A stretch of 64,000 nucleotides of DNA from NCBI RefSeq assembly GCF_900129765.1, contig NZ_FQWU01000004.1, forward strand, positions 248,001-312,000. Reading direction: 5' to 3'. The position numbers and the translations under genes were made by a program. This stretch comes from Massilia sp. CF038 (GTDB lineage Bacteria > Pseudomonadota > Gammaproteobacteria > Burkholderiales > Burkholderiaceae_D). Positions 1 to 64,000 of this stretch are shown here, in pieces. The notes below the pieces were generated by a model. It worked only from the letters and a program-made list of their open reading frames with translations, was not told where the DNA came from and did not search any database. Positions within the stretch are counted from its first letter, which is position 1, and the number at the start of each line of letters is the position of its first letter.

Positions 1-1
1 A

Positions 2-190
2 GGCATGGTAGTGACGGTCGAACCGGGCATTTACGTGCGCCCGGCGCCAGGGGTGCCCGAGCGATACTGGCATATCGGTATCCGCATCGAGGATGACGTC
101 CTGGTCACGGCCAGCGGCCACACGGTGTTGAGCAACGCCGCGCCCAAGACAGTGGCCGACATCGAGCGTGCCATGGGAGGCGGCGCATGA
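2..190 (+). CDS. pepP: Xaa-Pro aminopeptidase, C-terminal end only (partial)
   Basis: Only the last 62 or so codons are inside the window. The reading frame is open from the left edge and ends at TGA 188-190. The segment [12 protein letters not shown] followed by RIEDDVLVT matches the C-terminal part of the pita-bread metallopeptidase fold of proline aminopeptidase P, where the Glu in the VEPG motif and the Glu in RIEDD are metal ligands. The family removes N-terminal residues preceding proline in the cytoplasm. The stop overlaps the start of the next gene by 4 bp (ATGA), so the two are probably translated as one unit. pepP followed by ubiH is a conserved proteobacterial order, which supports both names. 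Confidence 0.85.
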
Positions 191-1335
191 CCGATACCGA
201 CAACACGATTGACGTGGCCATCTGCGGCGCCGGCCCGGTTGGCATGGCCCTGGCAGCCCTGCTGGCCCGGCGCGGCATGGCGGGTTCGCGCATTGCGCTG
301 ATCGATGCCAAGTCGCTTAGCGCCGCCATCAGCGACCCGCGTTCGATCGCGCTGTCGTACGGCAGCCGCATGCTGCTCGAAGAAATCGGCGCGTGGCCGA
401 TTCCCGCCACCGCGATTCACGACATTCATATTTCACGGCGCGGCCATTTCGGACGCAGCATGATCGAGCGCAGCGAACACGATGTACCCGCGCTTGGCTA
501 TGTCACCCGCTACGGCGAACTGGTGACGGCCTTGTCTGGCGCCTGCGAACGAGCCGGCATCACGGTCGTGCGACCGGCCCGCGTGACGGGCCACCTGGAA
601 CACACGGACGGTGTTAGTCTGCAACTCGATGACGGCAGCGTGCTCGATGCGGCACTGGTTGTGCAAGCCGAGGGCGGGGTTTTCGGCGAACAGGATAACA
701 AGGCCCTCACCCGCGACTACCGGCAAACTGCCGTCATTGCGCGCGTGAGCACCAGCACCCCGATTGCGCACCGCGCCTACGAGCGCTTTACCGACGAAGG
801 CCCGCTGGCACTGCTGCCGCAGGACGGCAGCGACGGCAAGCAGTACGCCCTGGTCTGGTGTGTGCGGCCGGAGACGGCCGAGCAACTGCTGCAACTGGAC
901 GACGCCGCATTTCTGGCCCGACTGGGCGATGCGTTTGGCACCCGCCTGGGCCGATTCACTGCCACCTCGTCGCGGGCCTCATATAAATTAGGGTTGAATG
1001 CCAACCCTGCCGCCACAGCGCGCACAGTCGCCATCGGCAATGCGGCGCAGACCCTGCACCCGGTGGCTGGCCAGGGCTTGAATCTGGGCCTGCGCGACGC
1101 GGCTGTACTGGCGCGCCTGCTTGGCCAGGGCGCCACACCTGAGCAGCTGGCGGAATTTACCGATGCCCGCCAGGCCGACCGCCGCATCACCGTCGGCCTG
1201 ACCGACGCCATGGCACGGGCGTTTGCCGGCACCGGGCCAGCGCAAGCGCTGCTGGGCCTGTCGCTGGGCGTGTTTGACACGGTGGCGCCTGCGCGCGCAC
1301 TGCTGGCGGAACTGATGATGTTCGGGCGCCGCTGA
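187..1335 (+). CDS. ubiH: UbiH/UbiF-family FAD-dependent hydroxylase of ubiquinone synthesis
   Basis: The 382-residue protein has an N-terminal FAD dinucleotide-binding motif ([17 protein letters not shown], residues 14-30) and the second FAD-binding signature [16 protein letters not shown] from about residue 285. Both are diagnostic of the UbiH/COQ6 flavoprotein monooxygenases that hydroxylate the aromatic ring of ubiquinone precursors. Length fits the family (about 390). The start overlaps the pepP stop, as in enterobacterial pepP-ubiH, so UbiH (C4 hydroxylase) is favoured over UbiI or UbiF; the exact ring position cannot be read from sequence. No second ubi flavoprotein gene follows here; the next gene is a signalling protein. 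Confidence 0.85.
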
Positions 1336-1396
1336 GGCCTGCGCGCCGGTTACAGCAAGCAGTTGCGCCTGCACGACTGTGGTGCGAGAATGAAGC

Positions 1397-2308
1397 ATGA
1401 TCGACACCCTGCCCATCTCGATTGTTTCGCGCCTCATCGAAGAATCGCTCGATGCGGTGCTGGTCATCGACGCCGGCGGCTGTATTCGCTACATGAATTG
1501 CGCCATGCAGGGCCTGTCGGGCTACGCCCCGGGCGAGGCCATCGGCCAGCCGCTGCAAGGGCTGATGCCCGAAGCGTACGGCGAACAGGAGCAGGGTTAT
1601 ATCGAGCGCTTCCTTGCCAACACCAGGCAGGCCGATATCCTTGGGAGCGTGCGGGCGTTTGCCATCCGCCACCGCACCGGTGAAATGATCCCCGTCGAAA
1701 TGAAGGCGCTGGATTTGGGCGCAGTCGACGGCGTCCATTATTACGGCGCTTTCATGACCGATCTGCGCGCGCGCCGCGCGGCCGAAGCCAAGAACACGGC
1801 CTTGCTGGAGCAGCTGGAACGGCAAGCCATGAGCGATGCACTCACGGGGCTGCCCAACCGCCGCGCCTTCGAGATTGAAGCGGGCCGCATCGTGGCCCGT
1901 GCCAAGCGCAGTGGCGCGCCGATCACGGTCGGCATCGCTGACATCGACCGCTTCAAGAAGGTCAACGACGAGCATGGGCATCCGGTGGGCGACGAAGTGC
2001 TCAATGCCGTCAGCGCCGTGCTGACCCAGGCGGCCCGTGCATCGGACTTTGTGGCGCGCATTGGCGGCGAAGAATTCGGCATGCTGTTCCCTGACGCGCG
2101 TCCGGAAACCGCACTGGCTGTGGCCGAGCGCATGCGCCGCGCGGTCGAGGGATTCCCGGTCATTACCACCACGGGCGTGGCGCTCAACATCACCATCAGC
2201 ATTGGACTGGCGGCGTTTGGCGGCAGTCTTTCCGAATCACTGTCGCAGGCCGACAAGGCGCTGTACGAGGCCAAAAACAAGGGACGCAACCGGGTCGAGC
2301 AGAAGTAG
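1397..2308 (+). CDS. PAS-GGDEF diguanylate cyclase
   Basis: A 303-residue cytoplasmic protein with no membrane segment. Residues about 8-125 form a PAS domain (LDAVLVIDAGGCIRYMN and a C-terminal PAC-like strand region). Residues about 145-300 are a GGDEF domain with the intact active-site motif GGEEF at 223-227. An RxxD inhibitory site (RASD, 214-217) lies five residues upstream of it, so the enzyme should make cyclic di-GMP from two GTP and be feedback-inhibited by it. No EAL domain is present. The ATG at 1397 begins the PAS domain directly. It converges on the retron reverse transcriptase with only 10 bp between the two stops, so it is not in the retron transcript. Confidence 0.93.
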   Translation: MIDTLPISIVSRLIEESLDAVLVIDAGGCIRYMNCAMQGLSGYAPGEAIGQPLQGLMPEAYGEQEQGYIERFLANTRQADILGSVRAFAIRHRTGEMIPVEMKALDLGAVDGVHYYGAFMTDLRARRAAEAKNTALLEQLERQAMSDALTGLPNRRAFEIEAGRIVARAKRSGAPITVGIADIDRFKKVNDEHGHPVGDEVLNAVSAVLTQAARASDFVARIGGEEFGMLFPDARPETALAVAERMRRAVEGFPVITTTGVALNITISIGLAAFGGSLSESLSQADKALYEAKNKGRNRVEQK

Positions 2309-2318
2309 ACCAGTGCGG

Positions 2319-3635
2319 CTATGGCCAGACAATGGCGGCGCACAGATTCCGCAGGCGTTCCGCACGCGCCGGGTTCACCATGTGAACGTGGGCGACGCGC
2401 CCCTCCAGATAGGCCCGGAAGTTGTCATGCCCGATGCGGTTCTGCGAGGCGGGGCCGTGACGCACGCAGTTGGTCAGCGTCGCCTTCAGCGCATCGTATT
2501 CGTCGCGCGCGATATTCGGACGGCAGTTCACAACAATCCCCGTCACTTGCTGGCGTACGCCCGCACCCATCATGCGCGTCTTGCGGGTGTTGACCCGAAA
2601 GCCCTCTCCCAGCGCAATGGCGGCCACGCGGACGTGGAAGCGGTCAAGCGCGCGCGCCAGTTGCGCATCGCCCGAGAACACCAGGTCGTCGGCATAACGG
2701 CTGTACACGGCACCCATTGACGCTGCCAGCGCCTGCAGACGGATATCGAGGCGGAAGGCACAGGCATTGGCCAGCGCAGGCGAACAAGGCGAGCCTTGCG
2801 GCAGATGCGGTGATCGCAGGGCCTGCCGCTCTGCCCAGCTGATGTCCACTGCGGCGGCGGCACCCGCCGGTGTGCGGTTCACGCAGAGCCGGGCCAGTGC
2901 GCCCGCCACGCTCTGCGAGTAACCGAGCTTGACGAACATCGCATGTACGCGCGAAGCGGGAATGCTCGGAAAAAAATCCTTCAGATCCATGCGGATCACT
3001 ACCCGTTGGTTCACATGCAGCGCCGCGTGCGTGACGCACGAATGACCACGCCGAAAACCGTGTGCGGCAGAATGGGCCGGCACCAGGTCAAGAATCTCGC
3101 GCAGGATCTTTTGCTGCATCGCGCGCAGGCGCTGCTTGGGGATCTCGATCAGGCGCCAGCCACCGCTGCGCTTGGGCAGCCAGCGATAATGGTAGTGCTG
3201 CAGGCGCGATGTTGCGTCATGTGTGAGGCGGAATTGATCGGCGAACCAGCCCAACTCATCAGGCCTGACCGTAAGCCAGCGCGCCAGGTCGCCGACGGTA
3301 GGAATAGCGGGCAACGCCAGCGCCACCAGCCATGCCGGCTGCTCGGGTACCACGGGTAGCGATATGCAGTAACGGCGGATCTGAGGCGGCGCCTTGCCAT
3401 TCTCCCAGGCGCCAAGAAAATGTTCATCGTCGAGAATGATGGCCGCCAGCTCCATCCTGCTAAAAGAATGAAAGTGTTCGCCGGTGCGTACATGAATCGC
3501 TTCACACAAGGGCGGGACCCACTTGTGCTCTACCTCGAATGCTCGGGCGGCGCTCCCAATGAGTGCCGCCACCCCAGCGGCACCAGCGAGCATGGTGTCG
3601 GCCAATGCCAATGCAACTGAATGGGCTGGGATCAT
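2319..3635 (-). CDS. Retron-type reverse transcriptase with long N-terminal extension
   Basis: A 438-residue reverse transcriptase. Motifs read in order: KRSGGWRLIEIPK (about 155-167); HGFRRGHS followed by HAALH (203-207, close to the retron NAxxH motif); catalytic motif A RMDLKDFFPSI with D217; PQGSPCSPALAN (279-290); the catalytic YADD box (314-317); and VTGIVVN (364-370), the VTG triplet typical of retron enzymes. It should copy part of its own upstream RNA into multicopy single-stranded DNA. About 110 residues precede the polymerase, longer than in compact retron RTs and reminiscent of myxobacterial ones; their function is not recognisable. ATG 3635 is chosen because it lies just after the a2 repeat; an in-frame GTG at 3698 sits inside a predicted RNA hairpin. 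No accessory gene follows on this strand: the next gene is convergent. Confidence 0.9.
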   Translation of the reverse strand: MIPAHSVALALADTMLAGAAGVAALIGSAARAFEVEHKWVPPLCEAIHVRTGEHFHSFSRMELAAIILDDEHFLGAWENGKAPPQIRRYCISLPVVPEQPAWLVALALPAIPTVGDLARWLTVRPDELGWFADQFRLTHDATSRLQHYHYRWLPKRSGGWRLIEIPKQRLRAMQQKILREILDLVPAHSAAHGFRRGHSCVTHAALHVNQRVVIRMDLKDFFPSIPASRVHAMFVKLGYSQSVAGALARLCVNRTPAGAAAAVDISWAERQALRSPHLPQGSPCSPALANACAFRLDIRLQALAASMGAVYSRYADDLVFSGDAQLARALDRFHVRVAAIALGEGFRVNTRKTRMMGAGVRQQVTGIVVNCRPNIARDEYDALKATLTNCVRHGPASQNRIGHDNFRAYLEGRVAHVHMVNPARAERLRNLCAAIVWP

Positions 3636-3646
3636 GAATAGCAGGG

Positions 3647-3803
3647 GCGGAGAGCCTTCAACGTACTTGTGACGCTCGAGTGCCCGTGTGCGAAGCACAC
3701 AGAATCTCTTGCGATGAAATGCAAAACATTAAAAATTTCATGGGGTAACCCCATGGAGACTCGCCTTTTACAAGACGAAAGCCTGTCTGCTTGAAGGATC
3801 CGC
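3647..3803 (-). ncRNA. Retron msr-msd non-coding RNA (predicted)
   Basis: The minus-strand segment between promoter and RT start has the architecture of a retron RNA. The 5' repeat a1 (GCGGATCCTTCAA, 3803-3791) pairs with the 3' repeat a2 (TTGAAGGCTCTCCGC, 3661-3647): 7 bp, a small 1x3 internal loop, then 5 bp. Directly after a1 comes AGC, whose G at 3790 is the expected 2'-5' branching guanosine. Then follow a short msr-like hairpin (AGAC/GTCT, 3788-3773, 8-nt loop), a stem GAGTCTC/GAGATTC (3762-3756 with 3708-3702) enclosing a perfect 7-bp hairpin CATGGGG/CCCCATG (3755-3739), and a hairpin GTGTGC/GCACAC (3700-3686). The predicted transcription start coincides with the first base of a1. The exact msr/msd boundary was not determined. 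Confidence 0.82.
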
Positions 3804-3810
3804 TGCGCGC

Positions 3811-3839
3811 AGAATAAGGCACGACGACCAAAAGGTCAA
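3811..3839 (-). promoter_or_regulatory. Sigma-70 promoter of the retron
   Basis: On the minus strand, TTGACC (3839-3834) is separated by exactly 17 bp from TATTCT (3816-3811). The expected start point, 6-8 bp further on, falls at about 3803-3804, the first base of the a1 repeat of the retron RNA. The promoter begins 13 bp after the stop codon of the small membrane protein gene, so the retron can be transcribed on its own but could also receive read-through. Confidence 0.8.
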
Positions 3840-3852
3840 CGCGGCAATAGTG

Positions 3853-4008
3853 TCAGCAGCTGAACTCGACGATGCCGGTGCCGATCCCGACGATCAGGCC
3901 GATGACCAACCCGGTGCCTACTCCCATCCCGGCGAGAATCAATTTTCCCGCGATCTGGCATACGGTTGCGACCGCGGTCGAAGACGTGTTTGCGAGCGGC
4001 GAATTCAT
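3853..4008 (-). CDS. 51-residue glycine-rich membrane protein
   Basis: A short open frame beginning ATG at 4008 and ending TGA 3855-3853. Its start overlaps the stop of the rhodanese-like gene by 4 bp (ATGA), strong evidence that it is translated by coupling. After a polar N-terminus (MNSPLANTSSTAVATVCQ) comes a hydrophobic stretch from about residue 19 to 47 with glycines at short regular intervals (GMGVGTGLVIGLIVGIGTG), a glycine-zipper type transmembrane helix, then EFSC at the C-terminus. No family is recognised. It lies immediately before the retron promoter on the same strand, so a link with the retron is possible but unproven. Confidence 0.65.
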   Translation of the reverse strand: MNSPLANTSSTAVATVCQIAGKLILAGMGVGTGLVIGLIVGIGTGIVEFSC

Positions 4009-4592
4009 TTTTCCTCCTGCTGCAGCGATGCACGCTGCGCGACCCGCTGGCCGATTGCGCCCGCCAGATCATCGGCCGACTGGCCGCTTGCCTTGACCGC
4101 CGCCAGAATCTGCGCCGCCTCAGGTCCGCCCGAGCGCGACGCTTCCGCCAGACTCCAGGTACGGGCAGCTCGGCGCCCGCTGCGGCAGTACAACAGGATC
4201 GGCCGCGGGCTGTTGGCCAGGGCCTGGCCCAGGGCCTCGACGGCTGTATCAGGGATCGCGCCATGTGGCACTGGCACATACACGAAGGCCAGTTGATTGG
4301 CGGCGGCGACCTTGCGCATGGTGGCGGCGTCGGGCTGTCCTACTGCTTCGCCGTCGGGACGCAGGTCGATGACGGTAGCGTAGCCGCTTTGGCGCACGGA
4401 CTTGAGTTGGCGGACGGTCAGTTGCTCGGAAACCGAGATGGATTCAGTCAGGGGATGCAGCCCGGCGCGGGTGCGCAGTGCATCGGTCGCCGCTGCGGCG
4501 CTCCACTTTTCGTAGCCCGCGCTAATGAGGATGTACAGCATTCCGGCGACCAGCGCGCCGAAAAATACTCTCCCGTTGGTGAAATGCTTCAT
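4005..4592 (-). CDS. Membrane-anchored rhodanese/phosphatase-like (DUF442/TIGR01244) protein
   Basis: A 195-residue protein starting MKHFTNGRVFF. Residues about 9-28 form one transmembrane helix (FFGALVAGMLYILISAGYE), so the remainder is probably anchored to the inner membrane. The soluble part contains SEQLTVRQLKSVRQSGYATVIDLRPDGE and YCRSGRRAARTW. These are the hallmarks of the beta-lactamase-hydrolase-like DUF442 family, with the cysteine loop CRSGRR resembling rhodanese and dual-specificity phosphatase active sites. Stand-alone members are linked to sulfide/sulfur metabolism; the substrate here is unknown. A longer upstream frame exists, but it runs through a region of palindromic repeat, so the internal ATG is preferred. 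Confidence 0.75.
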   Translation of the reverse strand: MKHFTNGRVFFGALVAGMLYILISAGYEKWSAAAATDALRTRAGLHPLTESISVSEQLTVRQLKSVRQSGYATVIDLRPDGEAVGQPDAATMRKVAAANQLAFVYVPVPHGAIPDTAVEALGQALANSPRPILLYCRSGRRAARTWSLAEASRSGGPEAAQILAAVKASGQSADDLAGAIGQRVAQRASLQQEEK

Positions 4593-4714
4593 GGGTTTTT
4601 GCTTTGCTGTTGTAATTGAACAGTGTATCGACGAAGGGACTTCCCGCAATCGACACAGCCCAAAGGCGCAGGCGGCGCTACTGACGGTAGCTTGAACAGC
4701 TACTTTCAATAACC

Positions 4715-4805
4715 ACATCGTGCTCGCGAAGGCGGGCACCCATGCCACATATGCTCAATGATGACTCAAACTGGCTATGGGTCCCCGCCTGCGCGAGGAC
4801 GATGT
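4715..4805. repeat. Intergenic palindromic repeat (REP/BIME-like), copy 1
   Basis: Long imperfect inverted repeat. The left arm starts ACATCGTGCTCGCGAAGGCG and the right arm ends CGCCTGCGCGAGGACGATGT, with a variable centre of about 25-30 bp. Same family as the copies at 8902, 14592, 31454, 31641, 31828 and 37433. It lies between the rhodanese-like gene and the pntB terminator. Confidence 0.85.
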
Positions 4806-4821
4806 AACGGGGGCGCGAATG

Positions 4822-4855
4822 AAAAAAAGCACCAGCCCTTTAAGGGGTGGTGCTT
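4822..4855 (-). terminator. Rho-independent terminator of the pnt operon
   Basis: On the minus strand a GC-rich hairpin (AGCACCA paired with TGGTGCT, with a second CCCC/GGGC step and a TTAAA-type loop) is followed by a run of seven T. It begins about 20 bp after the pntB stop codon. Confidence 0.85.
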
Positions 4856-4874
4856 TCTCCCGATGCGGGACCGC

Positions 4875-6332
4875 TTATTCGACAGCCTTGACCATCGCTT
4901 CAATCACCTTCTTCGCATCACCAAACACCATCATCGTGTTCGCCTGATAGAACAAATCATTATCCAGCCCAGCGTAACCAGAAGCCATCGAGCGCTTGTT
5001 GACGATGATGCTCTTGGCCTTGTACGCCTCCAGGATCGGCATGCCGGCAATCGGCGACTTCGGATCCTTGGCGGCCGGGTTGACCACGTCGTTCGCGCCC
5101 AGCACCAGTACCACGTCGGTCTGACCGAATTCGCCGTTAATGTCTTCCATCTCGAATACCTGGTCGTACGGCACCTCGGCTTCGGCCAGCAGTACGTTCA
5201 TGTGGCCCGGCATGCGCCCTGCCACAGGGTGAATCGCGTACTTGACGATCACGCCCTTGTGGGTCAGCTTTTCTACCAGTTCCTTGAGCGAGTGCTGTGC
5301 CCGTGCCACCGCCAGGCCATAGCCCGGCACGATGATCACGGTTTCGGCATTGCTCATGATGAAGGCGGCATCGTCGGCAGAACCCGACTTGACCGGACGC
5401 TGTTCTTGCGCGCCGCCGCTGGCCGCCGCGGCCTCGCCGCCAAAGCCGCCCAGAATCACGTTGAAGAACGAGCGGTTCATCGCTTTGCACATGATGTACG
5501 ACAGGATCGCACCGGACGAACCAACCAGCGAACCGGCGATGATCAGCATCGAGTTATTGAGCGAGAAGCCGATACCGGCAGCCGCCCAGCCCGAATAGCT
5601 GTTCAGCATGGACACCACCACTGGCATGTCGGCGCCGCCAATCGGGATGATGATCAACACGCCGAGCACAAACGAGAGTACAGCCATGATGATGAACGGC
5701 GTCCACGCTGGCGTGGTGCCGGAATCAAAGCAGAACACCAGACCCAGTACCACGATGGCGATGGCCACGCCCAGGTTGATCATGTGCTGACCAGGGAAGC
5801 TGACTGGCGCACCCTGGAACAGGCGGAACTTGTATTTGCCCGACAGTTTGCCGAAGGCGATCACGGAACCCGAGAAGGTCACCGCGCCGATGAAGGTACC
5901 CAGGAACAGTTCAAGGCGGTTACCGAAGGGCAGCGCCTCGCCCAGCTTGGCGATGTTAAAGGCCGACGGCTCCGACACCGCGGCAATCGCGATACACACT
6001 GCGGCCAGACCAATCAGCGAGTGCATCGCTGCTACCAGTTCCGGCATCTTGGTCATCTCGACCTTTTTGGCCGCAAAGGCGCCAATGCCGCCACCGACCA
6101 CCACGCCCAGCAGCACCAGGCCGAAGCCCAGACCGCCGTCCGGCACTGCGGTGGCCTTGAGCTTGAGGATCAGCGCTACCGTGGTCACTGCCGCAATCGC
6201 CATCCCGATCATGCCGAAGGCATTGCCCTTGCGCGCCGTCGCCGGCGAGGACAAGCCCTTGAGCGCCTGGATGAAGCACACCGAGGCGATCAGGTAGAAC
6301 ATCGTGACCATATTCATGGTGATGAAATTCAT
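4875..6332 (-). CDS. pntB: NAD(P) transhydrogenase subunit beta
   Basis: 485 residues. The N-terminal half holds about nine transmembrane helices, including [17 protein letters not shown] at the start. The C-terminal 180 residues are the NADP(H)-binding domain III, with the Rossmann-like motif [12 protein letters not shown] and later [10 protein letters not shown] and [13 protein letters not shown]. With PntAA and PntAB it forms the proton-translocating transhydrogenase of the inner membrane, which reduces NADP+ with NADH at the expense of proton-motive force. It is the last gene of the operon; its start overlaps the stop of pntAB by 4 bp and it is followed by a strong terminator. Confidence 0.96.
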
Positions 6333-6646
6333 GCGTGATCTCCCGACTTAGGCGCCTTTGGCTCCTTCTTCTTGAACATTTCCAGCATGCGCTGGGTGAC
6401 CAGGAAGCCGCCAAACACATTGACTGCCGCCAGCGCTACCGCCAGCGTGCCAGTGATCTGGCCGACGATACCGGTCGTCAGACCGGCAGCGAGCATGGCG
6501 CCAACGATGATGATCGCCGAAATCGCGTTGGTCACGGCCATGAGCGGCGTATGCAGCGCAGGCGTAACGGTCCACACAACGTGGTAGCCGACGTAAATGG
6601 CCAATACGAAGATGATGAGATTGATGATGGTGTGGCTGACTTCCAT
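6329..6646 (-). CDS. pntAB: NAD(P) transhydrogenase subunit alpha part 2
   Basis: A 105-residue membrane protein with three or four hydrophobic helices ([54 protein letters not shown]). It corresponds to the membrane part of the E. coli PntA chain, which in this organism is a separate polypeptide. The C-terminus is charged and lysine-rich ([16 protein letters not shown]). It is translationally coupled to pntB (ATGA overlap) and lies 30 bp after panD. Confidence 0.94.
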
Positions 6647-6676
6647 GTTGCCTCCCTCTTAGCTATTTTTGAAAAA

Positions 6677-7036
6677 TTACTTTTTCATTCCCGTGATTTT
6701 ATTGTTCCCATCAACGAATACGACCTTCGGGGTGTACGCCTTCGCCTGTTCTTCGTTCATCGGCGCGTAGGTGCAGATGATCAGCAGGTCGCCCAGTTGC
6801 GCCTTGCGCGCTGCCGCGCCGTTCAACTGGATGCAGCCGCTGCCGCGCAAGCCTTCGATTGCATAGGTTGCGAAACGCTCGCCGTTGTTGACGTTGTACA
6901 GTTCGATTTTCTCGTTGACCCAGATATCGGCTGCTTCCAGAAGATCGGCATCGATACCGCAGGAACCTTCATAGTGCAGGTCGGCCTGGGTGACGGTGAC
7001 GCGGTGGAGTTTGGAACGCAGCATTACTCGTTGCAT
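6677..7036 (-). CDS. panD: Aspartate 1-decarboxylase proenzyme
   Basis: About 119 residues. The self-processing site YEGSCGID places Gly24-Ser25 exactly at the family position if translation starts at [10 protein letters not shown] (7036); an alternative ATG lies 6 bp upstream at 7042. Cleavage between Gly and Ser makes the pyruvoyl cofactor. The enzyme forms beta-alanine from aspartate for pantothenate and coenzyme A. Other family segments are [15 protein letters not shown] and [15 protein letters not shown]. The gene sits between pntAA and pntAB on the same strand with gaps of about 30 bp on each side, so it is presumably transcribed with the transhydrogenase, an uncommon location. Confidence 0.95.
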
Positions 7037-7073
7037 GGACATCTTTTACTTCTTTCTTTCAGTTTTAAATAGA

Positions 7074-8186
7074 TTACTTGCGCAGCACTTCGCCGCCTGC
7101 GCAGACCAGGGTCGGTTTCAGGATTTCGTCTTCGCGGTCGATCACCAATTTGTCATCCTTGTCGATGATCAGCTTGAGGAAGTCGAGCACGTTGCGCGCG
7201 TACAGGGCCGATGCATCAGCCGCCACCAGGGTAGCCAGATCAGGCTCGCCCACAATGTGCACGCCGTGCTTGGTGACGGTTTTGTTCAATTCCGACAGTG
7301 GGCAGTTGCCGCCTTGCGAAACCGCCAGGTCGACGATCACGGAACCCGGCTTCATGGCCTTGACGGTTTCTTCGGAAATGAGCACCGGCGCCGGACGGCC
7401 CGGGATCAGAGCGGTGGTGATGATGATGTCGGCCAGTTTGGCACGCTCGTGTACCAGCTCTGCCTGACGGCGCATCCAGTCAGCCGGCATGGCCTTGGCG
7501 TAGCCGCCCGAACCCTTGGCGATTTCTTTCTCTTCGTCGGTCAGGTAAGGCACGTCAATGAATTTGGCGCCCAGCGACTCGACCTGCTCCTTGACCGGTG
7601 GGCGTACATCGGACGCTTCAATCACGGCGCCCAGGCGCTTGGCAGTGGCAATCGCCTGCAAGCCCGCCACTCCCACACCCATGATCAGCACGCGCGCCGC
7701 TTTCACGGTGCCGGCGGCAGTCATCAGCATCGGCATGAAGCGCTGGTAGGTATTGGCGGCCACCATCACGGCCTTGTAGCCGGCGATATTCGCTTGCGAG
7801 GACAATACGTCCATCGACTGCGCACGCGTAATGCGCGGCACCGCTTCAAGCGAGAACGCTTGCAGGCCGGCGGTGGCCATGGCGGCGATGTTGTCGGCGT
7901 CGAAAGGATTGAGCATTCCGATCAGGACCGTGTCGCGCTTCATGAGTGCGCGTTCCTCGGCGTTGGGGGCGCGCACCTTGAGCACCACGTCGGCCCCAAA
8001 GGCCTCGGCCGCGCTGCCGATCGTCGCACCAGCGGCCACATAGGCTTCGTCGATCACGGAGGCATTGAGCCCGGCGCCGGACTGCACGATCACCTGGTGC
8101 TTGGCGGCGAGCTTCTTGACCGTCTCGGGAGTTGCAGCTACACGGGTTTCGCCCGACCGCGTTTCGGCCGGTATGCCTATTCTCAT
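7074..8186 (-). CDS. pntAA: NAD(P) transhydrogenase subunit alpha part 1
   Basis: 370 residues beginning MRIGIPAETRSGETRVAATPETV, the alanine dehydrogenase/PNT N-terminal domain. This is followed by the NAD(H)-binding Rossmann region with GVGVAGLQAIATAKRLGA, and by IITTALIPGRPAPVLI and PGSVIVDLAVSQGGNCP, typical of domain I. It is the peripheral NADH-oxidising half of the transhydrogenase and the first gene of the pntAA-panD-pntAB-pntB operon. The 219 bp upstream to the divergent NUDIX gene should carry the operon promoter; I did not identify a clear -35/-10 pair for it. Confidence 0.96.
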   Translation of the reverse strand: MRIGIPAETRSGETRVAATPETVKKLAAKHQVIVQSGAGLNASVIDEAYVAAGATIGSAAEAFGADVVLKVRAPNAEERALMKRDTVLIGMLNPFDADNIAAMATAGLQAFSLEAVPRITRAQSMDVLSSQANIAGYKAVMVAANTYQRFMPMLMTAAGTVKAARVLIMGVGVAGLQAIATAKRLGAVIEASDVRPPVKEQVESLGAKFIDVPYLTDEEKEIAKGSGGYAKAMPADWMRRQAELVHERAKLADIIITTALIPGRPAPVLISEETVKAMKPGSVIVDLAVSQGGNCPLSELNKTVTKHGVHIVGEPDLATLVAADASALYARNVLDFLKLIIDKDDKLVIDREDEILKPTLVCAGGEVLRK

Positions 8187-8405
8187 GACGCCTCCTAATT
8201 AACAAGTTGGCTAGGATATTACACGGAAACCTCAAAATAGAACTATCGTTCGTTTTTTCTAGATGAGGTCCTCGAAATTCAAACCGATTGCGCTACAAAG
8301 TCACAGTTTTTTGCAGTTTTCTTGTATCAAATCAAAGTGCGGGCCCTATAAATGCGCAGGTGGGCTGAGCAAGGTAAAATGACGCACTCATTTTCGGGGA
8401 CCTGC

Positions 8406-8891
8406 ATGCCGCACACTTGGAGACCATCCGTTACCGTTGCCGCCATCATCGAGCGTGATGGCCGCTTTTTGCTGGTGGAAGAAGAAACCAGCGAAGGCAT
8501 CCGCCTGAATCAGCCGGCCGGCCATCTGGACCCGCTTGAGACGCTGGAACAGGCGGTCGTGCGCGAAGTAATGGAAGAAACAGCGCACGACTTCATTCCG
8601 CACGCCCTGGTGGGCATGTACATGTCGCGCTACACCTCCAAGCGGCTGGGCACGGACGTGACCTACCTGCGCTTTACGTTCTGCGGCGAGGCGGGCGAAG
8701 AATACGACCAGCCGCTTGACGAAGGCATCCTGCGCACCATGTGGATGACGCGCGACGAAATGGTGGCAAGCGCCGAGCGCCACCGCAGTCCGCTGGTTCT
8801 GCAATGCGTGGACGATTACCTGGCCGGCAAACGCGCGCCGCTGGCCCTGCTGCACACCCACCCTTCGGTGTTCGAGGGTGGACTAATTTAA
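8406..8891 (+). CDS. NUDIX hydrolase, NudJ-like
   Basis: 161 residues. A complete NUDIX box is present (GHLDPLETLEQAVVREVMEE, about residues 38-57, continuing TAHDF), with all the metal-binding glutamates. The preceding RLNQPAGHLD and the following YLRFTFCGEA resemble NudJ, a phosphatase acting on thiamine pyrophosphate precursors and nucleoside di- and triphosphates. ATG 8406 is chosen because GGGGA lies 7-11 bp upstream and the domain begins directly (RPSVTVAAIIERDG). In many betaproteobacteria the NUDIX gene directly precedes mnmA, as here, where only a palindromic repeat separates them. Confidence 0.88.
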   Translation: MPHTWRPSVTVAAIIERDGRFLLVEEETSEGIRLNQPAGHLDPLETLEQAVVREVMEETAHDFIPHALVGMYMSRYTSKRLGTDVTYLRFTFCGEAGEEYDQPLDEGILRTMWMTRDEMVASAERHRSPLVLQCVDDYLAGKRAPLALLHTHPSVFEGGLI

Positions 8892-8901
8892 GGACACCGA
8901 C

Positions 8902-9004
8902 ACATCGTCCTCGCGAAGGCGGGGACCCATGCCACGACAACCCATAGAAAGCGTATTTCTCTGCGCTACTGTGCTATGGGTCCCCGCCTGCGCGAGGACG
9001 ATGT
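8902..9004. repeat. Intergenic palindromic repeat (REP/BIME-like), copy 2
   Basis: Inverted repeat with arms beginning ACATCGTCCTCGCGAAGGCG and ending CGCCTGCGCGAGGACGATGT; the arms pair over about 33 bp around a unique centre of about 35 bp. Located between the NUDIX gene and mnmA. Confidence 0.88.
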
Positions 9005-9033
9005 AGCGGTCTGTCAAAAATCGGAATTAATCA

Positions 9034-10134
9034 ATGAGCAAGAAAAAAGTCGTGATCGGAATGTCTGGCGGGGTCGACTCCTCGGTCGCGGCGTGGATGC
9101 TGAAGGAACAGGGCTACGAAGTCATCGGCCTGTTCATGAAAAACTGGGAAGACGACGACGATTCCGAATTCTGCTCCTCGCGCCAGGACTGGATTGACGC
9201 GGCCAGCGTGGCCGACGTGGTCGGTGTCGACATAGAAGCGGTCAACTTCGCCGCCGAATACAAAGACCGTGTGTTTGCCGAATTCCTGCGCGAGTACCAG
9301 GCCGGCCGCACGCCAAACCCGGACGTGCTGTGCAACGCCGAAATCAAGTTCAAGGCCTTCCTCGACCACGCAATGCACCTGGGCGCGGACCTGATCGCCA
9401 CCGGCCACTACGCGCGCGTGCGCGAAAACGCCGGCAAATTCGAACTGCTCAAGGCCGTTGATCACACCAAGGACCAAAGCTACTTCCTGCATCGCCTGAA
9501 TCAGGCGCAGTTGTCCAAGACCCTGTTCCCGCTCGGTGAAATCCCGAAAACGGAAGTGCGCAAGATCGCCGAAAAACTGGCATTGCCAAATGCCTCAAAA
9601 AAGGATTCAACCGGCATCTGCTTCATTGGTGAGCGGCCGTTCCGCGATTTCCTGAACCGCTACCTGTCGTACAAGCCGGGCCCGATGAAAACCGACGACG
9701 GCACCGTGGTCGGTGAACACGTCGGCCTGTCGTTCTACACCCTGGGCCAGCGCAAAGGCATCGGCGTGGGCGGCATGAAGAAGTACAAGAAGGACGATGG
9801 CAGCAGCGACGCCTGGTACGTGGCACGCAAGGACATCGCCAGCAACACACTGTACATCGTGCAGGGGCACGACCATCCGTGGCTGCTGTCAGGCGCGTTG
9901 ACGGCCGACCAGGCCAGCTGGATTGCCGGCGAAGCGCCGGAGGCGCGCAGCATGTCGGCCAAGACGCGTTACCGTCAGGCCGACGTGGCTTGCCGTGTCG
10001 CGCCCGAAGGCCTGAGTGACTTCGCGCTGGACTTCATCGATCCGCAATGGGCGGTCACGCCAGGGCAGTCGGCCGTTCTGTATGACGGTGATGTATGCCT
10101 TGGCGGCGGGATCATCAGCGGCTCGACCATCTGA
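9034..10134 (+). CDS. mnmA: tRNA-specific 2-thiouridylase
   Basis: 366 residues, the normal family length. The ATP pyrophosphatase P-loop [15 protein letters not shown] (9-23) is at the N-terminus. The two redox/catalytic cysteines are visible: [12 protein letters not shown] with Cys100 and [10 protein letters not shown] with Cys196. The C-terminal part has the [12 protein letters not shown] and YVARKD segments of the tRNA-binding domain. The enzyme activates U34 of Lys, Glu and Gln tRNAs with ATP and inserts sulfur from a persulfide relay. It converges with an RraB-like gene 36 bp downstream. Confidence 0.97.
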
Positions 10135-10170
10135 AAAGTCCCGTTGGCGATGCCGGTCGTGTGGCAGCAA

Positions 10171-10494
10171 TCAGTGCATCACGCCCCATGATTCGCAAAC
10201 GCCGCCGTACGGCAATGCCAGTGTCGACACCGAGTCCTGTATCGACATGACGAGTTCGTAAGTCAATTTCGCATCTACGACGAATTCGACGTATCCGTTC
10301 ATGTCGTCACTCGGTTGGTAAAGCCGAATGCGCGGGTACGTCGCATGCAGCGCATGAAGGAAGTCTTTCGATGGCGGCCAGGTCTTGAAGTCAACATTAA
10401 AATCAATTTCATGCGACTGAGCGAAATCAAAACCGCTCGATTGCATTCGACGGAATACATCACCGTCAGCATCATCTGGCCAAACTGTTTGCAT
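10171..10494 (-). CDS. RraB-like (DUF695/ribonuclease E inhibitor family) protein
   Basis: 107 residues. The start WPDDADGDVFRRMQSSGFDFAQSHEIDF and the end LPYGGVCESWGVM match the pattern of the RraB family, in which an acidic DxDG.vlr.L N-terminus and a terminal G..ddWG box are conserved. RraB proteins bind RNase E and modulate mRNA decay; whether this one does so is inference. It is the last gene of a minus-strand string that starts at the GST gene, with a 42-bp gap to the preceding small gene. Confidence 0.6.
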   Translation of the reverse strand: MQTVWPDDADGDVFRRMQSSGFDFAQSHEIDFNVDFKTWPPSKDFLHALHATYPRIRLYQPSDDMNGYVEFVVDAKLTYELVMSIQDSVSTLALPYGGVCESWGVMH

Positions 10495-10536
10495 TGATAG
10501 TCCTTCTAGAAGTGGAGGAAGCGTGCAGCGATACGG

Positions 10537-10818
10537 TCAAGCGACACGATTTAGCCGCATGGCCAGTGCGGCGCATACCTTGGCCTGCCCCTGATTGACC
10601 CGTGCCTTGCTGAAGTCCGCCCCGGTCAGTTCACGCCCCAAGCGCTTTTCGGCGCAATCGAGGCACAGCATGCCATCGATCTTGTAGTGAATTGAGCGCC
10701 AGACCCGATACCAGAGCATGTAATACTGCTCATTTTGGTAGGTATCGACTTGACAGTCCATGCACAGCCAGCGCGCTCTGCCCTGCGCTATTTTCTCGGC
10801 ATCGGCTAATTTATTCAT
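10537..10818 (-). CDS. Small protein with two CxxC pairs, unknown function
   Basis: 93 residues. Two cysteine pairs, WLCMDC (about residue 19) and LCLDC (about residue 52), flank an aromatic-rich segment (YYMLWYRVWRSIHYK), suggesting a small zinc-binding domain. A C-terminal part (RVNQGQAKVCAALAMRLNR) is predicted helical. Its start overlaps the stop of the upstream small gene by 4 bp, so the two are coupled. I do not recognise a named family. Confidence 0.6.
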   Translation of the reverse strand: MNKLADAEKIAQGRARWLCMDCQVDTYQNEQYYMLWYRVWRSIHYKIDGMLCLDCAEKRLGRELTGADFSKARVNQGQAKVCAALAMRLNRVA

Positions 10819-11027
10819 TCTTCAGAATCTGGTCTTGACTCAGCATCATCCTCTCCGGCGAGCAATTCTGACAGCGCAGCCGGTGCAAGACGCTTCATCT
10901 TGCCTTCGAGCTTGCGGTCGTACTTACGGTCATTCGGATCGAGCCCCTTGCGTGCCTTGCGTGCATACTGCTGCACGAAGCGGCCCATGTCTTCAGCGAG
11001 TCTGTTGTGGTTTCGTTTGGAATGCAC
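10815..11027 (-). CDS. Small highly charged protein, unknown function
   Basis: 70 residues, starting with GTG at 11027, 8 bp after the receiver-protein stop. The first 45 residues are strongly basic (KARKGLDPNDRKYDRKLEGKM); the end is acidic (LLAGEDDAESRPDSEE). It may be a nucleic-acid or ribosome-associated protein, but nothing diagnostic is visible. Translational coupling to the following zinc-type small protein (ATGA overlap) supports that it is a real gene. The start codon is uncertain because no strong ribosome-binding site precedes it. Confidence 0.55.
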   Translation of the reverse strand: MHSKRNHNRLAEDMGRFVQQYARKARKGLDPNDRKYDRKLEGKMKRLAPAALSELLAGEDDAESRPDSEE

Positions 11028-11034
11028 GCGACTT

Positions 11035-11421
11035 TTACGAATTGGCTTTCTGCCGCTTGATCATGTCCATCACCGTCTTGCGGATGGTGTTGAGCACCGC
11101 GTCCGCCTTGAACGGCTTGACGATAAAACCCTGCACGCCGCGCGTGAGCGACGTTTGCATCAGCGTCGCGTCCATGGTCCCGGACATCATGAAAATCAGG
11201 GTCTTGGGATAGGTGGCGCGCACCTGCTCGACCACGTTGTGGCCATCTTCCACCTGCTCGCGCGCGATGCAGAAGATCTGCGGCTGGTGCTTTTGCACCT
11301 GCACGAAGCCCAGCAACGCCGTATGCGCTTGGGCCACCACCTCGTAGCCGCCATCGGTCAGCACGGTGTTGAGCAAACCGCGCGAAATCGCGTTCGAATC
11401 GACGATCACCGCTTTCAGCAT
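11035..11421 (-). CDS. Stand-alone receiver-domain protein lacking the phospho-acceptor Asp
   Basis: A single CheY-like domain of 128 residues (AVIVDSNAISRGLLNTVL ... FMMSGTMDATLM ... GFIVKPF). The beta-5 lysine (K102 in VKPF) and the beta-4 serine (S80) are present. The acidic pocket is reduced to one Asp (D8, followed by Ser), and the strand that should end in the phosphorylated Asp reads PQIFCIAREQVEDG, with Ile52-Ala53 in that place. It is therefore probably a pseudo-receiver that works without phosphorylation, for example by protein-protein contact. It sits 10 bp downstream of the exonuclease gene. Confidence 0.8.
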   Translation of the reverse strand: MLKAVIVDSNAISRGLLNTVLTDGGYEVVAQAHTALLGFVQVQKHQPQIFCIAREQVEDGHNVVEQVRATYPKTLIFMMSGTMDATLMQTSLTRGVQGFIVKPFKADAVLNTIRKTVMDMIKRQKANS

Positions 11422-11431
11422 AACGCCACCC

Positions 11432-12208
11432 TTAAAATTGTTCGTAAGCGAGCATGTTCCATGTTACTCCCAGCCGCACATCGGTTTTCAGCTGCACCAG
11501 CTGGCGTGACAAAAACAACAACTCGCGTTCGGCCCGCAGGCGCTCGCCAATCGGCGTTTTCAAAATGCCGGCACCGGCCATGACGGCATCGAGGTCACCA
11601 TACGCATTGAGCAGCTTGGCCGCCGTCTTCATGCCGACCTTGGACACCCCCGGTACGCCGTCGGTCACGTCGCCCATCAGCGCCAGCAAATCGACCAGCA
11701 GCTCGGGCGCCACGCCAAACTTGTTGCGCACCCAGGCGTCGTCATGCCACTCGCCCTTGAAATGGTCCCACACCAGCGCGCCGTGCGCAATCAATCCGTG
11801 CAGATCCTTGTCGGTCGAGGCGATGATGGCTTCGCCGCGCCCTTCCGCCAGCCAGCGCAAAATCGCCGTGCCGATCACGTCGTCGGCCTCCACCTCGGGC
11901 AGCATCACCACGTGCAGGCCTTCGCCGGCCAGCTTCTCATGGAACGATGGCAGCGCCTCGCGCAGGAAGGACGGCATTGGCGCGCGCTGCTCGCGGTAGC
12001 GCGGGTAAATCGCGTGGCGCCAGGTCGGCCCGCCAAAGTCAAACGCGGGCAACACGTGGGTGGGCGCATGTGCGGCCAGCAGCTTGCGAAATGACGACAG
12101 CGCGTGCCGCAGCGCGATCTCGGCCTTTTCGGCCGAATCGGGTTCGGGACTGGCCTCGTACACGCGCCGGACGATGTTCAGCCCATCGATGGCAAGCAGT
12201 TTGGCCAT
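11432..12208 (-). CDS. 5'-3' exonuclease / flap endonuclease (Xni or Pol I N-domain type)
   Basis: 258 residues. DGLNIVRRVYEA at the N-terminus, LPEVEADDVIGTAI, IIASTDKDLHGLI and LMGDVTDGVPGVSKVGMKTAAKLL follow the order of the 5'-3' exonuclease domain: metal-binding acidic residues, then the helix-hairpin-helix DNA-binding element. It is a stand-alone exonuclease domain without a polymerase, as in the Xni group. It starts 7 bp after the GST gene stop and is part of the same minus-strand string. Confidence 0.88.
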   Translation of the reverse strand: MAKLLAIDGLNIVRRVYEASPEPDSAEKAEIALRHALSSFRKLLAAHAPTHVLPAFDFGGPTWRHAIYPRYREQRAPMPSFLREALPSFHEKLAGEGLHVVMLPEVEADDVIGTAILRWLAEGRGEAIIASTDKDLHGLIAHGALVWDHFKGEWHDDAWVRNKFGVAPELLVDLLALMGDVTDGVPGVSKVGMKTAAKLLNAYGDLDAVMAGAGILKTPIGERLRAERELLFLSRQLVQLKTDVRLGVTWNMLAYEQF

Positions 12209-12215
12209 GGCGGTC

Positions 12216-12890
12216 TTACTTGATCAGTTCGTATTTTCCACCGCGCTCCAGCGCGCGCTGATAGGCCGGGCGCGCGTGAATGCGCTGTAAAAAGGCGTCC
12301 AGCTTGGGATAGTTGGCACCGAGTCCGCCGCGCGCGGCAGCCGCTTCCAGCACAAAGCTGACCTGGATGTCGGCTGCGGAAAAGGCCTCGCCGGTGAACC
12401 AGCGGCGCTGGCTCAGCTCCCCTTCCAGGTAGCCCAGGTGCGATGCGATCTGCGGCATGATGTAGCTGGACTTGACCTTTTGCGCGATGCCCTTGGCAAT
12501 GGGCTTGACGAAAAACGGCATCGGGCTCGACTCGACCTTGTCAAACACCAGCTTCATCAGCAGCGGCGTCATGGCCGAGCCTTCGGCGTAATGCAGGAAG
12601 TAGGTGTAGCGCAGTTTGTCGGGGGTACCGGCGGCAGGCACCAGGTTCTTGCCACTGCCATAGCGTTCGGTGAGATACTCGATAATCGCACCCGACTCGG
12701 CTACCATGGTGTCGCCATCCGTAATGACAGGCGATTTGCCCAGGGGATGAATGGCGCGCAGTTCGGGCGGCGCCAGCATGGTCTTGGCGTCGCGCTGGTA
12801 TTTTTTGATCTCGTAGTCCAGGCCCAGTTCTTCCAGCAGCCACAGGATGCGCTGCGAACGGGAATTGTTGAGATGGTGGACAATGATCAT
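12216..12890 (-). CDS. Glutathione S-transferase family protein
   Basis: 224 residues from ATG 12890. The N-terminal thioredoxin-fold half shows MIIVHHLNNSRSQRILWLLEELGL, with a Ser-Arg-Ser region near the usual catalytic position, then PLGKSPVITDGD and ESGAIIEYL, the glutathione gamma-glutamyl binding motifs (cis-Pro and Glu-Ser). The helical C-terminal half includes FTGEAFSAADIQVSF, the N-capping box. The substrate is unknown. The longer upstream reading is unlikely since the GST fold begins exactly at this ATG. It is divergent from the glutamate synthase-like gene. Confidence 0.9.
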   Translation of the reverse strand: MIIVHHLNNSRSQRILWLLEELGLDYEIKKYQRDAKTMLAPPELRAIHPLGKSPVITDGDTMVAESGAIIEYLTERYGSGKNLVPAAGTPDKLRYTYFLHYAEGSAMTPLLMKLVFDKVESSPMPFFVKPIAKGIAQKVKSSYIMPQIASHLGYLEGELSQRRWFTGEAFSAADIQVSFVLEAAAARGGLGANYPKLDAFLQRIHARPAYQRALERGGKYELIK

Positions 12891-12960
12891 TGGGTTCTTT
12901 CGCCGGGATGGAATCGGCGTTAGCTTAGCATTGTTGTAAGCGATTGGCCACGGAGACCGC

Positions 12961-14586
12961 ATGAGACTGTTCGCACCGCGCTACCTTCCTTTGATCGTGT
13001 CGGCCGTCGTGCTGCCGCTGTCGGCGTTTCAAGCCTGGCAAGGCGAAGGCCCCGGCTGGTGGCTGGTTGCCGTCAGCCTGGGCCTGACGGTGGTGGGGTT
13101 CACCGACCTGCTGCAAAAAAAGCAGGCGCTGCGCCGCAATTACCCGATTCTGGCCCACTTCCGCTACTTCTTCGAGTCGATCCGGCCCGAGATTCGCCAG
13201 TACTTCCTTGAAAACGACATGGAGGCGGCGCCGTTCTCGCGCAACCAGCGCAGCATTGTGTACCAGCGCGCCAAGCGCCAGACCGACAAGCGCCCCTTCG
13301 GCACCCAGCTCGATGTGTATTCGGACGGCTATGAATGGATCAACCATTCGATTGCACCCGCCATGATCGCCGATCCGAATTTCCGCATCGAGGTGGGCAA
13401 CCACCCGGACTGCCCGCGCGCGCAGCCCTACAGCGCCAGCGTTTTCAACATCTCGGCCATGAGTTTCGGCTCCTTGTCCGCCAATGCCATCCTGGCCCTG
13501 AACGGCGGCGCGCGCATCGGCGGCTTCATGCACGACACCGGTGAAGGCAGCATCAGCCGCTATCACCGCGAACACGGCGGCGACCTGGTCTGGGAAATCG
13601 GGTCCGGCTACTTTGGCTGCCGCACCGACGAAGGCGGCTTCTCGGAAGCCAAGTTCGTCGCCAACGCGACGCTGCCACAGGTGAAGATGATCGAACTGAA
13701 GCTCTCGCAAGGCGCCAAGCCGGGCCAGGGCGGCATTCTGCCGGGCGCCAAGGTCTCGATTGAAATTGCCGCCGCGCGCGGCGTGCCGGTGGGCCTTGAC
13801 TGTCTGTCGCCGTCCAAGCATTCGGCGTTTTCCACGCCGATCGAGATGCTGCATTTTATTGAACGCTTGCGCAATCTGTCGGGTGGCAAGCCAACCGGCT
13901 TCAAACTCGCGATCGGCCACCCGTGGGAGTTCTTCGCCATCGTCAAAGCCATGCTGGCCACCGGCATCGTCCCGGACTTCATTACCGTCGATGGGGGCGA
14001 AGGCGGCACCGGTGCGGCGCCGGTCGAGTTTTCCGACCATGTGGGGGCGCCTTTGCAGGAAGCGCTGCTGCTGGTGCATAACACGCTGGTGGGCGCCAAT
14101 TTGCGCGACAAGATCCGCATTGCGGCGTCGGGCAAAATCATCACCGCCTTCGATATCGCGCGCACCATTGCGCTGGGCGCGGACTGGTGCAATTCGGCGC
14201 GCGGCTTCATGTTTGCGCTGGGCTGCGTGCAGTCGCAGAGCTGCCATACCGACCGCTGCCCGACCGGCGTGGCAACGCAGGATGAGCTGCGCCAGCAGGC
14301 GCTGGTGGTGCCCGACAAGACGGAACGCGTGGCTTACTTCCACAAGAACACCGTTCAGGCGCTGGCCGAGCTGATCGCCGCTGCTGGGTTGACGCATCCT
14401 TCCCAGCTCAAGCCGCACCATCTGGTGCGGCGGGTGTCGCCCAACCAGGTCAAGCTGGCATCGGCGCTGCTGCCGTATCTGGAGCCAGGCGAATTGCTGG
14501 ACTCGAGCCAGCACCACAAGCTGCCGCCGGTATTCGGCTTGTACTGGCCGATCGCACAGGCCGAATCCTTCCAGCAGCTCACCTAA
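12961..14586 (+). CDS. FMN-binding glutamate synthase-family protein, membrane-anchored
   Basis: 541 residues. Two hydrophobic N-terminal helices (about 8-25 and 35-50: YLPLIVSAVVLPLSAF, WWLVAVSLGLTVVGF) are followed by a GltB central/FMN barrel: MSFGSLSANAILALNGGARIGG, SPSKHSAF, DFITVDGGEGGTGAAP, and the iron-sulfur cysteines in GCVQSQSCHTDRCPTGVATQ. No glutamine amidotransferase domain or GltD partner is nearby, so this is the stand-alone type whose physiological reaction is not established. It ends just before a palindromic repeat. Confidence 0.88.
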   Translation: MRLFAPRYLPLIVSAVVLPLSAFQAWQGEGPGWWLVAVSLGLTVVGFTDLLQKKQALRRNYPILAHFRYFFESIRPEIRQYFLENDMEAAPFSRNQRSIVYQRAKRQTDKRPFGTQLDVYSDGYEWINHSIAPAMIADPNFRIEVGNHPDCPRAQPYSASVFNISAMSFGSLSANAILALNGGARIGGFMHDTGEGSISRYHREHGGDLVWEIGSGYFGCRTDEGGFSEAKFVANATLPQVKMIELKLSQGAKPGQGGILPGAKVSIEIAAARGVPVGLDCLSPSKHSAFSTPIEMLHFIERLRNLSGGKPTGFKLAIGHPWEFFAIVKAMLATGIVPDFITVDGGEGGTGAAPVEFSDHVGAPLQEALLLVHNTLVGANLRDKIRIAASGKIITAFDIARTIALGADWCNSARGFMFALGCVQSQSCHTDRCPTGVATQDELRQQALVVPDKTERVAYFHKNTVQALAELIAAAGLTHPSQLKPHHLVRRVSPNQVKLASALLPYLEPGELLDSSQHHKLPPVFGLYWPIAQAESFQQLT

Positions 14587-14591
14587 CCACC

Positions 14592-14689
14592 CATCGCCCT
14601 CGCGAAGGCGGGCTCGCATGCGAGCCCCCTATGCCATTTGATCGAATTCGGGGACATGCTATGGGCCCCCGCCTTCGCGAGGGCGATGT
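14592..14689. repeat. Intergenic palindromic repeat (REP/BIME-like), copy 3
   Basis: Arms start CATCGCCCTCGCGAAGGCGG and end CCGCCTTCGCGAGGGCGATG, nearly perfect complements. A second small palindrome (GGGCTCGCATGCGAGCCC) lies inside the left half. It sits 6 bp after the glutamate synthase-like stop and may form a strong RNA hairpin there. Confidence 0.88.
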
Positions 14690-14706
14690 AGCTACTAAAG
14701 TTATAG

Positions 14707-14735
14707 TTGACAACGGCGCCGCCCTTCCCTACTAT
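14707..14735 (+). promoter_or_regulatory. Promoter of the blaI-M56 pair
   Basis: TTGACA (14707-14712), 17-bp spacer, TACTAT (14730-14735). This is a near-consensus sigma-70 promoter whose -10 element overlaps the left arm of the operator palindrome, so repressor binding would block initiation. Confidence 0.8.
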
Positions 14736-14757
14736 CTACTAAACATTTAGTAGATAG
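14732..14757. promoter_or_regulatory. BlaI-type operator palindrome
   Basis: Perfect inverted repeat with 12-bp arms CTATCTACTAAA and TTTAGTAGATAG around a 2-bp centre (CA). It overlaps the promoter -10 and runs into the ribosome-binding site region (GGAG 14757-14760). BlaI/MecI repressors bind dyads with TACA/TGTA-type half sites; here the half site is TACTAAA. Negative autoregulation of the blaI-like gene is inferred. Confidence 0.8.
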
Positions 14758-14765
14758 GAGCCCAC

Positions 14766-15137
14766 ATGACGATTTCCTTCACCGACCGCGAAGCGGACGT
14801 GATGCAGATTTTATGGGACCACGGCCCCTCCGTGGTCTCGGAAGTACGCACCCACCTGCAAGACCAGCTGGCCTACACCACCGTCCTCACGGTGCTGCGC
14901 ACCCTTGAAACCAAGGGCTATGTGGCGCACGAAGAGGAGGGCCGTGGGCACCGCTACCACGCGCTGATCGAGCAGCAGGAAGCACGCAAGAGCGCGCTGC
15001 AGCACCTCACCAGCAAACTGTTCAAAGGTTCATCCGAACTGCTGTTTGCGCACCTGGTTTCCGATCGCAAGCTGGGCGCCGATGAAATCGCCCGCATGCG
15101 CCAACTGCTGGCCGACAGTACCAAGGACAAAAAATGA
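14766..15137 (+). CDS. BlaI/MecI/CopY family transcriptional repressor
   Basis: 123 residues. The winged-helix start FTDREADVMQILWDHGPSVVSEVRTHL and LAYTTVLTVLRTLETKGYVAHEEEGRGHRY are diagnostic of BlaI/MecI. The C-terminal dimerisation helix contains the region usually cleaved or inactivated by the partner protease. A ribosome-binding site (GGAG) precedes the ATG by 5 bp. The stop overlaps the start of the M56 peptidase gene, as in classical blaI-blaR1 or mecR1 pairs. No beta-lactamase gene is adjacent. Confidence 0.93.
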   Translation: MTISFTDREADVMQILWDHGPSVVSEVRTHLQDQLAYTTVLTVLRTLETKGYVAHEEEGRGHRYHALIEQQEARKSALQHLTSKLFKGSSELLFAHLVSDRKLGADEIARMRQLLADSTKDKK

Positions 15138-16687
15138 CCCTCAACTGGATGATCTATACCCTCGCCGTGACGGTGCTGATTGGCGCCGCGGCCACGGCCA
15201 CCGAGCGTGCGCTGCGTCTATGGAAGCTGCCAACACGCTGGATCTGGATGGCGGCCATGGTGGCGTCGACGGTACCACCGCTGTTCGTGAACGGATCAGC
15301 GCCGCTGCCAACGCAGGACGCGCGCAGCGCACCGGTGCGCCGCGCAGCACCGGCGGCGGCCCTGCCCGGAACGCAGGCGGCATCCGAATGGGTTGCCGCC
15401 AAAACCGCAGCCACTCCGATCGAGGCGGCCGCTATGCTCAAGCCAGCCTGGATGGCCTTGTCCGTCACCCTGCTGCTGGCCCTGGGCGCAAGCGCCGCCC
15501 TGTTGGCAATGCGGCGCCGCCACTGGCGCAGTGCGCACATGGGGGACACCCCGGTCTGGATCGCACCAGACGCCGGCCCCGCCGTGGTCGGGATTCTGCG
15601 GCCACGGATCGTCCTGCCGGAATGGCTGATGCAGACAGCGCCGTCGCAGCAGGCACTGGTGATGGCGCACGAGACATCGCATGTGGCGGCGCGCGATCCG
15701 CAGCTGCTGGCGCTTGCCCTGCTGCTGCTGGCCGTCATGCCGTGGAACCTGGCGCTGTGGTGGCAGTTGCGGCGCCTGCGCCACGCCATCGAAGTCGACT
15801 GCGACGCCCGCGTCCTGGCGGCCGGTCACAACCTGCAGGCCTACGGCGAGGCGCTGCTGGAAGTCGGCGCGCGCCAGTCGGGACTGCTCGGCAGCATGGC
15901 CGCCATGGCCGAATCGCGCTCCCTCCTGGAACAGCGGCTGGGCATCATGGTGCGCGGCCCTGGCCGCTGGCGCCGCGCGGCCGCCGTCGGCCTGGCGGCA
16001 ACCGCCCTGTGCGCTGCGGCAGCGGCAGCACAACTGGCACCACCAGCGCCCGCCAAACGCGCTGTCGTGCAACTGGCGCCGGCGCAGCTGGCCGAGTATG
16101 AAGGCACGTACCAGGTTGGCGAATTTCAGGTCATGACGATCACCCGTTACGACGACCGTCTTATCAGCGAAATCACGGGACGCGGCCCGCTGCTGCTCTT
16201 CGCCGAGCGCAAGGACAAGCTGTACCAGCCCCGCAGCGGCCTCGATCTGCTATTCCAGCGCAATGCGGGCGGCAAGGTGGTCGGCATGACGCTGACACGG
16301 CTCGGTGTCGACATCATCGCCCCGCGCGTGGAAGGCACAGACCTGAAGCGCCGCATTGCAGCGCACCTGGCCCGCGATGGCGCCATGCCTGGCGGCGAAG
16401 CTGCCTTGCGCCGGGGCGCGGACAGCTTAACTACTGGCAAAGTGTATGAAGAAGATTTGACACCGGCGTTTGCCCGCATCTCCAGGGTGTTCCTCGCGGA
16501 ACGGGTCAAGGCGCTGCAAAAGAACCCGGTCGGCAAGATGCAGTCGATCAGCTACGAAGGCGTCAACCGCGACACGGGCGAAGACATCTACAAGGTGGTG
16601 TACGAACACCGGGTGGTGGACTGGTACCTGACCGTCAATTCGGATGGCAAAGTGGACGGCGCCTTCGCCCGCTTCCTGCGGCAGTAA
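15134..16687 (+). CDS. BlaR1/M56-family membrane metallopeptidase with a DUF3471-like sensor domain
   Basis: 517 residues. Several N-terminal hydrophobic helices (WMIYTLAVTVLIGAAATAT; WMALSVTLLLALGASAALLAM) precede the zinc protease motif HETSH (His179-Glu180...His183), with VDCDARVLAAG as the downstream ligand region, and another helix at about 280-300. The periplasmic C-terminal part does not look like the penicillin-binding domain of BlaR1. Instead it begins LAEYEGTYQVGEFQVMTITR and LLFAERKDKLYQP, like the beta-barrel DUF3471 found behind serine beta-lactamase-like proteins. It probably senses a signal outside and inactivates the BlaI-type repressor; the ligand is unknown. Confidence 0.85.
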   Translation: MTLNWMIYTLAVTVLIGAAATATERALRLWKLPTRWIWMAAMVASTVPPLFVNGSAPLPTQDARSAPVRRAAPAAALPGTQAASEWVAAKTAATPIEAAAMLKPAWMALSVTLLLALGASAALLAMRRRHWRSAHMGDTPVWIAPDAGPAVVGILRPRIVLPEWLMQTAPSQQALVMAHETSHVAARDPQLLALALLLLAVMPWNLALWWQLRRLRHAIEVDCDARVLAAGHNLQAYGEALLEVGARQSGLLGSMAAMAESRSLLEQRLGIMVRGPGRWRRAAAVGLAATALCAAAAAAQLAPPAPAKRAVVQLAPAQLAEYEGTYQVGEFQVMTITRYDDRLISEITGRGPLLLFAERKDKLYQPRSGLDLLFQRNAGGKVVGMTLTRLGVDIIAPRVEGTDLKRRIAAHLARDGAMPGGEAALRRGADSLTTGKVYEEDLTPAFARISRVFLAERVKALQKNPVGKMQSISYEGVNRDTGEDIYKVVYEHRVVDWYLTVNSDGKVDGAFARFLRQ

Positions 16688-16743
16688 GCCATCAGCGTGC
16701 GCGGTCTAACCGACCGGCACGCCAGCCATGCCTAAGATGCCAT

Positions 16744-17688
16744 ATGGGAAAAATCTACATCGGCATCTCGGGCTGGCGCTATGAACCCTGGCGCGGCGTG
16801 TTCTATCCGGACGATCTGGTCCAGGACCGCGAACTCGAATACGCTTCGCGCGCCACGCGCTCGATCGAGATCAACGGTTCCTTCTATTCCCTGCAAAAGC
16901 CCGACAGCTACAGTGCCTGGCACGATGCCACGCCCAAGGACTTCGTCTTCAGCAACAAGGGCAACCGCTACATCACCCACACATTGCGGCTGCGCGACAT
17001 TGACGGGCCGGTGGCCAACGTGCTGGCGTCAGGCGTGTTGAACCTGCGCGAGAAACTGGGCCCGTTCCTGTGGCAGTTTCCGCCGAATTTCAAATTTGAT
17101 CCCGAGAAAATGGCGCACTTCCTGAGCATCCTGCCGCACGACACCGAGGCCGCGCTCGAGATGGCGCGCCATCACGAGCCGCGCATGAAGGGCAAAGTCG
17201 CACTGGAAATCGACAGGAAGCGTAAATTGCGCCACGCGGTCGAAATCCGCAACGACAGCTTCATCGACGAAGCCTTCATCGCCCTCCTGCGCAAGTACAA
17301 AGTGGCACTGGTGGTGGCTGATACCGCGCGCGAATGGCCTTATTACGAGGATGTGACGGCGGACTTCATGTACCTGCGCCTGCACGGCGACAAGGAGCTG
17401 TACGCCAGCGGCTACAGTGACGAAGCGCTCGATCGCTGGGCGGCCCGGATCACGGCCTGGAGCCACGGCGCGCAACCCGACGATGCGCGCCTGATCTCAT
17501 CGAAAGCGCCGCCAAAGCGCGCCAGCCGCGACATCTTCTGCTACTTCGACAACGACATTAAAGTGAAGGCCCCGTTCGACGCCCACCGTTTGATGGAGAG
17601 ACTGGGCTTGACCGATGGCCTGGTAACACCAGGCGCAGCGTCAGCCGCGCCGAGCGGCCAGGTAGCCCGCGCAGCTGGCAAGCGCTGA
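16744..17688 (+). CDS. DUF72 (YecE-like) protein
   Basis: 314 residues. IYIGISGWRYEPWRGVFYP, ATRSIEINGSFYSLQKP, FLWQFPPNFKFDPEKMAHFL, HAVEIRNDSF and YLRLHGDKELYASGYSD are the recurrent segments of the DUF72/YecE TIM-barrel family, whose biochemical role is not established. The C-terminal tail beyond about 295 is low in conservation and overlaps the convergent DUF2177 gene by 48 bp. Confidence 0.88.
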   Translation: MGKIYIGISGWRYEPWRGVFYPDDLVQDRELEYASRATRSIEINGSFYSLQKPDSYSAWHDATPKDFVFSNKGNRYITHTLRLRDIDGPVANVLASGVLNLREKLGPFLWQFPPNFKFDPEKMAHFLSILPHDTEAALEMARHHEPRMKGKVALEIDRKRKLRHAVEIRNDSFIDEAFIALLRKYKVALVVADTAREWPYYEDVTADFMYLRLHGDKELYASGYSDEALDRWAARITAWSHGAQPDDARLISSKAPPKRASRDIFCYFDNDIKVKAPFDAHRLMERLGLTDGLVTPGAASAAPSGQVARAAGKR

Positions 17689-18051
17689 CAGCACGCCACC
17701 CCACAGCACATCGACCACCGTCAGGGTCACGGACCACTGCTTGAGCGTGGCCAGGTTGCTCAGGTCGTAGGTACCGTAAGCAACCAGTCCAAGCAAGCCA
17801 CCCAGCAGCGCCGCCTGGCGCAGGCGGTTGCTGCGCAGCGCCGGCAGCACGGCAAATACCACCAGACCAGTCGTGTACAGCAGGTAGAACAAGGCAGCCG
17901 GCGTCCAGCGGGGCTGGTCCAGCATCATCTCGCCCAGCCAGTCGCGGTAGGTATCGGCCATCAGCACGCCAAGCCAGATGCCATCGATGACCAGCATGGC
18001 CAGCATGGCGCCAAGGTAGGCAAACAGCCACTGGCGCGGACGCACGGTCAT
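17641..18051 (-). CDS. DUF2177 family membrane protein
   Basis: 136 residues with four predicted transmembrane helices (LFAYLGAMLAMLVIDGIWLG; LFYLLYTTGLVVFAVLPAL; AALLGGLLGLVAYGTYDL; VTLTVVDVLWGGVLSALAS). The DxIWLG segment in helix 1 and YGTYDLSNLATLK in loop 3 match the DUF2177 family. Function unknown. Its last 48 bp overlap the end of the convergent DUF72 gene. It lies directly after the small Cys-rich gene on the same strand (stop and start adjacent), so it is probably a distal member of the feo transcript. Confidence 0.82.
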   Translation of the reverse strand: MTVRPRQWLFAYLGAMLAMLVIDGIWLGVLMADTYRDWLGEMMLDQPRWTPAALFYLLYTTGLVVFAVLPALRSNRLRQAALLGGLLGLVAYGTYDLSNLATLKQWSVTLTVVDVLWGGVLSALASCAGYLAARRG

Positions 18052-18237
18052 TCAGCCGACCCGGTGCAGTTTGATCACGCGCGGATCGGCCGCTGGCGCA
18101 GGCGCCGACTCGCAGGTATCGCAGCTGCTGCAGCCGCTGCCGCAGCCCGCACTTTTCTTCGGCTTGAACACGTACTTGCGCGCAGTGTACCAGGCCGACG
18201 CGCCCACAATCAAGGCCACGATCAGGTTTTCAATCAT
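18052..18237 (-). CDS. FeoB-associated Cys-rich small membrane protein
   Basis: 61 residues. One N-terminal transmembrane helix (ENLIVALIVGASAWYTARKYV) is followed by a cytoplasmic cysteine cluster CGSGCSSCDTC and a short tail. This is the pattern of the small proteins encoded next to feoB in many bacteria, filling the position of FeoC. The start lies 1 bp from the feoB stop. Cys clusters of this type may bind iron or an iron-sulfur cluster; that is inference. Confidence 0.82.
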   Translation of the reverse strand: MIENLIVALIVGASAWYTARKYVFKPKKSAGCGSGCSSCDTCESAPAPAADPRVIKLHRVG

Positions 18238-18238
18238 C

Positions 18239-20131
18239 TCAAGCTCCTAGCGTTGCAAGCGCAATGCGGTAAGTGAGGAAGGATGCCACGTAGGCCAGCG
18301 CGAACATGTAGCCTGCCATCAGCAGCGGATAGCGCCAGCTGTTGGTCTCGCGCTTGACCACCGACAGCGTGGACATGCACTGCGGCGCAAACACGTACCA
18401 GGCCAGCAGCGACAAGGCGGTTGGCAAGCTCCACGATTGGGCGATGATCGGCGTGAGCGTGGTGGCCAGCTCGTCGCCGGTGGCCGACAGGGCATACACC
18501 GTGCCCAGGGCACCCACCGCCACTTCGCGCGCGGCCATGCCGGGCACCAGGGCAATGCAGATCTGCCAGCCAAAGCCGATTGGTTCGAACACCACCGCCA
18601 GGGCGCGGCCCAGCATGCCGGCGATACTGTAATAGATCGGCGGATGGGTCGCGCCTTCCGGCGCACCGGGGAAGCTGGACAGGAACCACAGCAGCACCAT
18701 CAGCGTGAGGATGATGGTACCGACGCGCGACAGGAAGATCTTGGCGCGTTCCCACAGCCCCAGCGCCAAATTCTGCATGTGCGGCCAGTGATAGCTTGGC
18801 AGTTCCAGCATGAGCGGCTGGTTGCGGTTGGCACCCATGGTGCGCTTGATAAACCAGGCCACTGCCATGGCGGCGGCAATGCCGGCAAAGTACAGAATGA
18901 ACAGTACCAGCCCCTGCAGATTGACCACGCCGCCCCAGACATCGCGGTTGGGGATGAAGGCGGCAATGATCAGCGCATACACGGGCAAGCGCGCCGAGCA
19001 GGTCATCAAGGGCGCGATCATGATGGTGACGATGCGGTCGCGCGGATTTTGAATGGTGCGCGCGGCCATAATGCCGGGAATGGCGCAGGCAAAGCTCGAC
19101 AGCAGCGGGATGAAAGCGCGGCCTGACAGGCCCACGCCACCCATCAGGCGGTCCAGCAGGAAGGCGGCGCGCGGCAGGTAGCCGCAGTCTTCCAGCACCA
19201 GAATGAAGAAGAACAGAATCAGAATCTGCGGCAGGAACACCAGCACACTGCCCACGCCGCCCAGAATACCTTCAACCAGCAAGCTGCGCAGCATGCCTTC
19301 GCCCATGTGATTGCCCACCCAGGCGCCAACCGCTTCGACGCCGCCGGTGATCATTTCCATCGGCACGGCGGCCCAGCTGAATACCGCCTGGAACACCAGG
19401 AACATGAGTGCCGCCAGCAGGATCGGGCCCACCACCGGGTGCAGCACGATGCCGTCGATTTTTTCGGTCAGGTTGCCGGTGTCGTTGGCGTAGCTGATCG
19501 ACGCGGCCAGAATGCGGCGCACTTCGCGCTGGGTCTCTTCCACCGACACCGCGTCGATGGCTGACAGCGGCTGGGCCTTGACCGCATTCGCACGCGGCAT
19601 GGCGTCAAGCGCATCGAGCAGGGTTTTCTCGCCACCGCTTTGCACGGCCACCGTTTCCACCACCGGCATGCCCAGTTCCTGCGCCAGTTTGGCCGTGTCG
19701 ATGACGATGCCGCGCTTGCGCGCCACGTCTACCATGTTCAGGGCCAGCACCATGGGCAAACCCAGGCGCTTGATCTCCAGGACCAGGCGCAGGTTCAGGC
19801 GCAGATTGACGGCGCTGACCACGCAGACCACGGTGTCGGGCGCCTGTTCGTCAGCGCGCAGGCCGGCCACAACGTCGCGCGTGATCGCTTCGTCCGGCGT
19901 GGTGGCTGACAGGCTGTAGGCGCCTGGCAGATCCAGGACTTTGAAGGCATGCCCGGCCGGAGAGGTAAAACTGCCCTCCTTGCGTTCGATGGTGACGCCA
20001 GCGTAGTTGGCCACTTTCTGGCGCGCGCCCGTGAGGCGGTTGAACAGCGCTGTTTTGCCGCAGTTCGGATTGCCGAGCAATGCAATCAGGGGCGTGTGGG
20101 TCACGCCCTGGCCCAGCGTTTCGGTACTCAT
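18239..20131 (-). CDS. feoB: Ferrous iron transporter B
   Basis: 630 residues. The N-terminal GTPase domain has G1 GNPNCGKTALFNRLTG (from residue 20), G3 DLPGAYSL and G4 NMVD. The membrane part contains the two Gate repeats (PRAAFLLDRLMGGVGLSGRAFIPLLSSFACAIPGIMAAR and the second half with PGMAAREVAVGALGTVYAL). It drives GTP-dependent Fe(II) uptake across the inner membrane. It is 4 bp downstream of feoA and followed at once by the Cys-rich small protein. Length is at the short end of the family (E. coli about 770). Confidence 0.96.
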   Translation of the reverse strand: MSTETLGQGVTHTPLIALLGNPNCGKTALFNRLTGARQKVANYAGVTIERKEGSFTSPAGHAFKVLDLPGAYSLSATTPDEAITRDVVAGLRADEQAPDTVVCVVSAVNLRLNLRLVLEIKRLGLPMVLALNMVDVARKRGIVIDTAKLAQELGMPVVETVAVQSGGEKTLLDALDAMPRANAVKAQPLSAIDAVSVEETQREVRRILAASISYANDTGNLTEKIDGIVLHPVVGPILLAALMFLVFQAVFSWAAVPMEMITGGVEAVGAWVGNHMGEGMLRSLLVEGILGGVGSVLVFLPQILILFFFILVLEDCGYLPRAAFLLDRLMGGVGLSGRAFIPLLSSFACAIPGIMAARTIQNPRDRIVTIMIAPLMTCSARLPVYALIIAAFIPNRDVWGGVVNLQGLVLFILYFAGIAAAMAVAWFIKRTMGANRNQPLMLELPSYHWPHMQNLALGLWERAKIFLSRVGTIILTLMVLLWFLSSFPGAPEGATHPPIYYSIAGMLGRALAVVFEPIGFGWQICIALVPGMAAREVAVGALGTVYALSATGDELATTLTPIIAQSWSLPTALSLLAWYVFAPQCMSTLSVVKRETNSWRYPLLMAGYMFALAYVASFLTYRIALATLGA

Positions 20132-20135
20132 GATG

Positions 20136-20402
20136 TTATTCCGGCTGAATCGAGATCAGCGCCGCCTCGAAGCGGCGCAAGGCAAAGGTGGAGTCGCCCA
20201 CGCGCACGGCCAGCGGTTCGCCGCCAGGCACGCCGCGCTTGAGCATGCGGATGCGCTCGCCTGGAACAAAGCCCAGTTCCATCAAGCGCCGCGAGACATC
20301 GACACCGGCTTCGGCAGTGTTGCCAGGGGCCAGGTGAATCACGGTGGCGCTTTGGCCCGCCAGCAGGGCGTCAAGCGTGGTCAGGGTAGGGGCAAGAGTC
20401 AT
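20136..20402 (-). CDS. feoA: Ferrous iron transport protein A
   Basis: 88 residues with the SH3-like FeoA fold: LDALLAGQSATVIHLAPGN, RRLMELGFVPGERIRMLKRG, PLAVRVGDSTFALRRFEA. It binds the FeoB G domain and supports Fe(II) uptake. First gene of the feoA-feoB-small protein-DUF2177 unit, transcribed away from bfd. The 214-bp divergent region carries a Fur box. Confidence 0.94.
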   Translation of the reverse strand: MTLAPTLTTLDALLAGQSATVIHLAPGNTAEAGVDVSRRLMELGFVPGERIRMLKRGVPGGEPLAVRVGDSTFALRRFEAALISIQPE

Positions 20403-20541
20403 GGTAGGGCGAGCTCGCTAAGTAATCACAGTTCCTTGTTGGATATTAGCATCAAACAGGTAAATGCGAATTATTTCTATTCAGGTTCTGCTTAAATCGC
20501 TTGCAATCGTCGTCGAGTTCCGACAAAATATGAATCTAAGT

Positions 20542-20560
20542 GATAATGATTCTCATTATA
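20542..20560. promoter_or_regulatory. Fur box between feoA and bfd
   Basis: GATAATGATTCTCATTATA matches the 19-bp Fur consensus (GATAATGATAATCATTATC) at 17 of 19 positions by eye. It lies 57 bp before bfd and 140 bp before feoA. A degenerate second AT-rich site (GCGAATTATTTCTATTC, about 20467-20483) is closer to feoA. Iron-dependent repression of bfd, and probably of feo, is expected. Confidence 0.87.
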
Positions 20561-20616
20561 GACCAAGTGGTAAGCCAGCAGGTGATCCCACGCAAAGCAA
20601 ACGGGAAGGTGCATCA

Positions 20617-20829
20617 ATGATTGTCTGTGTCTGCAATAACATCTCCGACCGGGAAATCCGCCAGGCAGTCGATCTGGGCCTGTCGACCATGGCTGAATTG
20701 CGCCAGGATCTGGGCGTGGCCACCTGCTGCGGCAAATGCGCCTCCTGCGCCAAGCAAGTATTGGCTGCCCATCTGGACAGCAAGGTACAAGTCACCGAAT
20801 TGTCGTTCCGCAACGCACAGGCAGCCTGA
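20617..20829 (+). CDS. bfd: Bacterioferritin-associated ferredoxin
   Basis: 70 residues. MIVCVCNNISDREIRQAV and TCCGKCASCAKQVL carry the four cysteines of a BFD-type [2Fe-2S] cluster. The family donates electrons to bacterioferritin to release stored iron. ATG 20617 is preceded by GGGAAGG at a good distance; a longer upstream frame would run through the Fur box. Downstream are tonB and bacterioferritin, its likely partner. Confidence 0.93.
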   Translation: MIVCVCNNISDREIRQAVDLGLSTMAELRQDLGVATCCGKCASCAKQVLAAHLDSKVQVTELSFRNAQAA

Positions 20830-20843
20830 GCACCGTGAGCGCC

Positions 20844-21530
20844 ATGACCTTTTCCACGTCGCCTGATCTGGGCGACGCCCGGGCTTCGCTGGGAAAACTG
20901 CGCACCAAGTTCGCTCCCCTGGCCACGGTTCTGCTGGCCCACATTGTTGTGGTGTACCTGATTTCCAGTGGTTTGTTCACGCGCATGGTCGACGTGGCCT
21001 TGCCAAAAGCCGTGACGGTCCAGTTTGTGGAACTGCCGCACGAAAAAATCCCGCCTGCCGCACCCAAGGTCATTCCCCTGGTCCAGCTGCAGCCGCCTGC
21101 ATTGCCACAAGTGCCAGTGCCGGTGGTGCAAGTGGCCCCGCAACCGGACAGCATTACCGTCGAGCAGGCGGCCGCTCCGGCACCGAAACCTGCCGCCCCG
21201 CCTGTCGTTGTTGCCGCAGCGCCAGCTGCACCCGTCAGCGGCGAACCAAAAACCGTTACCTCGGGCATCGAATACATCCGCGCGCCCCAACTGGCTTACC
21301 CGGCAATGTCGCGCCGCATGGGTGAGCAAGGCCGCGTCATCCTGCGTGTGCTGGTCAACGAAAAAGGCCAGCCCGTGGACGTGAAGGTGCAAACCTCGAG
21401 CGGCTTTGCCCGCCTCGACGAAGCCAGCCGCCAGGCCGGGCTGCGCGCCCAGTTCAAGCCCTTCATTGAAGACGGCCGCGCCATTTCCGCCTACGTACTG
21501 CTGCCTTTCAGCTACTCCACCAACAGCTGA
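20844..21530 (+). CDS. tonB: TonB-family energy transducer
   Basis: 228 residues. An N-terminal signal-anchor helix ([21 protein letters not shown]) is followed by a long Pro/Ala/Val-rich periplasmic spacer (residues about 60-140) and a C-terminal TonB domain ([26 protein letters not shown] ... [12 protein letters not shown] ... FKPF). It transmits proton-motive force from ExbB/ExbD to outer-membrane receptors. ExbB/D are not in the window, but a TonB-dependent receptor is at 27.6-29.5 kb. An in-frame GTG at 20835 is an alternative start. It lies 14 bp after bfd. Confidence 0.9.
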
Positions 21531-21624
21531 TGTCCCCTGCCCTGCCGACGCGCCCGCCTGCCATTGGCGGCACGCGCGCACGTTTGCTATCATGGTGCGA
21601 TACCTCCACTCTAGAAAGAATCCC

Positions 21625-22104
21625 ATGAAGGGCGACAAGAACATCATCCGGCTGCTCAACGCGCAGCTGACCAACGAGCTCTCGGCGATCAACCAGTACT
21701 TCCTGCATGCCCGCATGTACCGTCACTGGGGTCTGGAAAAGCTGGGCAAGAAGGAATATGAAGAATCGATCGGCGAAATGAAGCACGCCGACAAACTGAT
21801 CGACCGCATCCTCACGCTGGACGGCCTGCCCAACCTGCAAGCGCTGCATAAATTGCTGATTGGCGAGTCGACCCAGGAAATGCTGGAATGCGATCTGAAG
21901 CTCGAGCAAGCCTCGCAAGTGACAGTCAAGGAAGGCATTGCCGCGGCCGAAGTGGCGGGCGACTACGTGTCGCGTGACCTGTTCCTGCAAATTTTGGAAG
22001 ACACCGAAGAACACATCGACTGGCTCGAAACCCAGCTCGATCTGATCGTCAAGGTGGGCATCCAGAATTACCTGCAGAGCCAGATGGCTGCGGCCGACGC
22101 CTGA
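21625..22104 (+). CDS. bfr: Bacterioferritin
   Basis: 159 residues. Ferroxidase ligands fall at the canonical numbers: Glu18 ([11 protein letters not shown]), Tyr25, Glu51, His54 ([12 protein letters not shown]), and later the E..EHIDW pair near 127-130. Met52, the axial haem ligand between subunits, is present, so this is a haem-binding Bfr. It stores iron as a 24-mer cage in the cytoplasm. ATG 21625 follows AGAAAGAA. With bfd upstream it forms the storage/release half of the iron module. Confidence 0.96.
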
Positions 22105-22108
22105 GTTT

Positions 22109-23026
22109 TCAGCGCCAGCGTGTAGCCCATTTGTCGTAGAAGCCCAGGTCGCGGGGAACCGCGCCTGGCACGGCGCAAATGGCGGCCGCGAATTCGTTGG
22201 CGCGTGCCAGCGTCACATCCAGCGCCCACTGGCGCGCCCGGCCCAGCAGGAAGATCGCCGCAAAAGCATCGCCCGCGCCCACCGTATCGATCACGTAGGG
22301 CGGCGCCGGATTGTCGCGGTGGACCAGTGGTTCATCCTCGGCGCCAAAGTACACCGAACCGCGGTGGCCCAGCGTGACGATCAGGCCATCGAGCGAAAAC
22401 ATCTGCACCAGCGCCGCACAGGCCGCGCGCACCTCATCGCCCGACAGCGGCGGCGACGATGGGTGGATATCGAAGTACCAGCGAAACAGCACCTGCAATT
22501 CTTCCTCGTTGACCTTGGCCACATTGGCCGCGTGCAGCGAGTGGAACACACAGCGCTCGTCGTACTGGCCGTCGCGTAAATTCAGATCCAGGAAACGGTT
22601 GGCAGCGCTGGCGTCGAGCAGGGCGTACAAGGTGTCGCGCGAACGCGGACAGCGCTGCGCCAGCGTGCCAAAGTAGACCGTGCTGGCATCGACCGATTCC
22701 AGCGCGGCCAGCGCCTGCTCGGGGTTGATGTAGTCGTAGGCCTGGTCGGGCAGGATCACAAAGCGGTGCCCCTTGACGGTGCGCTCGACCACCACGCGCC
22801 CGGTCTCTTCCATCTTGTCGACCTGCAGACCGGCTTCGGACATGGCAAAGCGTTCGAACTCGCCGTGCACCACGCCGCCGTTCTTGTCGTTGCCCACGCA
22901 GGTGATCATCAGCTGCGGCGCCATGAAGGCGGCCAGGTGGCGCGCCACGTTGAACGGCGCGCCGCCCACCACCTGTTCGGTCACGAAATCGTCGACCAGG
23001 GCTTCGCCGAATACAACGGTTGTCAT
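22109..23026 (-). CDS. PfkB-family carbohydrate kinase
   Basis: 305 residues. The N-terminal PfkB signature GGAPFNVARHLAAF and the C-terminal signature DTVGAGDAFAAIFLLG (catalytic Asp in GAGD) are both intact. The enzyme phosphorylates a sugar or related alcohol with ATP; fructokinase is the commonest assignment for this subgroup, but the substrate cannot be read from sequence. It lies 21 bp downstream of a GST gene on the same strand and converges with bfr, the two stops 4 bp apart. Confidence 0.88.
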   Translation of the reverse strand: MTTVVFGEALVDDFVTEQVVGGAPFNVARHLAAFMAPQLMITCVGNDKNGGVVHGEFERFAMSEAGLQVDKMEETGRVVVERTVKGHRFVILPDQAYDYINPEQALAALESVDASTVYFGTLAQRCPRSRDTLYALLDASAANRFLDLNLRDGQYDERCVFHSLHAANVAKVNEEELQVLFRWYFDIHPSSPPLSGDEVRAACAALVQMFSLDGLIVTLGHRGSVYFGAEDEPLVHRDNPAPPYVIDTVGAGDAFAAIFLLGRARQWALDVTLARANEFAAAICAVPGAVPRDLGFYDKWATRWR

Positions 23027-23047
23027 TGGCTTGTGCGCCGTGGCCGC

Positions 23048-23656
23048 TTATTGCGGCACGGTGTCTTTGAACGATGGCCGTTCGGACAGTTTGTCGAACA
23101 GCTTGGCCAGATTGGGGTAATCGGCACGCCAGTTGATTTCGGGGAAGCGGAACGACAGCCAGCCCAGCGCACACCCAACGGCCACGTCGGCCAGCGTGTA
23201 GTGGTTGCCCTTGCAGAAAGGCGACTCGCGCAGATTGGCCGACATGACAGCCAGACCCGCATGCACCTTGCCCATCTGGCGTTCGATCCAGGCGGCGCTT
23301 TGCTGCTCTTCGGGACGCAGCGTGCGCTCCAGGCGCACCAGTACCGCGGCGTCGAGCACGCCGTCAGCGAGCGCTTCCCAGACCTTGATGTCGGCGCGGT
23401 CGCGCGCGTTCGGCATGAACAGTTTGCACACCGGCGTGAGGGTATCGAGGTATTCGACGATGACGCGCGAATCGTACATGCTGCTGCCATCTTCCATGAT
23501 CAGGCAAGGAACCTTGCCCAGTGGATTCGAATGATGGATGGTGGTGTCTGCGCCCCACACGTTCTCGAGTTCGAAGCCGTAGTCGAGCTTTTTTTCGGCC
23601 AGTACAACGCGCACCTTGCGCACGTACGGGCTGGCCAGGGAACCGATGAGTTTCAT
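23048..23656 (-). CDS. Glutathione S-transferase family protein
   Basis: 202 residues. MKLIGSLASPYVRKVRVVLAEKKLDY has the Ser9-Pro-Tyr-Val-Arg motif of the YibF-like GSTs. NPLGKVPCLIMEDG and YDSRVIVEYLD are the glutathione-binding elements, and the C-terminal helical domain holds YTLADVAVGCALGW. Substrate unknown. It is divergent from purB. Confidence 0.92.
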   Translation of the reverse strand: MKLIGSLASPYVRKVRVVLAEKKLDYGFELENVWGADTTIHHSNPLGKVPCLIMEDGSSMYDSRVIVEYLDTLTPVCKLFMPNARDRADIKVWEALADGVLDAAVLVRLERTLRPEEQQSAAWIERQMGKVHAGLAVMSANLRESPFCKGNHYTLADVAVGCALGWLSFRFPEINWRADYPNLAKLFDKLSERPSFKDTVPQ

Positions 23657-23691
23657 AGATGCTCAGGATGGAGGATTGGCACACAGTATAG

Positions 23692-25212
<1,521 letters not shown>

Positions 25213-25230
25213 GCTGCCCCCGCCCAAAAC

Positions 25231-25269
25231 AAAAGCCCCGTGCGGACCTGTTCCGCACGGGGCTTTTTT
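25231..25269. terminator. Bidirectional terminator between purB and an exported-protein gene
   Basis: Near-perfect hairpin (AAGCCCCGTGCGGA with TCCGCACGGGGCTT, 5-nt loop) flanked by A-rich and T-rich tracts, serving both purB (+) and the convergent gene ending at 25283 (-). Confidence 0.92.
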
Positions 25270-25282
25270 GACAGCGGGTTCT

Positions 25283-26263
25283 TCAGCTTTGGCCGGGCTC
25301 GGCGTCGGCGATGCAAGCCGGGTCGAGCGGGGCATCGGCCGCCACCGACAAGGGCACCGACATCAGATGGCCGCGCAAAGTACGAATCAAGGCTTGTCCG
25401 CAGCGTTCACTGATGATTTGTGCACGCTCGATGCGCTCGGTACTGCCCTCGGCAAAGCGCACGGTCCTGAACACGCCGGCAGGCGCTGCGCCCGGCTCGG
25501 GCAAGACTGGTGTTCGTGCCATTTCAGCGAGCACGATATTGACCGATTCGGCCAGCATACGCGCGCTTTCCTGCTTCAGCCGGGCACCGTTCTGCTCGAA
25601 CCAGTAAGCCGCGCCCATGCCCGCCGTGGTGCGCGCTGGCGACACCACGCGGATCACCAGCTCGTAGGGCTTGGTCTTGGCGCCTGATTTGATCGACATC
25701 GCATGCTCGAGCACCACGGCGCGCAAGTCCTGCGTGATCAGCAGCACGGGCACGCTGTCGAGCACCAGTTCGCCCGCAAGCAGGGCCGCCTTCGCATCGA
25801 GCAAGCGCTTGTCTTTCTCGGGCGCCATCTGCGGCATGGCGGCCGCCATCAATTCCTGCTGCGTGTAGCTGTCGAGGATGGCCTTGTGCGGCAGCAAGAC
25901 GGCATCGGCTGCCTCGCGCATGCGGGTGCGCTCGGCCGACTGGATACCGCCGGACACGGCCGCATGGGTGGCAATTCCAACCAGCAGTCCGGCCAGTCCG
26001 CCCGGATACAGGATCTGGCCACCGGCCTGGCCACCGGCCTTGTCAAAATTCATGGCACCGTGGACTTCCACTTTCTGCGCCAACGGCAAACGCAAAGCCA
26101 TGCGCGGCAGGGCCGGCGCCAGCACAGGGGCCACCACCGGCGCCGCGCCAGGGGCCGGTTCGTCAGTGGCCAGCGCGCTGGCGCTGACCACCATCATGCA
26201 CGCACTTGCCAGAGCAAGGCGCAGGCTGCGCACAGCGTGCGCCGCGGTAGGCTGGAATGCCAT
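25283..26263 (-). CDS. Exported protein of unknown function
   Basis: 326 residues from ATG 26263, which has AGG 7-9 bp upstream (GTG 26269 is an alternative). A signal peptide is visible (RLALASACMMVVSASALATDEP). This is followed by a Pro/Ala-rich linker, a glycine-rich hydrophobic segment (LYPGGLAGLLVGIATHAAV, about 85-105) and a mixed alpha/beta body with LVLDSVPVLLITQDLRAVVLEHA. No family is recognised. The gene follows the lipoprotein gene by 12 bp and probably acts with it in the envelope. Confidence 0.65.
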   Translation of the reverse strand: MAFQPTAAHAVRSLRLALASACMMVVSASALATDEPAPGAAPVVAPVLAPALPRMALRLPLAQKVEVHGAMNFDKAGGQAGGQILYPGGLAGLLVGIATHAAVSGGIQSAERTRMREAADAVLLPHKAILDSYTQQELMAAAMPQMAPEKDKRLLDAKAALLAGELVLDSVPVLLITQDLRAVVLEHAMSIKSGAKTKPYELVIRVVSPARTTAGMGAAYWFEQNGARLKQESARMLAESVNIVLAEMARTPVLPEPGAAPAGVFRTVRFAEGSTERIERAQIISERCGQALIRTLRGHLMSVPLSVAADAPLDPACIADAEPGQS

Positions 26264-26275
26264 GCTCACCTGCCC

Positions 26276-26956
26276 TTAATTGCTGAACGGGACGAGAACC
26301 TGATCCTTGGTCATTTCCAGGGTCTGGAAATAGGCGTTGGTCAGACCCGGGAAGGCGGGCGCTTCATCCCAGTTGCCATCCGATGCTTTCTGAATGTCGA
26401 TCGGGGTATACCACTCAAGCGAATTGTCGGTCAGGTTCACCATGAAGCTTTGGCCCTTGACCACTGCTTTTGGCTCAGCCACGGGAATATAGGTCGAGTA
26501 CATGCGCTCGATTCCGACCATGGTTACCTGGATCACGACGATCTTCTCGACACCCATCGATTGCTTCAAGCCGCGGAAATCCTTGCGGGCAAAATTGGGC
26601 GCGTCGGTCTTGAAATCAGGCAGCGCTTCCAGGTTGATGTTGACCAGGCGGGGCTGATGGCCCTTTTTGGTCATCACGGCGGCCAGCTGGGCGTTCAGCT
26701 TCGGCAATTCTTCATAGGTCAGCTTCTGGACGTGCGCCGTCATGGCCGTGTGGTTCAGTTCGGCCGCAGCCATGCACAGCAGGCACGATGCGCCTGGGAA
26801 GAAGGTATTGATCTTTGGCAGTTCTGTCATGGCGATGGCCACGCGCGTGCCCGGGGTTGCCAGCGCTTTTGGCGTCAGCGCGACCGGCACTTGCGGTGCA
26901 GTAGCGCAACCGGTGATCACAAAGGCGAGTGCCGCAAGGAAGAGACGAGTATTCAC
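26276..26956 (-). CDS. Predicted lipoprotein of unknown function
   Basis: 226 residues from GTG 26956, preceded by AGGATATTT. The N-terminus VNTRLFLAALAFVITGC-ATAP is a lipoprotein signal with lipobox ITGC. The mature part has two close cysteines (GASCLLCMAAAE), TPGTRVAIAMTELPKINTFFPG, and a region (MGVEKIVVIQVTMVG) resembling the nucleotide-free alpha/beta fold of periplasmic GNA1162/LpoB-like lipoproteins, which is a weak analogy. First gene of a two-gene unit with the exported protein downstream. A longer frame upstream exists but would lack a signal peptide at its N-terminus. Confidence 0.65.
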   Translation of the reverse strand: MNTRLFLAALAFVITGCATAPQVPVALTPKALATPGTRVAIAMTELPKINTFFPGASCLLCMAAAELNHTAMTAHVQKLTYEELPKLNAQLAAVMTKKGHQPRLVNINLEALPDFKTDAPNFARKDFRGLKQSMGVEKIVVIQVTMVGIERMYSTYIPVAEPKAVVKGQSFMVNLTDNSLEWYTPIDIQKASDGNWDEAPAFPGLTNAYFQTLEMTKDQVLVPFSN

Positions 26957-27137
26957 AAATATCCTGTAATGAAATGTTTTTCTGGAAACAAAAATTGCAG
27001 GGAGCATTGTAGAATCAAGCTACAAATTGCGGAAATAAAATATTTACATCCGTGAATAAATGTTGTTTTTTGACTAAAACAAGGAAAGAAGTTGACGCCG
27101 CGCGGGCTGTCGTGCCCCGCACCGCGGGCAGCGTGGA

Positions 27138-27581
27138 TTAAGCCTGACCAGGCGCGCCCAAGGCCTGAATCAGCTTGTCGAGCATGGCCTGTCTGGCCTG
27201 ATCCGGGCGGGCGCCATAACGTTCATGCTCACTGAGCAGTGCACGCCAGCCACCCAGAAAATCGAGGTCGCCGCGCAGTTCGCGCTGGTTCTGAGCCCAG
27301 CGTGCGGCCATTGCGGCCAATTTTTCCTGTACTGCATGTTCGGCGCGCCAGCATGGCTCGCACAGAAAGCGCTGCTTGTGGATATGGGTCTTGTTCACCT
27401 CGAAGGCATGTTTTTGTTCCAGCGCGGTGAACACGGCAGCCTGGCCGCAACAGCGGCAGTTGTAAGAGCGGTCCGCGTAGCTGTTGCGGAATGTGGCGGC
27501 CACGGAGCGCCGGCTCTGCGCCGACCATTGCGCCGGGTCGGCTGGGGCCGTGGCGGGCGCAACTGGCTTCCTGGTCTTCAA
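27138..27581 (-). CDS. Probable zinc-ribbon protein coupled to a TonB receptor
   Basis: 147 residues. The central segment RSYNCRCCGQAAVFTALEQK followed by FLCEPCWRAEH is a CxxC...CxxC zinc ribbon of the probable zinc-ribbon family (YxCrdCG..FvFTa.eQ type). N- and C-terminal parts are charged and not recognised. The start overlaps the stop of the receptor gene by 4 bp, so both are made from one transcript. A role linked to metal status is tempting but unproven. Confidence 0.7.
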   Translation of the reverse strand: MKTRKPVAPATAPADPAQWSAQSRRSVAATFRNSYADRSYNCRCCGQAAVFTALEQKHAFEVNKTHIHKQRFLCEPCWRAEHAVQEKLAAMAARWAQNQRELRGDLDFLGGWRALLSEHERYGARPDQARQAMLDKLIQALGAPGQA

Positions 27582-29512
27582 TTCTGCCAGACCAGCTTGA
27601 CGCCGAACGAGCGCGCCACTTGCGTGCGCGTGGCCAGCGGCCCGTATTCAGCATGGCTGCCGTTCAGATTTTTCCCCAGCAGAGATAGTTCCACATCCCG
27701 CCTTGGCCGCCAGGCCAGACGCGCATCGACAGCCGTGTAGGATGGCACGGCCGGATTGGCCAGCGCGCCCACCTTGCGCAGCATGAGGTCGAAGTCCTTG
27801 TCTTGTGCCAGGCTGAACGAGGAGCGCAACTGGGCCGTGTGTGACGGGTCCTTGCGCGCCGATCCCGGCCCCGCTTCATCGGTGCTGCCCGGCTTGAGCG
27901 TAAAGCGCTGGTGCAGCGCCATGAAGCCGGCGTTCAGGCGCCACCACGGCGCAGCCTGATAGCTGCCCCACATTTCAATGCCGCTGGCTTTGCCTTCCAT
28001 CTGATTGCTGAAGACGAGCTGCGGCGGGTCGAACGAGACGATTTCCTGGGTACGCAAGTCGTTGTAGTCGTGATGGAACGCGGTCACCGAGAATGACAGA
28101 TCCTTGTGTGGCTGGCCGCGATAGCCCAACTCCAGCACCCTGGCCACCTCCGCGCGCACCTGCGCGCCCCCGTTTAAAAGAAACGGCGGCTGGGCCGGTA
28201 GATAGGTATCGACGTCGAGACGGGACGGCGCGCGCGCGGTGCGCGACAGGCCGCTCCAGAATGAATGCGCGGCCGATGGGGTCCAGGCCAGACGCAGGGT
28301 TGGCAACCATTCGTTACCGGTGTAATCGTTGCGTTCCGCGCGCGCCCCGAGCGTCAGGCGCACGGTCTCGGCCAGCGCAATCTCGTCTTGCGCAAACAGG
28401 CTGGCCCAGGTCTGGCCCAGCTTCGCGGGCAAGAACACGAACAGCGGGCCGTTGCTCACCTCATCCCAGGAATGGCGGTAATTGGCACCCCATACCAGAC
28501 GATGGGCGCCGCTGGCAGCGAGCGAATGCTGGAATTGCAGATCGGCGATGGTCAGCGATTCGGCGTAGGTTGGAATCACATCGCGCTTGCTGTAGTCGAT
28601 ATAGCCTTGCAGCGCCAGCTCACTGCCGTCATCGAGGGCATGGGTCCAGGCTGCGGTGAGATTGGCGCCCGTTGAACTGATGGGGCCGAGCGCCAGACTG
28701 ATGCCTTGCACCGACAGACTGCCTGGCAGAGGCTGCTCAGCGCGGCCCCGGTAGCCCGTCCCTTGCACGGTAAAACGGTCGGCGCCCTGCGTACGGTCCG
28801 CGCGAAACCCGAGCTGGGCCAGGTGTCGGGCATCATCCACATCGGCGCCGCTCACCAGTTCGGTCTGACGCACATCCTGGTACTTGCCGTAGGCGCGCCA
28901 GGCCCAGCCGCCGGCGCTGCCGCCCTGGCGAAACGCGCTGTCGCTGCCGCGCGTGCCCGCGCGCAGGGACAACAAGCTGTTCTGGGTGTCCGCCGCATTG
29001 CGGGTGGTGATGTTGATGACACCGTTGACGGCATTGACGCCCCACAGCGTGCCGCCCGGTCCGCTGATGACCTCGATCCGTTCGATGTCTTCCAGCACTA
29101 CATCCTGCACTTCCCAGAACACGCCGGAGAACAGGGGCGCATACACCGAACGCCCGTCTATCATCACCAGCAATTTGTTCGGTGCGGAATTATTGCTGCC
29201 GTTCATACCGCGTGCGCTGATGGCGTAGGTGGTGCCATTGTTTTGCGCCACTTGCAGATTGGGCGCCAGGCGCAGCGCTTCGGGAATGTTGACCGCGCCC
29301 GAACGGCGAATGTCATCGGCGGTAATGACGAATACCGAGGCGGCAGCGGCGGCCAGCCGTTCCGGCTTTTTCGATACCGAGGTGATCTGAATGTTGGCCA
29401 GATCTTCAATCGACATATCGGCGATCTCGATCTGCGGCAAGGCGTCAGCCTGCGCCGGCAGCGACAAGCTCAGGCCAAGCAAACAGGCCGCAGCAGCGTA
29501 GCGTGGATCCAT
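27578..29512 (-). CDS. TonB-dependent outer-membrane receptor
   Basis: 644 residues from ATG 29512 (AGGGGA 6 bp upstream). A signal peptide (YAAAACLLGLSLSLPAQADA) precedes a TonB-box-like segment and the plug domain: VFVITADDIRRSGAVNIPEALRL, ISARGMNGSNNSAPNKLLVMIDGRSVY, VEDIERIEVISGPGGTLWG-type motif and NGVINITTR. The remaining 450 residues have the alternating pattern of a 22-strand barrel and end KLVWQN, an aromatic/hydrophobic terminus typical of barrels. It resembles the colicin I/vitamin B12/ferrienterobactin receptor group; the ligand is unknown. The coupled zinc-ribbon gene downstream is unusual. Confidence 0.9.
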   Translation of the reverse strand: MDPRYAAAACLLGLSLSLPAQADALPQIEIADMSIEDLANIQITSVSKKPERLAAAAASVFVITADDIRRSGAVNIPEALRLAPNLQVAQNNGTTYAISARGMNGSNNSAPNKLLVMIDGRSVYAPLFSGVFWEVQDVVLEDIERIEVISGPGGTLWGVNAVNGVINITTRNAADTQNSLLSLRAGTRGSDSAFRQGGSAGGWAWRAYGKYQDVRQTELVSGADVDDARHLAQLGFRADRTQGADRFTVQGTGYRGRAEQPLPGSLSVQGISLALGPISSTGANLTAAWTHALDDGSELALQGYIDYSKRDVIPTYAESLTIADLQFQHSLAASGAHRLVWGANYRHSWDEVSNGPLFVFLPAKLGQTWASLFAQDEIALAETVRLTLGARAERNDYTGNEWLPTLRLAWTPSAAHSFWSGLSRTARAPSRLDVDTYLPAQPPFLLNGGAQVRAEVARVLELGYRGQPHKDLSFSVTAFHHDYNDLRTQEIVSFDPPQLVFSNQMEGKASGIEMWGSYQAAPWWRLNAGFMALHQRFTLKPGSTDEAGPGSARKDPSHTAQLRSSFSLAQDKDFDLMLRKVGALANPAVPSYTAVDARLAWRPRRDVELSLLGKNLNGSHAEYGPLATRTQVARSFGVKLVWQN

Positions 29513-29692
29513 GATCGTCCCCTTGTTCAACAACTTGGCCATGGCACAGGATTAGTTACAAAAACAGTGGTTCTGATTTTACATTAGCTTGCATTAACTT
29601 CGTTCTCAAACGCGTGGTAACCTGCCACGCAAGCGCACAATTGATTTCTTTGGTATATTAGTCCTAACACGTACTATTTTCCTGAGGTAAAT

Positions 29693-30226
29693 ATGCAGCA
29701 GCGCTACAACAACATCGCAATCCTGTTTCACTGGCTGATCGCGCTGCTGATCATCGGTGCCTTCACCATGGGCGTGGTCATGACCGACATGCCGGGCATC
29801 ACGCCGACCAAACTCAAGTACTACTCCTGGCACAAGTGGGCGGGCGTGACGATCCTGGCCCTGGCTGCCCTGCGCCTGCTGTGGCGCCTGAGCCACCGCG
29901 CACCGGCCTATCCCGACAGCATGCCGACCTGGCAAAAAAGCGCGGCCAACCTGCTGCACGGGCTGTTGTATGTGCTGATGTTCGCCATTCCCTTGTCGGG
30001 CTACTTCTATACCTTGTCGGCCGGCTTCCCCGTGGTCTACTTCGGCCTGTTTGAACTGCCCGTGCTGATGGGGCCGGACCCCGCGCTCAAGCCCGTGCTC
30101 AAGGCGGTGCATTACTGGCTGAACATGGGCTTGCTGGGCGCAGTCGGCGCGCACGTGCTCGCTGCACTGAAACACCATTTCATTGACCGTGACGGCGTGC
30201 TCAAGCGCATGATGCCGTCCGCCTGA
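29693..30226 (+). CDS. Cytochrome b561
   Basis: 177 residues with four transmembrane helices. Candidate haem-ligand histidines are in ILFHWLIALLI (His13), SWHKWAG (about 47), LLHGLLYVLMF and VGAHVLAAL, the CybB pattern of a di-haem inner-membrane protein. It moves electrons between ubiquinol and periplasmic acceptors such as superoxide. It starts a three-gene unit with two YceI-family proteins, a common association. Confidence 0.92.
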   Translation: MQQRYNNIAILFHWLIALLIIGAFTMGVVMTDMPGITPTKLKYYSWHKWAGVTILALAALRLLWRLSHRAPAYPDSMPTWQKSAANLLHGLLYVLMFAIPLSGYFYTLSAGFPVVYFGLFELPVLMGPDPALKPVLKAVHYWLNMGLLGAVGAHVLAALKHHFIDRDGVLKRMMPSA

Positions 30227-30249
30227 TCCATTCAACAAGAGGAGAACCC

Positions 30250-30804
30250 ATGAAACTGAACAAAGGCACGCTACTGGCCGCCCTGCTGGGCGTGGCCCTG
30301 GCCGCCACCGCCGCACCGCTCAAGACCGATGTGGCCGCCAGCAAAGTCTCGGCCACCTTCAAGCAAATGAACGTGCCGGTGGAGGCGCCGTTCAAGCGCT
30401 TCACGGCGCAAATCGACTACGATGCCGCCAAGCCGGAACTGGCCAAGGCCAATGTGGAAATCGACACCGCCAGCCTGGACGTGGGCGAAGCCGATATGAA
30501 CAAGGAAGTGGCGAAGAAAGAATGGTTCAATGCAGCCCAGTTCCCGAAAGCGACCTTTGTTTCCAGCGCCATCAAGCCAGCCGGTCCGGGCAAACTGACC
30601 GTCAGCGGCAAGCTGACCATCAAGGGCAAGGCCGCTGACGTCAGCTTCCCGCTCACGGTGAAAGCCGAGGGTGCCAAGCAGATATTCGAAGGTTCACTGC
30701 CGATCAAGCGCCTGGCCTACAATATCGGCGAGGGCGAATGGAAGGACACCAGCATGGTGGCCGACGACGTCATCATCAAATTCCGCGTTACCGCAGTCAA
30801 GTAA
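30250..30804 (+). CDS. YceI-family periplasmic protein, first copy
   Basis: 184 residues. A signal peptide (LLAALLGVALAATAAP) is followed by the YceI lipocalin-like barrel (VAASKVSATFKQMNVPVEAPF, AQIDYDAAKPELAKANVEID, AQFPKATFVSSAI, LTIKGKAADVSFPL). Family members bind polyisoprenoids, including ubiquinone-8. It is 23 bp after cytochrome b561 and 23 bp before a second YceI gene. Confidence 0.9.
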   Translation: MKLNKGTLLAALLGVALAATAAPLKTDVAASKVSATFKQMNVPVEAPFKRFTAQIDYDAAKPELAKANVEIDTASLDVGEADMNKEVAKKEWFNAAQFPKATFVSSAIKPAGPGKLTVSGKLTIKGKAADVSFPLTVKAEGAKQIFEGSLPIKRLAYNIGEGEWKDTSMVADDVIIKFRVTAVK

Positions 30805-30827
30805 GACCTCATTCAAAAAGGGAACCC

Positions 30828-31397
30828 ATGAAAATTCAAAGCCTCATCGCCGTACTGATCGCTACCAGCGCCGCTTCGGCCATGGCTGCACCGGACACTT
30901 ACACCATCGACCCGGCCCACACCTACCCCAGTTTCGAAGCCGATCACATGGGCCTGTCCTACTGGCGCGGCAAGTACAAGAAAACCAGCGGCACCGTGGT
31001 GCTGGACCGTGCAGCCAAGACCGGTTCGGTCAACATCGACATCGATGCCGGTTCGATCGATTTCGGTCTGGACGCGATGAACGCCCACGCCGTCAAGGAA
31101 GACATCTTTGACGTCGCCAAGTACCCAAAAATTACCTACAAATCGAAATCGGTGACCTTCAAGGGTGAAGACCCGATGAGCATTGAAGGCGACCTGACGC
31201 TGCACGGCGTGACCAAGCCGGTCACACTGATCATCACCAAGTTCAAGTGCATCATGCACCCGATGCACAAGAAGGAAGTCTGCGGCGCCGACGCGTCGGC
31301 CGTATTCAACCGCGCCGACTTTGGCGTGACCAAGGGCATCCCGATGTTCTCGCCGGAAGTGCGCCTGGCCATCCAGGTCGAGGCAATCAAGAACTAA
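30828..31397 (+). CDS. YceI-family periplasmic protein, second copy
   Basis: 189 residues. Signal peptide (LIAVLIATSAASAMAA), then the canonical YceI start PDTYTIDPAHTYPSFEADHMG, FDVAKYPKITYKSKSV and LTLHGVTKPVTL, closer to E. coli YceI than the preceding gene. It probably binds an isoprenoid quinone in the periplasm. ATG 30828 follows AAAGGGAACCC. A clear terminator follows. Confidence 0.92.
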   Translation: MKIQSLIAVLIATSAASAMAAPDTYTIDPAHTYPSFEADHMGLSYWRGKYKKTSGTVVLDRAAKTGSVNIDIDAGSIDFGLDAMNAHAVKEDIFDVAKYPKITYKSKSVTFKGEDPMSIEGDLTLHGVTKPVTLIITKFKCIMHPMHKKEVCGADASAVFNRADFGVTKGIPMFSPEVRLAIQVEAIKN

Positions 31398-31420
31398 GCA
31401 GCCCTTCAGTAAATCAAAAA

Positions 31421-31444
31421 CCGCGCTCAAGAGCGCGGTTTTTT
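31421..31444 (+). terminator. Terminator of the cytochrome b561-YceI unit
   Basis: Perfect 8-bp stem CCGCGCTC/GAGCGCGG with a 2-nt loop, followed by six T, 23 bp after the stop of the second YceI gene. Confidence 0.9.
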
Positions 31445-31453
31445 ATTTCCACC

Positions 31454-31539
31454 ACATCGCCCTCGCGAAGGCGGGGGCCTATTCCACGTAACCGAATTCG
31501 GCGCCGTGGTATGGCCCCCCGCCTCCGCGAGGGCGATGT
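31454..31539. repeat. Intergenic palindromic repeat (REP/BIME-like), copy 4
   Basis: Arms start ACATCGCCCTCGCGAAGGCG and end CGCCTCCGCGAGGGCGATGT. The centre (CCACGTAACCGAATTCGGCG) is identical to that of copy 5, showing that the two arose by duplication. Confidence 0.9.
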
Positions 31540-31601
31540 TGGGGTTTAGCGACCATCGCCGTCAAAGTCACCCGGCAATGCCCGCTCGACCTTGTCAACA
31601 T

Positions 31602-31629
31602 AAAAAAACCGCGCCCTCAAGCGCGGTTT
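31602..31629 (-). terminator. Rho-independent terminator, outer duplicate
   Basis: On the minus strand, CCGCGCTTGAGGGCGCGG hairpin followed by seven T; it lies inside the first duplicated unit. Confidence 0.75.
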
Positions 31630-31640
31630 CTATAGGCACT

Positions 31641-31726
31641 ACATCGCCCTCGCGCAGGCGGGGGCCTATTCCACGTAACCGAATTCGGCGCCGTGGTATG
31701 GGCCCCCGCCTCCGCGAGGGCGATGT
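31641..31726. repeat. Intergenic palindromic repeat (REP/BIME-like), copy 5
   Basis: Same arms and same centre as copy 4, within the 187-bp duplicated unit. Confidence 0.9.
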
Positions 31727-31787
31727 TGGGGTTTAGCGACCATCGCCGTCAAAGTCACCCGGCAATGCCCGCTTGACCTTGTCGACA

Positions 31788-31816
31788 TAAAAAAACCGCG
31801 CCCTCAAGCGCGGTTT
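31788..31816 (-). terminator. Terminator downstream of the glycine-zipper gene
   Basis: Same hairpin as at 31602; it is the closest terminator after the stop of the intact minus-strand gene (31863), about 45 bp on. Confidence 0.8.
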
Positions 31817-31827
31817 CTATAGCCACT

Positions 31828-31857
31828 ACATCGCCCCCGCTTCCGCGAGGGCGACGT
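31828..31857. repeat. Palindromic repeat copy 6, internally deleted
   Basis: ACATCGCCC directly joined to CGCTTCCGCGAGGGCGACGT: the outer ends of the repeat remain but the centre is gone. It lies 6 bp from the stop of the glycine-zipper gene. Confidence 0.75.
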
Positions 31858-31862
31858 GCGGC

Positions 31863-33185
31863 TTAACGGCCGTCGCCGTCAAAGTCACCCGGCAATGCAC
31901 GTTCCACCTTATCCCAGGCAGCACGCGAAGCCGACTTGGCCTGCTGCCAGTTCAGGCGCGATTTGCCCTTGACGCGGTCCCATTCGGTGGCCAGATCATT
32001 TTCGACGGTGTCGAAGTTCTGACCCACATAGCGGCCGCGGCTGTTGTAGCCCAGTTCGTAGGCAGGGCCGTAGTCGTCATAGGTGTAGCCTGGCGAATAG
32101 TACGGTGCCGTCTGATACGAGCTGCGCCAGTAGGCTGCTTCCTCTTCTGGGTTGACCAGGCTGCCCGCTGCCTTGCCGGCCATGCCGCCAGCCAGCGCGC
32201 CAATGGCCGCACCGGCTGCCATGCCGACCGGACCACCGACTGCACCAGCTGCCGCACCCACTGCCGCGCCACTACCGGCACCGACGCCCTTGGCCAGGTG
32301 ATGGTCATGCAGTTCATCGCCCGATTTCGGGTTGACCACTTCGCCTGCGCCCTTGCCAGCCAGACCGCCAGCCAGACCGCCGATGGCAGCACCGGCTGCC
32401 ATGCCGACGGGACCTGCCACTGCGCCTGCGGCAGCACCTGCGGCTGCGCCGCTACCAGCGCCAATGCCTTTGGCAAAGTGGTGTTCAGGCAGATCGTCGC
32501 CCGCTTTCGGGTTGATCACTTCGGCTGCGCCCTTGCCAGCCAGGCCGCCGGCGATACCGCCGATGGCTGCACCAGCAACAGTGCCGATCGGACCGGCGAC
32601 CGAGCCAATACCGGCGCCAGCAACCGCGCCGCCTGCTGCGCCGACGCCGGTGCCGATGATGTGCTCACCAGCGTTGTCGGTCCAGCTGCGCTCGATGTGC
32701 AGCGCATCTTCGGTGCTGCGTGGCTTCACGCCCATCAGGATGCCGCCATTCTTGATGCCTTCTTCGTAGTGCTTGACGCGTTCTTCTGGAATGCCGGCGC
32801 CAATCAGCGCACCAACCAGGCCGCCTGCCAGACCGCCGGCACCGGCGCCTGCCAGTGCTGCTGCCAGCGGGCCAGCCACGACCAGGCCAATGCCAGGCAG
32901 GACCAGGGTGGTGCCAACAGCAGCCACGCCGGCCAGCACGGCGCCAATGGTGCCGCCAATGCCAGCGCCGACGCCGGCGCCTTCGGCAGCTTTGCTGCCC
33001 AGTTCAGTATCGGTGTCGGCGAAGTGGGTCTTGCGGGTGTCGTCCGACATCATCAGGGTGACGTCATCTTTCGAATAGCCGCGGTCAGCGACGGAGTTGT
33101 AGGCACGCTCAGCGCTGGTGCGGTCACGGAACAGACCCGTAACCATGCCGGAATTCTTGGTGGACGTCGTATCGTAGTTGCTCAT
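31863..33185 (-). CDS. Stress-type protein with GsmA/YflT-like N-domain and 60-residue glycine-zipper repeats
   Basis: 440 residues from ATG 33185 (GGAAACG upstream). Residues 13-55 (MVTGLFRDRTSAERAYNSVADRGYSKDDVTLMM) match the heat-induced YflT/general stress 17M fold, whose second half returns at 131-172 (GIPEERVKHYEEGIKNGGIL). Between them is a glycine/alanine hydrophobic hairpin (about 68-130). Three tandem units of exactly 60 residues start near 180, 240 and 300, each with a glycine zipper (AAGAVAGPVGMAAGAAIGG, LAGGLAGKGAG) and a linker VNPKSGDELHDHHLAKG; the third lacks the linker end. The C-terminal part has a Tyr-rich stretch and EWDRVKGKSRLNWQQAKSAS, like CsbD-type stress proteins. 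Likely a membrane-inserting stress protein. Confidence 0.8.
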   Translation of the reverse strand: MSNYDTTSTKNSGMVTGLFRDRTSAERAYNSVADRGYSKDDVTLMMSDDTRKTHFADTDTELGSKAAEGAGVGAGIGGTIGAVLAGVAAVGTTLVLPGIGLVVAGPLAAALAGAGAGGLAGGLVGALIGAGIPEERVKHYEEGIKNGGILMGVKPRSTEDALHIERSWTDNAGEHIIGTGVGAAGGAVAGAGIGSVAGPIGTVAGAAIGGIAGGLAGKGAAEVINPKAGDDLPEHHFAKGIGAGSGAAAGAAAGAVAGPVGMAAGAAIGGLAGGLAGKGAGEVVNPKSGDELHDHHLAKGVGAGSGAAVGAAAGAVGGPVGMAAGAAIGALAGGMAGKAAGSLVNPEEEAAYWRSSYQTAPYYSPGYTYDDYGPAYELGYNSRGRYVGQNFDTVENDLATEWDRVKGKSRLNWQQAKSASRAAWDKVERALPGDFDGDGR

Positions 33186-33459
33186 ATCGTTTCCTTTCGA
33201 ATTTTCATGTGCGGGGCTCGCATACAAACCTGGAAATGTTTGCCAGTGACGAAACGATAAGTCGACAGCAGCCGCGCTTCCGTTCGTTGACGCACGCTAT
33301 TTCGGTCTTTCCAAATGCCACTGTTTTTGGGAAAGAAACCCAATTCCCCACTACGTTCGTTGCCGCACCGACCACCGTGTCGCGCGACCTTATTCTTTTT
33401 ACACGGCCCGGCAATCTGCAAGCGGTCTGGGGACTTTTTAACCAATAGGAGGATTCAAC

Positions 33460-33729
33460 ATGTTATTCATTATCTGGATTATCGTCGGCGGTATCTTGGG
33501 TTGGCTGGCCAGCATGGTCATGAAAACGGACGCAGAACAAGGCATGATTCTGAACGTCGTGGTCGGTATCGTCGGTGCATTCCTGGGTGGCTGGCTGCTC
33601 TCTCCGCTGTTCGGAACCGGGACCATCAATTCAGACGACTTCAGCGTGACCTCGCTGCTGGTATCCTTCCTTGGTGCCGTGATCCTGCTGGCGATTGTGA
33701 ATCTGCTTCGCCGCGGAAAAGCACGATAA
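33460..33729 (+). CDS. GlsB/YeaQ/YmgE-family stress membrane protein
   Basis: 89 residues with three hydrophobic helices: LFIIWIIVGGILGWLASMVM, ILNVVVGIVGAFLGGWLLSPL and SLLVSFLGAVILLAIVNLLRRGKAR. This is the transglycosylase-associated (YmgE) pattern. AGGAGG lies directly upstream (AATAGGAGGATTCAAC then ATG). The 274-bp divergent region to the glycine-zipper gene has no further gene; both genes look like general stress functions. Confidence 0.92.
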   Translation: MLFIIWIIVGGILGWLASMVMKTDAEQGMILNVVVGIVGAFLGGWLLSPLFGTGTINSDDFSVTSLLVSFLGAVILLAIVNLLRRGKAR

Positions 33730-33748
33730 GAAAACTTCACTCCACTAA

Positions 33749-33775
33749 CCAACGCCGCAAGCGTTGGTTTTTTTT
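33749..33775 (+). terminator. Terminator after the YmgE-like gene
   Basis: Stem CCAACGC/GCGTTGG with loop CGCAA followed by eight T, 20 bp after the stop. Confidence 0.92.
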
Positions 33776-33790
33776 CGTCTGGCTCAAATT

Positions 33791-35068
33791 ATGAGAATGA
33801 AACCTTTTCCGGCGGCATTGATCTCCTGCATCGTGACCTTGCTCGGGGTATTTTTGCTCTTTAATTTCATGCCGAGCGAGAAAAAAATCGAGCGCCAGCT
33901 GCAACGCCAGTACGACGTCAGCGACCCGCAATTCCGGCGCTCCATGGGTGTGCTGCTGGGCCCGCCTATCCTAGACGGCAACAAGGTCGAAGTCCTGCTC
34001 AATGGCGACCAGATTTTCCCGGCCATGCTCAAGGCGATCCGTGAGGCCGAGCACACCATCACGCTGGAAACCTATATCTACTGGTCCGAATCGATCGGCA
34101 AGGAATTTTCGGAAGCGCTGATTGAGCGCGCGCGTGCCGGCGTGAAGGTGCATCTGATGCTCGACTTCATCGGCAGCATGAAAATGGATGACGCCGCCAT
34201 GACGCGTATGAAGGAGGCTGGCGTCAAGCTCGAGCGCTTCCACAAGCCGGTATGGTGGAAGCTGACCAAGCTGAACAACCGCACCCACCGCAAGGTGCTG
34301 GTGGTCGATGGCAAGATCGGCTTTACGGGCGGGGTCGGCATTGCCGACCAATGGCGCGGTACCGCGCAAGATAAAAAACACTGGCGCGACACCCACTTCC
34401 GGGTCGAAGGCCCGGTTGTGGGCCAGATGCAAGCCGTGTTTGCCGACAACTGGACCAAGGCCACCGGGGTGGTGCTGGATGGCCCTACCTACTTCCCGGC
34501 GCTGGCGCCACGCGGCGGCCATGCCGCGCAAATGTTCAGCAGTTCACCCCAGGGCGGCAGCGAAAGTATGCTGCTGATGTATCTGATGTCGATCACTGCC
34601 GCAAAACACAGTATCGATTTGTCGAGCTCGTACTTCGTGCCGGACGACCTGACCATCAAAGCGCTGGTGGCCGCTGCCAAGCGTGGCGTCAAGGTCCGCA
34701 TCATTACGCCCGGCAAGGAAATCGATTCCGACGTGGTGCGTGCCGCTTCGCGCGAGCGCTGGGGCGACCTTCTGGCGGCCGGCATCGAAATCGCCGAGTA
34801 CCAGCCCACCATGTTCCACGTCAAGGCGCTGGTGGTCGACAGCCTGATGGTGTCGGTCGGCTCGACCAATTTCGACAACCGCTCCTTCAGCCTGAACGAT
34901 GAAGCAAACTTGAACGTGATTGATCCGGAGTTTGCCAAAGCCCAGGTGGCCATCTTCAACCAGGATTGGCAGCACACCCACAAGATCAGCCTGGCCGAAT
35001 GGGAAAACCGCTCCCTGTGGGACAAGGCGGCCGGCGAGATCGCCTCCCTGATTGGCGACCAGCTGTAA
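33791..35068 (+). CDS. Cardiolipin synthase-like phospholipase D family protein
   Basis: 425 residues. One N-terminal transmembrane helix (ALISCIVTLLGVFLLFNF) is followed by two phospholipase D HKD motifs: HRKVLVVDGKIGFTGG (about residue 164) and HVKALVVDSLMVSVGSTNFDNRS (about 345). This is the bacterial ClsA/ClsB layout: it would join phosphatidylglycerol molecules, or a related pair, into cardiolipin at the inner membrane. ATG 33791 is taken because upstream codons run through the previous terminator's T-tract. Either of two ATGs (33791, 33797) could be used. Confidence 0.85.
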   Translation: MRMKPFPAALISCIVTLLGVFLLFNFMPSEKKIERQLQRQYDVSDPQFRRSMGVLLGPPILDGNKVEVLLNGDQIFPAMLKAIREAEHTITLETYIYWSESIGKEFSEALIERARAGVKVHLMLDFIGSMKMDDAAMTRMKEAGVKLERFHKPVWWKLTKLNNRTHRKVLVVDGKIGFTGGVGIADQWRGTAQDKKHWRDTHFRVEGPVVGQMQAVFADNWTKATGVVLDGPTYFPALAPRGGHAAQMFSSSPQGGSESMLLMYLMSITAAKHSIDLSSSYFVPDDLTIKALVAAAKRGVKVRIITPGKEIDSDVVRAASRERWGDLLAAGIEIAEYQPTMFHVKALVVDSLMVSVGSTNFDNRSFSLNDEANLNVIDPEFAKAQVAIFNQDWQHTHKISLAEWENRSLWDKAAGEIASLIGDQL

Positions 35069-35206
35069 GGACATATGCATACAATTCCACTGCGGCAATT
35101 GGCCAGAATTCAAGCATAATCTGGTTGACGAAAGCGGGGACGCTAGGGATACTTTGGATCGCTCAAAAAGCAATCCAACCGATCCCACAACAAGAGACGA
35201 TCCCGC

Positions 35207-37366
<2,160 letters not shown>

Positions 37367-37384
37367 ACCCGATCGCTTCGTCGA

Positions 37385-37420
37385 AAAGCCACGCCGCATT
37401 CAAAGCCGCGTGGCTTTTTT
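37385..37420 (+). terminator. Terminator of the S46 peptidase gene
   Basis: Stem AAGCCACGC/GCGTGGCTT followed by a T tract, about 20 bp after the stop. Confidence 0.88.
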
Positions 37421-37432
37421 ACGCCCACCACC

Positions 37433-37519
37433 ACATCGCCCTCGCGGAGGCGGGGGCCCATACCACGTATCCGAAGTTGTTCAGCATGGCATGGGCCCCC
37501 GCCTCCGCGAGGGCGATGT
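37433..37519. repeat. Intergenic palindromic repeat (REP/BIME-like), copy 7
   Basis: Arms start ACATCGCCCTCGCGGAGGCG and end CGCCTCCGCGAGGGCGATGT, with a distinct centre; located between the S46 peptidase terminator and the exporter operon promoter. Confidence 0.9.
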
Positions 37520-37596
37520 TGCGTTTCTCAACTGCCCGCCAGTAACGACGTCTGGTGAAACATTGACGACAAATCAAAATACCAATCACGAACCAC

Positions 37597-37625
37597 TTGA
37601 GGTAGTATACAGTCCAATCTAATAC
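37597..37625 (+). promoter_or_regulatory. Candidate promoter of the exporter-glycosyltransferase operon
   Basis: TTGAGG (37597-37602), 17-bp spacer, TAATAC (37620-37625), 26 bp before the ATG of the MFS gene. A small palindrome GTATAC lies in the spacer. Confidence 0.6.
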
Positions 37626-37650
37626 CAGATGGCAATATGCCGGGGCACCC

Positions 37651-38856
37651 ATGGCCACCAAACGCGCGCTGCTGCAGTTCTCGCTGTTCTTCATCCTGTA
37701 TGAGCTGACCGTGTACTTGTCAAACGACATGATCATGCCTGGCATGCCGTTGGTGGTATCCCAGTTCAACGGTTCCAGCCGCCACATCGCCTTGTCGCTC
37801 AGCTTGTACATCTTTGGCGGCAGCCTGCTGCAAGTGGTGCTGGGTCCCCTCGCCGAACGCTACGGCAAGCGCCGCGTGCTTTTGTGCGGCAATGCCCTGT
37901 TCCTGGTTGCCACCGCGCTGGTGCCATTCGCCCAGACCATGCCGCAATTTCTGACGATCCGCTTCTTTCAGGGCATGGGCTCCTGCTTCATTTTCCTGGG
38001 CTACGCCACCATCCACGAACTGTTCGATGACGTGCAAGCCGTCAAACTGACCACCCTGTTCTCGAACACCACCGTGTTTGCCCCGCTGATTGGCCCCGTG
38101 GTCGGCAGCGCCATCATTGCCGTGGCGCCCTGGCAAGCCGTATTTGTCACAGCGTTCGCGCTGGGCCTGATTGCCTGGATCGGCTTGTGGCGCAGCATGC
38201 CTGGTCCCGCTGCCCCGCCGCAGCCCACCAGCCTGCAAGCCATTGCCGCCAGCTATCGCCGCATCCTGAGCAACCGCACATTCATGTTCGGCATCTTCAT
38301 CGCCGGCATCTCCATCACCCCATTGACCGCATGGATCGGCCTCTCGCCCGCCATCGTGCTGCAGCGCATGCAGCAACCGTACAGCGTCTACATTGCTTAT
38401 CAGTGCGTGATCTTCACCGGCTTCATCCTCAGCACAGTGGCCATCCAGCGCATGGGCGATCAGATCTCGCTCACGCGCCTGATCCGCCAGGGGGGCGCGC
38501 TGGCGCTGATCGGCATGGCGGGCGCGGGCATCGTGCACGCCCATCCGCACCTCTACATTGGCTGCATGTTCGTGTTCTCTGCCGGGTTCGGGCTGTTCAA
38601 TGGCGCGCTGGTTCGGCTGTCGCTGACCGCCACCGGCGAGTCGATGAGCCTGACCTCGTCGGCCATGAGCCTGCTGTACTGCGTCTACATCGCCATTGGC
38701 CTGGAACTGTTCAATCTGTTGTGCGAACGCTTTGAGTACGCCTTGTCCGCCTACGCCCTTGCCAACGTGCCGCTGGGGATCGTGATCTATCTGTCCCTGC
38801 TGCGTTTTGCGCGCACCCATGACAGCCGCCAGGCCGTGCTGCAAGGCGCAACCTGA
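37651..38856 (+). CDS. MFS transporter, drug:H+ antiporter-1 type
   Basis: 401 residues with about 12 transmembrane helices. The motif-A loop between helices 2 and 3 reads GPLAERYGKRRVLLCGNAL, and helix 1 (SLFFILYELTVYLSNDMIMPGMPLVV) has the acidic residue seen in MdfA-type multidrug exporters. It would export a small molecule in exchange for protons. First gene of a tight four-gene operon (10-bp gap to the glycosyltransferase), so its natural substrate is probably the product of the three enzymes downstream, or their toxic precursor. Confidence 0.88.
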   Translation: MATKRALLQFSLFFILYELTVYLSNDMIMPGMPLVVSQFNGSSRHIALSLSLYIFGGSLLQVVLGPLAERYGKRRVLLCGNALFLVATALVPFAQTMPQFLTIRFFQGMGSCFIFLGYATIHELFDDVQAVKLTTLFSNTTVFAPLIGPVVGSAIIAVAPWQAVFVTAFALGLIAWIGLWRSMPGPAAPPQPTSLQAIAASYRRILSNRTFMFGIFIAGISITPLTAWIGLSPAIVLQRMQQPYSVYIAYQCVIFTGFILSTVAIQRMGDQISLTRLIRQGGALALIGMAGAGIVHAHPHLYIGCMFVFSAGFGLFNGALVRLSLTATGESMSLTSSAMSLLYCVYIAIGLELFNLLCERFEYALSAYALANVPLGIVIYLSLLRFARTHDSRQAVLQGAT

Positions 38857-38866
38857 GGACAGCGCC

Positions 38867-40252
38867 ATGAACGATTTCATGACCGACGTGACGGCCCGGC
38901 TCGAGGAACTCAAGGCCGCGTTCATCGCCATCCAGCAGTGGCAAGCGTTTGAACAGTCAGCGCCCGACAGCGCTTATCAGGCCCGGGTTGGCCTGCTGCG
39001 CGAAAACTACCAGCGCCGCCTGCGCGAATTGCGCCAGGCCGTGCGCACCAACTTCGCCCACTTCGATGCGTCGCGCACTGCGTCGCTGATGGCCCTGCCC
39101 ACACTGCCGCTGGATGCGGCCGAACGGCGCACCCATCGCATCTGGCTGGGCGGCCCATTGCCTGCCATGGCGGTCGAAGCGGCGCGCCAGTGGCAATGCG
39201 CCATTGACGGCGCTGACGCCGACTTTGCCTCGGCCTTATGGGTGTGGGACGCACAGCAGCTGCAGGCCGACCCGCGCTATGTCGCCAGCGTCGGTCCCGG
39301 CTACCGAATTGGCAGTTGCGTTGCTGCCGGCGTGCGCCTGGAGGTTTGCAGCCTGCGCGAGCTGGCACTGGCACGCATGCCCGCAATTGGCGCATCGCTG
39401 GAAGCGCTTCACGCACAAGGCTGCTACGTCAACCTGGCCGATTTTTTCCGCTTGCTGATTCTGCACGAAGAAGGCGGCATCTATCTCGACGTCGATACCA
39501 TGCCTTACCGTGGCGCGACCTTGTTTCTGGCTTGCCCGGAAGTGCCCGACTATGTTCTGTTCGCGCCCGCGCCACAGCATATTTGCTGGATGAATCTGGT
39601 CGACGACGAAAATGGCATGCTGGTCGCCAAACGGCACACACCGGCCCTGGCCACCATGCTGGCGCAGATGGCCAGCCGTCTGGCGCTGCTCGCTGCGCCC
39701 GACCGGGGCGCTCTGCATGACGCCACCTATGCCGTGTGGCGCGCCCACATGGGTCAAACGTTCACCAGCTATCAGGCGCTTGCCGCCAGCCACGCGATCC
39801 TGCACGACGAGACGGCCGAAGCGGTGGTCAGCGGCGTGCATGGCATGCGCCTGGTGGTCGATGCCCTGACTGGCGAAGCGCGCCCGCTGGCGCCGGACGA
39901 GCAAGCTGCCTACCGCGCATGCACGGCTGCACTGGCAGAACGCCGCTGGCAGTTGCCCGATCCGCTGGAACTGGCGCAATTGGCCGACCTGACCACCGTG
40001 GATGAAATACCACGTATGGCCTACGCGGCGCAGCTGCGCGCGCAGACCCCGGGCTGCCATTACTATTCCTTCCTGTCGCATGACCCGCAGCTCGACCGCG
40101 TGAATCATTTGTTCGGCGCTTATCTGCTGGCCCGCAATGCCCTGCGCATCGCGCGCGGCCAGTTCTTCAGCCCGACCAGGGGGCGCGCGCCTGCCCTGCA
40201 TCCATCGTTCAGTGCGAATCAGCGCGATACCCAGGCGGTGCGGCCATGCTGA
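38867..40252 (+). CDS. DXD glycosyltransferase of the TcdA/TcdB catalytic-domain type
   Basis: 461 residues. Residues about 1-75 are helical and charged. The catalytic domain begins HRIWLGGPLP (90-99) and has CYVNLADFFRLLILHEEGGIYLDVDTMPYRG, with the metal/nucleotide-sugar motif Asp208-Val-Asp210, characteristic of GT-A folds such as the TcdA/TcdB and mannosyl-chain (Gly_transf_Sug) families. No signal peptide, membrane span or toxin delivery domains are seen, so it is more likely a biosynthetic enzyme than a secreted toxin. The sugar and acceptor are unknown. Its end overlaps the GNAT gene by 7 bp. Confidence 0.8.
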   Translation: MNDFMTDVTARLEELKAAFIAIQQWQAFEQSAPDSAYQARVGLLRENYQRRLRELRQAVRTNFAHFDASRTASLMALPTLPLDAAERRTHRIWLGGPLPAMAVEAARQWQCAIDGADADFASALWVWDAQQLQADPRYVASVGPGYRIGSCVAAGVRLEVCSLRELALARMPAIGASLEALHAQGCYVNLADFFRLLILHEEGGIYLDVDTMPYRGATLFLACPEVPDYVLFAPAPQHICWMNLVDDENGMLVAKRHTPALATMLAQMASRLALLAAPDRGALHDATYAVWRAHMGQTFTSYQALAASHAILHDETAEAVVSGVHGMRLVVDALTGEARPLAPDEQAAYRACTAALAERRWQLPDPLELAQLADLTTVDEIPRMAYAAQLRAQTPGCHYYSFLSHDPQLDRVNHLFGAYLLARNALRIARGQFFSPTRGRAPALHPSFSANQRDTQAVRPC

Positions 40253-40830
40253 GCTTTCGTCCTGGCGCGCAGGTCGCCAATGACCACCTGGACCGCATGG
40301 CGGCCCTGCTGTTCGAGACCAGCTATCTGCAGTACTGCTCGATCGCCAACAAGCTGCGCCTGCCGTTCCAGCAGCTGCAGCGGCGCCAGAATATCGACCC
40401 CTACCTGGGCCAGGTGCGCGCCATGTTTGACGGGGCAGACAACTTCACCGGCTTCTTCAGCGCCGCCACCCTGGCCGAATTTGCACAGGTGGCAGCGCCC
40501 TCGCACTACCGCGACGAGATGAAAGCCATGGACGACGCCTACGACGCCTTCCTGGCGCAGCACACCTTGCCATCGGACTTCCTGGTTGCCAGTCTGGCGA
40601 TTGAAGCGCGCTACCGCGGGGCGGGTCTGTTCAAGGCGATGCTGGCCGAAATCGCGCGTGAAGCCCGTGTGCGCGGCTGCCGCCGCATCGTGCTGACGGT
40701 GTGGGAGCAAAGCGAGGCCCTGCCCATGTACCTGGCCAAGGGCTTTACCAGCTGCGCCACGTTCGACTACGCGTGGGAGCTGTTTTTCGACCGCCTGCAT
40801 TTCATGGCATATGACCTGGAGAGCACATGA
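40246..40830 (+). CDS. GNAT-family N-acetyltransferase
   Basis: 194 residues. The acetyl-CoA pyrophosphate-binding motif is ARYRGAGLFKAML (about 124-136), preceded by the beta-4 strand DFLVASLAIE and followed by RRIVLTVWEQSEALPMYLAKGF, the classical motif B. An N-terminal helical region (DRMAALLFETSYLQYCSIANKL) precedes it. It would acetylate an amine on an unknown acceptor. It overlaps the neighbours at both ends (7 bp and 4 bp), showing tight translational coupling within the operon. Confidence 0.85.
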   Translation: MLSFRPGAQVANDHLDRMAALLFETSYLQYCSIANKLRLPFQQLQRRQNIDPYLGQVRAMFDGADNFTGFFSAATLAEFAQVAAPSHYRDEMKAMDDAYDAFLAQHTLPSDFLVASLAIEARYRGAGLFKAMLAEIAREARVRGCRRIVLTVWEQSEALPMYLAKGFTSCATFDYAWELFFDRLHFMAYDLEST

Positions 40831-41777
40831 TCGACACCATCGGCAAAGACAGCATTGTCGAACGCAACCTGTCCACCGTGGCCGGCGCGCACATGCGCCT
40901 GAACACCCGAGCGCACGGTGAAGCGCTGCGCGTGCTGTCCGAGGATGACTGGCGCTTCTGGCGCGAGAACGGCTACGTGGTGATTCCGAACGCGGTCGAC
41001 GGCGCCCAGCTGGACCGGCTGGAGGGCCTGATGTGGGAGTTCGAGGAACTCGATCCGAACGACCAGACCAGCTGGTACCCGGAACACAAAATGCGGCGGC
41101 GCACGACAGAACTGAGTTTCAACGCCGGCATGATCGAGCTGTATCATCACCAGTATCTGTGGGATGCGCGCCAGAGCCAGCGGGTGTACGATGCCTTTGT
41201 CGACGTCTGGGGAACGGAACAGTTGTGGGTCTCGATCGACCGCATGAATTTCAATCTGCCGCCAGCGCCGGGGTTTGAATTTCGCAGCTTCATGCACTGG
41301 GATTATGATCCTGACACCGATCCGCAGAACGTGCAGGGCGTGCTGGCCATCAGCGACCAGCTCGACCCGGAAGTCGGCGGTTTTGTGTGCATCCCGGAGC
41401 TGTTTCGCCACTACGATGCGTGGCGGGCGCGCCAGGGCGCCAACTGGGACTGGTATCGGCCAGACGTGGCCGACCTGCCGCATGTGCCGGTCCTGCTGCG
41501 CAAGGGCGACCTGCTGATTTTTAACAGCAAGCTGTGTCACGGCATTCGCCAGAACCGTTCCGCGCACAAGGTGCGGCTGGCACAGTATATTGCGATGATG
41601 CCCGCGCAGCCCGATAACGCGGCGCTCAAGGAATGGCGCATCCGGGCCTGGCGCGAGCGGCTCGCGCCAGAGGGCTACAGCCTGCATGGCGATCCGCGCC
41701 GCTGGGAGCAGACGCGCTACGCCAGGGCCGAGCTGAGCGAACTGGGTGAAAAATTATTGGGCTCGCGCCCGTGGTAA
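40827..41777 (+). CDS. Phytanoyl-CoA dioxygenase-like Fe(II)/2-oxoglutarate oxygenase
   Basis: 316 residues. The Fe(II) ligands can be read: His157-x-Asp159 in SFMHWDYDPDTDP and the distal His238 in LCHGIRQNRSAHKVR, with a following Arg for 2-oxoglutarate. Strands VPVLLRKGDLLIFNSKLCHG form the jelly-roll core. PhyH-family enzymes hydroxylate, desaturate or halogenate small molecules, often in natural-product pathways. It is the last clearly coupled gene of the four; nagZ begins 23 bp later. The substrate is unknown. Confidence 0.83.
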   Translation: MIDTIGKDSIVERNLSTVAGAHMRLNTRAHGEALRVLSEDDWRFWRENGYVVIPNAVDGAQLDRLEGLMWEFEELDPNDQTSWYPEHKMRRRTTELSFNAGMIELYHHQYLWDARQSQRVYDAFVDVWGTEQLWVSIDRMNFNLPPAPGFEFRSFMHWDYDPDTDPQNVQGVLAISDQLDPEVGGFVCIPELFRHYDAWRARQGANWDWYRPDVADLPHVPVLLRKGDLLIFNSKLCHGIRQNRSAHKVRLAQYIAMMPAQPDNAALKEWRIRAWRERLAPEGYSLHGDPRRWEQTRYARAELSELGEKLLGSRPW

Positions 41778-41800
41778 CAACAACACAACAGGGGATGGAA

Positions 41801-43357
41801 ATGACGGAGCAAGTGCAGGATCAGGAAATGCGCAACAAGATTGGTCAACTGTTCATGGTCGGATTCGATGCGCTCGAACCCGACGCGCACATCACGCGCC
41901 TGATCACCGAGCAGCGCATCGGCGGCGTGATCCTGTTCCGCCGCAACGTGCACACGCCCGCCCAGGTGGCGGCGCTGTGCCGCAGCCTGCAAGAGATCAA
42001 CGCGCGCGTCAGCGACGAACCGCTCCTGATTTCGCTAGACCAGGAAGGTGGCATGGTCATGCGCATCGAGCAGGGCGTTACGCCAATTCCCGCGGCCATG
42101 GCATTCCAGCAGGCCGGCTCGGAACGCGATTGCGAAACGCTTAACTTCGTCAGCGGCGACGAAATGCGCCAGCTTGGCATCAACATGCTGCTGGCGCCCG
42201 TGCTGGACGTGAACAACAACCGCCTCAACCCGGTGATCGGCGTGCGCGCTTACGGCGAAGACGCCGACACCGTGGTGCGCTACGGCCTGGCCGCCATGCG
42301 CGGCCAGAAGTCGGCCGGCGTGATCGTCACCGCCAAGCACTTCCCCGGCCATGGCGACACCGCCACCGACACCCATTACGACACCGCCAGCGTGCCACAC
42401 GGGCTGGAACGCCTGCGCGAAGTCGAACTGCGTCCGTTCGCTGCCGCCATCGAACAGGGCGTCGACGCGATCATGACTGCGCACGTATCCTTCCCTGCCA
42501 TCGAACCTGATACCTCGGTGCCGGCCACGCTGTCGAAAAACGTGCTCACCGGCCTGCTGCGCGGGGAAATGGGCTACCAGGGCGTGATCATTTCGGACTG
42601 CCTTGAAATGGCTGCCATCTCCGAGGGCATCGGCATTCCCGCCGGCGCCATCGCTACCTTGCAGGCGGGCGCCGACATCGTGCTGATCTCGCACCGCGAA
42701 GCGCAGCAGCACGCCGCCATCGATGCCGTGATTGCCGCGGTGGGCAACGGCACCATTGCCCCGGCCCTGATCGACGCTGCGGCCGCGCGCGTGCGCGCGC
42801 TCAAACAGGCTAACGCGGTGCAGGGCTGGCGCGCCCTCGATGTCCATCCCGCAGGGCTGATGAAGCCAGGTTCACTGGCGCTGGCAGCCCAGGTACAGCA
42901 GGCCGCGTTGCGCGTGGAAGGCAGCTTCCGTCCACTCGACCGCACCTTGCCGGTCACGCTGGTGACGGTGGAAGTGCGTTCGCGCAGCGAGATCGACGAA
43001 GTGGCCAACAGCCGTAACAAGGATGCGCGCAGCACCATGCTGCCAGCGCTGCAGGAAGCGGGACTGGACGTGCGCGAGATTGCGATTTCGGCCGAAGCCG
43101 GGCAGGAAGAAGTGGACGCTGCCCTCGCCTTTACCCAGGGGGCAGCGCAGATCGTGGTGCAGACCTACAACGCGATGCTGGTCGGCGGGCAGCGCCGTCT
43201 GCTCGAAGCCATGCCGGCCGAGCGCCTGTGGGTGGTGGCCGGGCGCTTGCCGTACGACCTGGATCTGGCGCCGCAGGCGCAAGGCCGGCTGGCCGCGTAT
43301 GGCTGCCGCCCTGCCGCCCTGGCGCCGGTCGTTGCCAAACTGGCTGGCGTGGCCTGA
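41801..43357 (+). CDS. nagZ: GH3 beta-N-acetylhexosaminidase with C-terminal extension
   Basis: 518 residues. The GH3 barrel occupies about residues 1-345, with KHFPGHGDTATDTHYD (the flexible loop whose His acts as acid/base in NagZ) and the nucleophile Asp in GVIISDCLEMAAI. Compact proteobacterial NagZ has about 340 residues. The extra 170 residues (VTLVTVEVRSRSEI ... QIVVQTYNAM ... LWVVAGRLPYDLDL) resemble the GH3 C-terminal alpha/beta sandwich of Gram-positive NagZ. The enzyme removes GlcNAc from muropeptides in recycling. ATG 41801 is taken since AGGGG lies 7 bp upstream; ATG 41795 and GTG 41771 are possible. It may share the upstream operon's transcript. Confidence 0.87.
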   Translation: MTEQVQDQEMRNKIGQLFMVGFDALEPDAHITRLITEQRIGGVILFRRNVHTPAQVAALCRSLQEINARVSDEPLLISLDQEGGMVMRIEQGVTPIPAAMAFQQAGSERDCETLNFVSGDEMRQLGINMLLAPVLDVNNNRLNPVIGVRAYGEDADTVVRYGLAAMRGQKSAGVIVTAKHFPGHGDTATDTHYDTASVPHGLERLREVELRPFAAAIEQGVDAIMTAHVSFPAIEPDTSVPATLSKNVLTGLLRGEMGYQGVIISDCLEMAAISEGIGIPAGAIATLQAGADIVLISHREAQQHAAIDAVIAAVGNGTIAPALIDAAAARVRALKQANAVQGWRALDVHPAGLMKPGSLALAAQVQQAALRVEGSFRPLDRTLPVTLVTVEVRSRSEIDEVANSRNKDARSTMLPALQEAGLDVREIAISAEAGQEEVDAALAFTQGAAQIVVQTYNAMLVGGQRRLLEAMPAERLWVVAGRLPYDLDLAPQAQGRLAAYGCRPAALAPVVAKLAGVA

Positions 43358-44818
43358 TCAGGCTTTCGTATTGAGCGCCGAATGGCGCACGCTGTAGCCG
43401 AAGTAGGTCAGCAGCGCCAGCGCCATCACGATCGAGAACACCATGTAGGTGGTGTTCGACAGGCCATGCATGATGTACAGGCAGGCCGCCACGCTCAGGC
43501 CCGGCACCAGGTAAGGGCCGAACGGTACGCGGAAGCCCTTGGTCGTGGCTTCGCCATGCTTCTTGCGCATCACCGGCACAGCAATCGACACCACCATGAA
43601 GGCGGTCAGCGTGCCCATGCTGACCATGTCCCACAAGAAGGTCGAGTCCACCAGCGCGGCCACCAGTCCCACCACAACACTGACGATCAGCGTATTGCTG
43701 ACCGGCGCCGCCGTGCGTGGATTGACCTTCTGGAACGTCTTCGGAATCAGGCCGTCACGGCTGATCGCGTACAGGATGCGGGTCTGGCCGTAAATGGTCA
43801 CCAGCGTCACGCTGAACACCGAAATCACCGCGCCAGCCGACAGGATCAACGCTGGCCAGGCTTTGCCCGTCACGTTTTGCAAAATGACCGACAGGCCGGC
43901 CTGCTGGCCTTCGAACATGTGCGCCGGCTGCGCGCCCACCGCGGCAAACGCCACCAGCAGATAGAACACCGTCACAATGGCAAGCGCACCCAGAATGCCC
44001 TTGGGGACGTTGCGGGTTGGGTCCTTGACTTCTTCGCCGGCGGTTGCCACTGTGTCCAGGCCAATGAAGGAGAAGAACACCAGACCGGCGCCGGCCGCCA
44101 CACCGGCCATGCCGCCCTTCTGGGTGGCGGTGTCCGGGTAGAAGAAGGGGGTGAAGTTGGCCGCGTCAAAACCCGACAGGGCAATCGCAATGAAGAACAG
44201 CAGAATCGCCAGCTTGATCAGCACCATGATGGCATTCGTGGTGGCCGATTCCTTGGTGCCGCGAATGAGCAATACCGCGCACAGGATCACCAGCAGCACC
44301 GGCGGCAGATTGAAGTGGCCGGGATTGAATTCGACCCCGTGTTTGCCCGCCACGATAAACGGCGTGCGCAGCGTTTCGGGAATCTGCCAATGGATGGAAT
44401 TGGTCAGGAAGTTGTTCAGATAATCGGACCAGCCAATGGCCGTGGCACTGCCCGCCAGGCCATACTCGAGCAGCAGGCAGGCCGCCATGATGAAGGCGGC
44501 AAATTCACCCAGGGTCGCGTAGGCAAACGAGTAGGACGAGCCCGAGGCGGGAATGCGGAAAGACAGTTCGGCATAGCACAGCGCGGTCAGGCCAGCGGTC
44601 AGCGCGGCAATCAGGAACGACAGAATCACGGCCGGGCCGGCCTTGGGCACCGCTTCGACCATGGTGAAGAAAATGCCGGTGCCGATAGTGGCACCGACAC
44701 CGATCATCGTCAGTGGAAACAGGCCCATGGTGCGCGCCAGGCCGCCGCTGTGCGCGGTATCGGAATGCCTGGCAGCTGTTTTGGTGCGGAGCAGCTTTTG
44801 GCCAATTGTCTGATTCAC
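43358..44818 (-). CDS. APC-superfamily amino-acid permease
   Basis: 486 residues from GTG 44818, preceded by AAGGGA at 6 bp; codons further upstream run through the nsrR promoter region. There are 12 or more transmembrane helices. The first carries GVGATIGTGIFFTM, the unwound substrate-binding motif of the APC fold; later FFSFIGLDTVATAGEEVKDPTRNVP is the conserved loop after helix 6. It is close to the CAT/YfnA cationic amino-acid transporters. The substrate is unknown. Convergent with nagZ, the two stop codons adjacent. Confidence 0.9.
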   Translation of the reverse strand: MNQTIGQKLLRTKTAARHSDTAHSGGLARTMGLFPLTMIGVGATIGTGIFFTMVEAVPKAGPAVILSFLIAALTAGLTALCYAELSFRIPASGSSYSFAYATLGEFAAFIMAACLLLEYGLAGSATAIGWSDYLNNFLTNSIHWQIPETLRTPFIVAGKHGVEFNPGHFNLPPVLLVILCAVLLIRGTKESATTNAIMVLIKLAILLFFIAIALSGFDAANFTPFFYPDTATQKGGMAGVAAGAGLVFFSFIGLDTVATAGEEVKDPTRNVPKGILGALAIVTVFYLLVAFAAVGAQPAHMFEGQQAGLSVILQNVTGKAWPALILSAGAVISVFSVTLVTIYGQTRILYAISRDGLIPKTFQKVNPRTAAPVSNTLIVSVVVGLVAALVDSTFLWDMVSMGTLTAFMVVSIAVPVMRKKHGEATTKGFRVPFGPYLVPGLSVAACLYIMHGLSNTTYMVFSIVMALALLTYFGYSVRHSALNTKA

Positions 44819-44981
44819 GGATCGTCCCTTATATCGTTCTTGTCGCCGGCTCGTGGCTGGCTGAAATGAATGGCAGCAGGGATTATAGGGGCTAATGCCA
44901 TTTACTAATACACATCTTTCGCGCCTGCGGACCGGGGCGCAACGGTGTCGAAATTTCGTGTCAAGAAAGAAATTTCCATTT

Positions 44982-45004
44982 AACATGCTTTTTGGATGCA
45001 ACTT
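44982..45004 (+). promoter_or_regulatory. NsrR-like operator upstream of nsrR
   Basis: AACATGCTTTT-T-GGATGCAACTT fits the NsrR consensus (AAGATGYATTT n AAATRCATCTT) at about 17 of 22 positions. It lies 34 bp before the nsrR start and just upstream of a -10-like TAGAAT (45008-45013), suggesting autorepression. Confidence 0.65.
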
Positions 45005-45037
45005 TGATAGAATAGCCGCCATGAGTGAGCTGAACCA

Positions 45038-45502
45038 ATGCGACTGACCCGTTTTTCCGACATCGGCCTGCGCGTGCTGATTTATTTGGCACGCAGCGGA
45101 GAACGCCGTTCGCCTGTCACGGTCGCGGAAATCGGTGCCCAGTTCGACCTGCCGGTCAATCACCTTGTCAAGGTGGTCGGTCAGCTGGCGCGGGTAGGCT
45201 GGGTGACGGCAACCCGTGGACGCAATGGTGGTCTGCGCCTGGCGGCCGATCCGGATCTGCTGCGCGTCGGCGTGGTCTTGCGCGAGCTGGAAGGCGATGC
45301 CGAGATGGTCGACTGCGAAGGCAGCAATTGCAGCCTGCGTGGCGATTGCATTCTGCGCGGTGCACTGGAAGCGGGCAAGCGGGCGTTTTACAACGCCATG
45401 GATGCCTACACACTCAGCGCCATTACCCAGGGTGGTACGGGCGAACAGATCGTCCGCATGCACCGCATGTATCTGAATCAGGCGGAAGGCGCCGCCGCGT
45501 AG
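45038..45502 (+). CDS. nsrR: Rrf2-family nitric-oxide-sensing repressor NsrR
   Basis: 154 residues. MRLTRFSDIGLRVLIYLA is the NsrR N-terminus and includes Asp8, the fourth cluster ligand. The winged helix has LPVNHLVKVVGQLARVGWVTATRGRNGGLRLA. The three cluster cysteines are Cys93, Cys98 and Cys104 (DCEGSNCSLRGDC). Loss of the [4Fe-4S] cluster with nitric oxide releases DNA. The adjacent hmp gene, with its own NsrR-like site, is the expected target. Confidence 0.95.
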   Translation: MRLTRFSDIGLRVLIYLARSGERRSPVTVAEIGAQFDLPVNHLVKVVGQLARVGWVTATRGRNGGLRLAADPDLLRVGVVLRELEGDAEMVDCEGSNCSLRGDCILRGALEAGKRAFYNAMDAYTLSAITQGGTGEQIVRMHRMYLNQAEGAAA

Positions 45503-45526
45503 CACAGCGTATTGACACCAATATCA

Positions 45527-45552
45527 GCCGGAGCACGCGCCGGCCTTTTTTT
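45527..45552 (+). terminator. Terminator between nsrR and hmp
   Basis: GCCGG (45527-45531) pairs with CCGGC (45540-45544) across a loop, then a run of seven T. It separates nsrR from hmp, so hmp is expected to have its own promoter overlapping the NsrR site. Confidence 0.75.
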
Positions 45553-45560
45553 AATCTAAA

Positions 45561-45583
45561 AATATGCATATTTTATGCAACTT
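45561..45583 (+). promoter_or_regulatory. NsrR-like operator upstream of hmp
   Basis: AATATGCATAT-T-TTATGCAACTT matches the NsrR consensus in about 17 of 22 positions and lies 10 bp before the hmp start, overlapping the expected promoter/leader. Confidence 0.7.
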
Positions 45584-45592
45584 AAGGAAACC

Positions 45593-46762
45593 ATGATTTC
45601 TTCTTCTGCCCGTCCCTACATCGATGCCAGCGTTCCCGTCTTGCGTGCCCATGGCCTGGCCATCACGACCGCCTTTTATCAAAACATCTTCGCCGAACTG
45701 CCGCAGCTGACCAACTTGTTCAACATGGGGAATCAGGCCAATGGCGCGCAACAGCAGTCGCTGGCCTCGGCCGTGTTTGCGTACGCCGCCAACATCGGCA
45801 ATCCTGACGCGCTGGGGCCCGTGGTGAACCGCATCGTGCACAAACATGTATCGGTCGGCGTGCGCGCCGAGCACTACCCGATCGTCGGCCGCCATCTGCT
45901 TGGCGCCATCGCACAAGTGCTGGGTGACGCTGCCACCCCGCCCCTGCTGGCCGCCTGGGACGAAGCCTACACTGCGCTGGCCACCATCTTCATCAATGCT
46001 GAAAAGGCCCTGTACGCCGACAACGCCATGGAGCCGGGCCAGACCCGCAGCATGCGCGTGACCGAGGTGGCATTGCAGGGTGAAGACGTGCTGGCCATCC
46101 GCATCTCGCCAGCCGACGGCGGTGCCGCTCCGGCATTCAAAGCTGGCCAGTACCTGAGTGTGAAGGTGGATTTTGGCGATGGCCGCCAGCAGATCCGCCA
46201 GTACAGCTTGTCCGACGCACCACGCGACGGCAGCCTGCGCATCTCCGTCAAGCGCGACGGTGAGGTGTCGAACTGGATCCACCAGCATGTGACCGCGGGC
46301 AGCGAACTGCAAGTATCGCCGCCGTTTGGCGACTTTACAATCGATACCGAATCGAACGAGCCGGTGGTGCTGCTGTCGGCCGGCGTCGGCATCACGCCCA
46401 TGATTGCGGCCCTGAACCGGATCGCACAGGTGAACCCGGGCCGCTACGTCATCTTTGGCCACGCCGCACGTGACCGCGCCCATCAGGCCCACCAGGGCGA
46501 CCTGGCTGCCGCCCGCGCTGCCATGCCGAATTTGCAGATTGTGACGTTCTACGAGAAGGCGGAAGAAGGCAGCGATGCGCTGGCAGGCCGGATGGAAGTG
46601 GCGCGCCTGCCGTCATGGCCGCGTAGCGAGACCAATGTCTTCCTGTGCGGACCACTGCCGTTCATGCAGGCGCAATGGCAGGCGCTGGTTGGCGCCGGCG
46701 TGCCGGTCACCCGCCTGCACCGCGAAGTGTTCGGCCCGGAGGCGCTGGACCACCTGCTGTAA
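45593..46762 (+). CDS. hmp: Flavohaemoprotein (nitric oxide dioxygenase)
   Basis: 389 residues. Globin domain (1-140): distal Tyr29 (TTAFYQNIF), MGNQ region, proximal His85 (VHKHVSVGV). FAD domain: GQYLSVKVDFG and RQYSLSDAP. NAD domain: LLSAGVGITPMIAAL and VFLCGPLPFMQAQ. It converts nitric oxide to nitrate with O2 and NAD(P)H in the cytoplasm. ATG 45593 follows AAGGAAA; a longer start would disrupt the NsrR site. It converges with a DUF2807 lipoprotein gene two bases after its stop. Confidence 0.96.
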   Translation: MISSSARPYIDASVPVLRAHGLAITTAFYQNIFAELPQLTNLFNMGNQANGAQQQSLASAVFAYAANIGNPDALGPVVNRIVHKHVSVGVRAEHYPIVGRHLLGAIAQVLGDAATPPLLAAWDEAYTALATIFINAEKALYADNAMEPGQTRSMRVTEVALQGEDVLAIRISPADGGAAPAFKAGQYLSVKVDFGDGRQQIRQYSLSDAPRDGSLRISVKRDGEVSNWIHQHVTAGSELQVSPPFGDFTIDTESNEPVVLLSAGVGITPMIAALNRIAQVNPGRYVIFGHAARDRAHQAHQGDLAAARAAMPNLQIVTFYEKAEEGSDALAGRMEVARLPSWPRSETNVFLCGPLPFMQAQWQALVGAGVPVTRLHREVFGPEALDHLL

Positions 46763-46764
46763 GC

Positions 46765-47634
46765 CTAGTTGACGACCTTGACGTGGCGGCCGCTGATGTT
46801 GCGCTGGGCAGGATTGCCGTAGACGGTGATGCTGCCCGAGCCAGTGGTCTGGGCGATCAGCGATCGCTCAACACTGGCCGAAATATCGCCCGAGCCGGTG
46901 GTGGACAATTCGGCATGCACGCTGCGCACATCATTCAGACGCGCATCGCCGGATCCAACCAGGTTCGCATTCAGACGCTCCACCGCACCGGTGGCTTGCA
47001 GCTGGCCAGAGCCACGCAGCCTGACGTTAAGTGACTCGGCACTGACCTTCCCGACGCGGATGCTGCCCGAGCCAGCCAGGCTCAGATTCGCATTTCCGCT
47101 TTCCAGCTCACGCGCATCAAGTTCGCCCGAACCGCTGGCCTGCACATTCAGGATGCCGACCCGGCCGCTGATGGTGCTGGTGCCTGATCCGCTTTTGCTC
47201 AGTGTCAGCGGCCCCCCATTCAAACCCGTGACCGACAGCCGCCCCGAACCGGCAGTGGTAATTTGCGAAAGCTGCGGCACGCTCCAGCGCACCTTTACGG
47301 CATGGTCGGTGCGCACCTCGCTTTCCAGCCATACCCGTAAGGTGCCGTTGACCACCTGGGTACGAATCAGCGGCAGCAGGTTGCTGTCAGCTTCCACCTG
47401 CAGTGCGTTCGCTTCTCCTACCCTGACCTCCAGCTGGAGCGGCCCGCGCATGTCCAGCTGCGCCACGCCCTCGACCGTGCGGGCTTCGGTCAGCACCTGG
47501 CCATCGCCCTGCACGGCGTGCTCGCTGAACGCGGTCTTGAACTGGATGTCTTCGCCAGGGGCGACAATGATCGCGCAGCCGGCCAGGCCGAGGGCGATGG
47601 CAGCAATGGAAGTGGCGAGGGAAATCGAACGCAT
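46765..47634 (-). CDS. DUF2807 (head-GIN domain) lipoprotein
   Basis: 289 residues from ATG 47634. A lipoprotein signal ends LGLAGC. The body consists of repeating beta-strand segments with GSG turns (ITTAGSGRLSVTGLNGG, LSKSGSGTSTIS, VQASGSGELDA, LSLAGSGSIRVG, VRLRGSGQLQA, LVGSGDARL, LSTTGSGDISA, TTGSGSITVYG). This is the right-handed beta-helix-like repeat of the DUF2807 family. Function unknown; exposure at the cell envelope is likely. The gene starts 99 bp after astE ends. Confidence 0.85.
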   Translation of the reverse strand: MRSISLATSIAAIALGLAGCAIIVAPGEDIQFKTAFSEHAVQGDGQVLTEARTVEGVAQLDMRGPLQLEVRVGEANALQVEADSNLLPLIRTQVVNGTLRVWLESEVRTDHAVKVRWSVPQLSQITTAGSGRLSVTGLNGGPLTLSKSGSGTSTISGRVGILNVQASGSGELDARELESGNANLSLAGSGSIRVGKVSAESLNVRLRGSGQLQATGAVERLNANLVGSGDARLNDVRSVHAELSTTGSGDISASVERSLIAQTTGSGSITVYGNPAQRNISGRHVKVVN

Positions 47635-47733
47635 GGCAAGCCTTCTCAATGATTGGGAAGGCGCCACGGTAGCAAAAAACAAGGGGAGGGAAACCCCGCC
47701 TGCGACGAACTGCCGCCAGCGGGGGTTGAACGG

Positions 47734-48720
47734 TTAAATTCGCACGACCATCAGACCGGCGCGCAAGCCCACCCGCACGTCAGGATTGGGGAATACGACC
47801 AGTTCTTCCGGATGCTGCACGGTGTACACCGTGTCGCCGTCGGTGGCAATCACCTCGCCCTGACGCAGCGCGGTAAAGTTTTGCGTGCTGCGGTCGAATG
47901 CCATCTTGAAGTCATCCGACAGCTTCATGATCTGCTGCGCCACCTTGAACACGTGCGGCTCGGCTTTTGCAGCTGCGGGCGCAGCGCCGCGCAGCAGGTC
48001 GTCCAGCGCCTGTGCCACGTCGGCAAACAGGGACAGATCGTTTTGTCCCAGCGTGCCGACCCGGCCCAGCTCCACCGTGCTGGCAGCGGCGCCATGGTGC
48101 TCGGCCGAGTAGTAGCTGTAGGTGCCGGCCGATTGCGGATTCATGATGATCGCGCCAATGGCTGCCTGGCCCAGCCAGCCAATCAACGCCTGCTTGCCGG
48201 CATCGGCAATCAGGTCTGGCACGATGGCAAAGGTCGGATACACGGACGGCCGGATGGCCGTATGCAGATCCAGGTGCCAGCGCACCGGGCCCGCTGATTC
48301 GAAGAAGTCAACGGTGGCGGCGATCATGGTGTCGGCCCGCGCCGCTTCGGCAGCGTCGGCCAGGCTTCCGCGCACCGGACGGAACATCCGGTTCAGGTCC
48401 GCATCGATAAACCGCTTGCCGGCAGCGATGGCGTCGATATTGCCAACGCAGACCATCAGGTCCACCGCCAGTTGCTCGGGCGCGCGCGCCAGGGCGTCAA
48501 GCGCGTGGGCCACGACTTCGATCGGCCCCGTCTCGTCACCATGCACGCCGACCGACACCAGCACGCTGGCGCGGGTCGGCTCGGGCGAGGCCTTGATGGT
48601 CAAAATGCCCTTGGCAGGCTGGCCGACAAAATAGCCGGCCGCCATGAAACGCTGCGCGACTGCGCCGAAATCAGCTTCGGCCAGCGCGCGGACAGCGTCC
48701 GGAAGTGCAGGTATCGTCAT
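47734..48720 (-). CDS. astE: Succinylglutamate desuccinylase
   Basis: 328 residues. M14-type zinc ligands are seen in VGVHGDETGPIEVV (His and Glu) and WHLDLHTAIRP (His), and the catalytic Glu region in ASTVELGRVG. It hydrolyses N2-succinylglutamate to glutamate and succinate, the last step of the AST pathway. It starts 6 bp after the glutamate dehydrogenase stop, so both belong to one transcript. Confidence 0.94.
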   Translation of the reverse strand: MTIPALPDAVRALAEADFGAVAQRFMAAGYFVGQPAKGILTIKASPEPTRASVLVSVGVHGDETGPIEVVAHALDALARAPEQLAVDLMVCVGNIDAIAAGKRFIDADLNRMFRPVRGSLADAAEAARADTMIAATVDFFESAGPVRWHLDLHTAIRPSVYPTFAIVPDLIADAGKQALIGWLGQAAIGAIIMNPQSAGTYSYYSAEHHGAAASTVELGRVGTLGQNDLSLFADVAQALDDLLRGAAPAAAKAEPHVFKVAQQIMKLSDDFKMAFDRSTQNFTALRQGEVIATDGDTVYTVQHPEELVVFPNPDVRVGLRAGLMVVRI

Positions 48721-48726
48721 TGCCGC

Positions 48727-51700
48727 TTACGCCGCAACAGTCGAAGTGGTCGCTTCGGACAGCGCCCACACATCCAGCATGGCCTGTTCCAGATCGGCGG
48801 CCATGGCGTAGCCTGACAAGCCCATGGTGTTGGTGACCACTTCCACCGCCGCCAGGGTGTCGCCACCATTACCGGAACGTGCCAGCACCTGCATCAGCAA
48901 ACGCTGCTGCGTACGGCGCAGCGCTTGCATCGCGTAGTTGCGCAGCTGTTCCTGCGACTTGCTCTGCGCTGCCAGCTTGAGGCCGCGTTCGAGCGTATCG
49001 ATACCGGCCTGGCCGCGCAGCGCCATGCCAACTTGCAGGAACTGGGCCAGCGTCATGCCGGCCGGGCGCTGTACCGCCACGGCAGCGAACAGGAAGGTGG
49101 CAACCGCTTCAATGCCTTCCACCGCTTTCCAGGCGCTGATAAAGGACGCAGGCAAGGCCTGGTAGCCATCGGCTTCCGACTGCGACGGCATCAACTGCTT
49201 GAGCATGTCCGGCTGGGCGAACAGGCGAGTCAGTTCTTCCATGCCGCCGGCACCGCGCTGGGCGTCGCTTGGTACTGACAGCGCGCCTTCCAGCACCGCC
49301 TTGAACAGTACGCGGGTGCGTGCATCGACCTTGATCGACACAGCGCGCGGCACATTCAACGCATCCGCATCGAGCGCAGCGAAGATCGGCGCCAGGTTCA
49401 GTGCCGCCCAAGCCTGGCCCCAGGCCTTGACCACTTCCGACTCGTCGATCTGGTGTTCGGTGGCCAGATCGCGAATCATCAGCGGACCGCAGCGGTTGAC
49501 CGCTTCATTGGCCAGCACAGTAGCCAGAATGGTATTGGCCAGTGGATGGGCCAGCGCCTGGCGGGTGGCCACCAGTTGCGCCGGGAAGTAAGGCTTGAGC
49601 ACAGCCTCGGCCCACGGCAAGCCGGTCAGCGGCAGCGCCGACATGATGCGTTTGAAACGGTTCTTCACGTTGGCAATGACAACCGCCAGTTCAGGCGCGG
49701 TCAAGCCAATGCCGGCGGCCTTGCGGCGTGCAAGTTCAGCATCGGTCGGCAGCTGTTCGAGTTCGCGGTTGACCGCGCCCTCGGCTTCCAGACTGGTGAT
49801 CAAGGCCGCGTAGCCGTCGACCACCGCCGGGTCAACCTGGGCCTGACCTTCGCGAGTCAGCAAATGGGTCTGCTGCTTGTTGTCACGCAGGACCAGGTCT
49901 TCGATTGCCAACGTCATTTCGTTCAGGATGCGGTTGCGGTCCGCTTCCGGCAACTGGCCGGCATTGACTTCAGTGTCGAGCCAGATCTTGACGTTCACTT
50001 CATGGTCGGAGCAATCCACACCGGCCGAATTGTCGATTGCATCGGTGAAGATGCGGCCACCGGCCAGGGCGAACTCGATACGGCCGTTCTGGGTCGCGCC
50101 CAGGTTGCCGCCTTCGGAGACGACCTTGCAGCGCAGCTCATTGCCGTTGACGCGGATGTTATCGTTGGCACGGTCCTTGACCTGGGCGTGGGTTTCGGTC
50201 GACGCCTTGATGTAGGTACCGATACCGCCGTTGTAGAACAGGTCCACCGGCGCCTTGACGATACGGTGCATCAGTTCTTCGGGCGTGAGCACGGCTTCTT
50301 CGATATCGAGCGCGGCGCGGATCTGCGGCGACAGTTCGATCGTGCGGGCGCTGCGCGGGAACACACCGCCACCCGCCGAGATCAGATCCTTGTTGTAGTC
50401 TTCCCACGACGAGCGTGGCAGCGCAAACATGCGGGCGCGCTCTGCAAACGACACCGCGACATCCGGGGTCGGATCCAGGAAGATATGACGGTGATCGAAT
50501 GCAGCCAGCACTTTCAGCTGCTTCGACAGCAATGCGCCATTACCGAATACGTCGCCCGACATGTCACCCACGCCCACCATGGTGATCGGGGTATTGTTCC
50601 AGTCGTGGTCCATTTCATAGAAGTGGCGCTTGACCGCTTCGAACGCCCCCTTGGCGGTAATGCCCATTTTTTTATGGTCGTAACCGTTCGAGCCGCCCGA
50701 GGCGAAGGCATCGCCCAGCCAGAAGCCGCGCTTGACGGCGATGCTGTTGGCGATGTCCGAGAACGTCGCCGTGCCCTTGTCGGCAGCGACCACCAGGTAA
50801 GGATCGTCCTGGTCGTAGCGCACAGTGTCTTGTGGTGGCACGATTTCGCCGCGTACGCGGTTGTCGGTCACTTCCAGCAGACTGGAAATGAACAGACGGT
50901 AGACTGCTTCGCCTTCGGCCGCGATGGTTTCACGCACGGCGTCTTTTGGCATCTGCTTGCACACAAAGCCGCCCTTGGAACCGGCCGGCACGATGACCGC
51001 GTTCTTGACCATCTGCGCCTTGACCAGGCCCAATACCTCGGTACGATAGTCTTCCATCCGGTCGGACCAGCGCAAGCCACCACGGGCAACCGGGCCGCCA
51101 CGCAGGTGGACGCCTTCGAAGCGGCGCGAGAACACATAGATCTCGCGGTATGGACGTGGTTCCGGTACCAGCGCCAGCTTGCTGGTATCGAACTTGAAGA
51201 TGATCTTGTCGCCCTGCTGATCGTTTTGGAAGTAGTTGGTACGCACGGTCGCCAGGGTCAGGTCGACCAGGGCTGCCATGATTTCTTCGGTGTCCGCGTG
51301 ATTGACAGCGGCCAGACGGGTCTTGATCGACGCGATCTTTTCGCTGGCGGCCAGGCGGGTTGCTTCCGGCAGCGATGGATCGAAGCGCTGCACGAAGCCT
51401 TCCACCAGTTCCTTGACCAGGGCAGGCTGACGGCGCAGGGTATCGGCCATGTAACGCACCGAGAACTTGCTGCCGGTCTGACGCCAGTAGCTGATGTAAG
51501 CGCGGATCAGCTGCACTTCACGCATGCGCAGGCCGCCTTCGATGACCAGGCCATTCAGGCGGCCATCTTCCGCCTCATTGTTGAACAGCGACGCGAACAA
51601 TTCTTCCGCTACAGCGACGATACCAGGCTTGGCCAGCTTGGCCGCGCTGTCCGCATCGACCGCCAGACTGGTGACGAAGCGCTTGGAACCATCGGCCAGG

Positions 51701-53418
51701 GTGATGCCGTAGGTCTGCTCGCGGTCAATCGCCACGCCGGCGCTTTGCAGCGCTGGCAGGATGCGCGACAGCGAAGGCACTTCACCCACAGAGTACAAAC
51801 GCACGCTGGCGCCATCGGCGGTGTTTTCAACACGTACCGACACATGGCCGTTGTGGCCATTGCTGATCAGTTTATTCAGATCGCGGAAAGCCACGTCCGG
51901 CGCGGTGGCCGACACATAATTGACCGGCAGCGTGGCGCACAGGCGACGCAAAGCGCCGCGGGTCGCCATCTCGAATACGTTATCGGTCAGGGCCGCAAAC
52001 TTGTCGTGCCAGCCGTCCAGCACCGACAACAGCGGCTGCTGAATATCGGTTTCCAGGTCGAGCGGATAGCGGGCAGCGTGTGCAATCAGATACACGCGGG
52101 CCAGCGGGCCGTCGGCCACCAGGGTCTGGGAGCGGACATCGGTTGCGCCCGACGAATCCTTGAGCGCGTGCGCCAGTGCGGCGGCGACGCTGGCGCTGTA
52201 ACGCTCGCGCGGCAGATAGACCAGCACGTTCAGGTGGCGCGCATACACGTCGCGGCGGGCAAACACCTTCGCGCGCGGCTGCTTGTACAGCGACACCACC
52301 GAGCTGCACACCTGCGACAGCCATTCCGGATCGGCTTCCAGCGCTTCGGTGCGCGGCAGCGATTCGAGGATCTCGAGGAATTTCTCGGCACGGAAGCCTT
52401 CCTGACGCACGCCGGCCAGGCTCAGTACCTTGGCCACGCGGCCCCGTGCGAACGGCAGGCGTGCCAGCGGCGTAGCAGTGGCGGCGCGGGTGAACAGACC
52501 AACGAAGCAGTGTTCGCCCAGGATGGTGCCTTGTGCATCGGTGTCACGCACGCCGATGAAGTCCAGCGGCTGGTCGCGGTGCAGCGTGCCCTCCACGTCG
52601 GCCTTCACGATCGACAGTGCGTCAGGGCGCTTGGACAGGGTTTCAAAGTCGCCCGGGATATTCGCCAGGCAGGTGCCATACACGGGATGCGCCGTATCCT
52701 GCAGCACGCCGATGCGGCTTGGAATATCGCGTTCCAGTTCGCGCACGCCAGGCTTGACCACGTAATAGGCGTAGCCGAATGGCTCGAAGCCTTCGTTCTT
52801 GGCCCACTCGAGGAAAGCAGCTACTTCCTGGCCTTCGGTACCGCGCGTGGCGCTGGCTGCGGCCACCGAGGTCAAACGGTCGGCCATGGCCACCGCATCG
52901 CGGCGCACCACGGCGGCGTCACGCGCCACCATCTGCAGCTTGGCAACCAGCGCCGCCAGTTCTTCCGCCGGCAGGTCTTCCGCCAGCAGGCACAGTACAT
53001 ATGATTCGAGGGGCGAGCCGGCTTCGCCGACGGCGACCGCGTTGCCGCTGGCATCGCGGCGTACGGCCAGCACGGCATTCATCACGCCGCCCACGGCCAC
53101 GCGCTGCTTGCGCATCGCCATAACAATGGAGTCGACCAAGTAAGGCATGTCATCGTTCAGGATCAGCAAGGCAGTAGCCATGCCGCCACGGCCATCGGAA
53201 TGGCGCAGCTGGGCGATCTGGCAGCCCGCGCCGCTGCGCTTGGCTGCTTGCGCGAAACCGTCGCGCAATACCGGTGCCAGGCTTTCCGGCGACGTGCCTG
53301 CGAGGTCTTCGTCGTCCAGGGATTTCAGCCAGGCGCTGATCAGGGCCGCGACAGGGCTGCCGTCGGCGTTAATCAGGTCCAGGGTCTGGTTGCGCAAATC
53401 TTGTGGCATCTGTTTCAT
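48727..53418 (-). CDS. gdhB: NAD-specific glutamate dehydrogenase, large (about 170 kDa) type
   Basis: 1563 residues. The long N-terminal half contains ACT-like regulatory segments. The catalytic part holds YVFSRRFEGVHLRGGPVARGGLRWSDRMEDYRTEV-type sequence (read in pieces: HLRGGPVARGGLRWSDR, VKNAVIVPAGSKGGFV with the substrate Lys), then VGVGDMSGDVFGNGALLS and EGGNLGATQNGRIEFA of the NAD-binding domain. It converts glutamate to 2-oxoglutarate and ammonia. ATG 53418 follows GGAGAAGC. Lying between astB and astE it removes the end product of arginine succinylation. A 127-bp gap separates it from astB; nothing else was seen there. Confidence 0.95.
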   Translation of the reverse strand: MKQMPQDLRNQTLDLINADGSPVAALISAWLKSLDDEDLAGTSPESLAPVLRDGFAQAAKRSGAGCQIAQLRHSDGRGGMATALLILNDDMPYLVDSIVMAMRKQRVAVGGVMNAVLAVRRDASGNAVAVGEAGSPLESYVLCLLAEDLPAEELAALVAKLQMVARDAAVVRRDAVAMADRLTSVAAASATRGTEGQEVAAFLEWAKNEGFEPFGYAYYVVKPGVRELERDIPSRIGVLQDTAHPVYGTCLANIPGDFETLSKRPDALSIVKADVEGTLHRDQPLDFIGVRDTDAQGTILGEHCFVGLFTRAATATPLARLPFARGRVAKVLSLAGVRQEGFRAEKFLEILESLPRTEALEADPEWLSQVCSSVVSLYKQPRAKVFARRDVYARHLNVLVYLPRERYSASVAAALAHALKDSSGATDVRSQTLVADGPLARVYLIAHAARYPLDLETDIQQPLLSVLDGWHDKFAALTDNVFEMATRGALRRLCATLPVNYVSATAPDVAFRDLNKLISNGHNGHVSVRVENTADGASVRLYSVGEVPSLSRILPALQSAGVAIDREQTYGITLADGSKRFVTSLAVDADSAAKLAKPGIVAVAEELFASLFNNEAEDGRLNGLVIEGGLRMREVQLIRAYISYWRQTGSKFSVRYMADTLRRQPALVKELVEGFVQRFDPSLPEATRLAASEKIASIKTRLAAVNHADTEEIMAALVDLTLATVRTNYFQNDQQGDKIIFKFDTSKLALVPEPRPYREIYVFSRRFEGVHLRGGPVARGGLRWSDRMEDYRTEVLGLVKAQMVKNAVIVPAGSKGGFVCKQMPKDAVRETIAAEGEAVYRLFISSLLEVTDNRVRGEIVPPQDTVRYDQDDPYLVVAADKGTATFSDIANSIAVKRGFWLGDAFASGGSNGYDHKKMGITAKGAFEAVKRHFYEMDHDWNNTPITMVGVGDMSGDVFGNGALLSKQLKVLAAFDHRHIFLDPTPDVAVSFAERARMFALPRSSWEDYNKDLISAGGGVFPRSARTIELSPQIRAALDIEEAVLTPEELMHRIVKAPVDLFYNGGIGTYIKASTETHAQVKDRANDNIRVNGNELRCKVVSEGGNLGATQNGRIEFALAGGRIFTDAIDNSAGVDCSDHEVNVKIWLDTEVNAGQLPEADRNRILNEMTLAIEDLVLRDNKQQTHLLTREGQAQVDPAVVDGYAALITSLEAEGAVNRELEQLPTDAELARRKAAGIGLTAPELAVVIANVKNRFKRIMSALPLTGLPWAEAVLKPYFPAQLVATRQALAHPLANTILATVLANEAVNRCGPLMIRDLATEHQIDESEVVKAWGQAWAALNLAPIFAALDADALNVPRAVSIKVDARTRVLFKAVLEGALSVPSDAQRGAGGMEELTRLFAQPDMLKQLMPSQSEADGYQALPASFISAWKAVEGIEAVATFLFAAVAVQRPAGMTLAQFLQVGMALRGQAGIDTLERGLKLAAQSKSQEQLRNYAMQALRRTQQRLLMQVLARSGNGGDTLAAVEVVTNTMGLSGYAMAADLEQAMLDVWALSEATTSTVAA

Positions 53419-53545
53419 CTTGCTTCTCCAATGCTTTTAGGTGTATTTCATCGGTACAGCGCCAGCTTGTGGCGGCGCGCTTCGCGATTTATGAGCGGAC
53501 GGGGTTGGCCCGCCCAAAAATAAGGGTTTTCGAAGTGGGCGTATT

Positions 53546-54889
53546 CTACGTCAGGTCGTACAGGCCAGGCAGCGCCAAAATGCGTTCCAGTTCCGCCAGC
53601 GCGGCCTGGCATTCCAGCGCCAGCTGCGGGTCGGCCAGATCTTTCGGCTCCAGGTGGTCACGGTAGTATTTACCGACCCATTCCACCAGCGTGGCATACA
53701 GCGATTCGGTCATGATCACGTTCTGGTGCATGGCGCCGGCTTCGGCTTCGGTCAGCGCCACGCGCAGACGCAGGCATGCAGGACCGCCGCCATTGCGCAT
53801 GCTCTGGCGCAGGTCGAAGTGAATCAATTCGTCGACCGGGCCATCGCTGGCGACCAGCTGTTCCAGGTAGCGCGCGACTGCCTGGTTCTCCTGGCATTCC
53901 TGCGGAATGACCAGAGCCATCTTGCCATCGGTCTTAGTCAGCAGCTGGCTGTTGAACAGATAGCTGGCCACTGCATCGGCCACCGATACCAGCTTGGTAT
54001 CGACGCGCACCGGCGTCAGTGCAGCACCCACGCCATCCATTGCCACGCGCAGCTGGTTGAGCACTGCGTTCTCGTCGTGGAAAGCTTGCTCGTGATAGAA
54101 CAGCACATTGCCATTGCCGACCGCGATCACGTCGTTGTGGAACACGCCCTGATCGATCACATCCGGATTTTGCGAGGCATACACGGTGCGCGCAGCATCC
54201 AGCCCGTGCAAGCGCGCGATGGCCTGCGATGCCTCCAGCGTTTGACGAGCCGGATATTTTTTAGGATTCGGTGCAGACGGATCGAATTCAACCCGGCCAT
54301 ACACAAAGAACTCAACCCCCTTACTGCCATGCGACGCGCCAAGGCGCGTGTGGTTGGCCGCGCCTTCGTCGCCAAACGCCGGCGTCGACGGCAAGGCGTC
54401 GTGCACCGCAAAATGCTTCTCGTTGCCGAACAGGGCGCGCAGCGTACGGGTCGACTGCGCGTGTTCATCGGCGCGATGCAGCTTGTTGTTCAAGTTCGCC
54501 GCGGTAAAGTGCGTACGGCCGTCAAAGGTGTCAGCCGATGGGCTGACAGTGGCCGCGTTGGCAGTCCACATCGGCGAGGCCGAATAGGCGCAGGCCAGAA
54601 TGACTGGCGACTCGCGGTACGCGCGCGCCAGTACCTCGGCATCGGTGCCGGTAAAGCCGATCTTGCGCAGCATGCGGAAGTTCGGACGCGACTGCGGCGG
54701 CAGCAAGGCCTGGGCAAAGCCACGCGCAGCCAGGGCGCGCATCTTGGCCAGACCCTGCAAAGCAGCCTGTTTCGGATTCGACGCGCTTTTTACATTGCTG
54801 AAGGACGCCACATTACCGAACGACAGACCTGCGTAGTTGTGGCTTGGTCCGACCAGGCCATCAAAGTTGAATTCGCGTGCTGCTTGCAT
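53546..54889 (-). CDS. astB: N-succinylarginine dihydrolase
   Basis: 447 residues. [21 protein letters not shown] is the family start, followed by [34 protein letters not shown], the His-containing [10 protein letters not shown] and [14 protein letters not shown] (nucleophile Cys near the C-terminus). It releases two ammonia and CO2 from N2-succinylarginine to form succinylornithine. It starts 15 bp after astD ends. Confidence 0.96.
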
Positions 54890-54904
54890 GGTGATGTCCT
54901 TGGC

Positions 54905-57401
<2,497 letters not shown>

Positions 57402-57412
57402 AGGTTTCTCTC

Positions 57413-58444
57413 TCAGATTCGGACGCAGATGACGTTGTCGCCAGGGGCGACCATCAGGGCATTCTGCGCGTCCGGCGGCAGGAACACGGCGTCGCTGGCG
57501 TCAATCGACGGGCAGGAAACGACAATCGCGCGGAAGTTCTGCTCATTGCTGGCAGCGACGGCGTAAGTGACCATCAGATCGGCCGAGTTACCCGGTTCGA
57601 CGTTTTCCACCCGGCGCAGCATGGAGCCGGCAAACGAACGCAGACCGTTCTTGTGCGCCTGCAGAATTGGCCCGCCATCGAAGATATCGATGTAATCATC
57701 GGCCTCGAAGCCTTCTTCCGTAAGCAGATTGAAGGCCAGCTCGCCGTCGGAATGAATCTGCCCCATGGCTGCCTGGGCGTCGCCCGGCAGCAGCGGCACA
57801 TAGACCGGATAGTGCGGCATCAGCTCCACGATGAGCGTGCGATTGCGGGCCCCACCGATGACGCGTTCCGCATCAAGGAAATCCATCTTGAAGAACTTGC
57901 GCCCCAGCGCTTCCCAGAACGGCGACTGGCCATTCTTGTCGGTGATGCCAGCCAGCGGCACGAAGAAGCGGTCGCCGAAACGGTGCGGCGCCAGCACTGC
58001 GAACAGCAAGCGCGCGCGCGACAGCAGGCCCGCTTCCAGTCCGGCGCTGGTCTTGTTGGTGACATAAAAACCGGACAACTGCGAATAAGCGGTCAGCTCC
58101 GAACACAGCGTCAGCGCATGCACGCTGTGGCTGATATTCAGATCGCGCGAAACCTGCTGGATCACATCGTTACGGAACGAGAAATAGGTGCCATTGGAGC
58201 CGGCCGAAGCGAAGATGGCGGCGGTGCCGACGATGGCGCCGGTGGCCTGCTGTTCAAGCACGAACAGATAGGATTCTTCGCTGGGGATGTCGACATGGGC
58301 GGCGAATGAAGCGATCGAACGCTCGACCGAGGCGGCGATTTTTTCGCGCGTCCTGGGCAGGGTATGCACGCCGGGCATGGTGGCCGCGGCCAGCTTTTCG
58401 AGCGCGTCGATATCGGTCAGTTCAACCGGACGTACTACAAACAT
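57413..58444 (-). CDS. aruF: Arginine N-succinyltransferase, first (alpha) subunit
   Basis: 343 residues, paralogue of the following gene with the same segments in the same order: MFVVRPVELTDIDALEKLAA, LFVLEQQATGAIVGTAAIFA, LPGDAQAAMGQIHSDGE, DIFDGGPILQAHKNGLRS. The region corresponding to LHPDYRSGNNG is altered here (YVTNKTSAGLEAGLLSRARLLFAVLAP), so the two subunits have diverged. An 11-bp gap separates them. Confidence 0.92.
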   Translation of the reverse strand: MFVVRPVELTDIDALEKLAAATMPGVHTLPRTREKIAASVERSIASFAAHVDIPSEESYLFVLEQQATGAIVGTAAIFASAGSNGTYFSFRNDVIQQVSRDLNISHSVHALTLCSELTAYSQLSGFYVTNKTSAGLEAGLLSRARLLFAVLAPHRFGDRFFVPLAGITDKNGQSPFWEALGRKFFKMDFLDAERVIGGARNRTLIVELMPHYPVYVPLLPGDAQAAMGQIHSDGELAFNLLTEEGFEADDYIDIFDGGPILQAHKNGLRSFAGSMLRRVENVEPGNSADLMVTYAVAASNEQNFRAIVVSCPSIDASDAVFLPPDAQNALMVAPGDNVICVRI

Positions 58445-58493
58445 GTGAACTCCCTAATAGACTTGCGACACTTGCGTGTGATGCGCATGCAAA

Positions 58494-58518
58494 CCTGCCC
58501 CGCTTGAAGCGAGGCAGG
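58494..58518 (-). promoter_or_regulatory. Intercistronic hairpin between astC and the first astA gene
   Basis: CCTGCCCCGCTT pairs with AAGCGAGGCAGG (one mismatch) with a very short turn. There is no T run on the minus strand, so it more likely stabilises or partially attenuates the operon RNA than terminates it. The 85-bp gap holds nothing else. Confidence 0.55.
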
Positions 58519-58529
58519 CGGGCAAAGGC

Positions 58530-59783
58530 TTACTTGGCAGGTGCCGATTCCAGCATGCCTTCGACGGCGGCGCGCAGAATGCGGTCGGCTTCGGCGATCT
58601 GCTCGTCGGAGACGATCAGCGCAGGCGCGAAACGCACTACATCCGGACCGGCGATGAGCAGCATCAGGCCGAGGGCTTCAGCCGCCTTGGTGATGTCCTT
58701 GGCGCGGCCCTTGAAGGCAGGCGCCAGCGGCAGGCCAATCAGCAGACCACTGCCGCGCACTTCGCCGAACACTTGCGGGAAGTCGGCAGCGAGCTTGCGC
58801 AGGTTGGCAAAGATCTTGTCGGAAGCGACCTTCACGCGTGCCAGGAAGGCAGGCTGATTGATCATCTCGATCACATTCAGCGCCACAGTGGCAGCCAGCG
58901 GGTTACCGCCGTAGGTGGTGCCGTGCGAGCCGACGCCGAAATGGGACGCGATCTCGTTCGTGGTCAGCATGGCGCCGATCGGGTAGCCATTGCCCAGGGC
59001 CTTGGCGCTGGTAAGGATGTCAGGCGTGACGCCCTTGTCCATGTACGCATACAGGGCACCGGTACGGCCCACGCCAGACTGGACTTCATCGAAGATCAGC
59101 AGTGCGCCGGTCTTGTCGCAGAACTCGCGCAGCGCCTTCAGGTATTCAGGATTGCCGGGAATGACTCCGCCCTCACCCTGGATTGGCTCGACGATCACGG
59201 CCGCGACATCATCGGTGATAGCAGCGCGCGCCGCCTCGATATCGTTGTAGGCGATGTGGTTGATTTCCTGCGGCAGCGGTTCGAAGCCTTCGGTGTACTT
59301 CGGCTGGCCGCCGACGGACACGGTAAACAGCGTCCGTCCATGGAAGGACGACAGGCAGGAGATAATGCGCGACTTGTGCGGGCCGAACTTCGAGTGGGCG
59401 TATTTGCGTGCCAGCTTCAGCGCGCCTTCATTGGCTTCCGCGCCGGAATTGCAGAAGAAAGCGCGATCGGCGAAGGTGGCCTCGGTCAGAGCCAGGGCCA
59501 GGCGCAGGACAGGCTCATTGGTATAGCCATTACCCAAGTGCCAGATATTGTTGAGCTGAGTGGTCAGGGCTGCGACCAGGGTTGGATTGCAGTGGCCGAG
59601 GGACGAGACAGCGATGCCGGAGGTGAAATCGAGGTAATGCTTGCCATTTTGATCCCACAGATCGAGACCGGAAGCGCGCACGGGCACCATCGCGGCGGGC
59701 GCGTAGGTTGGGACGAGGACCTCGTCGAAAGTCTGCCGGGTGACAGGGCGCGTGGTCATAGCGGAATCAAGCTTAGCGTTCAT
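58530..59783 (-). CDS. astC: Succinylornithine/acetylornithine transaminase
   Basis: 417 residues from ATG 59783, with GAGGA 5-9 bp upstream. Class III aminotransferase signatures: FTSGIAVSSLGHCNP, FFCNSGAEANEGALKLARKY, LLIFDEVQSGVGRTGALY (Asp binding the PLP ring nitrogen) and TSAKALGNGYPIGAML (PLP lysine). In this context it converts succinylornithine to succinylglutamic semialdehyde; such enzymes also act as ArgD. First gene of the AST operon, order astC-aruF-aruG-astD-astB-gdhB-astE. Confidence 0.94.
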   Translation of the reverse strand: MNAKLDSAMTTRPVTRQTFDEVLVPTYAPAAMVPVRASGLDLWDQNGKHYLDFTSGIAVSSLGHCNPTLVAALTTQLNNIWHLGNGYTNEPVLRLALALTEATFADRAFFCNSGAEANEGALKLARKYAHSKFGPHKSRIISCLSSFHGRTLFTVSVGGQPKYTEGFEPLPQEINHIAYNDIEAARAAITDDVAAVIVEPIQGEGGVIPGNPEYLKALREFCDKTGALLIFDEVQSGVGRTGALYAYMDKGVTPDILTSAKALGNGYPIGAMLTTNEIASHFGVGSHGTTYGGNPLAATVALNVIEMINQPAFLARVKVASDKIFANLRKLAADFPQVFGEVRGSGLLIGLPLAPAFKGRAKDITKAAEALGLMLLIAGPDVVRFAPALIVSDEQIAEADRILRAAVEGMLESAPAK

Positions 59784-59906
59784 GGCAATCCTCATCCAAT
59801 GTTAGGGGGTGCAGACAGCTGAGACCGCTGACTGCGTCGGACCATTATAAGAACGACAGTCCCAAACATCTTTCGTCTACGCGACAGCCATTTTCATTTT
59901 TCCCCA

Positions 59907-59975
59907 CCCCAAAACCGGGGTCAGACCTCAATTCTGCAATAATTGCAGTATTGAGGTCTGACCCCAGTTTTGGGG
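59907..59975. repeat. Large hairpin of GGTCTGACCCC-type repeat
   Basis: A 69-bp inverted repeat. The left arm reads CCCCAAAACCGGGGTCAGAC then CTCAAT; the right arm reads ATTGAGGTCTGACCCC then AGTTTTGGGG; an inner stem CTGCAAT/ATTGCAG closes it. It lies in the 348-bp gap between astC and the regulator gene, which holds no other gene. Confidence 0.88.
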
Positions 59976-60067
59976 ACGTTTTGGTGGCGAACGCACGATA
60001 GAACTTGGAATTTGATGTGACAATCGAACAACTAGCACCATATGGTGATGGTTCCCCACAAACAATC

Positions 60068-60126
60068 GAGGTCTGACCCCGATTTTGCAAGAATTGCAGT
60101 ATTGAGGTCTGACCCCGATTTTGCAA
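60068..60126. repeat. Two direct copies of a GGTCTGACCCC element
   Basis: The 23-bp unit GAGGTCTGACC-CCGATTTTGCAA occurs at 60068-60090 and 60104-60126 (36-bp period), separated by GAATTGCAGTATT, which is also found in the nearby 59907-59975 hairpin. The second copy ends 5 bp from the stop of the AraC-type regulator. Confidence 0.88.
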
Positions 60127-60131
60127 CTTGG

Positions 60132-61076
60132 TTAGGTGGCGGCGAGTTTGCGCTGGCGCTCTTCGCGGGGGGTGTTGCCGAACAGCGCGCCGAAGGCGGT
60201 CGAGAAGTGGGAGCCACTGGAAAAACCACACATCAATCCAACTTGGACGATCGAGTAGTTGGTTTCCAGTAGCAGCTGGCGCGCGCGCTGCAGCCGCATT
60301 TCCAGGTAGTAGCGCGATGGCAGGCTGCCAAGATATTGTTTAAAAAGCCGCTCCAGTTGTCGCCGCGATATGCCTACCAGCCCGGCAATGTCGTCCGTCG
60401 ACAGCGGCTCTTCGATGTTCGATTCCATCAGCGTCACCGCTTCGGTCAGCTTGGGCTGCAGCGCGCCAAATCGCGCTTGCAGGGCCACGCGCTGGCGCTC
60501 TTCTTTGCCGCGCACGCGGTCGATGCACAGCGTTTCCTTGATCTGGCTTTGGACACCGGCGCCAAAGATGATGTCGACCAGCGTCAGCGCGAAATCGGCA
60601 CTGGCGGCGCCGCCGCAGCAGGTCAGCCGGCCGTCGTCCATTTCATATAGATGCGGGGTGAACAGGGCGTGGTCGGCCACGCTGTCGACGTCGGCGTACA
60701 GGGCCCACGGCAAGGCGGTGCGTACGCCATTCAGCACGCCCGCGTCTGCCATCCAGAGCACACCGGCGCCAACGCCACCCCAGAACGGTGCGGCGCGGCA
60801 GCGCTCGATCAGCATGCGGCTGTTGGCCGGTTTCAGCGAGGCCTGCGCTTCGTCGGCCACCAGCAGCACGATGTGCCAGTGGCGCTGGGCGTCAGCGGTG
60901 AATTTGTCGGGACTGCGGACGTCCACGTGCAGGCGGTCCGGCCCCAGCAGCTTGGCGGCCAGCCGCAGCGGCTGGTACAGCCCGGCCCAGGTCAGGGTGT
61001 CCGGTTCGCCGGCGTTGATGAGCAGCACGCGCAGGGGCGTCTCTTGGGCCAGGCGGGCAAGTTTGGCAAGTGGCAT
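60132..61076 (-). CDS. GlxA/AraC-family regulator, probable ArgR-type activator of the AST operon
   Basis: 314 residues from ATG 61076. The N-terminal part (18-185) is a DJ-1/PfpI-like sensor domain without an evident catalytic Cys (PLRVLLINAGEPDTLTWAGLYQPL; APFWGGVGAGVLWMADAG). The C-terminal AraC domain has two helix-turn-helix units (STDDIAGLVGISRRQLERLFKQYLG; SIVQVGLMCGFSSGSHFSTAFGALFGNTPREER). In Pseudomonas the arginine-responsive ArgR of this family controls aru and gdhB; position just upstream of astC on the same strand suggests the same here. Confidence 0.82.
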   Translation of the reverse strand: MPLAKLARLAQETPLRVLLINAGEPDTLTWAGLYQPLRLAAKLLGPDRLHVDVRSPDKFTADAQRHWHIVLLVADEAQASLKPANSRMLIERCRAAPFWGGVGAGVLWMADAGVLNGVRTALPWALYADVDSVADHALFTPHLYEMDDGRLTCCGGAASADFALTLVDIIFGAGVQSQIKETLCIDRVRGKEERQRVALQARFGALQPKLTEAVTLMESNIEEPLSTDDIAGLVGISRRQLERLFKQYLGSLPSRYYLEMRLQRARQLLLETNYSIVQVGLMCGFSSGSHFSTAFGALFGNTPREERQRKLAAT

Positions 61077-61087
61077 GCGGCAGCGTT

Positions 61088-61993
61088 CTACTCGGGGACG
61101 AGCGCGCCTTCCGGGCGCGGCTCGGAGTTCCATTGACTGACTATCATACCGGAGATCAACAAAGCCGCGCCGATCCAGCCCCGCCCCGTCATCGTTTCGC
61201 CCAGCCAGAAATAGCCAAAGAAGGCGGCCGCAGCCGGCTCGAATGCATACATGACGGCCGCTTCATTTGCGGTGCTGTGACGCTGCCCCCAGGTTTGCAA
61301 GGAGATGATCGCGGCCGTGGCCACCACCCCAAGATAGATGACACCCCAGGCACCGTGCCCCAAAGCAGCAGTAATACGATGAGAGTAGGCACTTACATCG
61401 CTCATTGATCCGTAGGGCGCTTCCGTGACCAGCACCCACACCGCAGCGCATGCGGCCACCGTCGCAATCTGCATCGCCGTCAATGTCATCAGGCGCTTGG
61501 CGCCCCGGGTATGGACTTCCATCATCTTGATGTAAAGACCGAAGGTCAGCGCGGCGCCCAATGCCAGGGTGTCACCGAAACCCCAGGCGCCGCCGTCCCA
61601 GCACAGCGCTGCCAGTCCGGACACGGCCAGCGCCAGCGCAATCCAGATGCGGCGCTCGGGCGGGCGCCCCGACAGCACACCGAGCAGCGGCACGATCAGC
61701 ACGTTCAAGCCGCAAATAAAGGCGTTGCGGTTGGAGCTGGTCAGCGCCAGCCCTTCCACCTGGAACACATAGCAAAAGAACAGCAGCAGGCCCAGCAGCA
61801 AGCCCGAACGCAGATCGCTACGCGCGCCGCGCCACAGAAACGGCGACAGAATCACAGCAGCCAGCGCAAAACGCGACAGCACGATCCAGGCCGGCGTCAG
61901 GCCGGCAGTGAGCGCTTTCATCGCGGGAAAGGTGGTGCCCCAGACGAGGGTAACAACCAGCAGGGCCAGAATGCCGCGCAGGGAATGGGACAT
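61088..61993 (-). CDS. EamA/RhaT-family (DMT) transporter
   Basis: 301 residues from ATG 61993 (a TTG 27 bp upstream is possible). Ten transmembrane helices in two EamA repeats: GILALLVVTLVWGTTFPAMKALTAGL and SSNRNAFICGLNVLIVPLLGVL in the first; AVMYAFEPAAAAFFGYFWLGE in the second. Such proteins export amino acids or metabolites; the substrate is unknown. It ends 11 bp before the regulator gene on the same strand and might be an arginine-related exporter by position only. Confidence 0.87.
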   Translation of the reverse strand: MSHSLRGILALLVVTLVWGTTFPAMKALTAGLTPAWIVLSRFALAAVILSPFLWRGARSDLRSGLLLGLLLFFCYVFQVEGLALTSSNRNAFICGLNVLIVPLLGVLSGRPPERRIWIALALAVSGLAALCWDGGAWGFGDTLALGAALTFGLYIKMMEVHTRGAKRLMTLTAMQIATVAACAAVWVLVTEAPYGSMSDVSAYSHRITAALGHGAWGVIYLGVVATAAIISLQTWGQRHSTANEAAVMYAFEPAAAAFFGYFWLGETMTGRGWIGAALLISGMIVSQWNSEPRPEGALVPE

Positions 61994-62083
61994 GGAGCGT
62001 ACTTTCAGGCAGTGTGGCAAAACAGCATCAGTGCGCTATGTTACCCGGCCCGATGGCAAAAGGCGAACCGCCGCAGGGACGGC

Positions 62084-62089
62084 TATAAT
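62084..62089 (+). promoter_or_regulatory. Consensus -10 element directly upstream of the MarR gene
   Basis: TATAAT ends 6 bp before the ATG at 62096, so the expected transcription start coincides with the first base of the start codon (leaderless mRNA). No good -35 hexamer was found 17 bp upstream. Confidence 0.5.
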
Positions 62090-62095
62090 CGAGCC

Positions 62096-62563
62096 ATGGG
62101 GGAACGTTACTTAAAGAGTGTGCGCTTGCTGGCCGAATGCCTGCAGGGCTTTGAACGGTTTTCCGGGGAATCGGTCCGCCGCAGCGGTCTGACCCACGCG
62201 CAGTTCGACATCATCGCGACCTTGGGCAATACACCGGGCATGACCTACAAGGAATTGGGCGAGAAAACCCTGATCACCAAGGGCACGCTGACCGGCGTGA
62301 TCGAGCGCCTGGAAAGCAAGGGCCTGGTGGCGCGCGAGCGCTGTCCCGACGACAAGCGCTCGTTCTATGTGCGCCTGACAAAAAGCGGGGAAGCCATGTT
62401 CGAATCCGTGTTTCCGGTGGTGGTGGCACACGGACGCAGCTTGTTCGCCTCGTTCAGCGAGGCTGATTTCGATGCGATCGACCACTCCCTTAACAAGCTC
62501 AAACAACTCATTAACGACGGCTCCACCTGCCCCACAACACAACAACAGAAGGAAGAATATTGA
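62096..62563 (+). CDS. MarR-family transcriptional regulator
   Basis: 155 residues. The winged helix-turn-helix covers about 30-105: LTHAQFDIIATLGNTPGMTYKELGEKTLITKGTLTGVIERLESKGLVARERCPDDKRSFYVRLT (read in segments), with the wing DDKRSFYV. Target and ligand are unknown. A TATAAT lies immediately upstream and no ribosome-binding site precedes the ATG, which suggests leaderless translation; a start at GTG 62118 is an alternative. It overlaps the following small gene by 4 bp. Confidence 0.88.
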   Translation: MGERYLKSVRLLAECLQGFERFSGESVRRSGLTHAQFDIIATLGNTPGMTYKELGEKTLITKGTLTGVIERLESKGLVARERCPDDKRSFYVRLTKSGEAMFESVFPVVVAHGRSLFASFSEADFDAIDHSLNKLKQLINDGSTCPTTQQQKEEY

Positions 62564-62841
62564 AAACCTCGCTGCTCGACGGCAAATCGCCGGCAAAATT
62601 TGACAAGCACATCATCGGCAACCTGCTGCTCGATGTGGCCACCCCGGACGAAGTGCGCAAGGAAAAGATGCTGATCGGCGTGCGCAATGAAGACGGCGAA
62701 ATCTACCGCCTGATCGGCGCCACCAAGATCAACAGCTTCATGAATGCAGTGGAAGAACTGGACGATCTGGGCCTGGTCAATGAATTGCAGGACACCGAGG
62801 GCACGCAGGAAGGTTGCGACGCGATTTTCAGCGAGCCATAA
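62560..62841 (+). CDS. Conserved-looking small protein, unknown function
   Basis: 93 residues starting with TTG at 62560 (GGAAG upstream), overlapping the MarR stop. The sequence is acidic and compact (HIIGNLLLDVATPDEVRKEK, MLIGVRNEDGEIYRLIGATK, AVEELDDLGLVNELQDTEG), without signal peptide or Cys motif. No family recognised. The coupling with the MarR gene suggests a common regulatory or housekeeping task. Confidence 0.65.
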   Translation: MKTSLLDGKSPAKFDKHIIGNLLLDVATPDEVRKEKMLIGVRNEDGEIYRLIGATKINSFMNAVEELDDLGLVNELQDTEGTQEGCDAIFSEP

Positions 62842-62937
62842 TAGATTGCATTGGCGCGGCACTAGCGTAGAATAAAATGCTAAAAGGCACGTCTTTGGAC
62901 GGCTGGTTTGATCTTTATAGAGAGGTATATTTTTCCA

Positions 62938-63771
62938 ATGGACAGACTTGAAGCCTTCAAGAGCATTGCTGCGCAAGCCAGCCGCGGCGAGCTGACTTTC
63001 CCCACCAATGTGGATGCCACGCTCAAGCTGCAGCGTGCCCTGAACGATCCCGATTGCCACGCCGAAGTGGCGGCGCGCCTGGTCCAGGCCGAGCCGCTGC
63101 TGGCCGCGCGCACGGTGGCCATTGCCAACTCGGTGGCCTACAACCGCTCCGGCAACGAAATCACGAACGTGCGCAATGCGGTCCAGCGCGTTGGTTTCCG
63201 TACCCTGAATGCACTGGCCGCCGCCGTGATTGTGCGTCAGCTTGACAGCAAGATTACCCAGCCTGCCCTGCGCGCCAAGGCCGAACAGCTGTGGCAGCAC
63301 TCGGCCCACGTGGCCGCGCTGTCTCAGGTCATCGCCAAGCGGGTTGCCAATCTGGATCCTGAAACGGCGCTGTTCGCCGGCATCGTGCACGAAGTGGGCG
63401 GCTTCTACCTGCTGTCGCGGGCTGAGGAATACCCGGGTCTGCTTGATGGTGAACCCGAAGAATGGGTGGAACACGGCGAAACCCAGATTGGCCGCTGCGT
63501 GCTGCAAAAACTGAATGTGCCGGCACCGGTCATGCAAGCCATTGAAGGCCTGTGGGCTGGCATGCGCGCGTTGCCGCCAGAAACCCTGGGTGACACCTTG
63601 CTGCTGGCAAACGATCTGTCGCCGATTCCGTCGCCACTGCACCAGCGCCCGGGCGCGACCAGCATGCAGTCGGCCGCCACCATCGATTTTGTGATCGGTG
63701 AAGGCACGCTCAACAGCATTCTGGAAGAGTCGGGCGAAGAAGTGAAAAGCTTGACGGCAGCGCTGCTGTAA
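62938..63771 (+). CDS. HDOD-domain protein
   Basis: 277 residues. The HDOD segments are visible: SRGELTFPTNVDATLKLQRAL, AEPLLAARTVAIANSVAYNRSG, ITNVRNAVQRVGFRTLNALA, LWQHSAHVAALSQVIAKRV and ETALFAGIVHEVGGFYLLSRA. The metal-binding His-Asp pair of true HD phosphodiesterases is not intact (HEVGG), as expected for HDOD proteins, which act in signalling without known catalysis. ATG 62938 is preceded by GAGAGG about 12 bp upstream. Confidence 0.88.
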   Translation: MDRLEAFKSIAAQASRGELTFPTNVDATLKLQRALNDPDCHAEVAARLVQAEPLLAARTVAIANSVAYNRSGNEITNVRNAVQRVGFRTLNALAAAVIVRQLDSKITQPALRAKAEQLWQHSAHVAALSQVIAKRVANLDPETALFAGIVHEVGGFYLLSRAEEYPGLLDGEPEEWVEHGETQIGRCVLQKLNVPAPVMQAIEGLWAGMRALPPETLGDTLLLANDLSPIPSPLHQRPGATSMQSAATIDFVIGEGTLNSILEESGEEVKSLTAALL

Positions 63772-63790
63772 TCACAGCGCTTCTTTTGGA

Positions 63791-63818
63791 CAAAAAAACG
63801 CCCGCTCACTGAGCGGGC
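63791..63818 (-). terminator. Terminator for a minus-strand gene beyond the right edge
   Basis: Hairpin GCCCGCTC/GAGCGGGC with loop ACT (63800-63818). On the minus strand it is followed by a run of seven T. It lies downstream of the HDOD gene but has no T run in that direction. The bases from 63819 to 63984 hold no gene that I can see. Confidence 0.7.
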
Positions 63819-63984
63819 CAAGTCCAAAACTAGGGATGTCCTGAAAGAGACAGCTCAACTATAGTGCCGCACCGACTTTGTTTCAGTGCGGTGACACACA
63901 TAGCCAGCAAACTGCCTGCCCGGCTTCACCTTCCCCTGCCTGCTTGAAGAAAAATCACTTTACAAAGTGCTTTGCAGGAACTAT

Positions 63985-63996
63985 GTTAGCGCTAAC
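63985..63996. promoter_or_regulatory. LacI/GalR-type operator palindrome
   Basis: GTTAGCGCTAAC, a perfect 12-bp palindrome with central CG, in the context TGTTAGCGCTAACTG. This is the typical recognition sequence of LacI/GalR-family repressors. The controlled gene must begin beyond the right edge. Confidence 0.6.
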
Positions 63997-64000
63997 TGTG

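What the first reader, a model, noticed from the sequence alone, without database searches (positions are those of the whole stretch)
2319..3839. A complete, apparently undescribed retron with readable promoter, a1/a2 repeats and RT
Seen: a near-consensus promoter (TTGACC-17-TATTCT) whose start point falls on the first base of a repeat (GCGGATCCTTCAA) that pairs with TTGAAGGCTCTCCGC 130 nt later. The AGC after a1 gives a candidate branching G (3790), three well-formed hairpins lie between the repeats, and the RT ATG is 11 nt past a2. The enzyme has YADD, an NAxxH-like HAALH and the VTG triplet of retron RTs. Known: retrons make RNA-linked DNA and act in anti-phage defence. Inference: this element produces msDNA in this host.
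Basis: partly seen in the sequence, partly recalled or inferred. Interest (0 to 1): 0.88.

Follow-up and report, generated by a model that had tools for sequence, protein, structure and literature searches.

The report
Retron without a partner gene
This is very probably a genuine retron, a small bacterial element that makes short DNA joined to RNA; it belongs to a conserved family that seems to consist only of the RNA and one enzyme with an unusual front part, with no toxin partner found beside it.

Summary
The finding holds. Window 2319-3839 (minus strand) carries promoter, a1, branch-G context, three hairpins, a2 and a 438-aa reverse transcriptase (RT) at the stated places. In 29 aligned homologous loci the RNA structure pairs in 97.7% of cells and 22 of 46 pairs show both-sided changes, against 8.6 in shuffles; with divergent loci added, 35 of 46, including 12 of 14 a1/a2 pairs. 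A TTG-17-TAnnnT promoter lies at the same aligned place in 28 of 29. The RT groups apart from group II intron RTs; its best solved-structure matches are retron RTs.

No neighbour gene cluster recurs within 1.5 kb in more than 5 of 31 family loci. RT residues 1-98 form a helical domain that does not align with type XIII RTs and has no clear match.

The RT group is not unknown: PADLOC's RT_other and RT_outgroup models score 478 and 453 bits. The RNA matches no Rfam family. msDNA production and function are untested. I rate it a new member of a known kind.

The parts
3834..3839 (-). -35 hexamer TTGACC of the retron promoter
   Evidence: exact position; TTG at the same aligned place in 28 of 29 loci, TTGAC in 21 of 29
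3811..3816 (-). -10 hexamer TATTCT (17-nt spacer)
   Evidence: TTG with TANNNT at exactly 17-nt spacing in 28 of 29 loci; 0.0 expected per 29 by letter shuffling
3791..3803 (-). a1 repeat (GCGGATCCTTCAA)
   Evidence: pairs with a2; with divergent homologues 12 of the 14 modelled a1/a2 pairs have both-sided changes (two of the 14 lie outside the 13-mer and do not pair in the window)
3790..3790 (-). Candidate branching (priming) guanosine, context AAGC (26 of 29) or AAGT (3 of 29)
   Evidence: Invariant G next to a1 in 29 of 29 sequences; the chemistry is inferred
3758..3787 (-). msr hairpin 1
   Evidence: Helices 3 and 4: 6 of 10 pairs with both-sided changes
3737..3757 (-). msr hairpin 2, GGGGNUACCCC core
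   Evidence: Helix 5: 99.6% of cells paired; the same core stands in the Burkholderia cenocepacia locus L105 and, read by eye, in the Woeseiaceae locus L007
3673..3712 (-). msd hairpin (helices 6 and 7)
   Evidence: 7 of 13 pairs with both-sided changes
3662..3736 (-). Predicted msd, the stretch copied into DNA, starting opposite 3662 next to a2 and running towards hairpin 2 (about 65-75 nt)
   Evidence: Inference from the general retron layout; start and end not tested
3647..3661 (-). a2 repeat (TTGAAGG-CTC-TCCGC)
2319..3635 (-). Retron reverse transcriptase, 438 aa, YADD and VTG, region X HAALH
3342..3635 (-). RT N-terminal domain (residues 1-98; helices 4-16, 22-33, 40-57, 60-69, 71-77)
   Evidence: AlphaFold2 mean pLDDT 68 for the full RT, 82 for residues 1-104 alone; the profile alignment with type XIII RTs starts at residue 99

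Best explanation
A functional-looking retron, probably one transcript: promoter, msr-msd RNA (about 157 nt), then an RT with its own N-terminal helical domain. By the retron scheme the RT binds the folded RNA, uses the 2'-OH of G3790 as primer and copies the hairpin region next to a2 into a DNA of about 65-75 nt joined to the RNA. Shown here: anatomy, covariation, conserved promoter, RT affinity, no recurrent partner gene found. Inferred: the single transcript, msDNA synthesis, and that the RT-msDNA complex with its N-terminal domain is the whole functional unit (built-in partner, or docking onto a host protein). I put about 0.55 on anti-phage or stress defence as its role, as for other retrons, with the rest on a non-defence or lost role.
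For: RNA covariation; promoter kept in 28 of 29 loci; the RNA model finds 20 of 195 sampled family genomes, and all 20 handles also carry the RT; one RNA match in the own genome, beside the RT, which is also the only RVT_1 match there; RT motifs; tree; retron RTs as best matches in PDB by sequence and by fold. No neighbour cluster within 1.5 kb recurs in more than 5 of 31 family loci, whereas among 8 loci of the longer, type XIII-like RT one cluster (the SWIM_XIII protein in L073) recurs in 7 within 1.5 kb and another (the WGR_XIII protein in L073) in 8 within 3 kb. In G231 the upstream neighbour of the window's retron (a TIGR01244-like gene) and the GGDEF gene after it are present with no RT between, and the sequence there, read by eye, also encodes a relative of the window's 51-aa ORF, so that ORF seems to belong to the locus and not to the retron.
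Against: No product was measured. Region X has His instead of Asn throughout the family (27 of 27). The RNA of the window itself scores lower (129 bits, rank 32 of 38) than most members of the model. Some copies elsewhere are broken: G028 has a TGA in frame, G356 is split in two frames, G111 keeps only the second half, and in G125 about 3.3 kb lies between RNA and RT, so the element is dispensable in places. My ORF caller took ORFs of 60 aa or more, so a smaller partner could be missed.
Confidence: 0.85

Rival explanations
1. Self-contained defence retron: the RT's N-terminal domain is itself the effector, held in check by the msDNA and released on phage attack, as in retrons whose effector is fused to the RT.
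For: The domain is kept in all 27 aligned family RTs, and tblastn extends into it in L099 (from residue 11) and L105 (from residue 2); no separate partner recurs; the region shared with type XIII RTs starts only at residue 99.
Against: No enzyme fold or family match: Pfam none, Foldseek best E 2.7; it is a short helical bundle without an evident catalytic site. In L007 the match covers only residues 94-437, though its ORF has a front part of similar length.
Confidence: 0.3
2. Orphan or domesticated retron: it makes msDNA but no dedicated effector exists; the role is regulatory or mild, as long suspected for vertically inherited myxobacterial retrons.
For: Genus-coherent RT tree (g40, g32 and g28 each on one branch; g1 not), same locus in G222 and the window, no recurrent accessory gene, N-terminal extension as described for myxococcal RTs (PMC6868368, passages).
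Against: Patchy: 10 of 17 genomes of the genus have an RT match, and neighbourhoods differ between genera, which fits gain and loss.
Confidence: 0.35
3. The effector is encoded elsewhere in the genome, for example by type XIII partners, and works in trans.
For: 19 of 40 genomes with the 438-aa RT also hold a longer relative matched only over its RT part; eight loci of such longer RTs share two neighbour clusters, of which the L073 members are type XIII proteins.
Against: The other 21 of 40, the window's genome among them, show no such second RT; that genome has no SWIM_XIII match; the RNA model finds no good match in the 8 type XIII-like loci (best 12.6 bits).
Confidence: 0.07
4. Not a retron: RT of a group II intron, DGR or DRT next to a chance hairpin.
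For: Weak cross-matches to group II RT (54 bits) and Drt2 (35 bits), far under their cut-offs of 300 and 390.
Against: Covarying a1/a2 RNA, tree (group II rows split off with 100/100 support), best structures are retron RTs. DGR RTs were not put in the tree.
Confidence: 0.02

Closest known systems
PADLOC RT_other (PDLC02949) and RT_outgroup (PDLC03740) retron RTs
   Same: Best family matches: 478 and 453 bits; RT_other is matched from residue 4 on
   Different: PADLOC gives no RNA, effector or function for them in what I saw; the RNA described here is extra
Retron type XIII (RT_XIII with HEAT/WGR and SWIM proteins)
   Same: Nearest RT type with partners: 332 bits, 38% identity over 323 columns in profile comparison
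   Different: No such recurrent genes beside it; N-terminus does not align; the RNA model does not match the 8 type XIII-like loci
Myxococcal retrons Mx162, Mx65, Sa163, Ne144
   Same: RT with extended N-terminus, and likely vertical inheritance for Mx162 and Sa163 (PMC6868368, passages); Mx65 also deviates at the Asn of NAXXH
   Different: Priming G context there CAGC or GAGC, here AAGC or AAGT; homology of the N-termini could not be tested, no myxobacterial sequence was in reach
Retron-Eco1 (Ec86)
   Same: Best solved-structure match by sequence and fold; YADD and VTG visible in the alignment
   Different: Shorter RT (chains of 320-349 residues) and an effector (named in the title of 7v9x)

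Membership tests
Retron | RT with YADD and the VTG triplet of region Y | tested here: met
   Both in the window's RT; YADD in 27 of 27 and VTG in 23 of 27 family rows; definitions from PMC6868368 passages
Retron | Region X NAXXH (Asn replaced in 2 of 16 validated retrons) | tested here: inconclusive
   HAALH in the window and HAxxH in 27 of 27 family rows, while 7 of 7 type XIII-like relatives have NAxxH
Retron | Inverted repeats a1/a2 around a structured RNA, supported by covariation | tested here: met
Retron | Conserved G at the inner end of a1 | tested here: met
   Invariant in 29 of 29 sequences
Retron | RT groups with retron RTs and not with group II introns | tested here: met
   Tree of 27 rows, group II split off 100/100; HMM scores. 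No DGR row was included; the order among retron types is poorly resolved
Retron | Makes branched RNA-linked DNA | not testable with these tools
   Needs nucleic-acid extraction or expression
Retron type XIII | Adjacent HEAT/WGR and SWIM genes | tested here: not met
   No recurrent partner in 31 loci; no SWIM_XIII match in the own genome
Retron Ec67 or St85 families (NCBIfam) | Score over the curated cut-off | tested here: not met
   193.1 of 450 and 190.3 of 235 bits
Tripartite defence retron | RT, RNA and an effector gene or fused known effector domain | tested here: not met
   No recurrent neighbour, no PADLOC match for the two upstream ORFs (for 4005-4748, for the 51-aa ORF), no Pfam match for the N-terminus. 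ORFs under 60 aa were not compared
PADLOC RT_other / RT_outgroup | Best-scoring profiles of the library | tested here: met
   these profiles carry no cut-off in that output
Group II intron RT | TIGR04416 over cut-off | tested here: not met
   54.1 of 300 bits

The most novel reading that the evidence does not exclude
A minimal, self-contained retron type: RNA plus one protein, in which a so far unmatched N-terminal helical domain of the RT is the effector or the docking site for a host protein, giving a two-part defence unit without a toxin gene.
Probability: 0.3. Interest if true: 0.6.

Novelty: new member of a known kind. Interest (0 to 1): 0.4.

Why it matters
It gives a well-bounded retron RNA family with strong covariation, without a match in Rfam 15, tied to an RT group that PADLOC lists only as 'other' and 'outgroup'. 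Because nothing but RNA and RT was found to recur, it makes a clean test of whether a retron can act without a separate effector, and of what an N-terminal extension of a retron RT does. The compact 1.5-kb cassette could also serve as a source of DNA templates in soil betaproteobacteria.

Full report
Observation. Folded alone, the RNA is far more stable than its shuffles (z -4.74, 0 of 200). Rfam has no family for it at the gathering score over the window and only a chance-level match with lax limits over 3600-3850.

Relatives. A search of 392 genomes of the same family with the RT found a match at E <= 1e-40 in 50. By the match rows, 40 of these hold the 438-aa type (G111 only its second half, G356 in two pieces) and 10 hold only a longer RT (open frames of 633-717 aa over all rows of that type) aligned from about residue 100 on. 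In the genus itself 10 of 17 genomes have a match. Named relatives are Massilia aquatica, M. atriviolacea, M. rubra, M. frigida, Collimonas sp. OK412, a Burkholderiaceae MAG and a Woeseiaceae MAG (7 loci); the contigs of the four Massilia species coincide in length with contigs of genomes labelled same genus, from which I infer a Massilia-like host. In 274 genomes of the class the PADLOC RT_other model matched 7 at E <= 1e-60, the window's own included; of the other six only G514 has the RNA. A Burkholderia cenocepacia replicon holds a 47-50% identical RT with the RNA before it.

RNA. The upstream stretches of 30 loci were taken; L010 was dropped because its sequence before the RT did not align (its RNA was later found about 3.3 kb away in the larger locus L062). 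The other 29, all distinct, were aligned. RNAalifold proposed 46 pairs. Counting those pairs gave 97.7% standard cells, 22 pairs and 76 cells with both-sided changes, against shuffled means of 91.9%, 8.6 and 17.1, with 0 of 500 shuffles as high; the number of further pair types was not unusual (39 against 37.3; 117 of 500 shuffles as high). The a1/a2 helices have 6 of 14 pairs with both-sided changes there. The structure was derived from the same alignment and related rows inflate such counts, so I added divergent loci. A covariance model matched 10 of 23 held sources at E <= 1e-8, among them the window itself and L007 from a gammaproteobacterial MAG; it gave no such match in the 8 type XIII-like loci (best 12.6 bits) nor in the five class-level loci L080-L084. 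On 38 sequences aligned to the model (29 of them its own), 35 of 46 pairs have both-sided changes, 12 of 14 in a1/a2, and further pair types now exceed all 500 shuffles; this alignment is fitted to the structure. In L105, read directly, TGGGTCAA faces TTGACTCA. In genome-wide searches the model hit 20 of 195 sampled family genomes, each of which also carries the RT, and 2 of 299 genomes of the phylum sample, both of the family; both searches used stricter filters that lose weak matches.

Promoter. TTG with TANNNT at a 17-nt spacer stands at the same aligned place in 28 of 29 loci, TTGAC in 21; letter shuffles of the same stretches expect 0.0. Most of the rows are close relatives.

Enzyme. Pfam gives RVT_1 only. 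PADLOC ranks RT_other (478 bits) and RT_outgroup (453) over RT_XIII (332). NCBIfam gives retron and other RT families all under their cut-offs. PDB sequence and fold searches put retron RTs first. YADD is in 27 of 27 family rows, VTG in 23 of 27, and region X reads HAxxH in 27 of 27. The full-length model is of middling confidence (mean pLDDT 68). In a tree of 27 rows the ten RTs of this family form one group with 100/100 support and the four group II rows split off with 100/100; the retron types among themselves are poorly resolved (10 of 24 inner branches open), and long branches are flagged by the tool. In that tree the rows labelled XIII were so named by me; PADLOC scored the RTs of L073 and L101 only. 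Residues 1-98 are a helical domain that a local profile comparison with type XIII-like RTs leaves unaligned and that has no clear family or fold match.

Surroundings. ORFs of 60 aa or more were called and clustered in 31 family loci and 8 loci of the longer RT. Within 1.5 kb of the RT no cluster recurs in more than 5 of 31 family loci, and within 3 kb in no more than 6, the latter probably joined by a shared GGDEF domain. In the 8 other loci one cluster recurs in 7 within 1.5 kb and another in 8 within 3 kb; their members in L073 are the SWIM_XIII and WGR_XIII proteins. In the window the retron lies between a TIGR01244-like gene followed by a 51-aa ORF without a Pfam or PADLOC match, and a convergent GGDEF gene. 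In G222 the RT sits at the same locus, between a gene I take for pntB (name recalled) and GGDEF. In G231 the TIGR01244-like gene and the GGDEF gene lie about 570 bp apart without an RT, which bounds the cassette to roughly 2319-3852. The RT tree is coherent by genus for three of four genera tested. Together this suggests inheritance within genera with occasional loss or relocation; transfer was not tested.

Mechanism. From the known scheme (PMC8989520 and PMC6868368, passages seen): folded RNA bounded by a1/a2, RT recognition, priming from the conserved guanosine, copying of the msd. I expect a DNA of about 65-75 nt. Whether it defends against phages, and through what, is open: the missing partner is the main point of interest, with the N-terminal domain as the chief suspect.

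Literature. No paper in the library holds retron, msDNA and Massilia together. The listings show no paper on this retron family by title, but several were capped far below the number of papers found, and most subscription papers, Mestre 2020 included, are not held. The 2019 review used putative betaproteobacterial retron RTs in its tree (passage), so betaproteobacterial retron RTs as such are not new.

Noticed in passing
window 4711-4800: A REP-like element of about 86 bp at the far end of the upstream gene; one search lists further copies on several contigs of the own genome (24 matches to the query that holds it, itself included) and in related genomes.
   Followed up: no
L069-L076: The longer RT paralogues share two neighbour clusters that in L073 are WGR_XIII and SWIM_XIII proteins; 19 of 40 genomes with the window's retron type also hold such a longer RT.
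   Followed up: partly
L100 37-7826: A 1555-aa HEAT-repeat protein, a 607-aa SWIM_XIII protein and a 432-aa RT in closely packed genes; it looks like a short-RT variant of type XIII.
   Followed up: partly
L101 7071-8591: An RT that scores best with RT_XIII (618 bits) but whose three neighbours examined with Pfam are not type XIII proteins.
   Followed up: no
L062 5103-8430: In G125 (contig as in M. rubra) about 3.3 kb, with a gene that looks like a metal-transporting P-type ATPase, lies between the retron RNA and its RT.
   Followed up: partly
L067, L066, L020: Decayed copies: half an RT with a poor RNA match (G111), an RT split in two frames beside an intact-looking RNA (G356), an in-frame TGA (G028).
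   Followed up: no
L098 10380-10690: At the window's retron site, G231 has a small ORF, read by eye, that looks like a coiled-coil membrane protein.
   Followed up: no
L105 4709-6233: RT with matching RNA on a 1.1-Mb replicon of Burkholderia cenocepacia, near an H-NS-like and a SLOG-domain gene; the record's gene table in this collection is nearly empty.
   Followed up: partly
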